Source of the DNA: a virus
IMG/VR virus record: IMGVR_UViG_3300042996_000006
Location: 1-40,113 of that record
Reading direction: 5' to 3' (one strand)
Length of the DNA stretch: 40,113 bases
The notes beneath the pieces are model-generated. The model was given only the letters and a program-made list of their open reading frames with translations. It was not told the DNA's origin and did no database searches. The stretch's first letter is position 1. Every line of letters starts with the position of its first letter. Made by a program: the position numbers and the translations under genes. Positions 1 through 40,113 of this stretch are shown here, in pieces.

Positions 1-1122
1 TCAATGACTTAGCTCCCCCACAGCCTCCGGGACCGGCTCCGCCTCAAGCGGTGTCTGTGCTCCTGTTTGTGCTACCGCTCGTTCGGCGGAGGTGAGGAAG
101 CCGAGATACCCCTCGGTGGTCTTCACCGAGGTGTGCCCCAGGTGCCGGGACAGGTCGTAGATGTTCCCCCCGCGCTTCAGCCAGCGGATGGCGAAGCCAT
201 GCCGGAGGTCGTGGACGCGGAACCGCCGGAACGGCCGCCCCGCCGCCTTCTCGCGCGCGGCCAGGCGCCGCATGATCTGGCCGACGTTGCTGGAGAAGTT
301 CGCATAGGGCTTGGCGTCCTTCCCCTCGCCAACCGGGAAGAGCCAGCCGGCGGCAGGTAGCTCGGCGAGGAGTGGGCCGGCGTCGCCACCAGGGCTCTTC
401 CAGGGCAGCGTCCGCGGCCGGTTCGTCTTCGTCTTCGTCAGCCGGATCTGCTGGAGGCCCCGGTCGAGGTCGTGAGCCTCGAGCCGTACCGCCTCGTTCT
501 CCCGCATGCCGGTCTGGTCCAGCAGCCCCAGCACCTGGGCGATCAGGGGCGGGGCCTCGGCCAGCACCAGCGCCAAGGCCGCCGGGTCAGGCGGCTGGAT
601 GGGGTCGCGACGCTCCCGGATGATCGAGCGGTCGAAGGTCGCGGCCGGGTTGTCGGTGCGCCAGCCCCAGGCGATGCACGCCGCGAGCAGCCGGGACAGT
701 GCGGTCAGGTCGCGGCGGATCGTCGCGTTGGTGGCCTTCCCGCTGCGGGCGCTGATGTAGGCGGCGACCGTCTGCGCGGTGATCTGGTCCATGCGCAGCG
801 CGCCGAAGGTGGCGTCGAGCTGCCCCACGCTGGAGAGGTAGCGCGTGGCGACCGAGGGCTTCACCGCCTTGGGCAGCACCTCGGCCGCCCACTTCACCAC
901 GGCCTCCTTGAAGGTCGGGGCGTCGGCGGCGCCGTAGAGCTCGCGCTCTAGCTGCTGGCGCCAGCCTTTGAGCCGGCGCGCCGCTTCCCGCGGATCAGTC
1001 GTGCGTAGGCTGCTTCGATAGAGGGTGCCGGCGATCTTGACGCGCCCCCACCAGACATCGCCGCGGAGGAAGAGGTTTCGCGGCTTGCGCGACATGCCAG
1101 GCGCTCCCGGTGCTCGATCCAT
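1..1122 (-). CDS. int: Tyrosine-family site-specific integrase
   Basis: Phage integrase of 373 residues that would recombine the phage attachment site with the host chromosome. A core-binding domain lies at about residues 65-165 and the catalytic domain at about 175-345. The expected active-site residues are visible: R207 in a GMRENEA motif, H304 and R307 in HDLRH, H330 in LGH, and nucleophile Y339. The stop codon sits at the very left edge of the window, so the gene is complete but any att site beyond it is not shown. M10 (start at 1095) is an equally plausible initiation codon. The 5' part overlaps the excisionase-like gene by about 150-175 bases, so the two are probably cotranscribed and coupled. 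Confidence 0.95.
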   Translation of the reverse strand: MDRAPGAPGMSRKPRNLFLRGDVWWGRVKIAGTLYRSSLRTTDPREAARRLKGWRQQLERELYGAADAPTFKEAVVKWAAEVLPKAVKPSVATRYLSSVGQLDATFGALRMDQITAQTVAAYISARSGKATNATIRRDLTALSRLLAACIAWGWRTDNPAATFDRSIIRERRDPIQPPDPAALALVLAEAPPLIAQVLGLLDQTGMRENEAVRLEAHDLDRGLQQIRLTKTKTNRPRTLPWKSPGGDAGPLLAELPAAGWLFPVGEGKDAKPYANFSSNVGQIMRRLAAREKAAGRPFRRFRVHDLRHGFAIRWLKRGGNIYDLSRHLGHTSVKTTEGYLGFLTSAERAVAQTGAQTPLEAEPVPEAVGELSH

Positions 1123-1286
1123 GCGCGCACCTTGTCAGGGTCGAAAGTCCAGACGCCGCCGAGCTTGGCGGCGCCGGGGATCTGCCCGGCCGCGGCCATC
1201 TCCTGCACCTTGCGGATGGAGAGGCTCGTCATGGCGGCGATCGCGGCCGGGCGTACCCGGGCGGGCAGTGGCGCGGCGTCAGCCAT
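948..1286 (-). CDS. Excisionase-like helix-turn-helix protein
   Basis: Protein of 112 residues whose first 60 look like an AlpA/HTH_17 (winged MerR-like) DNA-binding domain: a helix-turn-helix at about 12-35, then the basic beta-wing segment GAAKLGGVWTF and the helix DKVRAWIEHRE. Proteins of this type next to an integrase usually act as directionality factors (Xis) or regulators; that role is inferred from context. Its start overlaps the stop of the upstream 93-residue gene by 8 bases. Its last 50-60 residues lie within the start of int in another frame and are low in complexity. The true C-terminus is therefore the least certain part. Confidence 0.75.
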   Translation of the reverse strand: MADAAPLPARVRPAAIAAMTSLSIRKVQEMAAAGQIPGAAKLGGVWTFDPDKVRAWIEHRERLACRASRETSSSAAMSGGGASRSPAPSIEAAYARLIRGKRRAGSKAGASS

Positions 1287-1560
1287 CCTCGTCCTCCTCC
1301 AGCGCCCGCCGCCGGATGGAGTGCGGCCCGAGGTCGAAGCTCAGCCCCACCAGCAGCCGGCCGCCCTGGAAGGCCACGCACCCGACGCCGCCGCCCAGCA
1401 GCGCGCCCAGGTCGCGCCAGCCCGCCTCGGGGCCGCACCAGCAGCGCAGGCCGGCCAGCAGACCATCCTCCCAGCCGGGCGGGCCGTCGATGGTGCCGGG
1501 CAGGCGCGCGGCGTCGGCGGGCGGAGGCAGCAGAGGGGCCAGGAGGTCGGGGTCAGGCAC
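1279..1560 (-). CDS. Small hypothetical early protein
   Basis: Hypothetical protein of 93 residues, not recognised. I chose the GTG start at 1560 because it overlaps the stop of the preceding gene and is preceded by a good ribosome-binding sequence (GGGAGG) at suitable spacing; extending further upstream only adds arginine/proline-rich sequence that is the shadow of the neighbouring gene. The product is acidic at its C-terminus (EEDEDG) and has two cysteines (CWC) near the middle and another in a glycine-rich stretch (GGGVGCVAF). It is the penultimate gene before xis/int in the leftward operon. No function can be assigned. Confidence 0.6.
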   Translation of the reverse strand: MPDPDLLAPLLPPPADAARLPGTIDGPPGWEDGLLAGLRCWCGPEAGWRDLGALLGGGVGCVAFQGGRLLVGLSFDLGPHSIRRRALEEDEDG

Positions 1561-2461
1561 GGGGCACCTCCCGCCACTCCCGCCCGTCCAGCAGCGCGCC
1601 GGTCTTGTCCTTCGTGGTCTTCTCGATGACGCCGTCGGCGCGCGGCGCCCACGCGCCCCATTGCTTGAAGAAGAAGGGGACGCCGGCGGTGACGCATTGG
1701 TCGCGCAGCCTGTGCGCCCAATCGGGACGCATGGAGCGAGCGCGCAGGCCGGACTCGCCGCCGGCAATGACCCAGTCGATGCCGGGACCGGCCGACCAAA
1801 TGGCGTTGCCGCGGTGGCGGTCGCCGGTCAGCCAGTTGTCCCAGCCGCCGCCCTCCGCGGGCGCGCGCATGAGGTTCAGCGGGCCGAGCAGCGGTTCGCA
1901 GGAGAGGAAGCGCACACGCGCCGGCACCGACCGCAGGTGCGGGATGCGGCGGTCGGCTTCGGCCTGGTTCTCCACCGTCGTGCCGAGCCAAACCTGCGCG
2001 GGCGGTTCCCCGCCGAGCCACTGATCTACCCAGTCTGCCACGTCGTTGCGCCCTGTCACGCGCGCGACCGCCGCGGCCTCCCTGAGCTGCCGCCGGATCA
2101 GCTGCGGCCGCTTCGTCAGCAGGAGCCAGTCGAGGGCTGGCGTGTGCTTGACCAGCACCAGGAGGTCGGCGAGCCAATCGGCCGGCGCGGCCGTGTCGAA
2201 CACGTCGGCCATCGACGCGCAAAAGACCCGATCGCGCCGGCCGGCGAACGATGCCTGCGTGTTCCATGCCAGCGGCTGGCGCCAGTAGGCCTCGCTGGTC
2301 CGCTTCCGCTCCCCGCCCGGCTGCCAGGAGCCGAAGGTGCGTGGGCTGCGCTTCGCCAGCGCCTCGGCGTAGCAGTGGTCGCAGCCGGGGGAGACGCGCT
2401 GGCAGCCGGTCCAGGGGTTGAAGGTGTGGTCGGTCCACTCGATGGTGCTGTTCTCACCCAT
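1553..2461 (-). CDS. DUF5131 / phage Gp37-Gp68 family protein
   Basis: Protein of 302 residues matching the phage Gp37/Gp68 (DUF5131) family, which is common in prophages of actinobacteria and proteobacteria. The N-terminal signature IEWTDHTFNPWTGC is followed by cysteines at 20, 27 and 30 (C-x6-C-x2-C), a spacing that could bind a metal or iron-sulphur cluster. Later family landmarks include the SMADVFD segment, LLLTKRP, WLGTTVENQ, RFLSCEPLLGP and VIAGGESG. The biochemical role is not established; some family members are described as radical-SAM-like, which I treat as a possibility only. It overlaps the upstream gene by 8 bases and the downstream gene by 8, so the three form one translationally coupled unit. 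Confidence 0.85.
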   Translation of the reverse strand: MGENSTIEWTDHTFNPWTGCQRVSPGCDHCYAEALAKRSPRTFGSWQPGGERKRTSEAYWRQPLAWNTQASFAGRRDRVFCASMADVFDTAAPADWLADLLVLVKHTPALDWLLLTKRPQLIRRQLREAAAVARVTGRNDVADWVDQWLGGEPPAQVWLGTTVENQAEADRRIPHLRSVPARVRFLSCEPLLGPLNLMRAPAEGGGWDNWLTGDRHRGNAIWSAGPGIDWVIAGGESGLRARSMRPDWAHRLRDQCVTAGVPFFFKQWGAWAPRADGVIEKTTKDKTGALLDGREWREVPRA

Positions 2462-2846
2462 GGCTCACCGCCGTCGGCTGCATCGCCGCCCGGATCGCCG
2501 CCAGCACTGCGTCGAGCTCCGCCACCGCCTCCTTCGTCTCCGGCGCCATGGTGCTCTCGTCCCGGAACTCGTTGGCGTCGGGGATGGTGTCGCTCTCCAC
2601 CAGGATGGCGCGCTCGCCAGCGATGCAGTCGTGGGCGAGGCGGAGGGCGTCCAGCATGGCGGAGAGGCGCGCGGCAGTGGTGACGACCAAGCCGGCGGCG
2701 GTGATGTGCTCCACTGCAAGCCGGCCGATGCCTTCCGCGAAGCTGGCGCCCAGACGGCCCCGCTCGGTGACGGCCTGGGCGATGCGGTCGGCGGCGAGGC
2801 GCTCGGGGCTCCGAAGCCCGGGACGCGTGGGAGCGGAGCCCGGCAT
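2454..2846 (-). CDS. Small hypothetical early protein, helical
   Basis: Protein of 130 residues, not recognised. Sequence after residue 12 is alanine-rich and helical (for example RLAADRIAQAV and ARLSAMLDALRLAHDCIAGERAI), with a C-terminal acidic helix (ETKEAVAELDAVLAAIRAAM). M at 2846 is the only methionine close to the start of the protein-like sequence; the reading frame is open further upstream, but that part is histidine/arginine-rich and lies opposite the membrane-protein gene. No clear ribosome-binding site precedes the chosen start. It leads the DUF5131 gene with an 8-base overlap and diverges from the rightward gene at 2934. Confidence 0.6.
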   Translation of the reverse strand: MPGSAPTRPGLRSPERLAADRIAQAVTERGRLGASFAEGIGRLAVEHITAAGLVVTTAARLSAMLDALRLAHDCIAGERAILVESDTIPDANEFRDESTMAPETKEAVAELDAVLAAIRAAMQPTAVSHG

Positions 2847-2875
2847 TTGCTGGTACGACTGGCCGGCCGTATATC
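2847..2875 (+). promoter_or_regulatory. Candidate promoter for the rightward membrane-protein gene
   Basis: TTGCTG at 2847-2852 and TATATC at 2870-2875 are separated by exactly 17 bases, a sigma70-like arrangement in an AT-richer patch of an otherwise GC-rich region. Transcription would start near 2882, about 50 bases before the ATG at 2934. It supports the idea that the rightward gene is expressed independently of the leftward early operon. It overlaps the start of the divergent gene ending at 2846. Confidence 0.45.
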
Positions 2876-2933
2876 TTTCTCTCCCGTTGATGGGGATGCC
2901 GGCTTGCTTGATGACCTTCCCTTCGTCGAGGCA

Positions 2934-3233
2934 ATGATCGACATCGTGACGGATCCGGCGCTCCTGCCTGCCGTCGCCGGCTGTGCCCTCGCCGTCGTGT
3001 GCCTGCCCTGGTGGGTCGTGCCATTCGCCGCCGGCGGCATCTCCGTCGCCGCCGAGCTTATCGAGCTCTGGCAGGAGGGGCACGTCGGCTTCGTCTTCGG
3101 ATCCGAGCTCCCCGAGCGGCTGCTCGGCACGATGGTGCTCTTCACCGTGCTGCATGTGGCTTCGGTCGCCACCCGGCGCGCAACGCGCCTGGACCCGGTG
3201 CCCCCGGTGCTCGACGCGCGGCGGGACGGTTGA
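2934..3233 (+). CDS. Small membrane protein, possible moron
   Basis: Protein of 99 residues with two or three hydrophobic segments (about residues 10-38 and 63-82) and a basic C-terminal tail, so probably an inner-membrane protein. It is not recognised by family. It is the only rightward gene inside the leftward early operon: it converges with the gene ending at 3244 (10 bases apart) and diverges from the one starting at 2846. A promoter-like sequence lies directly upstream. The reading frame is open before the ATG at 2934, so an alternative TTG or GTG start 20-30 bases upstream is possible. Small membrane proteins with their own promoter in prophages are often superinfection-exclusion factors, but that is inference only. 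Confidence 0.55.
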   Translation: MIDIVTDPALLPAVAGCALAVVCLPWWVVPFAAGGISVAAELIELWQEGHVGFVFGSELPERLLGTMVLFTVLHVASVATRRATRLDPVPPVLDARRDG

Positions 3234-3243
3234 GGCGCCTGGC

Positions 3244-3459
3244 TCACGCATCGGCCGCCTCCGCCAGCATCGCCGCCGCCTCGCGCAGCTCCTTCGCCGT
3301 CGCGCCCGGCCGCACCACCACCGACACGCCCGCGCTGGTCCAGCCGCGGCCGCCGCCGGCGAGGGAGAGCAGGCCCTCCCCGCGCGACGCGGGAGGGCTC
3401 GGCGCCGGTGTCCCGCCGGCCCGGAGCGGCGCGTGGCGGCGCGGGTCGAGGAGCATCAT
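3244..3459 (-). CDS. Small hypothetical early protein
   Basis: Protein of 71 residues beginning MMLLDPRRHAPL, not recognised. The start at 3459 overlaps the stop of the 253-residue gene in an ATGA arrangement, which is the pattern seen throughout this operon. The middle is glycine-rich (LAGGGRGW) and the C-terminus is a plausible amphipathic helix (ATAKELREAAAMLAEAADA). The stop lies 10 bases from the stop of the convergent membrane-protein gene. Confidence 0.55.
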   Translation of the reverse strand: MMLLDPRRHAPLRAGGTPAPSPPASRGEGLLSLAGGGRGWTSAGVSVVVRPGATAKELREAAAMLAEAADA

Positions 3460-4217
3460 GCCGCGTCCCTCGCCGCCTGACGGGCGCGCAGCGCCTCGGC
3501 GATGGCCTGGGCGCGCGGAAGCTCCCAGCCGAACCACTCGGCCAAGCCTCGCGCGCCCCTGTTGCTGCGGAGAATGCTCTCGGCCTCGGTGATTTCGTCC
3601 GGCTCGAGCCCGGCGAGCGGGTCGGGTGCGGGCGCCGTGGTGCTGCGCCGCAGCCCCATGTTGGCGCCGGCCTGGATGAGGCACTGGTTCGGCGTCGCCG
3701 GCTCACCCGGCAGCGCGTTGACCGCTGCCGCGATCTCCTCGCCGCTTGCGCCCTTGGGGTAGAGGTCGCGCAGGACCTGCTTGCGCTCCTCCGTCCACTT
3801 CGCGGGCTTCGCCACGCGCTTCGCGACCGCCGGCGGCTCCGCGCTCAACAGCTCGGGCACCGTGGGCCGCGGCGGGACGGGATCGGCCGCGGTCGGTGCG
3901 ATGGGCTCCGGCGGTGCGGCCGGCTCGTCCGGTGAGGGGTCGAGTGCTTGCGCCTGGCCCTCCTCCGCCGGCGCTGGATGTGGCGCGCCGAAGAGAGTGT
4001 CGTCACCCGCCGCGGCCGCGATGCGGTCGAGCTCGTCCACCTCCTCCGGCGTCGCCTGCAGCGCGGGCGGCGCCAGCGCGTCCAGCGCGGTGCGGAGCCC
4101 GCCGAGCCGCGCGCCGACCAGGGCGGCGCCCATGCCGTTCGGGTCGAGCGCGCGCAGCATGACGGCGATGCTCGACGCCTCGGCGAGCCGGGTCTCGATC
4201 TCCCGCTGCTGCGTCAT
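3456..4217 (-). CDS. Hypothetical protein with a GcrA-like DNA-binding segment
   Basis: Protein of 253 residues in three parts. Residues 1-75 are helical and acidic, 76-135 form a proline/alanine-rich linker, and 139-180 carry KWTEERKQVLRDLYPKG-x-SGEEIAAAVNAL. The last part closely resembles the N-terminal DNA-binding helices of the alphaproteobacterial cell-cycle regulator GcrA (W-[ST]-[DE]-E-R, then a helix, then G-x-S-x-x-x-IA). Residues 200-250 are another helical region. The resemblance is by eye. A role in DNA binding is inferred, and binding at methylated GANTC sites as for GcrA would be speculation. It overlaps its upstream and downstream neighbours by 4 bases each. Confidence 0.75.
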   Translation of the reverse strand: MTQQREIETRLAEASSIAVMLRALDPNGMGAALVGARLGGLRTALDALAPPALQATPEEVDELDRIAAAAGDDTLFGAPHPAPAEEGQAQALDPSPDEPAAPPEPIAPTAADPVPPRPTVPELLSAEPPAVAKRVAKPAKWTEERKQVLRDLYPKGASGEEIAAAVNALPGEPATPNQCLIQAGANMGLRRSTTAPAPDPLAGLEPDEITEAESILRSNRGARGLAEWFGWELPRAQAIAEALRARQAARDAA

Positions 4218-4351
4218 CGCACGCCGCTCCCGTCGAGCACGGCGGCGACCAGCATCGCGGCGAGGCCGACGCCGCTGACGCCCAGCAGGACGATCGCGGG
4301 CATCAGCTGCCCGATCAGGTGCGTTCGAGTGTTGGTGGGACGGTCGGCCAT
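4214..4351 (-). CDS. Single-span small membrane protein
   Basis: Protein of 45 residues: a short polar N-terminus (MADRPTNTRTH) and one strongly hydrophobic stretch at about residues 16-40, so it is probably a single-pass inner-membrane peptide. It is too short to assign to a family. Its stop overlaps the start of the 253-residue gene by 4 bases (ATGA), and it follows the 107-residue gene after one base. That tight packing is the main support for its being a real gene. Confidence 0.55.
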   Translation of the reverse strand: MADRPTNTRTHLIGQLMPAIVLLGVSGVGLAAMLVAAVLDGSGVR

Positions 4352-4352
4352 C

Positions 4353-4676
4353 TCAGGCCTCCTGCTGGTCGGGAAGGGTGCGGGCCGGTGCTGCGGGGCG
4401 GGCGCGGAAGATGCGGCGCTGCGCCAGGTGCTCGGCCGGGAAGAGGCTGCGCGGATCCACCGGGATCGTCGGGCCGGAGGGCAGGCGCACCATGGCCAGC
4501 GGCCCGGCCTCGGCCAGCACGGGGTGCAGCCAGGCGACCAGCAGCGCGAAGCCGGTGTTCGGCGTCGCATGCGCGTCGGTGCTCGGGCGGTGCTCGGCCA
4601 CATAGACCGGCTCCGGCTGCGGCAGCGCCTGGTGGTGGAAGGTGCGGCCGCCGAGAGCGGCGAAGGTGACGGGCAT
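4353..4676 (-). CDS. Hypothetical early protein
   Basis: Protein of 107 residues starting MPVTFAALGGRTFHH, not recognised. The sequence is mixed alpha/beta in character with a central hydrophobic stretch (GFALLVAWLHPVLAEAGPLAMVRL) and a proline/arginine-rich C-terminus. The start at 4676 lies one base after the stop of the upstream gene, and the longer open frame upstream of it is only arginine/serine/proline-rich shadow sequence. Part of the leftward operon; no function is suggested. Confidence 0.6.
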   Translation of the reverse strand: MPVTFAALGGRTFHHQALPQPEPVYVAEHRPSTDAHATPNTGFALLVAWLHPVLAEAGPLAMVRLPSGPTIPVDPRSLFPAEHLAQRRIFRARPAAPARTLPDQQEA

Positions 4677-4677
4677 C

Positions 4678-4989
4678 TCAGGCGCCTCCGGCGGCCATGA
4701 CGGGTGGCGGGATGCGGATGGGCCGCACCGGCAGGGCGGCGAAGGTCGCCTCGCAGGCCTCGGCCAGGCCGAGGGCCCGGTCGGCGAGCACGACGGCGAC
4801 GTCGAGGCCGAGGGTGTCGATGCGGGCCAGGCAGTCGAAGGCAAAGCGCTCCAGCTCGTCGCGAAGCGCGAGGGCGGCTTCCGGCAGGGCGCCGTCATCG
4901 CCCTGGATGGCGACGAGCAGCGCGGCAATGTGGCGCGAGAGGCTCTGCGACAGGGCCTCGGCGACCGGCGGCGGGGAGGGGGCGAGCAT
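4678..4989 (-). CDS. Hypothetical helical early protein
   Basis: Protein of 103 residues, almost wholly predicted helix (SLSRHIAALLVAI, ALALRDELERFAFDCLARI, VVLADRALGLAEACEATF), ending in a proline-rich tail. It is not recognised. It starts 5 bases after the stop of the 105-residue first gene of the operon and is followed one base later by the next gene. No clear ribosome-binding site was seen before its ATG, so translation may depend on coupling. Confidence 0.6.
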   Translation of the reverse strand: MLAPSPPPVAEALSQSLSRHIAALLVAIQGDDGALPEAALALRDELERFAFDCLARIDTLGLDVAVVLADRALGLAEACEATFAALPVRPIRIPPPVMAAGGA

Positions 4990-4994
4990 TGGCG

Positions 4995-5312
4995 TCAGGC
5001 CGCGGAGGCGAGGCCGAGCTCGGCCTCGGCAGCGTGGATCGTGGCGCTGAGGCCGATGCGTGAGTCCTGCAGCAGGCGCAGCAGGCGCGAGGGCAGAAGG
5101 AAGACCGGCAGGGTGTGGCGCGCGCCGGCGCCGAGCTCGTCCGGCATCGCGACGTCGAGGCGGAGGTACGCGTGCCCTTCGCCGGCGCCGATGCGGCGGA
5201 TCAGGGTGTCGAGGCGCGCGGCCTCCGCGCGGTAGCGCGCCAGGTCCTCCGGCGTGAAGCCGATACGGGGTGGGTCGCGGTCGCGATCAACTGCAGGTGT
5301 TTGGGGAGCCAT
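4995..5312 (-). CDS. Hypothetical protein, first gene of the leftward early operon
   Basis: Protein of 105 residues, not recognised. It begins MAPQTPAVDRDRDPP and has a helical N-terminal half (TPEDLARYRAEAARLDTLIRRI) and a hydrophobic segment (HTLPVFLLPSRLLRLL). The start at 5312 was chosen over an upstream ATG at 5366 because a strong ribosome-binding sequence (GGAGGG) precedes it and because the promoter elements at 5338-5366 lie in the stretch that would otherwise be coding. It heads the leftward operon that runs through to int, so it would be expressed early after repressor inactivation. Confidence 0.6.
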   Translation of the reverse strand: MAPQTPAVDRDRDPPRIGFTPEDLARYRAEAARLDTLIRRIGAGEGHAYLRLDVAMPDELGAGARHTLPVFLLPSRLLRLLQDSRIGLSATIHAAEAELGLASAA

Positions 5313-5337
5313 GCTGCCCTCCGTCGTGGCGGGCCAT

Positions 5338-5366
5338 ATTGTGTATGTAACGCAAAACAGCCGCAA
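5338..5366 (-). promoter_or_regulatory. Candidate leftward early promoter (PL-like)
   Basis: Read on the minus strand, TTGCGG (5366-5361) and CACAAT (5343-5338) are 17 bases apart. Transcription would start near 5331, about 20 bases before the ATG at 5312. One copy of the GCAAAAC operator motif (5352-5358) falls between the two hexamers, where a bound repressor would block polymerase. The -35 hexamer is identical to the one proposed for the lipoprotein gene at 24726. Confidence 0.5.
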
Positions 5367-5423
5367 GGATTAAATTGCGCGTGGTGCAAAATTCTGCGCG
5401 GAGTTCCTTCTCGGACGCAAAAA
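5349..5423 (+). promoter_or_regulatory. Left operator cluster: three GCAAAA motifs
   Basis: Three copies of a motif of the form RYGCAAAA start their GCAA core at 5352, 5386 and 5417. The second lies in a partial dyad, TTGC-N7-GCAA at 5375-5389. The same motif occurs three times between the repressor and the cro-like gene (6899, 6923, 6957). Shared motifs at both divergent early promoters are what a CI-type operator system looks like. Binding by the repressor encoded at 6274-6876 is inferred. The third copy runs into the T-tract of the terminator and may be coincidental. Confidence 0.45.
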
Positions 5424-5449
5424 GCCCCGCCGGCGCGGGCCGGCGGGGC
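5419..5449 (-). terminator. Rho-independent terminator of the two-gene unit 6224-5477
   Basis: Perfect 11-base-pair stem (GCCCCGCCGGC at 5424-5434 against 5439-5449) with a 4-base loop. On the minus strand it is followed directly by five T residues (5423-5419). It lies just beyond the stop of the gene ending at 5477 and separates that unit from the leftward promoter. Confidence 0.85.
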
Positions 5450-5476
5450 GAAGCGGATGCTGAAGGGGGAGAGCTT

Positions 5477-5956
5477 CTAGGGCTCGCGCGGCGCCGTGGG
5501 CGGCGCGGGCGAGGGTGGTGCGGCTGGCGACGTATCCGAACGCCCGCCGGGGCTCGCGCCGACGGCCATCCCGGCCTGGAACGACGACAGCATGTTGGCG
5601 ATCGCCGACCGCTCATTCGCGGTCTGGGCGATGTTGACCTGCCACAGCGCCAGCACGGCCGCGACCGCGGTCGCCACAACCGTGCTGATCACGGCGACGG
5701 TCTGCCCGCGCTGCTCTGCCCGGGTGGGGACGCGCGCGATCTCGGTCCGTAGCCCGTTGATCGCCTCGCCGATGCGGTCGAGCTTATCCTCGACGCGCGC
5801 CATGCGCGCGTCTGCTTGGTCGGCACGGTACTTCAACACGGCGACGTCGCTATCCACCCCTGGAGGATGGCCATTGCCGCCCGGCAAAGCAACCGGCTTG
5901 GATCCTGGCAGGCGGACCAGATTGCTCGGCGGCTCGATATTCGGTGCCTCAGCCAT
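5477..5956 (-). CDS. Coiled-coil protein with one membrane span
   Basis: Protein of 159 residues. Residues 37-75 form a heptad-like coiled coil (for example RMARVEDKLDRIGEAINGL), residues 86-106 a single hydrophobic span, and the last 35 are proline/alanine/serine-rich. The layout is like XhlA-type hemolysin-enhancing proteins, which accompany phage lysis genes, and like some superinfection-exclusion proteins, but I see no diagnostic signature. It starts 8 bases inside the upstream 91-residue gene and ends before a strong terminator. Its position next to the repressor suggests expression in the lysogen. Confidence 0.7.
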   Translation of the reverse strand: MAEAPNIEPPSNLVRLPGSKPVALPGGNGHPPGVDSDVAVLKYRADQADARMARVEDKLDRIGEAINGLRTEIARVPTRAEQRGQTVAVISTVVATAVAAVLALWQVNIAQTANERSAIANMLSSFQAGMAVGASPGGRSDTSPAAPPSPAPPTAPREP

Positions 5957-6224
5957 CGCGCGCTGTCTTCTGCGCCCGCTCCATGAGGTCGCCGATTTCG
6001 GAGAAGGTGTCCTTGAAGCTGTCGAGGTGCTTCTGCGCCTGCTCCGGCGAACCGACCGCCACGAACACGCCGTTTGCATAGTTCAGGATGCGAACATCCT
6101 GCTCGGCAAGCTTGAAGCAGCTGGAGGCCACCAGTGTACCCAGGATGTGCAGGCGGCGTTCTAGCTCAATGATCCGTTGCCGCATGCCTTCCATGACTTC
6201 CCGCTCGTCCGGCGTCATGCTCAT
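5949..6224 (-). CDS. Hypothetical protein downstream of the repressor
   Basis: Protein of 91 residues, acidic and helical. The first third resembles a short coiled coil (REVMEGMRQRIIELERRLHIL) and the C-terminal third is another helix (SPEQAQKHLDSFKDTFSEIGDLMERA). Two cysteines (SSCFKL) are not in a recognisable metal motif. It is not recognised. The gene lies 50 bases beyond the repressor stop and in the same direction, so it is probably cotranscribed with the repressor and expressed in the lysogen. It overlaps the next gene by 8 bases. Confidence 0.7.
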   Translation of the reverse strand: MSMTPDEREVMEGMRQRIIELERRLHILGTLVASSCFKLAEQDVRILNYANGVFVAVGSPEQAQKHLDSFKDTFSEIGDLMERAQKTARDG

Positions 6225-6273
6225 CTTGCTGGCTCCAGGAAGGTGATGTCTTCCCGCGATATGCCCCTGTGGC

Positions 6274-6876
6274 TCACCCGCGCTGCACCCACCGCACCGG
6301 CGCCGCCCAGAGCAGCCGCACGTCGTCGGACAGATCCCCGGTCTCGTAGCTGAACAGGCGAAACGTCCCGGGCTCCCCGCCGCGCAGCACGCGCTTTACC
6401 AGGCGCCTGCCGTCCTCGCACTGCAGGATGCAGTCCTGCCCGACCACGTCCTTGCAGACCTTCGCGACCTCCTCGGCGTAGAGGATGTCGCCGGCGCGGT
6501 AGGCCGGGTTCATGGACGTGCCCGTGACCCGAACGGCGACGGGGGCCTCGAGGCCGGGCGGGGCTGGGAAGCGATCGCCGTCCTCGTCGAGCGGAAAGAC
6601 CTCGGCGCCTGCGCCCACCTCGCCGAGAAGGCGAGCCTCTGACGGTCGCTGGCCGACGAGGGCTCCAGGGTCAGGGAGGTTGAGGGCGGCGGCGAGCTGG
6701 TGGATGCCCTTCGCGAACGGCGACGTGGCGCCGGTCTCATAACGAGACACCTGGGGCGCGGATAAGCCGGCCGCGGCGGCGAGCGCCTCCTGCGACATTC
6801 CCGCCTGAACCCTGGCATGGGTGAGCGCCGCGAGAGGCTTCGTTCCCGGGCGGCGCGCTGATCTTGGTCGCCCCAT
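6274..6876 (-). CDS. CI-type repressor with LexA-like S24 peptidase domain
   Basis: Prophage repressor of 200 residues from the ATG at 6876. An XRE-type helix-turn-helix lies at about 15-66 (MSQEALAAAAGLSAPQVSRYE). A C-terminal S24 domain has S121 in GTSMNPAYRAGD and K161 in RRLVKRVL, the expected serine-lysine dyad, and an Ala-Gly pair at 89-90 (EVGAGAEV) that fits a self-cleavage site. This predicts RecA-stimulated autocleavage and induction by DNA damage, as in lambda CI and LexA. An in-frame ATG at 6912 would add 12 residues. I prefer 6876 because it keeps two operator-motif copies upstream of the gene. No clear ribosome-binding site precedes either. Confidence 0.93.
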   Translation of the reverse strand: MGRPRSARRPGTKPLAALTHARVQAGMSQEALAAAAGLSAPQVSRYETGATSPFAKGIHQLAAALNLPDPGALVGQRPSEARLLGEVGAGAEVFPLDEDGDRFPAPPGLEAPVAVRVTGTSMNPAYRAGDILYAEEVAKVCKDVVGQDCILQCEDGRRLVKRVLRGGEPGTFRLFSYETGDLSDDVRLLWAAPVRWVQRG

Positions 6877-6895
6877 ACGTGGAAGGTGTGCGTGT

Positions 6896-6964
6896 GGCGC
6901 AAAACTCTCCATGCCGCCTGACGCAAAACCCCTTGCTCGGGTGTTTTTCGTGTGGTGCAATATA
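6896..6964 (+). promoter_or_regulatory. Right operator cluster between repressor and cro-like gene
   Basis: Three GCAA-core motifs start at 6899 (GCAAAACT), 6923 (GCAAAACC) and 6957 (GCAATATA), all in the same orientation. The 34-base spacing of the last two is the same as that of the first two copies in the left cluster (5352 and 5386). The third overlaps the proposed -10 hexamer of the cro-like gene. These are the best candidates for binding sites of the repressor and of the cro-like protein. The first two lie just upstream of the repressor start and could give autoregulation. Confidence 0.5.
6933..6961 (+). promoter_or_regulatory. Candidate rightward early promoter (PR-like), leaderless
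   Basis: TTGCTC at 6933-6938 and TGCAAT at 6956-6961 are 17 bases apart. The start point expected about 7 bases downstream falls on the A of the ATG at 6968. No ribosome-binding sequence precedes that ATG. Together these suggest a leaderless transcript for the cro-like gene. Confidence 0.4.
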
Positions 6965-6967
6965 CCC

Positions 6968-7204
6968 ATGCGCCTCGCCGACTATCTCTCAACCCACAGG
7001 ATCACCCAGTCGGCGTTCGCCGGCCGGGTCGGGGTCACGACGTCGACGATCAGCCGGCTGTGCCGCGGTCAGACGCCGCCCTCCAAGGACCTCATCTCGG
7101 CCATCGTCCGGGAAACCGGCGGCGCCGTCCTCCCCAACGACCTGTTCCCCGACGCCATGGCGCAGGTCCCCGCCGAAGCCGCGCCGGTGACGGAAGCGGC
7201 ATGA
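6968..7204 (+). CDS. Cro-like helix-turn-helix regulator
   Basis: Protein of 78 residues, divergent from the repressor. Residues 4-40 form an XRE/YdaS-like helix-turn-helix (RITQSAFAGRVGVTTSTISRLCRGQTPPS), with the remainder a short helical and acidic tail. Its size and position match Cro-type antirepressors, which shut off repressor synthesis and allow lytic growth; the function is inferred from that. The start has no visible ribosome-binding site and may be leaderless. Its stop overlaps the next start in an ATGA arrangement. Confidence 0.8.
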   Translation: MRLADYLSTHRITQSAFAGRVGVTTSTISRLCRGQTPPSKDLISAIVRETGGAVLPNDLFPDAMAQVPAEAAPVTEAA

Positions 7205-7935
7205 TGCGCCGCCGCGGTTTCTTCGCCGGACTGTTCGGCGTGGCGGCTCCGGCGGCTGCCTCGCCGCCGCTGTCCCGCGCCGACGTGGCAGCCATCGTCC
7301 GCGCGGAGTTGGCGGCGAGGGACGCGGCGATGGCCGCGCAGGCCCAGCGGTACCAGCGGGCTGTCTTGGCGCGGGTGCGCGAGCTTGCTCTGGCGGACGC
7401 TCCATTGCTGAAAGCTCGGCCCGGCGCGTTCCAGCTTTCCGCAGAGACCGAGCGGTATCGCGCCCTGGCCGCTGAGGTCTATGGCGCCGACCGCTGCTCG
7501 TCGGCCGCGAGCCTGAATGCCTGCGTGATGTCGGGGAACACGCGTCCTACCAGCGCCAAAACTCCCGCTGTGGCATCGATATCCGAGTCCGCTCCGGTCG
7601 CTTCGGCGGCGCCGACCCCGGCCCCGATCACGGCGGAGACGGTCGCCTTGTCGATCACGCCCTGCTCGCAGAGCTTTATCAACAGCCCCCCGAGCATCGC
7701 CGAGATCGCGGCCTGGTCTCGCAGTGGTGCGGTCATCGTATCCCCCATGGTTGGTCTGGACAGCCCCATGGTGGACGCGCCCGGTGCGGTGCCGCAACGG
7801 CCCGCGCCGGGCGCACTCTGCACCTCCTTCGATCCGCCGCACTGGCTGCCCGCCATCCATGGCCGGGACATTGCCGCAACGGTTCCGTCCCTGTCGCGGA
7901 AACAAGGTTTCTGCCCTGGGAGGGTCTCGGCATGA
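7201..7935 (+). CDS. Hypothetical secreted protein, only the first part convincing
   Basis: Open frame of 244 residues starting in an ATGA overlap with the cro-like gene. The first 20 residues look like a signal peptide, possibly of the twin-arginine type (MMRRRGFFAGLFGVAAPAAA). Residues 25-95 are helical (RADVAAIVRAELAARDAAMAAQAQRYQRAVLARVREL). Beyond about residue 95 (near 7485) the sequence becomes serine/alanine/proline-rich and lies exactly opposite the more protein-like leftward gene 7479-7736. No stop occurs in this frame before 7935, so either the two genes overlap in antisense or the true end was lost by a frameshift. Function unknown. Confidence 0.45.
   Translation: MMRRRGFFAGLFGVAAPAAASPPLSRADVAAIVRAELAARDAAMAAQAQRYQRAVLARVRELALADAPLLKARPGAFQLSAETERYRALAAEVYGADRCSSAASLNACVMSGNTRPTSAKTPAVASISESAPVASAAPTPAPITAETVALSITPCSQSFINSPPSIAEIAAWSRSGAVIVSPMVGLDSPMVDAPGAVPQRPAPGALCTSFDPPHWLPAIHGRDIAATVPSLSRKQGFCPGRVSA
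7479..7736 (-). CDS. Hypothetical small protein, antisense to the preceding gene
   Basis: Protein of 85 residues beginning MTAPLRDQAAISAMLGGLL, not recognised. It starts after a strong ribosome-binding sequence (GGGGGA at good spacing) and has natural composition: helices (AAISAMLGGLLIKLCEQGVIDKATVSAVIGAG) and a C-terminal FPDITQAFRLAADEQ segment. It lies wholly opposite the 3' half of the rightward frame 7201-7935 and diverges from the CII-like gene at 7932 across 195 bases with repeated motifs. I judge it more likely than the sequence opposite it. Confidence 0.55.
   Translation of the reverse strand: MTAPLRDQAAISAMLGGLLIKLCEQGVIDKATVSAVIGAGVGAAEATGADSDIDATAGVLALVGRVFPDITQAFRLAADEQRSAP
7788..7898 (+). 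promoter_or_regulatory. Divergent regulatory region with repeated CCGCAACGG motifs
   Basis: Between the leftward gene starting at 7736 and the rightward gene at 7932, the motif TGCCGCAACGG occurs twice, near 7790-7800 and at 7872-7882. The second continues as AACGGTTCCG (7878-7887), the exact reverse complement of the CGGAACCGTT shared by the elements at 8438 and 12805. CGACAG, also found beside the 8438 copy, lies three bases from the decamer on the minus strand. A site for a phage regulator is the simplest reading. Confidence 0.4.
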
Positions 7936-8378
7936 TCGCCGAGCGCGACCGCCTGGCCATGAAGGCGCGCTTCCGAGTGCTGGTGGACGCCGTCGGCGAC
8001 ATCGACACCGCTGCCCTCATCACCGGCGCCGGCAAGGGCACGCTCAGCAAGGCCTACAGCCCGCAATACCCGGACATGCCGACGGTGGACCGCGTCGCGT
8101 CGCTCGAGGCCGCGTCCGGCAAGCCGCACATGACCGCCCTGCTCGCCCGCCTTTCCGGCCATGTGCTGCTGCCGATCCCGGTCGAGCATGGCCCGGCCGG
8201 TGAGGCGCTTGCCGAGGTCCTGCGCGACGCCGGCGAGCTCGGCGGCCGCGTTGCCATCGCGCTCGGCGACGGCGAGCTGTCGGCCGACGAGATCGCCTCC
8301 CTCCTCGACGGCCTTGGGGAGCTGGCCCGCGCGGTGAGTCACGCCCAGGCCGTCCTCTCCTCGCGCAGCAAGGAATAG
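7932..8378 (+). CDS. CII/CP76-like phage regulatory protein
   Basis: Protein of 148 residues. The first 100 resemble the phage regulatory protein CII family of the CP76 type: a helix-turn-helix-like segment (DIDTAALITGAGKGTLSKAYSP, about 20-45), then PDMPTVDRVASLEAASGKPHMTALLARLSGHVLLP. The C-terminal half is helical and acidic (GELSADEIASLLDGLGELARAV). Such proteins control the lysis-lysogeny decision or early transcription; the exact role here is inferred. The start overlaps the stop of the long 7201 frame and has GGGAGG 8 bases upstream. It lies beside the operator-like repeats at 7788-7898. Confidence 0.6.
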   Translation: MIAERDRLAMKARFRVLVDAVGDIDTAALITGAGKGTLSKAYSPQYPDMPTVDRVASLEAASGKPHMTALLARLSGHVLLPIPVEHGPAGEALAEVLRDAGELGGRVAIALGDGELSADEIASLLDGLGELARAVSHAQAVLSSRSKE

Positions 8379-8418
8379 GCGGAGGCCATGCGGGCGGAAG
8401 GCGGGGTCCAATCTACCG

Positions 8419-8447
8419 ATCAATTTGACGCGACAGACGGAACCGTT
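8419..8447 (+). promoter_or_regulatory. Conserved element ATCAA-TTGACG-N7-CGGAACCGTT, copy 1
   Basis: ATCAA (8419-8423), TTGACG (8425-8430) and CGGAACCGTT (8438-8447) have the same order and spacing as in the element at 12786-12814. About 23 of 29 positions are identical. TTGACG is a good -35 hexamer, but no convincing -10 follows at 16-18 bases (TCGTAT at best), so it may be a regulator-dependent promoter. The element is followed by the hairpin-rich stretch 8501-8639. Confidence 0.5.
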
Positions 8448-8454
8448 TCGTATG

Positions 8455-8640
8455 TCGCCTGCGCGGCGTCGACCCCCATACTAAACCCGTCGTCGTCGCG
8501 GGCGGCGGAGGTACCCTCGCGCTTACAGCGCGCCTCCGCCGCCACCCAACCCCGGCCTGCGGCGGGGTCTGCCGTCACCGCAGGGTTTCTCCACGAAAAC
8601 TGCGCCCGGCCGGAAGCTTTGCCGGCCGGGCGACCTTTTG
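8455..8640 (+). ncRNA. Candidate structured RNA: three consecutive strong hairpins
   Basis: This is the heart of a 291-base stretch (8379-8669) without a convincing gene. It folds into three hairpins. The first pairs 8501-8511 with 8533-8543 (11 perfect pairs), plus an inner stem CGCGC/GCGCG around the loop TTACA. The second pairs 8549-8553 with 8564-8568 and 8555-8557 with 8561-8563. The third is an 11-pair stem at 8603-8632 followed by four T residues. A promoter-like element lies just upstream. It could be a phage small RNA or an attenuated leader of the genes from 8670. The open frame running through it is low-complexity. Confidence 0.4.
8603..8639 (+). terminator. Terminator-like hairpin before the small-gene cluster
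   Basis: Eleven perfect base pairs (CGCCCGGCCGG at 8603-8613 with 8622-8632) around an 8-base loop, followed by ACCTTTT. The T-tract is short, so termination may be partial. It would end the candidate RNA at 8455-8640 or attenuate transcription into the genes that follow. Confidence 0.55.
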
Positions 8641-8669
8641 GGCGGGAAAGGCGCGCGCCGAGCGGCGGC

Positions 8670-8924
8670 GTGATCGGCGGCGTCGGGCCGGAGGCGCTGG
8701 CCTGCGCCGTGCTGGCCCAGGCCTGGGCCGACACGCTCCGCGTCGCGCGGCGCAGCAACGGCAACCACACCGCGCCCCGTGACGCCGATGTAGACGAGGC
8801 CTGGGCGCTGCTGACCGACCGCGACGGCGAATGGGCCGATGCGAGGGAGACCTGGTGCGCGATCGCCGGCCTCTGCCCCGATGCGCTGCGCGACCGCGCC
8901 GTCGCGAGGTGCGCCGCATGCTGA
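8670..8924 (+). CDS. Small hypothetical early protein
   Basis: Protein of 84 residues from a GTG at 8670, not recognised. Sequence is helical (PEALACAVLAQAWADTLRVARRS) followed by an acidic tryptophan-rich part (DVDEAWALLTDRDGEWADARETW) and a cysteine-containing end. The frame is open back to 8388, but that part crosses the hairpin region and has no protein-like character, so I start after the hairpins. No strong ribosome-binding site is seen, and a GTG at 8709 is an alternative. It overlaps the next gene by 7 bases. Confidence 0.55.
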   Translation: MIGGVGPEALACAVLAQAWADTLRVARRSNGNHTAPRDADVDEAWALLTDRDGEWADARETWCAIAGLCPDALRDRAVARCAAC

Positions 8925-9124
8925 TCGCCCGCGGCACGGCGACCGGCGGCGGCGTCTGGATCGTCCGGCGCGACGATCGCGGGCTGGTCAGCCTGACGAT
9001 CGGCTATCCCGGGCTGCGGATGGACATCCACACGCTGTCGAACGCCTCGGCCGAGCAGCTCGGCGAGGCGCTGATCCAGGCCTCCGGCCGCCAGCCTGAC
9101 GGCCTCTCGGAGCGCGGCGCGTGA
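8918..9124 (+). CDS. Small hypothetical early protein
   Basis: Protein of 68 residues, probably a small beta-rich fold: alternating strands TGGGVWIVRRDDRGLVSLTIGYPGLRMDIHTL followed by a helix (SAEQLGEALIQASGR). It is not recognised. Its start lies 7 bases inside the previous gene and its stop overlaps the GTG of the next gene (GTGA), so it belongs to a tightly coupled cluster leading to the replication genes. Confidence 0.6.
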   Translation: MLIARGTATGGGVWIVRRDDRGLVSLTIGYPGLRMDIHTLSNASAEQLGEALIQASGRQPDGLSERGA

Positions 9125-9312
9125 CCGGCCGCCAGCGCGAGCTCCTCATCGCCGCCTCGGCGCTGCTGGCCGGCCACTTCCTGGCCGACGCGAAGCGCCA
9201 CCTGGCAGAGGCGAGGGGCGCCGGCGCGCTGGCGCTGCAGAAGCTCGAGAGCGGCGCGCACTGGCCCGAGGTGTGCCGCCTGCTCCGCCGCCAGGTCGGA
9301 CTGCCGGCATGA
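9121..9312 (+). CDS. Small helical hypothetical protein
   Basis: Protein of 63 residues beginning at a GTG that overlaps the previous stop. It is helical throughout (RQRELLIAASALLAGHFLADAKRHLAEA), with a single cysteine and a basic C-terminus (EVCRLLRRQVGLPA). No family is recognised. Its stop overlaps the ATG of the following membrane-protein gene. Position suggests an accessory early function. Confidence 0.55.
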   Translation: MTGRQRELLIAASALLAGHFLADAKRHLAEARGAGALALQKLESGAHWPEVCRLLRRQVGLPA

Positions 9313-9575
9313 GCGCCTCCGCCGCCCCGACCCGCCCGCCGCTCGACGCCACCGAGGCGATCCGCCTCCCGGCCGTGCCGGCAGAGCATCTCGACCAGGT
9401 CCTGCGCGCAGCGGGCAGCAGCCTCTACCCCGCCCTCGCGGTGCTGGTGGCGGCGATCGGCTTCCTGATCGCCCGCTGCTTCCACAGCGGCGCCCGCGCC
9501 GTGCTCCTGCGCGGCATCCCCGGCGCCATTGCATTGGCGGTGCGGCTGCATGATGGGGTGGAGGGGCGGGGCTGA
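9309..9575 (+). CDS. Small protein with one membrane segment
   Basis: Protein of 88 residues with a polar N-terminus and a hydrophobic segment at about residues 39-57 (YPALAVLVAAIGFLIA), then a more weakly hydrophobic C-terminal stretch (VLLRGIPGAIALAVRL). It is probably an inner-membrane protein of unknown role. It starts in an ATGA overlap with the previous gene and ends in a TGATG overlap with the primase gene. Confidence 0.55.
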   Translation: MSASAAPTRPPLDATEAIRLPAVPAEHLDQVLRAAGSSLYPALAVLVAAIGFLIARCFHSGARAVLLRGIPGAIALAVRLHDGVEGRG

Positions 9576-10591
9576 TGCCGCTGATCCCCGACCACGTCCT
9601 CGCCGAGATCCGCGTCCGGGTGCCGCTGCGGGAGATTGTCTCGCGGCTCACCCCGCTGAAGCGCGCCGGCAATCGCTGGAAGGGCTGCTGCCCAATCCAC
9701 GGGGAGCGCAGCCCCTCGTTCTACGTCTACCCCGACCACGTCCACTGCTACGGCTGCGGCTTCCACGGTGACGCCTTCGCCTTCGTCGTCGCGACGGAAG
9801 GCTGCAGCTTCCCCCAGGCCGTCGCGCGGCTCGCGGCGGAGGCCGGCGTGCCGATCGAGCTCGATGCGGGCGAGCGCCGCGTGCTGCCGCCGCCTCCGCC
9901 CCCTGAGCCGGAGCGCGACCCTGCCGAGGTGATCGCCCTGGCCCGCAAGTGGTGGGACGCGGCGCACCCAGTCACTGAAGGCTCGCCCGTGGCGCGCTAC
10001 CTCGCCGGGCGCGGCCTCTGGCCGGTGCCGCAGGCGGTGCTGCAGGTCCTCCGCGAGGCGGATCTCGAGCACCCCGATACCGGCCGCATCGCCATCCATC
10101 CGGTGATGCTCGCGCGGGTGGACGATGTGCGCGGCGAGCTGACGGCGGTGCACCGCACCTACCTTGCCCGGCAGGCGGACGGGTCCGTCGGCAAGCTCGC
10201 CGGCGTGGATGCGAAGATGACCTTCGGCGTCTTCCCGCCGGGCGCCGCCATTCGCCTCTTCCCGGCCGCGTCGCGCATGGGCGTGGCGGAGGGGATCGAG
10301 ACCGCACTCGCCGGCGCCGCGCTGCTGCGCGTGCGGACCTGGTCGACTGTGTCCGCCGGCGTGCTCGAGAAGTGGGTGCCGCCGGAGGGATGCGAGGAGG
10401 TCTGGATCCTCGCGGACCGGGACAAGCCGCGCGCGAAGCCGCCGCGGCCGGAAGGGCAGGGGATGCATTCTGCCCGCGTGCTGGCGGCCGAGCTCGGCCG
10501 GCGCGGCGTGGCCTGCCGCATCCGCCTGCCGCTGCCGCCGGCGGAGGACTACGCCGACGTGCTGGCGGCGCGACGTGGGGAGGCGGCGTGA
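9575..10591 (+). CDS. DNA primase with CHC2 zinc finger and Toprim domain
   Basis: Primase-like protein of 338 residues that would make primers for phage DNA replication. A CHC2-type zinc ribbon is clear: C39-x2-H42-x15-C58-x2-C61, in a context (WKGCCPIHGERSPSFYV) typical of DnaG-like and phage primases. A Toprim fold follows, with E239 in VAEGIETAL and the metal-binding D281-R282-D283 in ILADRDKP. The protein is shorter than DnaG and lacks its helicase-binding domain; the next gene supplies a helicase, so together they resemble the bifunctional primase-helicases of other phages. Start and stop overlap both neighbours (TGATG and GTGA). Confidence 0.92.
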   Translation: MPLIPDHVLAEIRVRVPLREIVSRLTPLKRAGNRWKGCCPIHGERSPSFYVYPDHVHCYGCGFHGDAFAFVVATEGCSFPQAVARLAAEAGVPIELDAGERRVLPPPPPPEPERDPAEVIALARKWWDAAHPVTEGSPVARYLAGRGLWPVPQAVLQVLREADLEHPDTGRIAIHPVMLARVDDVRGELTAVHRTYLARQADGSVGKLAGVDAKMTFGVFPPGAAIRLFPAASRMGVAEGIETALAGAALLRVRTWSTVSAGVLEKWVPPEGCEEVWILADRDKPRAKPPRPEGQGMHSARVLAAELGRRGVACRIRLPLPPAEDYADVLAARRGEAA

Positions 10592-12516
10592 CCGCGAAGA
10601 TCATCACCGGCCCCTTCTCGCCGCGCGCGCCCCAGGCGGACGCGCCTTTCGACGAAGAGGTCACCGCCCCGCCCCCCGCCCCCCCGGAGGAGGTCGAGGA
10701 TCGGAGGGGCGGCGGCTCCGGCGGCGGGCGCGGCAAGCGCGCCAAGCCCGGAGACTTCGGCCCCGTCGTGCCGCTGGGCACCACCACCAGTCGCGGCACC
10801 ACGGCGCTCGTCTTCCTCGACGCCGCCGGCAAGCGCTCCATGCTCTCCGCCGCGCAGATCCGGAATGCCTCCTGGCTGTCGCTGCTCTTCGGCGGTGATG
10901 ACGGGCGGGAGACGCTGATGCGCCTCTGGCCGAAGCGCACGCCGGTGACCGACGCCGAGGGCAAACCGGTCCTCGACGACAAGGGCGAGCCGAAGATGGC
11001 CGTGACGGGGTTCAATCCCGTGGCCGCCGGCGACGCCCTCATCTCGGCCTGCGTCCGCGCGGGCGACGCCGGCGCGGCCGAGCTTCGGCGCGACGGGCTC
11101 TGGCGGCACTCCGACGGCTCGCTGCTGCACCACTGCGGCAACCTGGTGCGGTACGCCGGCGCCGATCACGCGCCGGGGCTGCGCGACGGCATCGCGATCT
11201 ACGTCTCGGCTGAGCGCCGGGAGCCGCCCGCCCCGGCCGAGGCGACGATTGCGGAGTGCGAGGCGCTCGAGGAGGCCTTCCGTCTCTGGAACTTCGCGGA
11301 CCCGGCCTCGGCCGAGCTGCTGATGGGGCTGGTGGCCTGCGGCATCTACGGCGCCGTGCTGAGCTGGCGGCCGCACGTCTTCATCCAGGCCCTCGAGGGC
11401 AGCGGCAAGAGCTCGCTCAACCGCCTGGTCGCGCTCGCCTGCGGGGCGGGCGAGCCGTCCACCGACATCTCCGAGCCGGGCATTCGGCGGATGTACAACT
11501 CCCGCTCCGGCATCATCCCGCTGGATGAGGCAGAATCGAACGCGCATGACGTCGGGCGCGTCGTCGGCCTCATGCGCGGCGCGTCGGACGGGGAGGGGTC
11601 GAAGACCGTCCGCGCCGCGCAGGACGGCAGCGGGCATGAGGTGTTCCGCGTCGCGGGCTGCTTCCTGCTCACCGCGATCACCCAGCCGAAGATGACCGCG
11701 GCGGACCTGTCGCGCATCACCCGCATCGATCTTCGGCCGATCGAGGTCGACCGGACGGAGGAGGTGCGGGCGGCGCAGGCGATGGCGCGGGAGCTGCACC
11801 CGAAGCTGCTGGCCCGCCTCCTTGCACGCTGGCCGCAATACGAGGCGAGCCTGGCGGCAGCGCGCGAGGCGGTGCTCGCCACCGATTCCACGGGCCGCAG
11901 CGCCGACCAGCTCGGCGCGCTCTTCGCCGGCTGGTGGGTGCTGCATTCCGACGCCCCCCTTACCCCCGACCAGGCGCGGGACGTCATGCCGCGCTTCGCC
12001 GGCTTCGTCTCCACCCGGGCCGAGGCGGCCGAGCACAACACGGCCCGCCGGGCGCTCAACCACATGCTCGCCAGCCGGGTGCCGGTGGGCCTGCGCAGCG
12101 GGGACTACATGACCCTGCAGCAGGCGCTGTCGGAGGCCGACGGCGCGCACTGGGCGGCGGTGGGGGCGAAGCAGCGCGGCGACGCCGGCGTCTACGCCCT
12201 CGAGCAGCAGGCGAAGAGCTGGCGGAAGAAGCTCGGCGGTCTCGGCCTGCGGCTCATCTACGGGCCCGAGAAGGACGCCTGGCCCGGCAAGGGCCCCCCG
12301 ACCCCCGGGGTCTGGGTCAGGAATGGCGCGCCGCCGATCGAGGCGTGCTTCGCCGGCACGGAGTGGTCGGGCGGCGCATGGGAGGGGCTGCTGCGGCAGC
12401 TGCCCGATGCGCAGGTCTCGAAGACCTCCATGAAGTTCACGGGCGGCGGCCAGGACCGAGCCGTGCTGGTGATCATGGAGCACCTCGGGCTGGAGGATGC
12501 CGGCGATGACGGCTGA
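10588..12516 (+). CDS. P-loop replicative helicase/ATPase
   Basis: Protein of 642 residues from a GTG overlapping the primase stop. The first 50 residues are proline/glycine-rich and probably disordered. The central domain has a Walker A motif, EGSGKSS (about 270-276), and a Walker B-like PLDEAE (about 311-316), as in phage and plasmid D5/DUF927-like helicases that unwind DNA at the fork. Further conserved-looking segments are GCFLLTAITQPKM and ADLSRITRIDLRPI, consistent with the arginine-finger region of such ATPases. Coupling to the primase and the repeat array immediately downstream suggest that it acts at an origin located there. Confidence 0.85.
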   Translation: MTAKIITGPFSPRAPQADAPFDEEVTAPPPAPPEEVEDRRGGGSGGGRGKRAKPGDFGPVVPLGTTTSRGTTALVFLDAAGKRSMLSAAQIRNASWLSLLFGGDDGRETLMRLWPKRTPVTDAEGKPVLDDKGEPKMAVTGFNPVAAGDALISACVRAGDAGAAELRRDGLWRHSDGSLLHHCGNLVRYAGADHAPGLRDGIAIYVSAERREPPAPAEATIAECEALEEAFRLWNFADPASAELLMGLVACGIYGAVLSWRPHVFIQALEGSGKSSLNRLVALACGAGEPSTDISEPGIRRMYNSRSGIIPLDEAESNAHDVGRVVGLMRGASDGEGSKTVRAAQDGSGHEVFRVAGCFLLTAITQPKMTAADLSRITRIDLRPIEVDRTEEVRAAQAMARELHPKLLARLLARWPQYEASLAAAREAVLATDSTGRSADQLGALFAGWWVLHSDAPLTPDQARDVMPRFAGFVSTRAEAAEHNTARRALNHMLASRVPVGLRSGDYMTLQQALSEADGAHWAAVGAKQRGDAGVYALEQQAKSWRKKLGGLGLRLIYGPEKDAWPGKGPPTPGVWVRNGAPPIEACFAGTEWSGGAWEGLLRQLPDAQVSKTSMKFTGGGQDRAVLVIMEHLGLEDAGDDG

Positions 12517-12518
12517 GC

Positions 12519-12742
12519 GTTCCCGAAATGCCTGACCGTTCCCCAGAACGTTCCCTCCAAGCCTTTGAGAAGGCCCGAAGGGAACAGGGGAACGCAGGGA
12601 ACGGTGGGTTGGTGTGATGTGGGTGCGCGGGCGGGTGCGCGCGTGAGCAGCAGCAGCGTTCCCACCGTTCCCTTGTTCCAATCCTTTTAGAACAAAGGGT
12701 TAGAGGGAACAGAAAAGGGAACGGTTAACTGATTTAGGGAAC
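12519..12742 (+). repeat. Iteron-like array of GGGAAC/GTTCCC, candidate replication origin
   Basis: Eleven exact copies of one hexamer in 224 bases. GTTCCC starts at 12519, 12538 and 12550; GGGAAC at 12580, 12588 and 12597; GTTCCC at 12658 and 12667 with a variant GTTCCA at 12675; GGGAAC at 12705, 12717 and 12737. The order is two blocks, each three inverted then three direct. The next base after GGGAAC is always G or A. Between the blocks GGGTGCGCG is repeated at 12621 and 12633. The second block is AT-rich for this genome (12680-12735), as expected for a DNA-unwinding element. It directly follows the primase and helicase genes. Confidence 0.6.
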
Positions 12743-12757
12743 AGGGGGTCGAAGGCG

Positions 12758-13477
12758 ATGGATGGCGGCGCGATGTGGGGTGCGAATCAACTTGACGGCA
12801 TAAGCGGAACCGTTGCACCAACGGCGCAGGGACACGCTCCCGCCCTCGGTGTGACCGGGGCGACGGCATCCCTCGCCGAGCTGGGTCTCCCCCGCTCCGC
12901 GCATGCCGAGCCCGAACCGGGTCCGGTGCTGCCGCAATGGCGAGACCCCTCCGCGAAGTGGATCGTGGTCGAGCACCGGCCCATGGTGGGCGCCAAGGTC
13001 CGCCTCGAGCTCCGGCGTCAAGGCTGGGAGGTGCACTGGCCGCGTGAGGTCGAGCGCCGGCACCGCTGCGACGACGTGCTGAGGCCCTACTTCCCGGGCT
13101 ACATGTTCGCCCTCGCCTGCGGCGGCGTGCCCTCCTGGCGGGACCTGCTCGAGGACGTGCCCTGCGTCATTGGCGTCTGCGGCGTCCGGGAGACGGGCCG
13201 CCCGGTGCACCCGCCCGCGGGCTTCGTGCTCATGCTGATCGAGCTGGCGGGTGGCGCCCTGGATGGCGTGATCCCGGCGAGCGAGGACCTGGTGGTCGAG
13301 CGGGTGAAGCGCCGCCTCGAGCCGGGGGCGCGGGTGGACATCACGGCCGGCCCTTGGGCGAGCTTCTCCGCCGTGGTGCTCGCCGATCGCGGCAAGCGCA
13401 TCGAGGTCATGCTGTCGCTCTTCGGGGAGCCGAGGGTCGTGGCGGTGCCCCGCGCCCGCATCGCCGAGCGCCCCTGA
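12758..13477 (+). CDS. NusG-like transcription antitermination protein
   Basis: Protein of up to 239 residues with the two-domain layout of NusG. An NGN-type domain runs at about 67-165 (KWIVVEHRPMVGAKVRLELRRQGWEV, then LRPYFPGYMFA, a hallmark of the family). A KOW-type segment is near the C-terminus (EPGARVDITAGPWASFSAVV, then RIEVMLSLFGEPRVVAVP). NusG paralogues travel with RNA polymerase and modify pausing and termination. Placed just before the late genes, it may take the role of lambda Q, which is inference. The N-terminal 65 residues are unusual and contain the element at 12786-12824. Starts at GTG 12851 or 12926 are real alternatives. Confidence 0.82.
   Translation: MDGGAMWGANQLDGISGTVAPTAQGHAPALGVTGATASLAELGLPRSAHAEPEPGPVLPQWRDPSAKWIVVEHRPMVGAKVRLELRRQGWEVHWPREVERRHRCDDVLRPYFPGYMFALACGGVPSWRDLLEDVPCVIGVCGVRETGRPVHPPAGFVLMLIELAGGALDGVIPASEDLVVERVKRRLEPGARVDITAGPWASFSAVVLADRGKRIEVMLSLFGEPRVVAVPRARIAERP
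12786..12824 (+). promoter_or_regulatory. Conserved element ATCAA-TTGACG-N7-CGGAACCGTT, copy 2
   Basis: ATCAA (12786-12790), TTGACG (12792-12797) and CGGAACCGTT (12805-12814) repeat the element at 8419-8447 with identical spacing. It runs into a perfect inverted repeat, CCGTTG-CAC-CAACGG, at 12810-12824. No good -10 hexamer follows. It sits at the 5' end of the NusG-like gene, so either the gene starts downstream of it or the element lies within coding sequence. Confidence 0.5.
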
Positions 13478-13587
13478 TGGTGCGACGCACCAACCGAGCG
13501 GCGCCGCGTCGACGTCCGGCCCGATGGGTCCCTCCCGGCTGCGGACATATACGGGGGGCGAGAGCGCCCGACATCGCTAGTGCCGGG

Positions 13588-13634
13588 GTTGCGGGAGGGT
13601 GCAACGCGCAACGCCGGTTGCGCGACACTGCAAC
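13588..13634 (+). repeat. GTTGC/GCAAC repeat cluster upstream of terminase
   Basis: Five copies of GTTGC or its complement GCAAC lie within 47 bases (13588, 13601, 13608, 13617, 13630). The middle two form a perfect 7-base-pair dyad, GCGCAAC-GCCG-GTTGCGC, at 13606-13623. The cluster ends 12 bases before the start of the small-terminase gene. Small terminase subunits bind cos or pac sequences that often sit in just this place, so a packaging recognition site is a reasonable inference. An operator for the late genes is the alternative. Confidence 0.45.
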
Positions 13635-13646
13635 AGGGGCCCTGAC

Positions 13647-14156
13647 ATGCCGCGCCTGACCATCACGGCGATCGCCGCCGCGGTCGGCGTGCACAAGTCG
13701 ACGGTCTCCCGCCAGGTGCGGGCCTGGGGCATCGCCGGCGAAGACGGCCTCGTCGAGCTCGAGGACTACAAGGCGCGCCGCGCCACGAACATCGACCCGC
13801 TGCTGCAGACCTCCGGCCCCGCCGCCGGAACTCAGCCGCCGCCGCGGCCCGCCCCGGCCGGCGGAGAGGACGCGCCCGACCTCCAGGCCGAGCGCGCCCG
13901 CAAGATGGCCGCCGATGCCCAGCTGGCCGAACTCGCGCTCGCCAAGCAGCGCGGCGAGCTGCTGGACCGCGAAGCGGTCGAGCGCGCCCAGGAGGACCGC
14001 GCCAGGTCCCTCCGGGCGCGGATACTGATGGTGCCCCGCGCCATCGCGCATGAGCTGGCGGTGCTGGCCGACGACAAGGCCATCGCCGCGCACCTGACGC
14101 TCGCGCTCGAGCGCGCGCTGACGGAGGAACACGATGCCCTTCCCGGGGCTGCCTGA
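13647..14156 (+). CDS. Terminase small subunit-like DNA-binding protein
   Basis: Protein of 169 residues. Residues 1-30 form a helix-turn-helix (LTITAIAAAVGVHKSTVSRQVRAWG), 50-75 a proline-rich linker, and 75-160 long helices (AERARKMAADAQLAELALAKQRGELLDREAVERAQEDRAR broken into shorter helices by eye). This matches Nu1-type small subunits, which recognise the packaging site and recruit the large subunit. The assignment rests on the layout and on the 23-base overlap with the large-terminase gene downstream. The repeat cluster just upstream is the likely DNA target. Confidence 0.8.
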   Translation: MPRLTITAIAAAVGVHKSTVSRQVRAWGIAGEDGLVELEDYKARRATNIDPLLQTSGPAAGTQPPPRPAPAGGEDAPDLQAERARKMAADAQLAELALAKQRGELLDREAVERAQEDRARSLRARILMVPRAIAHELAVLADDKAIAAHLTLALERALTEEHDALPGAA

Positions 14157-16167
14157 CGCCGAGGCGGCCGTCGCCGCTGCCTGGCGCCGCGGCCTCGCCG
14201 CCCCGCCGCGCCGGACCGTCACCGAATGGGCCGAGGCGAACCGCATCCTCGGCCCGGAGGAGGGGCCGCGTCCCGGGCCCTGGAGCACGTCGCTCACGCC
14301 CTACCTGCGCGAGCCGATGGAGTGCATGTCGCTCCATCACCCGGCGCGGCGCCTGGCGATCCTCGCCGCGTCGCAGTCGGCGAAGACCCAGGCCCTCCTC
14401 AACTTCGGGGGCCAGATCATCGCGGAGACACCGACCACGGTGCTCTGGGTCCTCCCCAGCATCGAGGAGGCGAAGAGCTTCAACCGCGACAAGCTGCAGC
14501 CGATGATCGAGAACACGCCCTCGGTGAAGGCGGCGGTGTTCGACGAGGTCAGCCGTGACGACAGCGGCTCGACCATCATGCGCAAGCGCTTCACCGGCGG
14601 CGTGCTGGAGCTCACCGGCGCCAACAGCTCGAAGGGCCTGCAGAGCCGCACCCGCCGCGTCGTCATCATGGACGAGGTGGCGGAGTTCCCCTCCGAGGCC
14701 GGCAGCCGCGGCGACCCAGTCGGCCAGGCCGAGGCCCGCACGATCGCGCACACGGGCGAGGAGAAGATCGTCCTCTGCTCGACGCCGGGGCTGGAGGAGG
14801 GCGATCCGGGTCCCGGCGGCCGGTGCCGCATCACCCAGGCCTGGGAGGCAGGCTCCCGCGGCCGCTTCATGGTCCGGTGCGTGCACTGCGAGGGCCTGCA
14901 GGAGCCACAGATCGAGCAGCTCCGCTGGACGCCGGGCGCGCCGAAGACCGCGCGCTACACCTGCGCCTGCTGCAAAGAGGAGATCGCCGAGCCCCTCTTC
15001 CGGGGCATGGTCGCCGCCGGCGAGTACCACCACGAGCGGCCGGAGCTGTTCTCCAGCACGCCCAGCTGGCGCTGGAACTGCCTGCACTCGCCCTTTGTCG
15101 ACTTCGCGACGGTGGCGAAGAAGGCGGAGGAAGCGGCCGACGACCCGGCGAAGGCGAAGACCTTCAGCCAGCAGTGGCTCGCCCGGGCCTACAAGCCCGC
15201 GGTCGACGTGCCGAAGCCGGAGATCCTGCGGGAGCGGCGGGAGCGCCGGCCGGGCGGGCGCATCCCGCCCGGTGTGCTCTACCTGATGGCCGCGACCGAC
15301 GTCGGCGCCAACGCCCTCGACTGGGCGGTTTGGGGCTTCGACCGGCACATGTCGCAGTTCACGATCGACGGCGGGATCCTCGTCGGCGACACGAACCTGC
15401 CGGGCGTCTGGGAGGAGCACGACGAGCTGCTCGCCCGCACCTGGCCCGACGCCTGGGGCCGCCCGCTCCAGCCGGAGTGCTGGGGGATCGACTCCGGCTT
15501 CCGCACCCAGGCGGTCTACCGCTACGTGCGGCGCCACGCCTCCCGCCGCAGCCCGCGCGTCATGGCGCTGGATGGCCGGCCGAAATGGGGCCTGCCGCCG
15601 ATCGGCTCGCCTTCGCGACAGGACGTGGACTTCGACGGGAAGAAGATCGGCGAGGTCGAGCTCTGGCCAGTCGGCACCTGGGACCTGAAGAGCGAGCTCG
15701 CCACGGCGCTGAAGCTGACCGAGGCCGGTCCCTCCAACGGCGCATGGCCGAAGGGCGCGATCAGGTTCCACAACGACCTCGACATCGCCTTCTTCCAGTC
15801 GCTGACAGCCGAGGCCTGCGTCAGCCGCATCGTGAACGGTCGCAGCGTCACGATGTGGAAGCGCTTCGGCGCCAATGAGCAGTGGGACCTGGCGGCATAT
15901 ACGCGGGCGCTCGCCCGCCATGCCGCCGACCGGCTGACCGAGGCCGACTGGGCGGCGCTGGAGGCCGAGCGCCTCGGCCCGCCGGAGGAGGCTCAGGCCG
16001 ACCTGGCGCAGCTCTGGGCGCCCGACTTGAAGGCCCAGGCCGAGGAAGCCGCGAAGCGGAAGGCGCAGGGGGCAGCCGAGCAGGCCGCCCGCCGCGCCGC
16101 CCGCACCCCGGCGCGCGCCGCGCTGCCGCGAACCGAATGGATCGAGGAACGGAGGGACTGGCTGTAA
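14134..16167 (+). CDS. Terminase large subunit, lambda gpA family
   Basis: Packaging motor and nuclease of 677 residues, close to the usual length for lambda gpA-type terminases. The ATPase domain has a degenerate Walker A, ASQSAKT (79-85), typical of the family, and a Walker B, VVIMDEVAEFP (D180-E181). A zinc-ribbon-like pair follows (C249-x2-C252 and C277-x2-C280). The nuclease domain has candidate metal-binding aspartates D389 (ATDVGAN) and D453 (WGIDSGF). The last 120 residues are helical and basic, likely for portal docking. GAGGAAC precedes the ATG at 14134. The gene overlaps the small-subunit gene by 23 bases and gpW by one. Confidence 0.95.
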   Translation: MPFPGLPDAEAAVAAAWRRGLAAPPRRTVTEWAEANRILGPEEGPRPGPWSTSLTPYLREPMECMSLHHPARRLAILAASQSAKTQALLNFGGQIIAETPTTVLWVLPSIEEAKSFNRDKLQPMIENTPSVKAAVFDEVSRDDSGSTIMRKRFTGGVLELTGANSSKGLQSRTRRVVIMDEVAEFPSEAGSRGDPVGQAEARTIAHTGEEKIVLCSTPGLEEGDPGPGGRCRITQAWEAGSRGRFMVRCVHCEGLQEPQIEQLRWTPGAPKTARYTCACCKEEIAEPLFRGMVAAGEYHHERPELFSSTPSWRWNCLHSPFVDFATVAKKAEEAADDPAKAKTFSQQWLARAYKPAVDVPKPEILRERRERRPGGRIPPGVLYLMAATDVGANALDWAVWGFDRHMSQFTIDGGILVGDTNLPGVWEEHDELLARTWPDAWGRPLQPECWGIDSGFRTQAVYRYVRRHASRRSPRVMALDGRPKWGLPPIGSPSRQDVDFDGKKIGEVELWPVGTWDLKSELATALKLTEAGPSNGAWPKGAIRFHNDLDIAFFQSLTAEACVSRIVNGRSVTMWKRFGANEQWDLAAYTRALARHAADRLTEADWAALEAERLGPPEEAQADLAQLWAPDLKAQAEEAAKRKAQGAAEQAARRAARTPARAALPRTEWIEERRDWL

Positions 16168-16361
16168 TGGCGACCGACGCCGACATCGCCCGCCTCGAGG
16201 CCGCAATCGCGCGCGGGGAGCTGAAGGTCCGTGCGCCCGACGGGGCCGAGGTCACGTATCGCAGCGTGCCGGAGATGATCCAGGCGCTGTCGCTGCTGCA
16301 GAACCGCATGGGCAGCGCCGACTTCCAGCGCACCACCCTCGCCAGCTTCGCGCGGGACTGA
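16167..16361 (+). CDS. gpW-like head-tail joining protein
   Basis: Protein of 64 residues with the composition and position of lambda gpW: an N-terminal helix (DADIARLEAAIARGEL), two short strands (KVRAPDGAEVTYRS) and a C-terminal helix (PEMIQALSLLQNRM). gpW-type proteins plug the portal after packaging and prepare it for tail attachment. The start overlaps the terminase stop (TAATG), and the portal gene follows after two bases. Confidence 0.8.
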   Translation: MATDADIARLEAAIARGELKVRAPDGAEVTYRSVPEMIQALSLLQNRMGSADFQRTTLASFARD

Positions 16362-16363
16362 CC

Positions 16364-17899
16364 ATGCCCGCCACGCTGCTGGACCGCGCGATCGCGGCCA
16401 TCGCCCCCGGCTGGGGGCGGGACCGCCTCCGCGCCCGCCTGGAATTCGAGGCGCTGCGAGGTTACGCCGGGGCGAAGACGAACCGCCGCACGCGCGGGCT
16501 GAAGGGCACCTCCGGCAGCGGCAACGCCGAGACGGTGTCGGACCTGCCGAAGCTGCGGAATTCCTCCCGCAAGCTGATGCGGGACAACCCCTATGCCTGG
16601 GCCGGCCGCTCGGTCCTGGTCGGCTACCAGGTCGGCGCCGGCATCACGGTCCGGAGCAACACGAAGAACGACGCGCTCGACAAGCGCTGGAACGACGCCT
16701 TCGAGGCCTGGTCGGCGCGGTGCGACATCACCGGCCGGCTCGACTTCCACGGCCTGACCGCCCAGGCCGCCGGGACGCGCGTCGAGTCCGGCGAGGCGCT
16801 CGGCCGCATCGTCCCGCTCTCCCGGCGAGAGGCGCGGGACCGCGGCCTCGACGTGCCGGTCGCGCTGCAGCTGCTGGAGCCCGACCACTTCGACCCGATC
16901 CTCGAGCGACACCAGGACGCGCAGGTCGTGCAGGGCGTCGAGCTGGATGGCTGGGGCCGCCCGCGCGCCTACCACCTGCTGGAACTGCACCCGGGCGAGC
17001 CACTCGGCTTCGGCAACAAGGCCTTCGGCCGCACCATCCGGGTTCCGGCCGCCGAGGTCATGCACCTCTACCGCGCGCATGTCTCGCGGCCCGGCCAGGT
17101 GCGTGGCGTGCCGGATCTGGCGCCAGTGATGACGCGCCTCGCCTCCCTCGACGAATTCGAGGACGCGATCATCGAGCAGGCGAAGATCTCCGCCTGCCTC
17201 GTCGCCTTCGTCACCAGCTCGGCGCCCGAGAACAAGGGGCCGCTCGAGCGGAAGGACGGCGACCCGCAGGACAAGCTCCGCCGCACCATGGCGCCGGGCA
17301 TGATCGAGCGCCTGCTGCTGGGCGAGTCCGTTGAGATGAACCAGCCGCCGCCGATGGCTGGGGTGGACGTGCTGCCGCGGCACACGCTGCGCGCCATCGC
17401 GACGGGCCTCGGCCTGACCTATGACCTGCTGACTGGGGACCTGACCGGCGCGAACTACAGCAGCCTGCGCGCCGGCCGCCTCACCGTGCGGCGGAACGTC
17501 GAGCAGGATCAGTGGCTGATGCTGATCCCGCGCTGGTGCGAGCCCTCGGCGCGGGCCTTCACCCGCGCCGCGCAGCTCGCCGGCGTGCTGCCGGACATCG
17601 CGGGGGAGTGGCCGCTGGAATTCGGCCCGCCGCCGTTCCCCTTCGTGGATCCGCTGAAGGATGCGCTGGCGATCAAGATGCAGATGCGCCTCGGCCTGCT
17701 GAACTGGGGCCAAGCTGTGGCGGAGGCGGGCTGGAACCCACGCGCCCAGGCCGCCGCCATCGCCGAGTGGAACAGGATCCTCGACGACGCCGGGATCATC
17801 CTCGACGGCGACCCGCGCCGGAGCAACGGCTCCGGCAGCGCGCAGGACGCGGCGCAGAACGCCGCCATCGAAATCGCCGCGACCGGCGCGGCCAGCTAG
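16364..17899 (+). CDS. Portal protein, lambda gpB family
   Basis: Portal subunit of 511 residues, the usual size for lambda-type portals. Family landmarks include the N-terminal YAGAKTNRRTRG, the SSRKLMRDNPYAWAGRSVLVGYQVG segment (here split over residues 65-90), LLEPDHFDP, RVPAAEVMHLYR (near 225-240), GQVRGVPDLAPVM and YSSLRAGRLTVRRNVEQDQ in the crown and stem part. Twelve copies form the channel at the capsid vertex through which DNA is packaged. The C-terminus is alanine-rich. It lies between gpW and the protease-capsid gene, the standard lambda order. Confidence 0.95.
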   Translation: MPATLLDRAIAAIAPGWGRDRLRARLEFEALRGYAGAKTNRRTRGLKGTSGSGNAETVSDLPKLRNSSRKLMRDNPYAWAGRSVLVGYQVGAGITVRSNTKNDALDKRWNDAFEAWSARCDITGRLDFHGLTAQAAGTRVESGEALGRIVPLSRREARDRGLDVPVALQLLEPDHFDPILERHQDAQVVQGVELDGWGRPRAYHLLELHPGEPLGFGNKAFGRTIRVPAAEVMHLYRAHVSRPGQVRGVPDLAPVMTRLASLDEFEDAIIEQAKISACLVAFVTSSAPENKGPLERKDGDPQDKLRRTMAPGMIERLLLGESVEMNQPPPMAGVDVLPRHTLRAIATGLGLTYDLLTGDLTGANYSSLRAGRLTVRRNVEQDQWLMLIPRWCEPSARAFTRAAQLAGVLPDIAGEWPLEFGPPPFPFVDPLKDALAIKMQMRLGLLNWGQAVAEAGWNPRAQAAAIAEWNRILDDAGIILDGDPRRSNGSGSAQDAAQNAAIEIAATGAAS

Positions 17900-17910
17900 C
17901 GGAGCCAGAC

Positions 17911-19929
17911 ATGCCCGACACGCCCGCCCCGCCGGAGACCCGGCGGGAACCCCAGGCCATGCTCGCACGCGAGGTGCGCTTCGCCCCGTCCACCTTCGAC
18001 GCCGAGGCGCGCACGGTGGAGGTCGTGTTCACGACCGGCGCCGACGTGCTCCGGCGGGACTGGTGGACGGGCGAGCAGTACATCGAGCGCCTCGAGGTGA
18101 GCGAGGCGGCCGTCGACCTCTCCCGGCTGAACGCCGGCGCCGCGGTGCTCGACAGCCACAGCAGCTGGGCGCTCCGCGACGTGATCGGCGTGGTCGAGCG
18201 CGCCTGGATCGAGGGCGGGGAGGGCCGCGCCCTGATCCGCTTCTCCGAACGGGAGGACGTCAAGCCGATCGTCGAGGACGTCCGCAACGGCATCCTCCGC
18301 AACATCTCGGCCGGCTACTGGGTCAGCAGCTGGGAGGTCACCGAGGCGACCGCCAGCAGCCCGAAAATCAAGACCGCCAAGCGCTGGCAGCCGGGCGAGA
18401 TCAGCTTCGTCCCGGTGCCCGCCGATGCCGGCGCGCAGGTGCGCGCGGCCGACGCCCCGGCGCGGTCCCGCGCCACCACCCCCGAATCCACCCCGGGCCG
18501 CGACGCGGCCCATAACCAGGAGGGCCGCATGGCCGACACCCCGAAGCCGGGCACGGATGCGCCCGGGAACACGACGCCCGAGACGCGCGCGGAGCCCGCA
18601 AAGGCGACGCTGCAGGACCTGCAGGGTCTCGCCAAGCGCGGCGGCCTCGACAGCGACTGGATCGTCCAGCAGCTCGCCGCCGGCGTGACGCTGGATGCGG
18701 CGCGGGACGCCGTGATCGACGCCCAGGCGGCGCGCCGCGCCCCGCCGACGCAGCCCTCCGGTGCTGCCATCATCGGCGATGAGGGCGACAAGGTGCGACG
18801 CGCCCTCTCCGACGCGCTGCTGCACCGCTGCGGCTTGCTCCGCGACGAGAAGGGCATGCTCGTCCCGGTGCCGGAGCATGCGCGCCATTACCGCGGCTTC
18901 CGCATGATCGACTTCGCGGCCGAGTCCATCCGCATCGCCGGCGGCAACACCCGCGGCCTGATGCCGGCGGAGATCGCCCGCGCCGCCCTGGGCCAGCGGG
19001 AGTTCATGTCCCGCGCCGGCATCGGCCTGCACAGCGTCTCCGACTTCTCGAACCTGCTGGCGAACACCGCCAGCAAGGCGCTCGGCGTCGGCTACACCTC
19101 GGCCCGCCGCACCTTCACCCTCTGGGCGCGCCGCCGCACCCTGCCGGACTTCAAGGATTTCCGGGTGGTGAACCTCTCCGGCGCGCCGACGCTGGAGCAG
19201 ATCAGCCCGACCGGCGCCGATGCCGGCGAGATCACCTTCGGCACGATCGGCGAGGGCGCGGAGACCTACCGCCTGGCGCGCTACGGCCGCCGCGTCGCGG
19301 TCAGCTTCGAGGCGATCGTGAACGACGACATGGACGGCTTCAGCCGCGTGCCGCAGATGTTCGGCGCCGCGGCGGGCCGGCTCGAATCCGTGGTGGTGGT
19401 CGGAATCCTCAACAGCAACCCGAACATGGCCGACAGCACCGCGCTGTTCGCGGCCGGGCACAACAACATCTTCGGCAACGGCGTCTCCGGCTTCTCCGCC
19501 GGCGACGGCGTGCTCAACGTCACCGGCCTCGGCGTCGGCCGGCGGGTCATGCGCACCCAGACCGCGCCGAATGGCGACATCCTCGACCTCGAGCCGCAGT
19601 TCCTGCTGGTGCCGGCGGCGCTCGAGGCGGCGGCGCTGCAGTTCACCTCGCAGAGCTACGTCGCCTCCGCGCCGGGGAACATGAACCCCTTTGCGAGCAC
19701 CCTGACGCCGATCGTCGAGCCGCGCCTCGCCTCCGCCACCCAGTGGTACCTGATCGCCAGCAACGACCAGGTGGACACGGTCGAGTACGGCTACCTCGAG
19801 GGCATGGAGGCGCCGCAGGTCACCACCTACACGGACGAGGACACGGACGGCGCGGTGGTCAAGTGCACGCACAGCTTCGGCGCCAAGGCGACCGACTGGC
19901 GCGGCATGGCCCGGGCCTCCGGCACCTGA
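17911..19929 (+). CDS. Prohead protease fused to major capsid protein
   Basis: One frame of 672 residues. Residues 20-175 are an HK97-type prohead protease: H83 in VLDSHSS and S133 in RNISAGYWV fit the catalytic histidine and serine of the U35/S78 families. Residues 180-320 are an alanine/proline-rich, partly helical stretch that could be a scaffold or delta domain. Residues 330-672 are the major capsid protein (for example DFSNLLANTASKALG, AVSFEAIVNDDMDGF and LAAGHNN-type loop segments), probably HK97 fold. An excellent ribosome-binding site precedes an in-frame internal ATG at residue 207. Protease-capsid fusions are known in prophages. Release of the capsid part by cleavage or internal initiation is expected. 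Confidence 0.9.
   Translation: MPDTPAPPETRREPQAMLAREVRFAPSTFDAEARTVEVVFTTGADVLRRDWWTGEQYIERLEVSEAAVDLSRLNAGAAVLDSHSSWALRDVIGVVERAWIEGGEGRALIRFSEREDVKPIVEDVRNGILRNISAGYWVSSWEVTEATASSPKIKTAKRWQPGEISFVPVPADAGAQVRAADAPARSRATTPESTPGRDAAHNQEGRMADTPKPGTDAPGNTTPETRAEPAKATLQDLQGLAKRGGLDSDWIVQQLAAGVTLDAARDAVIDAQAARRAPPTQPSGAAIIGDEGDKVRRALSDALLHRCGLLRDEKGMLVPVPEHARHYRGFRMIDFAAESIRIAGGNTRGLMPAEIARAALGQREFMSRAGIGLHSVSDFSNLLANTASKALGVGYTSARRTFTLWARRRTLPDFKDFRVVNLSGAPTLEQISPTGADAGEITFGTIGEGAETYRLARYGRRVAVSFEAIVNDDMDGFSRVPQMFGAAAGRLESVVVVGILNSNPNMADSTALFAAGHNNIFGNGVSGFSAGDGVLNVTGLGVGRRVMRTQTAPNGDILDLEPQFLLVPAALEAAALQFTSQSYVASAPGNMNPFASTLTPIVEPRLASATQWYLIASNDQVDTVEYGYLEGMEAPQVTTYTDEDTDGAVVKCTHSFGAKATDWRGMARASGT
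18518..18531 (+). promoter_or_regulatory. Internal ribosome-binding site within the protease-capsid fusion
   Basis: A perfect AGGAGG (18518-18523) lies five bases before an in-frame ATG at 18529. Initiation here would make a separate 466-residue scaffold-plus-capsid protein from the same mRNA, as lambda does for Nu3 inside gene C. This is stronger than the sequence in front of the full-length start at 17911. Confidence 0.65.
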
Positions 19930-19935
19930 TCTGGC

Positions 19936-19960
19936 GCGCGGCCCGGGGAACGGGCCGCGC
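19936..19960 (+). terminator. Strong hairpin after the capsid gene
   Basis: Ten perfect base pairs (GCGCGGCCCG with CGGGCCGCGC) around the loop GGGAA, beginning 7 bases after the capsid stop. Only CTTCCCC follows, so it is not a typical terminator. It more likely stabilises the capsid mRNA or gives partial termination, which would raise capsid output relative to downstream genes. Confidence 0.45.
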
Positions 19961-19988
19961 CTTCCCCTGCATCGCGAAGGACACCCCT

Positions 19989-20333
19989 ATGGCGAAGAAC
20001 TTCGTGGCCCCGGGCCACTCCACCACGGTCACCGCGCCCTATGCGCTCACCTCCGGCCAGGGCGCCCTGGTCGGTGCGCTGTTCGGCGTCGCCCAGCACG
20101 ATGCGGCAAACGCCGCGCAGGTCGTGCTCGGCCTCGAGGGCATCTATGACCTGACGAAGGAGCCCTCCCTGGCGATCACCGCCGGCGCGCGCGTCTTCTG
20201 GGACAACACCAACCGCCGGGTCACGACCACGGCGACCAGCAACTTCCCGATCGGCATCGCGGTCGTGGCGGCCGCCGGCGCCGACGCCACGGCGCGCGTC
20301 CGCCTCGGCCCCACCCCGGCCTCCGGCGCCTGA
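19989..20333 (+). CDS. DUF2190-type capsid decoration protein
   Basis: Protein of 114 residues beginning MAKNFVAPGHSTTVTAPYALTSG, the recognisable start of DUF2190 family proteins (sometimes mislabelled as RecA/RadA-like recombinases). They are small beta-rich proteins found directly behind capsid genes and are thought to decorate the capsid. Other landmarks are GVAQHDAANA, EGIYDLTKEP and GARVFWDNTNRRVT, with a C-terminal GADATARVRLG. The role here is inferred from family and from its place after the major capsid gene. Confidence 0.85.
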   Translation: MAKNFVAPGHSTTVTAPYALTSGQGALVGALFGVAQHDAANAAQVVLGLEGIYDLTKEPSLAITAGARVFWDNTNRRVTTTATSNFPIGIAVVAAAGADATARVRLGPTPASGA

Positions 20334-20343
20334 GGAGGGCGAC

Positions 20344-20541
20344 ATGCACATCCGCACCCTGAAGCGCGTCCAGACGCCCGGCGGCCCTCTGGTCGAGGCC
20401 GGCGTCATCCTCGACCTGCCCGAGGCCGAGGCCGCGCCGCTGGTCGAGGCCGGCACGGCCGAGCTCCTCGACCCGCCCGCCGCGGCCGAGCAGCCCGAGC
20501 CGAAGGGCGACGGCAAGCAGGCCGAGCCGCCCCCGGCCTGA
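20344..20541 (+). CDS. Small acidic protein of the head region
   Basis: Protein of 65 residues: a beta-rich first half (MHIRTLKRVQTPGGPLVEAG) and an acidic, proline-rich second half (LLDPPAAAEQPEPKGDGK). Small proteins of this kind are common between decoration and head-tail joining genes, but I cannot name the family. A GGAGGGCGAC sequence just upstream of the ATG at 20344 serves as ribosome-binding site. The next gene starts two bases after its stop. Confidence 0.65.
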   Translation: MHIRTLKRVQTPGGPLVEAGVILDLPEAEAAPLVEAGTAELLDPPAAAEQPEPKGDGKQAEPPPA

Positions 20542-20543
20542 CC

Positions 20544-20861
20544 GTGCCCGACCCGTTCGCCGAGATGGAGGAGGTCCTCGCCGCCTCCGTCCTCGGCGCA
20601 GACGCCACCTGGCGCGCAAAGGACGGCGGTCCCGTCCTGGCCCTCCGCGTGGTCATGTCGCGGAAGGATGAGCCGGCCTTCGGGGCCGCCGCACGGTCCG
20701 CGCCGCAGGTCACCGCGCGGATCGCGGCCGACGCCCTGCCTGGGCGCCCGTGTCGGGGCGACCTGCTGGCCGTCGGCGGGCAGGGCTATGTCGTGGAGAC
20801 GGTCGAGGATCTGCGGAACGGCGCCTCCTACGAGCTGACGCTCGCAACCGTGCGGGGCTGA
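20544..20861 (+). CDS. Head-tail joining protein, gpFII-like
   Basis: Protein of 105 residues from a GTG at 20544. The sequence is mostly beta (ATWRAKDGGPVLALRVVMSRKD, then PCRGDLLAVGGQGYVVETVEDL, then GASYELTLATVRG), with an N-terminal helix PFAEMEEVLAAS. Length, composition and position after the decoration gene fit lambda gpFII and related head-tail connectors. Sequence alone is not diagnostic. The following gene starts one base after its stop. Confidence 0.65.
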   Translation: MPDPFAEMEEVLAASVLGADATWRAKDGGPVLALRVVMSRKDEPAFGAAARSAPQVTARIAADALPGRPCRGDLLAVGGQGYVVETVEDLRNGASYELTLATVRG

Positions 20862-20862
20862 C

Positions 20863-21336
20863 ATGCCGACCCCTGTCCGAGAGCTCGTCATCGCCGCTGC
20901 CTTCGCGCGGCTGGAGGAGGTCCTCCCCGCGCGCGTGGAGGACGTGACCGTCGAGAGGTCCCGGCGGGCGGAACCGGAGCCGGAGGAGCGCCTGCCTCTG
21001 GTGGTGGTGCGCGCGCGCGGCGAGCTGCAGCCCGTGCCGGACCTCAGCGCCGGTGACCAGGTCTGGGCCGTCGAGTTCGGCGTGGATGGCTGGGCCGGCG
21101 CCCTGGACGACCTCGAGGCGGAGCAAGCCGTGGCGGAGCTGGAGGCGGTGGTGATCGAGGCTCTCCTCGACCAGCCCCTGGTCCGGCCCGACGGCACCGA
21201 CCTGACGACCGGCGTCGAGCTGGTCTCCTCCAACGCCAGCCTCTTCGACGCGGCGGAGAACGCCAACCCGGAAGGCAGCTTTTCCGCGACCTTCCGCGCG
21301 ACCGTCTTCGTAGATCCCTCGCGCGTCAGCATCTGA
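20863..21336 (+). CDS. Minor tail / tail-completion protein
   Basis: Protein of 157 residues, position and size like lambda gpU or gpZ, which complete the tail end that joins the head. It has an N-terminal helix (RELVIAAAFARLEEVLPARVED), a beta-rich middle (LPLVVVRARGELQP), then helices (LEAEQAVAELEAVVIEALLDQP) and a final strand pair (GSFSATFRATVFVD). I could not match it to one family by motif. It precedes the tail-tube gene by 66 bases without a clear terminator. Confidence 0.65.
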   Translation: MPTPVRELVIAAAFARLEEVLPARVEDVTVERSRRAEPEPEERLPLVVVRARGELQPVPDLSAGDQVWAVEFGVDGWAGALDDLEAEQAVAELEAVVIEALLDQPLVRPDGTDLTTGVELVSSNASLFDAAENANPEGSFSATFRATVFVDPSRVSI

Positions 21337-21402
21337 CCCGGCCACTCGGCCGCGCCGTCCGGCCCTTCGGCAAGGCATCCCCGCCCCTGATGGAGCGCTC
21401 GC

Positions 21403-22578
21403 ATGAGCACGAACCTGATCCGCATGCGCAATGCGGCCATCGCGTCGAAGATCGAGGTCACGACCGGCCTAGACAGCATCGGCGGCACGCCGGCCAACGC
21501 GGACATCTTCCGCGGTGACGTCACGATCGCCTTCAACCAGGAGACGGTGCCCGATCCGTCCCTGACCGGCAGCCTGGACAGTGCGCCGTCCATCGTCGGC
21601 GGCCTGCGCCCGACCATCACCATCCGCACCCCGCTGCGCGGCTCCGGCACGGCCTCGACCGCCCCGGAGTGGGGGCGGCTGCTGCGCTGCTGCGCCTATG
21701 CGGAGACGACGCAGGCCGCGGCCGTCGGCGTCCCGACCGCGCTCGGCGCGACGGGCCACACCACGACCGAAGTGACGCTGCCCTCGACGCCCTTCGGGAA
21801 CACGGCGCAGCAGTATCGCGGCCTGCCGCTGATCCTCTCCGGCGTGGTGTCCTCCGTGACCGGCATCTGGGACTACAGCACCTCGCGCGTCGCCAAGCTG
21901 CTGAACACGCTGTCGGGCATCCCGGTCGCAACCACCTCGGCGCAGATCCCGGCCAACGTCCTCTACTCCCCGACCAGCGATGAGACGGTCTTCCGCACTG
22001 CCACGCTCTACTTCTACGCCGACGGCCTGCGCTGGCGCTTCCTCGGCTGCGTCGGCACCTGGTCGGTCGAGATGACCACGGGCGGCGTCGCGTTCCTGGT
22101 CTTCACCATGCGGGGGCAGTTCCTCGACACCACCGCCACGGCGCTGCCGGCCGGCTGGAACACGACCAACCCGCTGACCCCGCCGCGCTTCGTCGGCGGC
22201 CTGTGCCAGCTCGACAACTCCAAGGCGCAGGTCCGCAGCCTGACCTTCGACGCGGGCGTCAACGTGATCCTGCCGGACGACCCGGAGGCGAGCGACGGTG
22301 TTGGCCCGGCGCTGCCGATCAGCCGCGCGAGCGGTGGCCGGCTCGACCCGCTGATGAACGTCACGAACTACGTGAGCCTGTTCGACAAGTTCCGGGTCGG
22401 CACGCCGATGGCGCTCGGCGCGATCGTCGGTACCACGGCGGGCAACCGCTTCCTGATCATGTCGCCGGCCGCGAAGGTGCTCCAGAACGACCCGACCAAC
22501 CGCGACGGGCTCGGCGCCAACTCCATGACCTTCGCGGCGGATGGCCCGGACGCCGGCACCTTCCTCTGCGCCTTCTGA
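21403..22578 (+). CDS. Tail tube protein
   Basis: Protein of 391 residues that should form the tube through which DNA passes. It is rich in beta strands, serine, threonine and glycine, starting MSTNLIRMRNAAIASKIE and including DVTIAFNQETVPDPSLTGS, SIVGGLRPTITIRTPLRGSG and the GVAFLVFTMRG segment. It is longer than lambda gpV (246 residues), as in many alphaproteobacterial prophages. The assignment rests on composition and on its place before the tail chaperones and tape measure. Confidence 0.8.
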   Translation: MSTNLIRMRNAAIASKIEVTTGLDSIGGTPANADIFRGDVTIAFNQETVPDPSLTGSLDSAPSIVGGLRPTITIRTPLRGSGTASTAPEWGRLLRCCAYAETTQAAAVGVPTALGATGHTTTEVTLPSTPFGNTAQQYRGLPLILSGVVSSVTGIWDYSTSRVAKLLNTLSGIPVATTSAQIPANVLYSPTSDETVFRTATLYFYADGLRWRFLGCVGTWSVEMTTGGVAFLVFTMRGQFLDTTATALPAGWNTTNPLTPPRFVGGLCQLDNSKAQVRSLTFDAGVNVILPDDPEASDGVGPALPISRASGGRLDPLMNVTNYVSLFDKFRVGTPMALGAIVGTTAGNRFLIMSPAAKVLQNDPTNRDGLGANSMTFAADGPDAGTFLCAF

Positions 22579-22648
22579 CCGAGATGCCGGCCGACACCGG
22601 CACGACGCGCTGACCGGTCCGCACCCGCGGCAGGCGCGCACACGGGGC

Positions 22649-22668
22649 GACGCGGTGTCGGCCGCGTC
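22649..22668 (+). other. Hairpin between tail tube and tail chaperone genes
   Basis: GACGCGG at 22649-22655 pairs perfectly with CCGCGTC at 22662-22668 around a 6-base loop. No T-tract follows. It lies in the 117-base gap between the tail-tube stop and the chaperone start and may stabilise the 3' end of the tube mRNA or attenuate transcription. Confidence 0.35.
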
Positions 22669-22695
22669 GCTCCACCCTCTCCGACAAGAGGCCAC

Positions 22696-23295
22696 ATGAC
22701 CGATCCCGTCCTCTCCCGCGAAGACCACGTCTGGCACCAGCCGGACGGGTCGCCGCGCCGCTACCTGATCGCTCCCCTGACCCGGCGTGAGCGGACCCTG
22801 TTCCGCCGCGCCATGGTGGCCGAGGGCGCGCAATATCCGGCCTCCGCCATTGTCTGGGACGCCATGCGCGCCGCCCTCCGGCAGCTGGAGCCGACGAACC
22901 TGGCCGAGCTGCTGAACGTGGTGGACGCGGCCGAGGCCGAGGAGGCGTCGAGCCAGCCTGGCGAGGCGCTGGCGCAGATGCCGCCGATCGACCGCGCCGC
23001 GCGCAGCGTGCCGGCCTATGCCAGCCTGATCGCGGACCGGCAGTTCTGGATGGACCTCATGCCCGGCGTGCTGGCGCGCTTCGCGCTGCGCGGCTGGGAG
23101 GGGCCGGGCCTGCCCGCCTTCGCCGCCCGCAACGGCGAGGTGCCGGAGGCGCTGATGGAGGCAATCCCGGACGACGAGCTCCGCGGCATCGGCAACCGCG
23201 CCTACGACATGGCCTTCGTCAGCCGGAGCGCGGAAAAAAACTCCGAGGCGCCCTCGCCGTCAGCCGATCCCCCGGAGACTGGCGCGGAGGGCTGA
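22696..23295 (+). CDS. Tail assembly chaperone, gpG-like
   Basis: Protein of 199 residues between tail tube and tape measure, the position of lambda gpG. It is helical (LTRRERTLFRRAMVAEGAQ, NLAELLNVVDAAEAEEAS) and ends in a short acidic, serine/proline-rich tail after the sequence RSAEKNSEAP. The codons for E-K-N there create the A AAA AAC slippery site at 23235-23241. The -1 frame continues into the next open frame, so this protein is the unshifted product of a gpG/gpGT pair. The chaperone coats the tape measure during tail assembly. The start follows an ACAAGAGGCCAC leader. Confidence 0.85.
   Translation: MTDPVLSREDHVWHQPDGSPRRYLIAPLTRRERTLFRRAMVAEGAQYPASAIVWDAMRAALRQLEPTNLAELLNVVDAAEAEEASSQPGEALAQMPPIDRAARSVPAYASLIADRQFWMDLMPGVLARFALRGWEGPGLPAFAARNGEVPEALMEAIPDDELRGIGNRAYDMAFVSRSAEKNSEAPSPSADPPETGAEG
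23235..23241 (+). promoter_or_regulatory. Programmed -1 ribosomal frameshift site (A AAA AAC)
   Basis: A run of seven A residues and a C puts the heptamer A AAA AAC exactly in register with the zero frame (codons AAA at 23236 and AAC at 23239). The -1 frame stays open from 23241 to the stop at 23591. CTCCG at 23241-23245 can pair with CGGAG at 23273-23277, a possible stimulatory stem. Confidence 0.85.
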
Positions 23296-23591
23296 GGCCG
23301 CCCGGCTGGCGCCCGTCCGAGGCGCTGGCCGAGGGCGAGGCGCCGGCGCGGTGGGTGGTGCTGGGCGAGGAATGGGACCTGAACCCCGCCCTGACGGTGG
23401 GCGAAGAGTGGTTCGACCTGCTGCGGCTCTGGCGGGTCTGCCGGGGCGGCATGAGCGGCACGACGCTTCTCCCTGACGCCGGCGGCGTGAACGACCAGGC
23501 CGCGTGGCTCATCGACGCCTTTGGGCGACTGTCCGGGCTCGACGCCGAGGCGGACGAGGCGGAGCGAGAGGCGAGGGGGGCTGGCCGGTGA
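23241..23591 (+). CDS. Tail chaperone extension, gpT-like, reached by -1 frameshift
   Basis: A -1 frame continuation of 116 residues that, joined to the first 182 residues of the gpG-like protein, gives a 298-residue gpGT-like fusion starting at 22696. It begins LRGALAVSRSPGDWRGG and contains the more conserved-looking ARWVVLGEEWDLNPALTVGEEW split by a turn, then FDLLRLWRVCRGGMSG and NDQAAWLIDAFGRL. No stop codon lies between the slippery site and 23591. In lambda the T domain recruits tail-tube subunits to the tape measure, and the same is inferred here. Independent initiation at GTG 23352 or nearby is possible but is not needed. Confidence 0.8.
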   Translation, partial: LRGALAVSRSPGDWRGGLRPPGWRPSEALAEGEAPARWVVLGEEWDLNPALTVGEEWFDLLRLWRVCRGGMSGTTLLPDAGGVNDQAAWLIDAFGRLSGLDAEADEAEREARGAGR

Positions 23592-24328
23592 GCATCCTGC
23601 GCGCGACAGTCACCGGCAACCTGCGCGAGTTCCTCGCCGACGAGCTGCGGGCCACTCAGGACGCCATGCGTCGGGGAGTGACCGCGGCGGGCAGGGAAGT
23701 TCAGGCGGATCTTCGCCAACGGACCCAGGCCGCCGGGCTCGGCCGCAACCTCTCGAATGCGTGGCGGCTGGAGGTCTACCCGCCCGTCACGCGGCGCACG
23801 CTCCGGCCGGCCGCACTCGTCTACAGCCAGGCGCCGGAGATCATGGAGGGCCACAGCGAAGGCCCTCGCATCACGGTCAAGACGGCCGGGCGCAAGTGGC
23901 TCGCCTTCCCGACGGGCTACAACGCCGCGGGCGGGCGGCGGAACGCCGGCGGGCGGGGTGGCGTCCGGGTGACGCCGGCGCAGATGGTGGCGGCGAAGAA
24001 GGAAGCCTTCATCATCCGGTCGAAGTCGAACCCGGATGTCTATCTCTGGTGCCTTCGCATCCGGCAGGCCAGCGGCATCTCGCGGCGCTCTCGGCGGATC
24101 CGGCTCTTCGTCGCCGGCAACGTCGAGGTCGCGACCGGCAAGGGCGGCGGCGGCCGCGCCAAGCGCGCCGAGCGCGTGAAGCAGCTCACCGAGCAGGGCT
24201 TCGTCGCGATGTTCTTCCTGATGAAGTCGGTCAAGCTGCGGAAGCGCGTGGACGTCGCGGCGGTCCGCTCGGCGGCGGAGGGCGTGCTGGCGCGGAGTGT
24301 GGCGTCCAGTCTCGGCTCGGCGCGGTAG
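23588..24328 (+). CDS. Minor tail protein, possibly DUF6441
   Basis: Protein of 246 residues from a GTG that overlaps the stop of the frameshift product. The N-terminal helix (LREFLADELRATQDAMRRGVTAAGREVQADLRQR, broken at turns) followed by NAWRLEVYPP and an arginine/glycine-rich middle (AAGGRRNAGGRGG) is like DUF6441-type proteins of alphaproteobacterial prophages; this match is from memory and moderate. It is very basic overall. Its position before the tape measure suggests a tail-completion or tail-tip assembly role. It converges with the lipoprotein gene, with only 5 bases between the two stops. Confidence 0.6.
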   Translation: MSILRATVTGNLREFLADELRATQDAMRRGVTAAGREVQADLRQRTQAAGLGRNLSNAWRLEVYPPVTRRTLRPAALVYSQAPEIMEGHSEGPRITVKTAGRKWLAFPTGYNAAGGRRNAGGRGGVRVTPAQMVAAKKEAFIIRSKSNPDVYLWCLRIRQASGISRRSRRIRLFVAGNVEVATGKGGGGRAKRAERVKQLTEQGFVAMFFLMKSVKLRKRVDVAAVRSAAEGVLARSVASSLGSAR

Positions 24329-24333
24329 GGACC

Positions 24334-24726
24334 TCAGTAGGACGGCAGAACGCCGGTGGCCTGGTAGGCGCGAAGGCAGGCGGCCCGCACGCGCTCGGAG
24401 GCGATGGCGGCCTCAGTTCCGGCAGTGAGGGCGCCGACCAGCCCAGCGCCGCGGCCGGAGTAGGTGGCGCCAGCCATCTCCGCCCGGGCCGCGCAGATGG
24501 CGGCGGCTTGCTGATCGCGCTGAAAGGCAGAGGCCACTTCTCGCGCCCGAGCGCGGGCTGCGTCCATTTCCTCGGGAGAGAGAGGAGGGACGGTCGCCAT
24601 CCGGCGATCATACTCGGCCCGATACTCCTCAATCTGGCGGGCCTGCTCGGCTTGGTAGACTTCCTGCGCCCGCTGCGCGCAACCCGCGAGCAGCAGCACA
24701 CCACACGCGATCAGCAGCCCACGCAC
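24334..24726 (-). CDS. Lipoprotein on the opposite strand of the tail operon, moron candidate
   Basis: Protein of 130 residues from a GTG at 24726, which is preceded by GGGAGG at good spacing. A classic lipoprotein signal is present: RGLLIACGVLLLAGC, with lipidation at the cysteine of LAGC (about residue 15). The mature part is a long alanine/arginine/glutamate-rich helix (QVYQAEQARQIEEYRAEYDRRM-like) followed by a region with two cysteines (AAICAARAEMAG and RAACLRAY). It has its own promoter-like sequence and opposes all neighbouring genes. Such genes are often expressed from the lysogen and alter the cell envelope. It is too long for an Rz1 spanin. Confidence 0.75.
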   Translation of the reverse strand: MRGLLIACGVLLLAGCAQRAQEVYQAEQARQIEEYRAEYDRRMATVPPLSPEEMDAARARAREVASAFQRDQQAAAICAARAEMAGATYSGRGAGLVGALTAGTEAAIASERVRAACLRAYQATGVLPSY

Positions 24727-24751
24727 ACCGCGCCTCCCGCAAAGGGTGGCG

Positions 24752-24780
24752 AATGTAACCGCAGGTTGTGTCGGCCGCAA
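24752..24780 (-). promoter_or_regulatory. Candidate promoter of the tail-region lipoprotein gene
   Basis: On the minus strand TTGCGG (24780-24775) and TACATT (24757-24752) are 17 bases apart. Transcription would begin near 24745, about 20 bases before the GTG start at 24726. The -35 hexamer equals that proposed for the leftward early promoter. Confidence 0.45.
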
Positions 24781-24806
24781 TCATTCCGCTCTCGGAGCCC
24801 TGACGC

Positions 24807-27800
24807 ATGGCAGCAAGGACCATCGCGATCCGGCTGACGGCCGAGAACGCGGATGCCGTGAAGCGCGCCCTCGAGGGCATCGGAAAGGACGGCAAGGCCG
24901 CGCTGAACCGGGTCAACCGGGCGAGCGAGGGCCTCGGCGCCGGCGTCACGGGCGCGGCAGCGGCCTCCGACGTCGCCGTCCGGGCCTTCGGGTCGCTCTC
25001 CACCGGCCTCGGCGGGCTGAATGCCAGCGTCGGTGCACTCGTCTCCGGCCTGTCCGGCGCCACGCTCGGCCTCGGCGCGCTTGGCGCAGCCGCGGGCACG
25101 GCCCTGGTCGGCATCGCGCGTGCGGGCGACGAGATGACCGGCGCCCTCGGCCGGCTCTCCACCGCCACAGGCTCGCTCCAGGCGGCGACCGGGGTCTATG
25201 ACCAGCTCTACCGCCTCAGCCTGCAGACGGGCGTCGCGGTAAACGAGAGCGTCGGCAGCTTCGCCCGCTTCGCCATCGCGGCGCGCGAGGTCGGGGCCAC
25301 CAACGACCAGGCGCTCGCCCTCGTCGGCACGCTGCAGCGCGCGGCGATCGTCGCCGGCGCCTCCGGCGGAGAGGTGGCGTCGGCCGCGACGCAGCTGGCG
25401 CAGGCGCTGGCGTCCGGCGTGCTGCAGGGCGACGAGCTCCGCTCGCTGCTCGAGAACATGCCGAACCTCGCGCAGGGCCTCGCGCGCGAGCTCGGCGTGA
25501 GCGTGGGCGAGCTCCGCAAGATGGGTGCCGAGGGCACCCTGACGGCCGATCGGGTCCTGCCGGCGCTGATCCGCGCCGGCCAGCAGGTCAACGCCGAGTT
25601 CGAGAAGATGCCCCCGACCATGGGGCGCGCGTTCGACGTGCTCGGCGTGGCCATGACCCGCTTCGCGGCGGATCTCGATAAGGCGCTAGGCCTCTCCCAG
25701 GCCATCGCGCGCGCGGTGCAGGCCGCGGCCAACGCGGTCGACCGGACCCGTTCAGCGTTCATGCCCTCGGCTACGGAGGCAGCCGACGCGGACATTGCCG
25801 GCTCTCGTGATCGGATTGCCAACCTCCGCCGCCAGATCGAGGGCTACGAACCGGGCCTATCGGACCCCGGCCGACGGGGTGGACTTCGCCCTGGCCTGCA
25901 GGGCACGGCCGCAAGCCAGGTTGGGGCCGACAGGCTCGCGGAGCTGCGCGCGCAGCTGGCGGCGGAAGAGGCGCTGCTGGCCGAGCACGAGCTGCGGCGG
26001 GCCCAGATCGCCGCCGAGGGCAACATCACCCGCTTCGGCGAGCAGCAGGCGGCAGCCGAGCAGGCGCGGCAGGCGACGCAGCGGCGCGACGCGCAGACCC
26101 TCCGCGAACTGCGCGAGAACCTCGACAGCACCGAGAAGGCGCGCCGGGAGCATGCTGAGCGGCTGACCAACATCGACGGCCTTCTGGCCCGCGGCAGCAT
26201 CGACCAGGCGGAGGCGACCCGCCTCCGAGCTCGTTCCGTGCAAGAGCTCAACGAGGCGATCGAGAAGGCGGGCTCGTCGGCGCGCCAGGCAGCCGAGGCT
26301 GCGCGCCGCGAGGTAGAGGCCACCGCCAAGGAACTTGAGCGGTGGGAAGGCCTGGTCGCTCGGATCGTGCAGCCCACCGTCGAGGCCAATCGCCGGGCGC
26401 GGGACGCCGCCAATCGCGCTGAGCAGGATGCGCTCCGGGAGCGCGAGCGCGCCAACAAGCAGACGACGGATGAGATCGTCCGCTACGGCGCGGAGACCTT
26501 CGCGGACCTGTTTGACACGAACCGCCGCGGCTGGGAGGGCATGCTCGACAGCTTCTATGCCACCTTCCGGCGCATCTTCGCGCGGATGGCGGCGGAAGCC
26601 ATCATCCGCCCGATCGTCAGTCCGGTCGTCGAGGGCTGGAACAGCGCCGGAGGCTCCGGCGCGGGCCAGAATGGCGCTGGCGGGGGCAGCAGCTACTTCG
26701 ACTACGCGCGCCAGGCCTACTCGGCCTACGACCGACTGAGCGGGGTGAACCCCAGCCGGATGATGGGGCCGGGCTACACCTGGAACACCGGCTACTCCGG
26801 CATCGACAGCCTTGCCAACACGACGGTGTGGGGCGGGACGCCGGTCTATGGCAGCGCCGTCGTGCAGCCTGGCTCCGTGGGCCTCGGCTCCGAGGCTGCC
26901 GCGTATGTCGGGAACGACTTTGGCGCGGCCGGCGCGACGGGCGGCATGTCGGCGGGGTCCGCGGCCATGGGGGCGCTCGGCATCGCGGGCGGCCTCTACG
27001 GCGCCTACAGCGGCATCCAGCGCGGCGGCGTCGGCGGCTACACCCAGGCCGCCGGTGGCGCGGCCACGGCGGGCCTCTCCGCCGCGGCGATGGCGGGCAT
27101 GTCGGTCCCGGTCTACGGCTGGATCGCGGCCGCGGCGCTGATGGTGATCGGCGCCCTGCTGCCTGGGCAGAAGCCCAGCGACCGCACCGGCTATGCCACG
27201 ATGAACACCGTCACCGACGAGGTCACGGTGACTGGCCTCGAGGGCAAGCGCTTCTCCCAGGAGAACCGGGACGCGGCGCGGCAGATCGCGCAGTCAGTCG
27301 ACAGCGTGGCCGAGAACATCGGCCGCCTCGCCGGCATCAGCGGTCCGGTGGACAGCACTTTCACCGTGGGCATGGGCAGCCGTGACGGCGCGCGCGTGAC
27401 GATCGGCGGCGAGAGCCGGAGCTTCGGCAGCGACGAGGACGCGGCGCAGCAGCTGGTCGCCTTCGCGACGCAGAAGCTTCTGGAGGAGGCGGCCCGCCAG
27501 ACCTCGGACAGCAACGTCAGCGCGATCATCCGCCGCGCCGGGGGCGACACCGCCGGCGCGCTGGGCGACCTCGATTGGTATCAGAACACCTACGTCGCGC
27601 TGAACCGCACGACGGAGGAGGTCGAGAAGCTCGCGGCCGAGCAGAACTCCTACACGCGCGCCATCGCAGCCGCAGCCGCTCCGCTTGACGATGCGATCTG
27701 GAAGACGCGGCAGCTCGGGCTTGAAGAGGCGCGGCTGGTTGAGCGGCGTCAGGAAGCCGTGGATGCGGTAACCAAGGCGCGCGACGCTGAATACGCCGGC

Positions 27801-28481
27801 TTCCTCGGCAGCCTCGATCGCCGCGTGATGCGCGTCACCGGCCGCACGGACGAGGCGGAATGGGCGGAGCGCGTCGCCACCAACGACAATGAGTGGCGCA
27901 CCACGGCCGCGCAGCTGAAGGACATGGGGCTTGAGGCGGACCGGGTGACGGCCGCCATGAACAAGCTCTACGAGGTTCATGTCGCGGAGGGCGAGGAGCT
28001 CCGCCGCCAGCAGATCGAGCGGCGCGAGGGCGCTGCCCGCAGCTCCGCGCTGAACGTCGTGACGGACCTTGGGGCATATGTGCGCGGCCTGGCGACGACG
28101 GAGGGCTCCGGCACGCTGCTCGACCGCTATGGCGCGGCACGGCAGCAGTTTGACGCGGTCTACAGCGCCGCTTTGGGCGGCGACGCCACCTCGATCTCCG
28201 GCTTCCGCGACGCCGCCGAGACGCTGCGTACACTGGGGCGCGAGGTCTATGGCGGCGGCCAGGGCTACGCCGACACGCTCAGCCTAATCCTGGATCGCGC
28301 CGGCGCGATCACAGGCATGGGCAACGATGCGCTGACACAGGCCTTCGTTGCCGAGAATGACCGCCGGAACACGGATCGGATGGTGGACGCAACCAGCCGA
28401 GTGGAGGTGGCGATCGAGGCGCTGCGGCGTGATCTCAACCTCGCCATGTCCCGGCCGAGCTCGGGCCTCCGCGCCGCATGA
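24807..28481 (+). CDS. Tail tape measure protein
   Basis: Protein of 1224 residues, by far the longest in the window; its length should set the tail length. Residues 60-300 hold the tape-measure domain seen in lambda-like phages (TGVAVNESVGSFARFAIAAREVG and ALASGVLQGDELRSLLENMPNLAQGLARELGVS, both read here in parts). Residues 330-600 are alanine/arginine/glutamate-rich coiled coil. A glycine-rich, membrane-like region follows at about 700-790 (AMGALGIAGGLYGAYSG and AAMAGMSVPVYGWIAAAALMVIGALL-type segments), perhaps for DNA passage through the membrane. The C-terminal third is again helical. The stop overlaps the next start by 4 bases. Confidence 0.93.
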   Translation: MAARTIAIRLTAENADAVKRALEGIGKDGKAALNRVNRASEGLGAGVTGAAAASDVAVRAFGSLSTGLGGLNASVGALVSGLSGATLGLGALGAAAGTALVGIARAGDEMTGALGRLSTATGSLQAATGVYDQLYRLSLQTGVAVNESVGSFARFAIAAREVGATNDQALALVGTLQRAAIVAGASGGEVASAATQLAQALASGVLQGDELRSLLENMPNLAQGLARELGVSVGELRKMGAEGTLTADRVLPALIRAGQQVNAEFEKMPPTMGRAFDVLGVAMTRFAADLDKALGLSQAIARAVQAAANAVDRTRSAFMPSATEAADADIAGSRDRIANLRRQIEGYEPGLSDPGRRGGLRPGLQGTAASQVGADRLAELRAQLAAEEALLAEHELRRAQIAAEGNITRFGEQQAAAEQARQATQRRDAQTLRELRENLDSTEKARREHAERLTNIDGLLARGSIDQAEATRLRARSVQELNEAIEKAGSSARQAAEAARREVEATAKELERWEGLVARIVQPTVEANRRARDAANRAEQDALRERERANKQTTDEIVRYGAETFADLFDTNRRGWEGMLDSFYATFRRIFARMAAEAIIRPIVSPVVEGWNSAGGSGAGQNGAGGGSSYFDYARQAYSAYDRLSGVNPSRMMGPGYTWNTGYSGIDSLANTTVWGGTPVYGSAVVQPGSVGLGSEAAAYVGNDFGAAGATGGMSAGSAAMGALGIAGGLYGAYSGIQRGGVGGYTQAAGGAATAGLSAAAMAGMSVPVYGWIAAAALMVIGALLPGQKPSDRTGYATMNTVTDEVTVTGLEGKRFSQENRDAARQIAQSVDSVAENIGRLAGISGPVDSTFTVGMGSRDGARVTIGGESRSFGSDEDAAQQLVAFATQKLLEEAARQTSDSNVSAIIRRAGGDTAGALGDLDWYQNTYVALNRTTEEVEKLAAEQNSYTRAIAAAAAPLDDAIWKTRQLGLEEARLVERRQEAVDAVTKARDAEYAGFLGSLDRRVMRVTGRTDEAEWAERVATNDNEWRTTAAQLKDMGLEADRVTAAMNKLYEVHVAEGEELRRQQIERREGAARSSALNVVTDLGAYVRGLATTEGSGTLLDRYGAARQQFDAVYSAALGGDATSISGFRDAAETLRTLGREVYGGGQGYADTLSLILDRAGAITGMGNDALTQAFVAENDRRNTDRMVDATSRVEVAIEALRRDLNLAMSRPSSGLRAA

Positions 28482-30205
28482 CCGCGCACGCGGAGAACGC
28501 CCATGCCGCGGAGCCGGCGGCCGTTGTGCCGGTCTCGCCCTCGGCGCCCGTCGTCACCGCCGCGGCCTTCGACCCGCGGACCGGCGCCGCGCTGGTATGG
28601 CTGGCGGAGATCGAGGCGGCCGTCGGCGGCGGCGTGCTGCCGGTGGCGGGCCTCGCCCATGCGGAAGACGCGCAGGGCGCCATCCCCTACGACTTCGCCC
28701 CGGCGGCCGGCGTGGAGACGATCCGCGTCTCTGACCGCGGCTGGCGCGGCCGGGAAGGCGACCCGGGCGGCGCGACGCCCTATCCGCCCGTGCTGTCCGC
28801 CGGGCCGGATGTGGAGCGCCGCGTGGCGCTCGCTCCCGGCGGCGAAGACACTTACGCCTGGGGCAGCCTGAACCTCGGCCAGCCTGGGACCATCCCGGGC
28901 GTGGCGCTCGCGGGCCGGGACACGGCCATGCGCCGGGTCCGCATCCGGGCCGGGCAGCGCGGTTGGGACACGACGCGCGGCCGGGCGACGGACCCGCGCG
29001 CGGCCGATCTGGTGGACGCCTTCTCCGGCCTTGCCATGACCTGGCGCGCCGATGCCCGCGGCGCGATCGTGCCGCTGCGAGATCCGGGCGCCTGGCTGGA
29101 TGCGCCGATCTCGACCCGGCGCTTCCTCGGCACGGGCGGCGCGGAAGGCACGGCGGACATGGCCGGGCGTCCCTGGCCGGTGGTGCGCGGCGGCAGCCTC
29201 GCGGCGCCCGTGCGGGCCTGCCCGGTCGTGCTGGTGAACGCCACCACACGGATCTACCGCTGGACCGATGGCGCCGGGACCGTGGTCGCGGTGCGCGAAG
29301 ACGGCGCGACGAACTACACGCCGGCCGGCGACGTGCCGGACGTTCACGCGGCGTCGGCGCCGGCCGCCGGCAGCTACATCACCTCCAACGCAACCGGCGA
29401 AATCCGCCTCGGCTCCGATCCGGTGGGGCAGATCACTGTGGACGGCATCGGCGGCGCCGGCCCGACCGCGGTCGGCGTGCTGCGGGACATGCTGGTCAAC
29501 AAGATCGGCCTGCCGGTGGAACTGCTGAACGAGGGATCGTTCCTCGGTGCCGCGGAAGCCGTGCCTTATGCGGGCGGCTGGGCTTGGGCGGGCGACGAGA
29601 CGGGCAGGGCGGCGATCGCGCCGCTGCTCGCCGCCCTCGGCGCCCGGCTGGTTGCCACGCGCGGCGGCGGGCTGCGGCTCTGGCCACTGCGCGCCCTGCC
29701 GACGGGGACCGCCCCGGTGGCGCGCTTCGACCGGTCCTCCGCGGTCGCGATCGAGCCGGTGGACCTACCGGCCCCGCTCTCGCCGCCGGCGGCCTTCTGG
29801 ACGGTCGGCTACGACCGGACGCACCAGACCACCACCACCCCGAAGGCGACGGTCACCGCGGCCGAGCGGGAGCGCCTGGCGCAGCCTTGGCGGACGGCCT
29901 CGTGGGCTGATGCGGCCAACCTGACCCGCTACGCGCAGGCAGGGCGCCCGCCGCTGGTGGAAACGGCGCTGCTCCAGGCGATTGAGGCGACCGCCCTGGC
30001 GACCGCGCTCGGCGCGCTGTGGGGCGTGCCGCGGACGCTCTGGCAGGTCACGGCGCCCGCAGCCTCGGTCCTGCTGCGGGAGATCGGCGATCCGGTGCAG
30101 CTGGTCTGGCCGGCGGACGGGCTGCGGGGTGGGGCGCTTGGGCAAGTGGTTGGCGACGGGCTGCGCGGCGGCGAGGCGACGGCCTCGCTGCTGGTGCTGG
30201 TTTAG
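28478..30205 (+). CDS. Tail tip / hub-like protein
   Basis: Protein of 575 residues directly behind the tape measure, in the place of the distal-tail and hub proteins of siphoviruses. It has mixed alpha/beta composition with segments such as VETIRVSDRGWRGR, VNATTRIYRWTDGAGTVVAV and ITSNATGEIRLGSDPVGQITVDGIGG, and the C-terminal LREIGDPVQLVWPADGLRGGALGQVVGDGL, which looks like a phage hub or baseplate beta domain. No enzymatic motif is seen. It starts in an ATGA overlap with the tape-measure gene. The function is inferred from position. Confidence 0.6.
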   Translation: MTAHAENAHAAEPAAVVPVSPSAPVVTAAAFDPRTGAALVWLAEIEAAVGGGVLPVAGLAHAEDAQGAIPYDFAPAAGVETIRVSDRGWRGREGDPGGATPYPPVLSAGPDVERRVALAPGGEDTYAWGSLNLGQPGTIPGVALAGRDTAMRRVRIRAGQRGWDTTRGRATDPRAADLVDAFSGLAMTWRADARGAIVPLRDPGAWLDAPISTRRFLGTGGAEGTADMAGRPWPVVRGGSLAAPVRACPVVLVNATTRIYRWTDGAGTVVAVREDGATNYTPAGDVPDVHAASAPAAGSYITSNATGEIRLGSDPVGQITVDGIGGAGPTAVGVLRDMLVNKIGLPVELLNEGSFLGAAEAVPYAGGWAWAGDETGRAAIAPLLAALGARLVATRGGGLRLWPLRALPTGTAPVARFDRSSAVAIEPVDLPAPLSPPAAFWTVGYDRTHQTTTTPKATVTAAERERLAQPWRTASWADAANLTRYAQAGRPPLVETALLQAIEATALATALGALWGVPRTLWQVTAPAASVLLREIGDPVQLVWPADGLRGGALGQVVGDGLRGGEATASLLVLV

Positions 30206-30214
30206 GGACGGCAG

Positions 30215-32248
30215 ATGGCGCTGATCGGGACCGACAACCTGGTGGAGACGGCGGACCTCACCGCCTCGGCCGCGCTCTCCGGCTCCGGGCCGGAGCTGCT
30301 GCGCGTGCCGATCGGCGATCCTACGGTCGCCTGGCAGACGCCGGCCGGGGTGACCTCGGCATCCCTGCGCCTGGGCTTCCTCGCAACCTCCAGCCTGCGT
30401 GCGGTGCTGCTCTCCCGGACCAACCTCAGCACCGCGGCGACGCTGCGGGTGCGGGTCGGCGCGCGGGACGCCTTCTTCGAGGCGTCGCCGCTGCTGGCGC
30501 TGGCGCCGGGGAGCGCGGCCTGGTCCGTGCCGGCTGGCCTCTCGGTGACCCGCACCCACACCCCGACCGGGGCGAGCGCCACCCGGCTACGCGCCGATGG
30601 CGTCTGGGAGGAGGTGGCGGCCAATGTGCTGCGCCTGCACCACGACGCCTCCGGCGCGCGGCTAGGCTGGCTGCGCGAGCCAGGCCGGACCAACGGCCTG
30701 CCGAACCCGCGCTGCGAGGGCGCGGTGGCCGGCACGTCGGGCACAGCGCCGACGGGCTGGACCATCAGCTCCTCGGCTTCCGGCCTGACGCGGCAGATCG
30801 TCGGCGTCGGCACGCAGGATGGCATCCCCTACGTCGAATTCCGCTACACCGGCACCGCGGGATCCGCCGGCGCGGTCCAGGTCACCCCGGTGCAGCCCGC
30901 CTCCGCCCCCGCCGCCGCAACCGGCCAGCAATGGGTCTCGTCCCTCTTCCTCGCGCTCGTCGGCGGCACGCTCCCCTCGACCACCAACATCCTGCTGATC
31001 GAGCGCGACGGCGGCGGCGGGATCGTCACGACCGGCACGGTGTCGGTCACGCCGCCCGGCGCCGCGCTGGTCCGTCGCGAAGCTCTCCGCACTCTCTCGG
31101 GTGGCGCGACAGTGGCCGGGATCACGACCCGCTTCGACGTCACCATCCCGAACGGCACGGTGGTCGACTTCACCCTACGCGTCGGTGCGCCGCAGCTCGA
31201 GCAGGGCGCCTTCGCCACCACGCCGATCCTCCCGCCCGTCGGCGCGCCCGCGGCGGCCACGCGCGGCGTCGAGAACGCGACGATGGCGCTCGGCACGCCG
31301 CTCAGCGCCGGCGCGCTCTACGTGGAGCAGGTCGTGCTGGCGCACGCCACCTCCGGCCAGCAGGGCTACGTCCGGGTCTCGGACGGCACCTCCAACAACC
31401 GCGCGGAGGTGCGAACGGTCGGCAGCAGCCCGGGGAACCCCTACTTCAGCTCGATCGCCGTGGTGGCGGAGACGGTGGTCTCCGCGACGATCGGCAACTC
31501 GGGCCAGGCGGTCGCCCTCGGCACGCTGCTCCGCACCGCGATCGACTTCGAGCCGGACCGCTTCACCCTCGCTCAGGGCGGCGCCTTCCTCGGGACGGAC
31601 ACCGCGGGCGCCTCGCCGACGGTGAACACGCTCCAGGTCCAGTCCGGCGAGGCTATCAGCCTCCTCCGCGATGTCCGCGTCTATGGCCCGCTGAGCGACC
31701 CGCAGCTGCTGGCCCTGACCACCTCGGGCTCAACGCTCACGGCAGCGGCCTACGACAGCGGCGTCGTCGGCGCCGGCGTCGCGGCCGGGGTGGGGCAGGC
31801 GCTGCATATCCTGCCCGTGGGCATCTCGGGCGAGGCCGCGCTGGTCGAGATCTCCGACCCTGCGAACCCCGACGGCTTCCTGAACATCCCGCTTGCCTAT
31901 GTCGGTGCGGCCATCTCGGTTTCGATCTCCAGCGCCGCGGAGGTGGATCGCGACGTCCGGCGCGCCGACGTGACCACGCGCGGCGGTTCGGTCTTCGTGG
32001 ATGCGCTCTCGGCTGCCCGGATGTGGCGCTTCGAGTTGCCGACGCCGCTCGACACGCTGACCCCGGCGATCGAGCGCCTGATCTCGGCCGGCGCAGCCGG
32101 TCGCAATATCCTGTTCGTGCCGCGCGAGGCGCATGCCCGCGCCGCCACGGAAGCCGTCTTTGGCCTGCTGTCGCCCGGCCCGCTGTCCTTCGCGACGCCG
32201 AGCGGCAGCCGCCGGAAGTGGACGGCCACAATCATGGAGAGGCTGTGA
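30215..32248 (+). CDS. Tail fibre / head-spike-fibre domain protein
   Basis: Protein of 677 residues with strongly beta-rich, glycine/threonine-rich sequence. Near residues 145-180 it contains LREPGRTNGLPNPRCEGAVAGT followed by APTGWTI, the pattern of the head-spike-fibre domain found in many phage fibres (R-TN-x3-NP-x2-EGA, then a GW pair). A second beta-sandwich-like part lies at about 350-490 (SAGALYVEQVVLAHATSGQQGYVRVSDG), resembling concanavalin-like carbohydrate-binding folds. Probably a structural or receptor-binding tail protein. The stop overlaps the start of the next gene (TGATG). Confidence 0.65.
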   Translation: MALIGTDNLVETADLTASAALSGSGPELLRVPIGDPTVAWQTPAGVTSASLRLGFLATSSLRAVLLSRTNLSTAATLRVRVGARDAFFEASPLLALAPGSAAWSVPAGLSVTRTHTPTGASATRLRADGVWEEVAANVLRLHHDASGARLGWLREPGRTNGLPNPRCEGAVAGTSGTAPTGWTISSSASGLTRQIVGVGTQDGIPYVEFRYTGTAGSAGAVQVTPVQPASAPAAATGQQWVSSLFLALVGGTLPSTTNILLIERDGGGGIVTTGTVSVTPPGAALVRREALRTLSGGATVAGITTRFDVTIPNGTVVDFTLRVGAPQLEQGAFATTPILPPVGAPAAATRGVENATMALGTPLSAGALYVEQVVLAHATSGQQGYVRVSDGTSNNRAEVRTVGSSPGNPYFSSIAVVAETVVSATIGNSGQAVALGTLLRTAIDFEPDRFTLAQGGAFLGTDTAGASPTVNTLQVQSGEAISLLRDVRVYGPLSDPQLLALTTSGSTLTAAAYDSGVVGAGVAAGVGQALHILPVGISGEAALVEISDPANPDGFLNIPLAYVGAAISVSISSAAEVDRDVRRADVTTRGGSVFVDALSAARMWRFELPTPLDTLTPAIERLISAGAAGRNILFVPREAHARAATEAVFGLLSPGPLSFATPSGSRRKWTATIMERL

Positions 32249-33297
32249 TGCTCGCAGATCGTGTGAAGTGTGCCGCGCCCTCTCCGGGCACGGTCGGCGT
32301 CGGCTCGACGGTGACCCTCGGCGCGGCCCCGACGGGCTTCCGCACCTTCCTGGCCGCCTTCGGCGGCGGCGCCAGCTGCTTCTTCGTCCTGAGCGACGGA
32401 GCCGGACGCGCCATCTCCGGCGTCTGGACCGTCAACGCCACGACGCCAGAGACGGCGACGGTCACGCAGATCCTCGGCAACGACCGCTTGGGCGGCACGG
32501 CTCCCGAGACCTTCACCGGCGCGGCGACGGCCTGGAACGCGGTGCCGGCTGTGCGCACGCCATCCCTTGGTCCGAACGGCCTGCAGTTCGGCGGGCTCTC
32601 GACCGGCCCCTATGCCGGCTTCCGCAACCTGATCATCAACGGCAACCCGATCATCAACCAGCGCGGCTACGTCTCCGGCGCCGCGACGACGGGGGCCAAC
32701 CAGTACACCCTCGACCGCTGGCGCGTGGTGGTCTCCGGCCAGTCCGTCTCCTGGTCGGACGGCGCCGGCATCCGCACCGTCACTGCCCCCGCCGGCGGCA
32801 TGGAGCAGGTGATCGAGGGTGCCTCGATCCTCGGCGGGGTGCACACCGTGTCTTGGACCGGCACCGCGGCCTGCACGGTCAACGGTGTGGCGGTGGCGAA
32901 CGGCGGCCAGGTCACCCTTCCCGGCGGCGCCGACGCGACGGTCCGCATGTCCGGCGGCACCTGGAGCCACCTGCAGGTCGAGCCCGGCAGCGTCGCGCTG
33001 CCCTTCGAGCGCAGGCCCTTCGCGACCGAGATGGCGCTCTGCCAGCGCTACTTCGAGGCGGGCTTCGTCAAGCTCTGGGGCGTGGCGACCGCGGGCGCGC
33101 AGGTCATCGGGCAGAGCATCGGTTTCGCGGCCCGTAAGCGCGCCACGCCGACCATCGCCTTGAGCAATTCGTCCGTCGTCAACTGCGTCATCGGCACGCC
33201 GGAACCCTCCGTCACCAGCTGCGGTGTCTTCGCGACGTCCAGCGCGGCTGGAAGCGTCGTCTTCCAGGCAGACTTCGCCGCAAGCGCCGAGTTCTGA
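32248..33297 (+). CDS. Tail protein with receptor-binding C-terminal domain
   Basis: Protein of 349 residues. The first 90 residues look like a small beta domain (GVGSTVTLGAAPTGFRTF). From about residue 128 comes the typical phage-fibre signature NLIINGNPIINQRGY, then TLDRWRVVVSG. Near the end LQVEPGSVALPFERRP is followed by ATEMALCQRYFEAGF, also a hallmark of tail-fibre carbohydrate-binding modules. The C-terminal 60 residues are a beta-rich tail. It is likely to contact the host surface. The start overlaps the stop of the preceding fibre gene. Confidence 0.75.
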   Translation: MLADRVKCAAPSPGTVGVGSTVTLGAAPTGFRTFLAAFGGGASCFFVLSDGAGRAISGVWTVNATTPETATVTQILGNDRLGGTAPETFTGAATAWNAVPAVRTPSLGPNGLQFGGLSTGPYAGFRNLIINGNPIINQRGYVSGAATTGANQYTLDRWRVVVSGQSVSWSDGAGIRTVTAPAGGMEQVIEGASILGGVHTVSWTGTAACTVNGVAVANGGQVTLPGGADATVRMSGGTWSHLQVEPGSVALPFERRPFATEMALCQRYFEAGFVKLWGVATAGAQVIGQSIGFAARKRATPTIALSNSSVVNCVIGTPEPSVTSCGVFATSSAAGSVVFQADFAASAEF

Positions 33298-33299
33298 CC

Positions 33300-33704
33300 G
33301 TGAGCTACCGCATCCCGCGCGACCCGCGGACAGGCGGGGCTTCCACGCTCGTCGTCATCCGCGCGGCCGACGGCGCGGCCATCCCGCGCGATCCGGCGAA
33401 CGCCGATTATGCCCGGTTCCTCGCCTGGCAGGCTGCCGGCGGCGTCGCCGTCGTGGACCCCGCGCCGGCGGTGCCCGTCCCGGCCAGCGTCGGCCCGCTG
33501 CAGGCGCGCCGCGCGCTGCGCTCGGCGGGCCTCCATGCGGCCGTCGCCACCTACGTCGCGGCGCAGCCGGCGGAGGTGCAGGAGGCCTGGGAGTATGCCT
33601 CCGAGGTGCTGCGCACGGACCCGATGATCGCCGGCGCGGCGACGACCCTGGGCCTGTCCAGCGCGCAAGTCGACGACCTCTTCCGGCTCGCCGCCACCCT
33701 CTGA
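33300..33704 (+). CDS. Tail-fibre-associated hypothetical protein
   Basis: Protein of 134 residues from a GTG two bases after the previous stop. The N-terminal half (SYRIPRDPRTGGASTLVVIRAADGAAIPRDPANADYARFLAW, read in parts) resembles the attachment end of phage fibre-associated or tail-assembly proteins, with a DYARFLAWQAAGG motif seen in several of them. The C-terminal half is helical (LQARRALRSAGLHAAVATYVAA) like small tail-fibre assembly chaperones. The name is tentative. Confidence 0.6.
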   Translation: MSYRIPRDPRTGGASTLVVIRAADGAAIPRDPANADYARFLAWQAAGGVAVVDPAPAVPVPASVGPLQARRALRSAGLHAAVATYVAAQPAEVQEAWEYASEVLRTDPMIAGAATTLGLSSAQVDDLFRLAATL

Positions 33705-33746
33705 CACCGCCGCCGCGGCGGCACCCACCACCCTGGAGCATTGCCC

Positions 33747-34172
33747 ATGTCAGGCACCATTGGCCTGCGCGCCGTGCTGCGCGCAGGGGAGAGGGAGAGC
33801 GCGCGCCGGCCGAGCTACGTCGCCGGCTCTCCCGCGCCCTGGTTCTGCGAGGTGCGGGCCCTCATCGGTCGCGCCCTGACCGATGTTCCAGCAGCCGAAT
33901 TCGTCTTCGTGCCGCCCGGCCTCGCCGCTCAGTTCGCCGTCTCTGCGGAGCGCCTCTCGGCCGGCATCTACGGTGCGGAGCCGCCACCCCTGGTGCTCCT
34001 GGGCGAGTGGCGGGTGCAGTTCCGCGCCGGCACCGGCCTGATCCTCGACGAGCGCGCCTTCGACCTCCTGCCGACCGCGGTCGACCCCGCCCCCGTGCCG
34101 CCGACCATCCTCACCACTGACGGCGGCTCATTCATCACCCTCGCCGGCCTGGCCATCGGAGTGACGCCATGA
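33747..34172 (+). CDS. Hypothetical protein upstream of the tailspike
   Basis: Protein of 141 residues, not recognised. Its composition is mixed with many prolines (AEPPPLVLLGEWRVQFRAGTG, then DPAPVPPTILTTDGG). A 42-base gap containing the perfect 12-base palindrome CCGCCGCGGCGG separates it from the preceding gene, and GGAG lies 10 bases before the ATG at 33747. Its stop overlaps the tailspike start by 4 bases, so it may be a structural partner or adaptor for the tailspike. Confidence 0.6.
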   Translation: MSGTIGLRAVLRAGERESARRPSYVAGSPAPWFCEVRALIGRALTDVPAAEFVFVPPGLAAQFAVSAERLSAGIYGAEPPPLVLLGEWRVQFRAGTGLILDERAFDLLPTAVDPAPVPPTILTTDGGSFITLAGLAIGVTP

Positions 34173-36142
34173 CGAACACCGTCGAGATCAAGGTCCTCCC
34201 GGCCGACAAGATCACGCCGGCACCGCTGCCCGCGGGCGGGCGCCTGCTCGGCCTGACACCCGGCGGGCAGCCGCTGACGGTGACGCGCGAGCAGCTCGAC
34301 CAGCAGGCGGAGGACGCGGCCGTCGCGGCCGTCGGCGCGCTGGTGGACGGGGAGGCGGCAGAGCGCGTCGCGGCCGACACCGCACTGGCGGGCCAGATCG
34401 CCGGGCGCACCACGCCGGAGCAGGCCGCCGCGGCCGCGCCGGTGCAGTCGGTCGCCGGCCGCCAGGGCGCCGTGACCCTCACCGGGGCCGACGTGACCCA
34501 TGCCCGCGCTGCCACGGGGGCCGTCTCGCTGCCGATCGCGGACCTGCTGAACGACCTCTGGTGGGTGCGCGGGTTTGGCGTCAGCACGGCCAGCGCCGAC
34601 AACCGGGGCGCCCTCCGCAACGCGCTGATCGCGGCCAACGGCACGGTGGTGAACATCCCGGCCGGCACCTACCGCATCGCGCCCGACCCCGGCTCGGCCA
34701 CAATTCTCAACATCCCCGCCGGTACGACGCTCCGCGGCGCCGGGGCGCGGACGGTGCTGCGCTTCGAGCTCACCGACGCGACGCTGCGCCAGTGCTTCGT
34801 GGTGGCCGGCCCGGACGTCACCATCGAGAACCTCGCCATCGAGGTGGTCGGGCCGGGCGGCGGCATCGTGCACACCTGCACGATCTTCCAGTATTCCTCC
34901 TCCAACCTGACCCTGCGGCGCCTTACCGTGAACGGCAACGTGGTCGAGAGTGGGGGCGCGGCCAGCGGCACCGTCCACTTCCTGACCTTCTCGACCGCGG
35001 CCGACACGTCGGACCTCCTCGTCGAGGAGTGCGACATCCGGCGCTGCAGCTTCCTCTTCCTGAAGACGAACGGGAACACCCGCGCGACCCGCCGCGTGAA
35101 GATGCGCGGAGGCCGGGTCCGGGAGATGTTCGGGACCTGCTCGATCAACTCCCCCTCGGGCGTCTGCAACGACGTGGAGTACGAGGGCGTCTCTTACGAC
35201 ACGCCTCTGGCCATCGATCCCGCCTTCCGGTTCTTCAACGGAGGCGCGAGCAACAAGAACCTGCGGATCTCCAGCACGCACTACTCCGGCAACGTCTACG
35301 ACTGCATTCACATCGAGGAGGCGACGGAGCGCCTCTCCATCTCGAACATCACCTCCGAAGCCGTGCCGGTGCTCGACGGCGCGATCATCAAGATCATCGA
35401 TAACGACGAGGGCGGGTCCTTCGTCACGCCCCGCCAGATCACGGTCGTCGGCGCCAATCTCGCGCCGGCCACCCCGGGCCGCGCGGCGGGCGACGGCGTG
35501 TCGCTGACATGGGACCTGGAGGGGAACGCCTCCGGCCTGATGGTCACCATGTCGGACATCACGGCGCGCCGCTTCGCCACCGGCTTCGAGTTCGATGTCG
35601 CGCCGCGCACTGGCCTGATGCTGAGCAACCTCATCGCCGATGACTGCGGGGAGGGATTCTTCTTCCTGCGAGGGTCGCCCTCGACCAAGCTGAAGGCGCT
35701 GAACTGCACGACCGGCCTGGTGGTGCAGCGCGGCGGGGTGTTCGGCGAGCTCACGGTGTCGGGCAACGGGACCGACTTCCTCGCGGTGGAGCAGGCCTTC
35801 ACCATCCTGCGCTGGAACGACATGCTGCCGAACGCAGCGCTCGAGGGCGGCGGCGCCACCACGGACTTGGTCGTGATGCCGCTGACCAAGGTGCGCGCGA
35901 ACGGCACGCTGATCGCCCATCTCACGCCGCAGTTCGGCAGCGACGCTTCGATGCGGGTCTACGATTTCGACTGGGACGGCTCCGCGGCGACGCTGACGAG
36001 CCGCCGCGCCCTGACCGGCGCCGCTGCCATCTCCCTCGTCGTGGTCGGCACGGACCTGGTCCTGCGCTGCGTCGTGCCCGGAACCGGCGTGACAGCCGAC
36101 GCGACGGTCAGCTTCTCGGGCGCCTGGACGGTGATCCCCTGA
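34169..36142 (+). CDS. Tailspike with right-handed beta-helix (pectate-lyase-like)
   Basis: Protein of 657 residues. Residues 1-125 are an attachment region with an alanine-rich helix (QQAEDAAVAAVGALVDGEAAERVAADTAL in parts). The central part begins with the typical NIPAGTYRI and LNIPAGTTLRGAG repeats and continues as short N- and G-rich strands (VTIENLAIEVVG, NLTLRRLTVNGN, LLVEECDIRRCSF), which is a parallel beta-helix like P22-type tailspikes and pectate lyases. The last 110 residues form a different beta domain, perhaps for trimerisation. Such spikes often degrade surface polysaccharide. No catalytic residues can be named from sequence alone. Confidence 0.8.
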   Translation: MTNTVEIKVLPADKITPAPLPAGGRLLGLTPGGQPLTVTREQLDQQAEDAAVAAVGALVDGEAAERVAADTALAGQIAGRTTPEQAAAAAPVQSVAGRQGAVTLTGADVTHARAATGAVSLPIADLLNDLWWVRGFGVSTASADNRGALRNALIAANGTVVNIPAGTYRIAPDPGSATILNIPAGTTLRGAGARTVLRFELTDATLRQCFVVAGPDVTIENLAIEVVGPGGGIVHTCTIFQYSSSNLTLRRLTVNGNVVESGGAASGTVHFLTFSTAADTSDLLVEECDIRRCSFLFLKTNGNTRATRRVKMRGGRVREMFGTCSINSPSGVCNDVEYEGVSYDTPLAIDPAFRFFNGGASNKNLRISSTHYSGNVYDCIHIEEATERLSISNITSEAVPVLDGAIIKIIDNDEGGSFVTPRQITVVGANLAPATPGRAAGDGVSLTWDLEGNASGLMVTMSDITARRFATGFEFDVAPRTGLMLSNLIADDCGEGFFFLRGSPSTKLKALNCTTGLVVQRGGVFGELTVSGNGTDFLAVEQAFTILRWNDMLPNAALEGGGATTDLVVMPLTKVRANGTLIAHLTPQFGSDASMRVYDFDWDGSAATLTSRRALTGAAAISLVVVGTDLVLRCVVPGTGVTADATVSFSGAWTVIP

Positions 36143-36225
36143 TGCGCCGCTGCGGCCCCTTGCCCTCGCAGCCTGCGCCGCCGGCCCCGTGGGTGCCCCA
36201 TCGGGACTGGGATTTCGGCGGCTGA
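36142..36225 (+). CDS. Very small protein after the tailspike
   Basis: A 27-residue open frame whose ATG overlaps the tailspike stop (TGATG). It is proline/arginine-rich with a tryptophan pair (PAPWVPHRDWDFGG). Tight coupling and the uncommon, specific-looking C-terminus suggest a real small gene, but chance cannot be ruled out at this length. The rest of the gap to 36337 holds only one 18-codon frame (36290-36346) that I do not support. Confidence 0.35.
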   Translation: MRRCGPLPSQPAPPAPWVPHRDWDFGG

Positions 36226-36337
36226 CCCCTTCGCCCCACCGGCCGCGGGCCCGGTGTCGGTGTGCGCCAGCCCGCAGGAAGGCTCAACGACATGATCACC
36301 ACAACCACCCGGCCCGCCGGATGCGGAGGGCTGCTCG

Positions 36338-36646
36338 ATGGCGGCTGAAGACCCCCTCGCCGTGACGAAGATGGCGGCCGTTGCCGCCGGCATCGGCGCC
36401 TTCGCCCGCGTCATGCTCGCCCTGCATGGCGGCGTGCGCCACCTCGGCCTGCTGCTGATCGAGGCGGGCGTTGGCGCCACGCTCGGCGTCGTGGCGGCCG
36501 GCGCCGCCGTCTACTGGGACCCGACCCTGCGCGATGCGGGCTGGCCGCTGCTGATGGTCGGCGGTGTCGCGGGATTCGCGGGCGCGACCGGTACGCGCCT
36601 GCTCGACGTCGTCGTGGCCGCGCTGCAGCGGCGTGCCGCGCCCTGA
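36338..36646 (+). CDS. Three-span holin-like protein
   Basis: Protein of 102 residues with three hydrophobic segments at about 10-28, 36-58 and 68-85 and a short basic C-terminus (ALQRRAAP), the layout of class I holins of the LydA/holin-3 type. Holins form membrane lesions that release endolysin. It opens the lysis cassette, followed by an opposing gene (DUF6894), a second small holin-like gene and the GH24 endolysin. The exact family is uncertain. Confidence 0.7.
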   Translation: MAAEDPLAVTKMAAVAAGIGAFARVMLALHGGVRHLGLLLIEAGVGATLGVVAAGAAVYWDPTLRDAGWPLLMVGGVAGFAGATGTRLLDVVVAALQRRAAP

Positions 36647-36663
36647 CGAGTCACTATTTTACG

Positions 36664-36900
36664 TCAGTGCACGAGAACGTCTCTGAGCGTCGATACGACT
36701 TCCAGTGTGGCGCCGGCGGCGTCTGAAATGTCGATCGCTAGGTCGACGACGGGCTGCCCCGTTTTGATCCTGTCCTCAACGATCCCGCGCAGGATCCCAA
36801 GCGCATCCCGCTTCGCCGATCCCAAGTCGACGTAGAGGAAGCCCTCTGCGTCCGCTTTCCGGAGTCCGCCCGCTCGCAGGTGGAAGAAGAACCGCTCCAT
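36664..36900 (-). CDS. DUF6894 family protein inside the lysis cassette
   Basis: Protein of 78 residues beginning MERFFFHLRAGGLRKADAEG and containing LGSAKRDALGILRGIVEDRI and IDISDAAGATLEVV. This is the recognisable pattern of the DUF6894 proteins that are common on alphaproteobacterial chromosomes and of unknown function. It runs against the late genes and separates the two holin-like genes. AGGGG lies seven bases before its ATG. It is likely to be expressed in the lysogen rather than with the lysis genes. Confidence 0.8.
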   Translation of the reverse strand: MERFFFHLRAGGLRKADAEGFLYVDLGSAKRDALGILRGIVEDRIKTGQPVVDLAIDISDAAGATLEVVSTLRDVLVH

Positions 36901-37017
36901 CTTGTGCCCCTGGTAAGCACGCCATCACAGAGCGGTAAGCTGTCGAGAGCCATCCCGGTTCCAGGACCCGCCGCCGCGGCGGACCTTCCGCGGCAATCCA
37001 GACACAGGAGAGAGACG

Positions 37018-37188
37018 ATGGACAAGGCGCTCGCGATGGGCGTGCTGAGGCACGTCCTGCAGCTGGCCGCCGGCGCGCTGGTGGCGCGCGGCATCCTCGA
37101 CGCCGGCACGGCCGAAACGGCGATCGGCGGCGTGCTCAGCCTCGCCACCGTGGCGTGGTATCTGGCTGGCCGGCGGGGCGCACGGTGA
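37018..37188 (+). CDS. Small holin-like protein (Pam3-gp28-like)
   Basis: Protein of 56 residues: MDKALAMGVLRHVLQLAAGALVARGIL, then AIGGVLSLATVAWYLAGRRGAR, i.e. two hydrophobic segments and a basic tail. It resembles the Pam3-gp28 type of putative phage holins from memory. AGGAG lies in good position before the ATG at 37018. The stop overlaps the GTG of the endolysin (GTGA), so the two are translationally coupled, a common holin-endolysin arrangement. Confidence 0.75.
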   Translation: MDKALAMGVLRHVLQLAAGALVARGILDAGTAETAIGGVLSLATVAWYLAGRRGAR

Positions 37189-37940
37189 GCTGGCTCCTCC
37201 GCCTTCTCGGCTGGGGCGCCTCCGGGCGGTCGGAGGCGCCGCCAGCGCCGCCCGTGGCCCTTCCCGGCGCCGTCCCCGTCCTGACCGTGGGGGAGGCGCC
37301 CTTGGCGCCTCCCCCGCCCGCGCCTGCGCAGCAGCTGCCCGGCGACACCCCGGCCGGCCGTGCGGCCGTCGCCGGCGATCCGCTTGGCTGGTGGCGCGGC
37401 GGCGTCTCGGCCGAGACGCTCGAGCTCAGCAAGGCTTTCGAGGGGCTGTCCCTCGTCCCCTATGACGACAACGGCGACCGGCCGGGCGGGACCTGGACCA
37501 TCGGCTACGGCTCCACTCTCGACCTGGCCGGCCGGCCGGTGACGCCGAGGACGCCGCCGATCACCATGGCCGATGCGATTCTGATGGCGAGGCGCGACTT
37601 GGCGCTTGGCGAGCAGCGAGCCCGGAAGGCCTTCCCGGACGGGCTGCCGGCGCGCTGGGGGGCGGTGGCGATCCTGACGAGCAACAACCTCGGCTTCATG
37701 CCTGTTTGGGGTGCGGCGCTGCACGGGCTGCTGCTGCGGCACGAGTGGCGCGCCGCGGCGGAGCAGCTGCGGCACTACCGGAATCAGCGGGAGGGCGGAG
37801 AGCTGGTGCCGAAGCTCGGCCTCCGCCGGCGCCGCTGGGCGGAGGCGGCCTATGCACTGGGCGCTGATCCGGTGGAGGCGAAGCGGCTGGCTTGGTCGCG
37901 GATCGGCACGGTGGACGACTGGCCGCCGCTGTCGGGATAG
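37185..37940 (+). CDS. GH24 endolysin (T4-type lysozyme)
   Basis: Muramidase of 251 residues. Residues 1-70 are a proline/alanine-rich leader whose start (MSWLLRLLGWGA) is hydrophobic and might act as a weak signal-arrest segment. The catalytic domain at about 75-230 has E86 in KAFEGL, D95 in YDDNG and T105 in TWTIGYGST, matching the E-D-T triad of T4 lysozyme-like enzymes, with a short insertion between D and T. It would cleave the glycan backbone of peptidoglycan at lysis. The GTG start overlaps the stop of the holin-like gene. No Rz/Rz1 spanin pair was found next to it. Confidence 0.93.
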   Translation: MSWLLRLLGWGASGRSEAPPAPPVALPGAVPVLTVGEAPLAPPPPAPAQQLPGDTPAGRAAVAGDPLGWWRGGVSAETLELSKAFEGLSLVPYDDNGDRPGGTWTIGYGSTLDLAGRPVTPRTPPITMADAILMARRDLALGEQRARKAFPDGLPARWGAVAILTSNNLGFMPVWGAALHGLLLRHEWRAAAEQLRHYRNQREGGELVPKLGLRRRRWAEAAYALGADPVEAKRLAWSRIGTVDDWPPLSG

Positions 37941-37968
37941 ACGGTGCGACGATCAGGTTGATCAAGAA

Positions 37969-37998
37969 AAAGCCCTGCCGGCACCCCTGGCGGGCTTT
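37969..37998 (+). terminator. Terminator-like hairpin after the endolysin gene
   Basis: AAAGCCC (37969-37975) and GCC (37977-37979) pair with GGCGGGCTTT (37989-37998), one T being bulged. It lies 29 bases beyond the endolysin stop, is flanked by A and T runs on both sides and sits between convergent genes, so it could end transcription from both directions. Confidence 0.7.
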
Positions 37999-38003
37999 CG
38001 CGG

Positions 38004-38861
38004 TTAAGGGCATTTCCCAATCAACTCCCCGTTGGAGTCTATTCGGCCCATCTCGATGCAAGCGCCCTCAATGTGCCTCAGGGCGCGTTCGGTGGCGTTG
38101 TGCATGGTCGCGAGGGAGTGGACAAGCGGCTTGCCACTCAGCGTGCCGACGTTGCCGAGGAGCAGCTTGCCGGAGATGCGGAGCTTCGCTTGCGGGTTCC
38201 GAGGCTCGAATGCTCCGTTTGGCGCTAGCGTGGTTAACAGTATTCCTTGCTCAAGTGAGCGCAATGTCCCGTCAATTGTAATCCCGCCGATTGAGTTCAC
38301 AAAATGGAAGTTGCTCAGGATCTGTAGTGCGCCGTGCGCGCTGGCAGGAATGATTTCGCGATGATTATCGTGATTCGCCATCGGGAAAACATGGTAGAAA
38401 TCAATGTTTCCGGTGTAAGGAATTTGCTCGCGACAGGCGATTTTATTGTCAGTCTCGTTGCCATGCGGGGCAAGTTGGCGGATTAGTTCAATAAAATCTT
38501 CGTCCACGCCCTTCAATTTCTTTGAAATCTCTTCATTAAACGCACTAATGTGTTTGCCGCTCGGGAAAGCTATTTTGGCGAGATCTGGATTTCCTGTCGA
38601 CATGCGAGCCAAAGCGACAGCTACCTGGTCCAGTGCGGAGCGAAGGTGATAAACCACTTCCCCGGTCAGCACGTGAACCAATGGCGGAACGTCTGCTCGA
38701 AGACGGATAAAGACTAGCTTATTGCCAGTCCCGGGCTCTGTTTCTGTGTCCATGGTGGGAGCGTTGCTGTCGAAAAATTCTCGTTCCAGCACCCCCAGCT
38801 GTATGATTTGCTCGCGTGCTCGTTCGAGCTTGATGCGTGGGCCAAAGAACGGGCGGTGCAT
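38004..38861 (-). CDS. Accessory protein of unknown function, AT-richer cargo
   Basis: Protein of 285 residues from the ATG at 38861, chosen over 38876 because GGAGAG lies in good position before it. It begins MHRPFFGPRIKLERAREQI. A central VVYHLRSALDQVAVALAR resembles a helix motif (LRSALDHL-type) found in many uncharacterised bacterial proteins. The rest alternates helices and strands without a catalytic motif I can name. Base composition is clearly less GC-rich than the phage genes, with many A/T-ending codons, which points to recent transfer. As a leftward gene beyond the lysis cassette it fits lysogenic cargo, perhaps defence-related, but that is only a guess. Confidence 0.75.
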   Translation of the reverse strand: MHRPFFGPRIKLERAREQIIQLGVLEREFFDSNAPTMDTETEPGTGNKLVFIRLRADVPPLVHVLTGEVVYHLRSALDQVAVALARMSTGNPDLAKIAFPSGKHISAFNEEISKKLKGVDEDFIELIRQLAPHGNETDNKIACREQIPYTGNIDFYHVFPMANHDNHREIIPASAHGALQILSNFHFVNSIGGITIDGTLRSLEQGILLTTLAPNGAFEPRNPQAKLRISGKLLLGNVGTLSGKPLVHSLATMHNATERALRHIEGACIEMGRIDSNGELIGKCP

Positions 38862-38910
38862 TTCACTCTCCACCATGCTGCACCAGCGTTACCTAGCTGC
38901 AGCCGTAGGC

Positions 38911-39138
38911 CTAGAGATCATTCGGGATCGGCGGCCAGGTGCTCCGGTTCAGCGGCGGCGGCCATACACCCCGCGCCCGCCAGAACCGCTCCTCCCGCTC
39001 GATCCGGGCATTCGGTGACCACGATGGCAGCACGGCTTCGCTCAGTGTCGTGCGGTAGTCGAAGGCAAGGCCGGCCCGGGACACTGGCAGGTTCGTGATT
39101 TCCGTTTCCGTATACAACTCTGAAACCCTTCCGGACAC
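38911..39138 (-). CDS. Doubtful small hypothetical protein
   Basis: Possible protein of 75 residues from a GTG at 39138, ending in the distinctive RARGVWPPPLNRSTWPPIPNDL (read in two parts). No ribosome-binding site is seen and no family is recognised. Competing short frames exist on the other strand. It occupies most of the 300-base interval between the cargo gene and the right-end lipoprotein, so it may also be the remnant of a longer gene. Confidence 0.3.
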   Translation of the reverse strand: MSGRVSELYTETEITNLPVSRAGLAFDYRTTLSEAVLPSWSPNARIEREERFWRARGVWPPPLNRSTWPPIPNDL

Positions 39139-39180
39139 CGCGTGAGACTTGATACTCGTCGCAGCGAGGAGAGGCAGGCT

Positions 39181-40113
39181 ATGTGGCGCATCCGATCTGT
39201 GGCCATTCCGGCCGTCCTCCTCCTAGCAGCTGGCTGCGCGCAGCAGCCCGGGGGCGACCCTGTCGCTTCGCTCAGCCGAGACATAGGCGCTGGGTTGGAC
39301 CGCGTATTTGGCGGCTCGCCGAGACCATCAGGGTCCACGGCGGGCAGCCCGGTCGCGGCCGGTTCCTACGGAAACTCAGGCGCAGGTTGGCAACGGCCCG
39401 CGCGGGTTCCGGTCCAAGCGTCCACAGGCACCCGTCCGCCGTTGCAGGCTGCCTCGGCGTCGCCGCTCGCGGACCAGGTGAGACAAACGCGCTTCTCGGA
39501 CATCAACGCGCCAGGCGTCCGCCCACAACCGGGTGGCCGCATGCTAACCGGAGCGGAGATCGCCCAACTCATCCGAGGCAGTACCGTCCACATTCAGGCC
39601 GCGAATGGCCGGCCGGGCGAGCAGGTGGAGTATTTCAGCCCGGATGGTGATCGGGTCTGGCGTGGCATGCACCCTTCGGGCATCGGGCGCACCAGCTACG
39701 CGATCCAGGGTGACCAGTTCTGCTACACGGGTCCTCGCGGCGCCTGCTACAATCTACGCCGGACGCCGGACGGCATGTATGCGATGGTCCAGGGCGGCCG
39801 CGACGTGGACGTGATGGTCCGTGTCGTCCGCGGCGACGAAAAGCGGATGGCCGAACTCTACGACTCAGCTTTCCCGAACTCCGGCCAAGCGCCGCGGGTC
39901 CGCATTGTCGGACCGAACGGCCAGCCCATGACGCCGGCGGAGCAAGCGGGTTGGGCGGGCGTGCTCGGCGGGTTCATCGGCAGCAGCCCCTCCAGCCCCT
40001 CCGCGCCGGCAGATAACGTCACGCGTGGGCAGGTCGAGTACAATGAGCGCATGATCGATCGAAACATTCGCCAGGGCGGCGGCGACGGCTCCGTACACCC
40101 GAGCCAAAGGTGA
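39181..40113 (+). CDS. Secreted lipoprotein at the right end
   Basis: Protein of 310 residues with a lipoprotein signal: MWRIRSVAIPAVLLLAAGC, lipidation expected at the cysteine of LAAGC (residue 19). Residues 20-110 are glycine/serine/proline-rich and disordered. Residues 110-240 form a folded, beta-rich domain (LTGAEIAQLIRGSTVHIQA, then FCYTGPRGACYNLRRTPDG with a likely disulphide pair). The end is again low-complexity. GAGAGG lies upstream of the start and a TATACA sequence about 70 bases before it. I do not recognise the family. It may be cargo that changes the host envelope or a host gene beyond the phage. Confidence 0.75.
   Translation: MWRIRSVAIPAVLLLAAGCAQQPGGDPVASLSRDIGAGLDRVFGGSPRPSGSTAGSPVAAGSYGNSGAGWQRPARVPVQASTGTRPPLQAASASPLADQVRQTRFSDINAPGVRPQPGGRMLTGAEIAQLIRGSTVHIQAANGRPGEQVEYFSPDGDRVWRGMHPSGIGRTSYAIQGDQFCYTGPRGACYNLRRTPDGMYAMVQGGRDVDVMVRVVRGDEKRMAELYDSAFPNSGQAPRVRIVGPNGQPMTPAEQAGWAGVLGGFIGSSPSSPSAPADNVTRGQVEYNERMIDRNIRQGGGDGSVHPSQR

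Follow-up and report, generated by a model that had tools for sequence, protein, structure and literature searches.

A mirror-symmetric array of twelve hexamer sites downstream of a helicase gene, a candidate replication origin in a temperate tailed phage

The window analyzed here, a whole IMG/VR virus record of 40,113 nucleotides (IMGVR_UViG_3300042996_000006), is that of a temperate tailed phage. It encodes an integrase, a cI repressor, a CII-like activator, a CHC2/Toprim primase and a helicase, followed by the array under study, a NusG-like antiterminator and then the terminases, the portal, the head protein/protease and the tape measure. The integrase, cI and CII-like genes suggest an integrated prophage and not a plasmid prophage. 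The start of the helicase gene overlaps the stop of the primase gene, and between the helicase stop (12516) and the start of the NusG-like gene (12758) lies a gap of 241 bp which contains the array (Table 1). As a first, sequence-only reading of this DNA had proposed, the array directly follows the primase and helicase genes; it is intergenic and begins 2 bp past the helicase stop. Regarding the NusG-like gene, it is thought not to be part of the origin. An antiterminator of this type is found directly after the array and before the terminase genes in the window (12758-13477) and also in Synechococcus phage MinM1 (L123:5913-6542).

Table 1. Genes flanking the array and parts of the array in the window
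Feature	Position	Strand	Evidence or description
DNA primase, CHC2 zinc ribbon and Toprim	9575..10591	+	Pfam Zn_ribbon_DnaG E 1.6e-23, Toprim_3 E 1.9e-10; phrog_510 E 2.3e-46
Proposed origin-binding self-loading helicase, 642 aa	10588..12516	+	phrog_21086 E 7.8e-93; phrog_35358 (DNA primase) E 1.3e-29
Candidate origin, 12-site mirror-symmetric hexamer array	12519..12742		Site counts, symmetry, layout recurring in relatives with other hexamers
Outer triplet, helicase-proximal arm	12519..12555	-	GTTCCC at 12519, 12538, 12550; steps 19, 12
Proximal-arm gap	12556..12579		42% AT; TCYAASCCTTTG common with distal arm read backwards
Inner triplet, proximal arm	12580..12602	+	GGGAAC at 12580, 12588, 12597; steps 8, 9
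Centre	12603..12657		GGGTGCGCG direct repeats at 12621, 12633; alternating purine-pyrimidine run GTGCGCGCGTG at 12635-12645
Inner triplet, distal arm	12658..12680	-	GTTCCC at 12658, 12667; GTTCCA at 12675; steps 9, 8
Distal-arm gap	12681..12704		65% AT vs genome 28%; AAAGGGTTAGAG at end; candidate DNA-unwinding element
Outer triplet, distal arm	12705..12742	+	GGGAAC at 12705, 12717, 12737; steps 12, 20
NusG-like transcription antiterminator	12758..13477	+	Pfam NusG E 2.2e-5; phrog_6386 E 1.3e-14

The eleven exact GGGAAC/GTTCCC hexamers and the single variant that had been counted in these 224 bases are all present where they had been placed, the variant (twelfth) site being GTTCCA at 12675. 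About 0.15 exact copies would be expected per 224 bp, as compared with the 11 seen at 12519-12742, and the array is the densest cluster of any hexamer in the 40-kb record (11 copies vs at most 7 for unrelated hexamers). Outside the array, where the density of the hexamer was to be compared with chance, there are 16 copies, close to the chance level (27 in all for a shuffle mean of 17.9). GTTCCC three times in a row was found nowhere in the record outside the array, the reversed-pattern control being likewise 0, and no second GGGAAC cluster was found in the record. A nucleotide search of positions 12000-13500 against phage records gave no match, and a literature search on the hexamer together with origin, iteron or primase returned nothing relevant.

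Six sites face one way and six the other, the variant included. The two blocks had been described as each made of three inverted and then three direct copies; this order is confirmed, but the second block is the inverted mirror of the first. Indeed, the start-to-start spacings read 19, 12, 30, 8, 9 in the first arm, 61 across the centre and 9, 8, 30, 12, 20 in the second. Such a mirror agreement within 1 bp has a permutation P of ~0.0003 and occurred in 0 of 200,000 random placements. The array is a single 12-site mirror-symmetric unit. Moreover, the sequence between the sites of one arm matches that of the other arm reversed at 44%, vs 25% in shuffles, and an old inverted duplication may therefore have contributed to the symmetry.

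Regarding base composition, the second block is AT-rich in a GC-rich genome, as had been noticed (55% AT vs 28% AT), and fewer than 100 of ~40,000 intervals in the record are more AT-rich. The record's most AT-rich 85 bp, which exceed this block, lie at 38471-38555 (63.5% AT). The centre of the array, between the two iteron sets, contains the direct repeat that had been reported to separate the blocks (GGGTGCGCG, present twice) and is only 27% AT, the AT-rich stretch being located instead inside the distal arm (65% AT). When the gap of this arm is compared by eye with the corresponding gap of a related locus, L156, ~19 of 26 bases match, even though the hexamers of the two loci differ and their helicases are only 31% identical. 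On account of this match, DNA unwinding or replication start is a candidate role for the gap. The alternating purine-pyrimidine run at the centre of the window's array is 11 bp long and unexceptional, 9% of other intervals reaching that length. The change in GC skew that was to be looked for did not appear, there being no extremum or switch at the array.

To examine relatives of the helicase, these were gathered by protein similarity alone, ignoring the array, in an alignment (A1) of 80 viral loci, to which isolated phages were added; searching viral contigs with this alignment reached 261 relatives, of which 80 were kept. Scanning viral contigs with the helicase protein alone recovered no relative, and alignment A1 found none among genome contigs. 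Relatives were clustered into lineages at 70% protein identity, gene calls in the related loci being mechanical, and hexamers were discovered de novo in the interval between 60 bp upstream and 450 bp downstream of the helicase stop. A significant single-hexamer array, with 7-13 copies, is present just 3' of the helicase gene in 17 of the 40 lineages, vs none of 148 control regions taken from these loci. In other relatives the array lies farther off (0.5-3 kb), either downstream (L139, L132, L134, L142, L164 and Serratia phage MQ-4) or upstream (Acinetobacter phage Acjo_20), and ~16 of the 40 lineages show no clear array within flanks of ~4 kb. Because the flanks extend over 4 kb only, the number of array-bearing lineages is a lower bound. 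On the contig of locus L128, a 12-site GGGAAC array (L250) is found ~5.5 kb past the helicase, beyond the L128 stretch. The expectation that related phages with the same helicase carry the array is hence borne out for most of them, often with another hexamer, but some show none within these flanks.

What these phages share is, on the sequences compared, the ~12-site mirror layout and not the hexamer itself. Synechococcus phage MinM1 has the gene order of the window, and its corresponding gap holds CTCACA/TGTGAG arranged in the same way, from which it follows that the layout is conserved while the word varies; GGGAAC as the conserved feature was accordingly dropped. Other words found in relatives are GGTCACC, TCTTAC, CGTTAC, GTTGCA, GGTTCC and TGTCCC. 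Typically, the steps within an arm are 9-12 or ~20 bp in the outer group and 8-9 bp in the inner group, with a 30-55 bp gap between the two groups, and the centre that separates the arms measures ~50-110 bp. In 11 arrays tested, chosen for looking complete, the mirror symmetry of the spacings has a permutation P of 0.0002 to 0.003. The orientation order of the sites varies among arrays. Scans of viral contigs with GGGAAC fixed matched the order of the window in 28 contigs, the reverse order in 14 and a scrambled control order in 1. The centres are also diverse. In 12 of 24 arrays the central alternating run is the longest of its own locus (up to 51 bp), and in a second group the centre is not alternating but rich in AT or in T. 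The array centres of L132 and L139, at ~1.5 and 2.1 kb beyond the end of the helicase gene, carry alternating runs of 51 and 42 bp, respectively, which are strongly Z-DNA-prone.

The scans also brought to light GGGAAC clusters in other settings. Several arrays fall within a long open frame for a phrog_10537-type primase/helicase, at its 3' end (L069:2127-2420, L070:13911-14219, L064:8929-9232 and L116:1648-1941), and many of their steps are multiples of 9, as though they were also coding. One viral contig (L086) has four small GTTCCC/GGGAAC clusters over a ~7.4 kb span (742-768, 4463-4529, 6691-6764 and 8075-8174). Single-orientation GGGAAC clusters in viral contigs were set aside as a group, as probable coding repeats.

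Which protein might read these sites? The AlphaFold2 model of the helicase (pLDDT 86) has as its best PDB match by Foldseek the SCCmec protein Cch (5dgk, E 5e-8), the closest solved fold, albeit at 11% structural-alignment identity. Further matches are NrS-1, MCM and SaPI5 PriRep1, the entries 7pds and 7ola being matched at E ~2e-4 to 6e-4, and a PDB search with the sequence returned nothing meaningful. The protein is thus predicted to adopt the fold of Cch/Rep self-loading AAA+ helicases. Among the relatives of this fold, Cch2 and SaPI Rep themselves bind iterons located 3' of their own genes (PMC7581432). Across phages, hexamer similarity is correlated with the identity of the helicase C-terminal region (Spearman 0.32, Mantel P 0.0005; 0.26 for the identity of the ATPase), a correlation which is weak, 0.18, once close pairs are removed. 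A structure search with the C-terminal region alone matched no solved or DNA-binding fold. On the predicted fold and these comparisons, the upstream helicase is the likely binder of the hexamers. It could be, nonetheless, that the array is an origin whose hexamers are recognized by a host protein, or by a phage protein other than the helicase, with indirect loading of the helicase. Some relatives of the helicase directly adjoin GGGAAC arrays (e.g., L221 and L242). Such arrays are also found at the 3' end of other primase/helicase families, of the Prim-Pol, Toprim/DUF927 and AAA_25 types, and a common host factor would explain why phages with different primase types have the same word. As related helicases have different hexamers, motif similarity tracks C-terminal identity and the known relatives of the fold bind their iterons themselves, we consider such an indirect reading improbable, though the strongest of the alternatives.

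The array resembles several known origins without being identical to any of them. Lambda-type and plasmid iteron origins consist mostly of direct repeats, on which a dedicated initiator recruits DnaB. As in the window, repeats and an AT-rich stretch lie beside replication genes in these classical origins, but their iterons are mostly in one orientation, whereas the window has six sites in each and a ring-helicase gene next to them. Closer is the crr element of the satellite P4. In the P4 record, crr is annotated 46 bp 3' of the alpha gene with two 120-bp iteron blocks and, as we read the sequence, each block has an order similar to that of the window, running from an iteron that faces the opposite way through a group and an AT-rich gap to an inner pair. 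The system of P4 comprises crr and ori1, with type I iterons GGTGAACA, and the alpha protein. Its crr lies, like the array of the window, directly 3' of a primase-helicase gene and has, again like the window, two blocks, iterons of mixed orientation and an AT-rich gap, the inner steps being 9 bp in P4. The two differ in that the blocks of crr are direct repeats whereas the arms of the window, with 12 sites and a different hexamer, are mirror images; that the AT-rich gap is found inside each crr block but, in the window, clearly so only in the distal arm; that P4 has a second, distant ori1, for which no counterpart GGGAAC cluster exists in the window; and that the window belongs to a full tailed phage.

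The rep-ori of PICIs and SaPIs is likewise placed directly 3' of the initiator helicase gene, with two iteron sets whose iterons are element-specific (PMC6092414; PMC7581432), an organization known in no other bacterial replicon according to a 2018 paper (PMC6092414). The window shares with it the position directly 3' of the helicase gene, the two iteron sets and a helicase fold resembling SaPI5 PriRep1. In PICIs and SaPIs, the AT-rich DNA lies between the iteron sets, whereas in the window it lies inside one arm and the centre is GC-rich and alternating. PICIs are satellites, without a complete set of structural genes of their own; the phage of the window has genes for terminase, portal, head and tape-measure proteins as well as for integrase and cI, and is not a PICI. 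In PICIs and SaPIs, the iteron word is specific to each element and is read by the C-terminal domain of the initiator. Among the relatives of the window the hexamer differs by phage, its correlation with the C-terminus is weak and the C-terminal region matched no known fold. In SCCmec, the iterons bound by Cch2 closely follow its gene (PMC7581432), but there are only three AAGTG iterons, without the mirror 12-site layout. These likenesses to P4, SaPI and Cch argue that the array of the window works as those origins do, although its symmetry differs and the phage is a full tailed one. No description of a mirror-symmetric variant of the P4/PICI kind of origin was found in the literature.

Functions other than replication have to be weighed. 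Multi-site mirror arrays can bind regulators, and the two genes flanking the array read in the same direction, as might be expected of an operator or a partition-like array through which a regulator or a ParB-like protein controls transcription or prophage maintenance. We hold this to be very unlikely: the region has no match to a sigma-70-like promoter or to a terminator, the integrase, cI and CII-like genes speak for a prophage that is integrated and not a plasmid, and layout and position track the helicase gene across phages. A packaging recognition site (pac or cos) is suggested by the NusG-like, TerS and TerL genes that come next in the window and in MinM1, but it has hardly more than a slight chance of being correct, since terminase genes are near the array only in some relatives. 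In L167 the gene near the array is that of a polymerase processivity factor, in L181 that of a PAPS reductase and in L189 that of a minor tail protein; what stays constant is the helicase. Moreover, a layout like that of the array is seen in P4 crr, which is an element of replication. Least probable among the alternatives is that the array acts as a stem-loop structure, in RNA or in DNA, of the sort put forward for pRN1 and Bordetella phage BIP-1 (3' stem-loop; PMC4234260). The inverted triplets could form hairpins, but the orientation order varies among arrays and the sites need not pair, Rfam gave chance-level hits only, none above threshold, and in phage BPP-1 the GTTTGCCTCG-type copies flank an AT-rich stretch. 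BPP-1 is described as nearly identical to BIP-1; its two GTTTGCCTCG-type and two inverted copies surround this stretch ~470-570 bp past the primase gene (L209:1060-1740).

The best-supported reading is that of an iteron-type phage replication origin, as the sequence-only reading had put forward, given the near-chance density of the hexamer elsewhere and the arrays beside related helicases. That distantly related viruses repeat the mirror layout with different words indicates that the array is very probably a site where DNA copying starts. By comparison with the systems above, it is very probably a variant of the iteron origins of P4 and the PICIs, with the helicase encoded next to it as its reader. 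We infer the following course, which as a whole we regard as quite probable: the hexamers would serve as iterons to which the helicase binds, probably by its C-terminal region, and one ring hexamer of the helicase would assemble on each of the two mirror-image arms with their six sites. The helicase would then melt the weak DNA, in the AT-rich gap of the distal arm, in the alternating GC centre or in both, and bidirectional replication would begin at the array with the adjacent primase and host enzymes. More tentatively, and with the balance somewhat against it, the array may belong to a widespread, unnamed class of tailed-phage origins, in which 12 mirror sites, six per arm, would template the loading of two helicase hexamers that face each other across a Z-DNA-prone centre; word and helicase would co-evolve under an unchanging geometry.

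Finally, a mirror array of ~12 sites of a single hexamer 3' of Cch/Rep-fold helicase genes would offer a testable rule by which the origins of uncultured tailed phages could be located from their sequence alone. It would carry over to ordinary temperate phages an origin layout that was called unique to phage satellites in 2018 (PMC6092414). With a fixed geometry and changing words, these arrays would moreover constitute a natural series on how ring helicases recognize origins and are loaded onto them.
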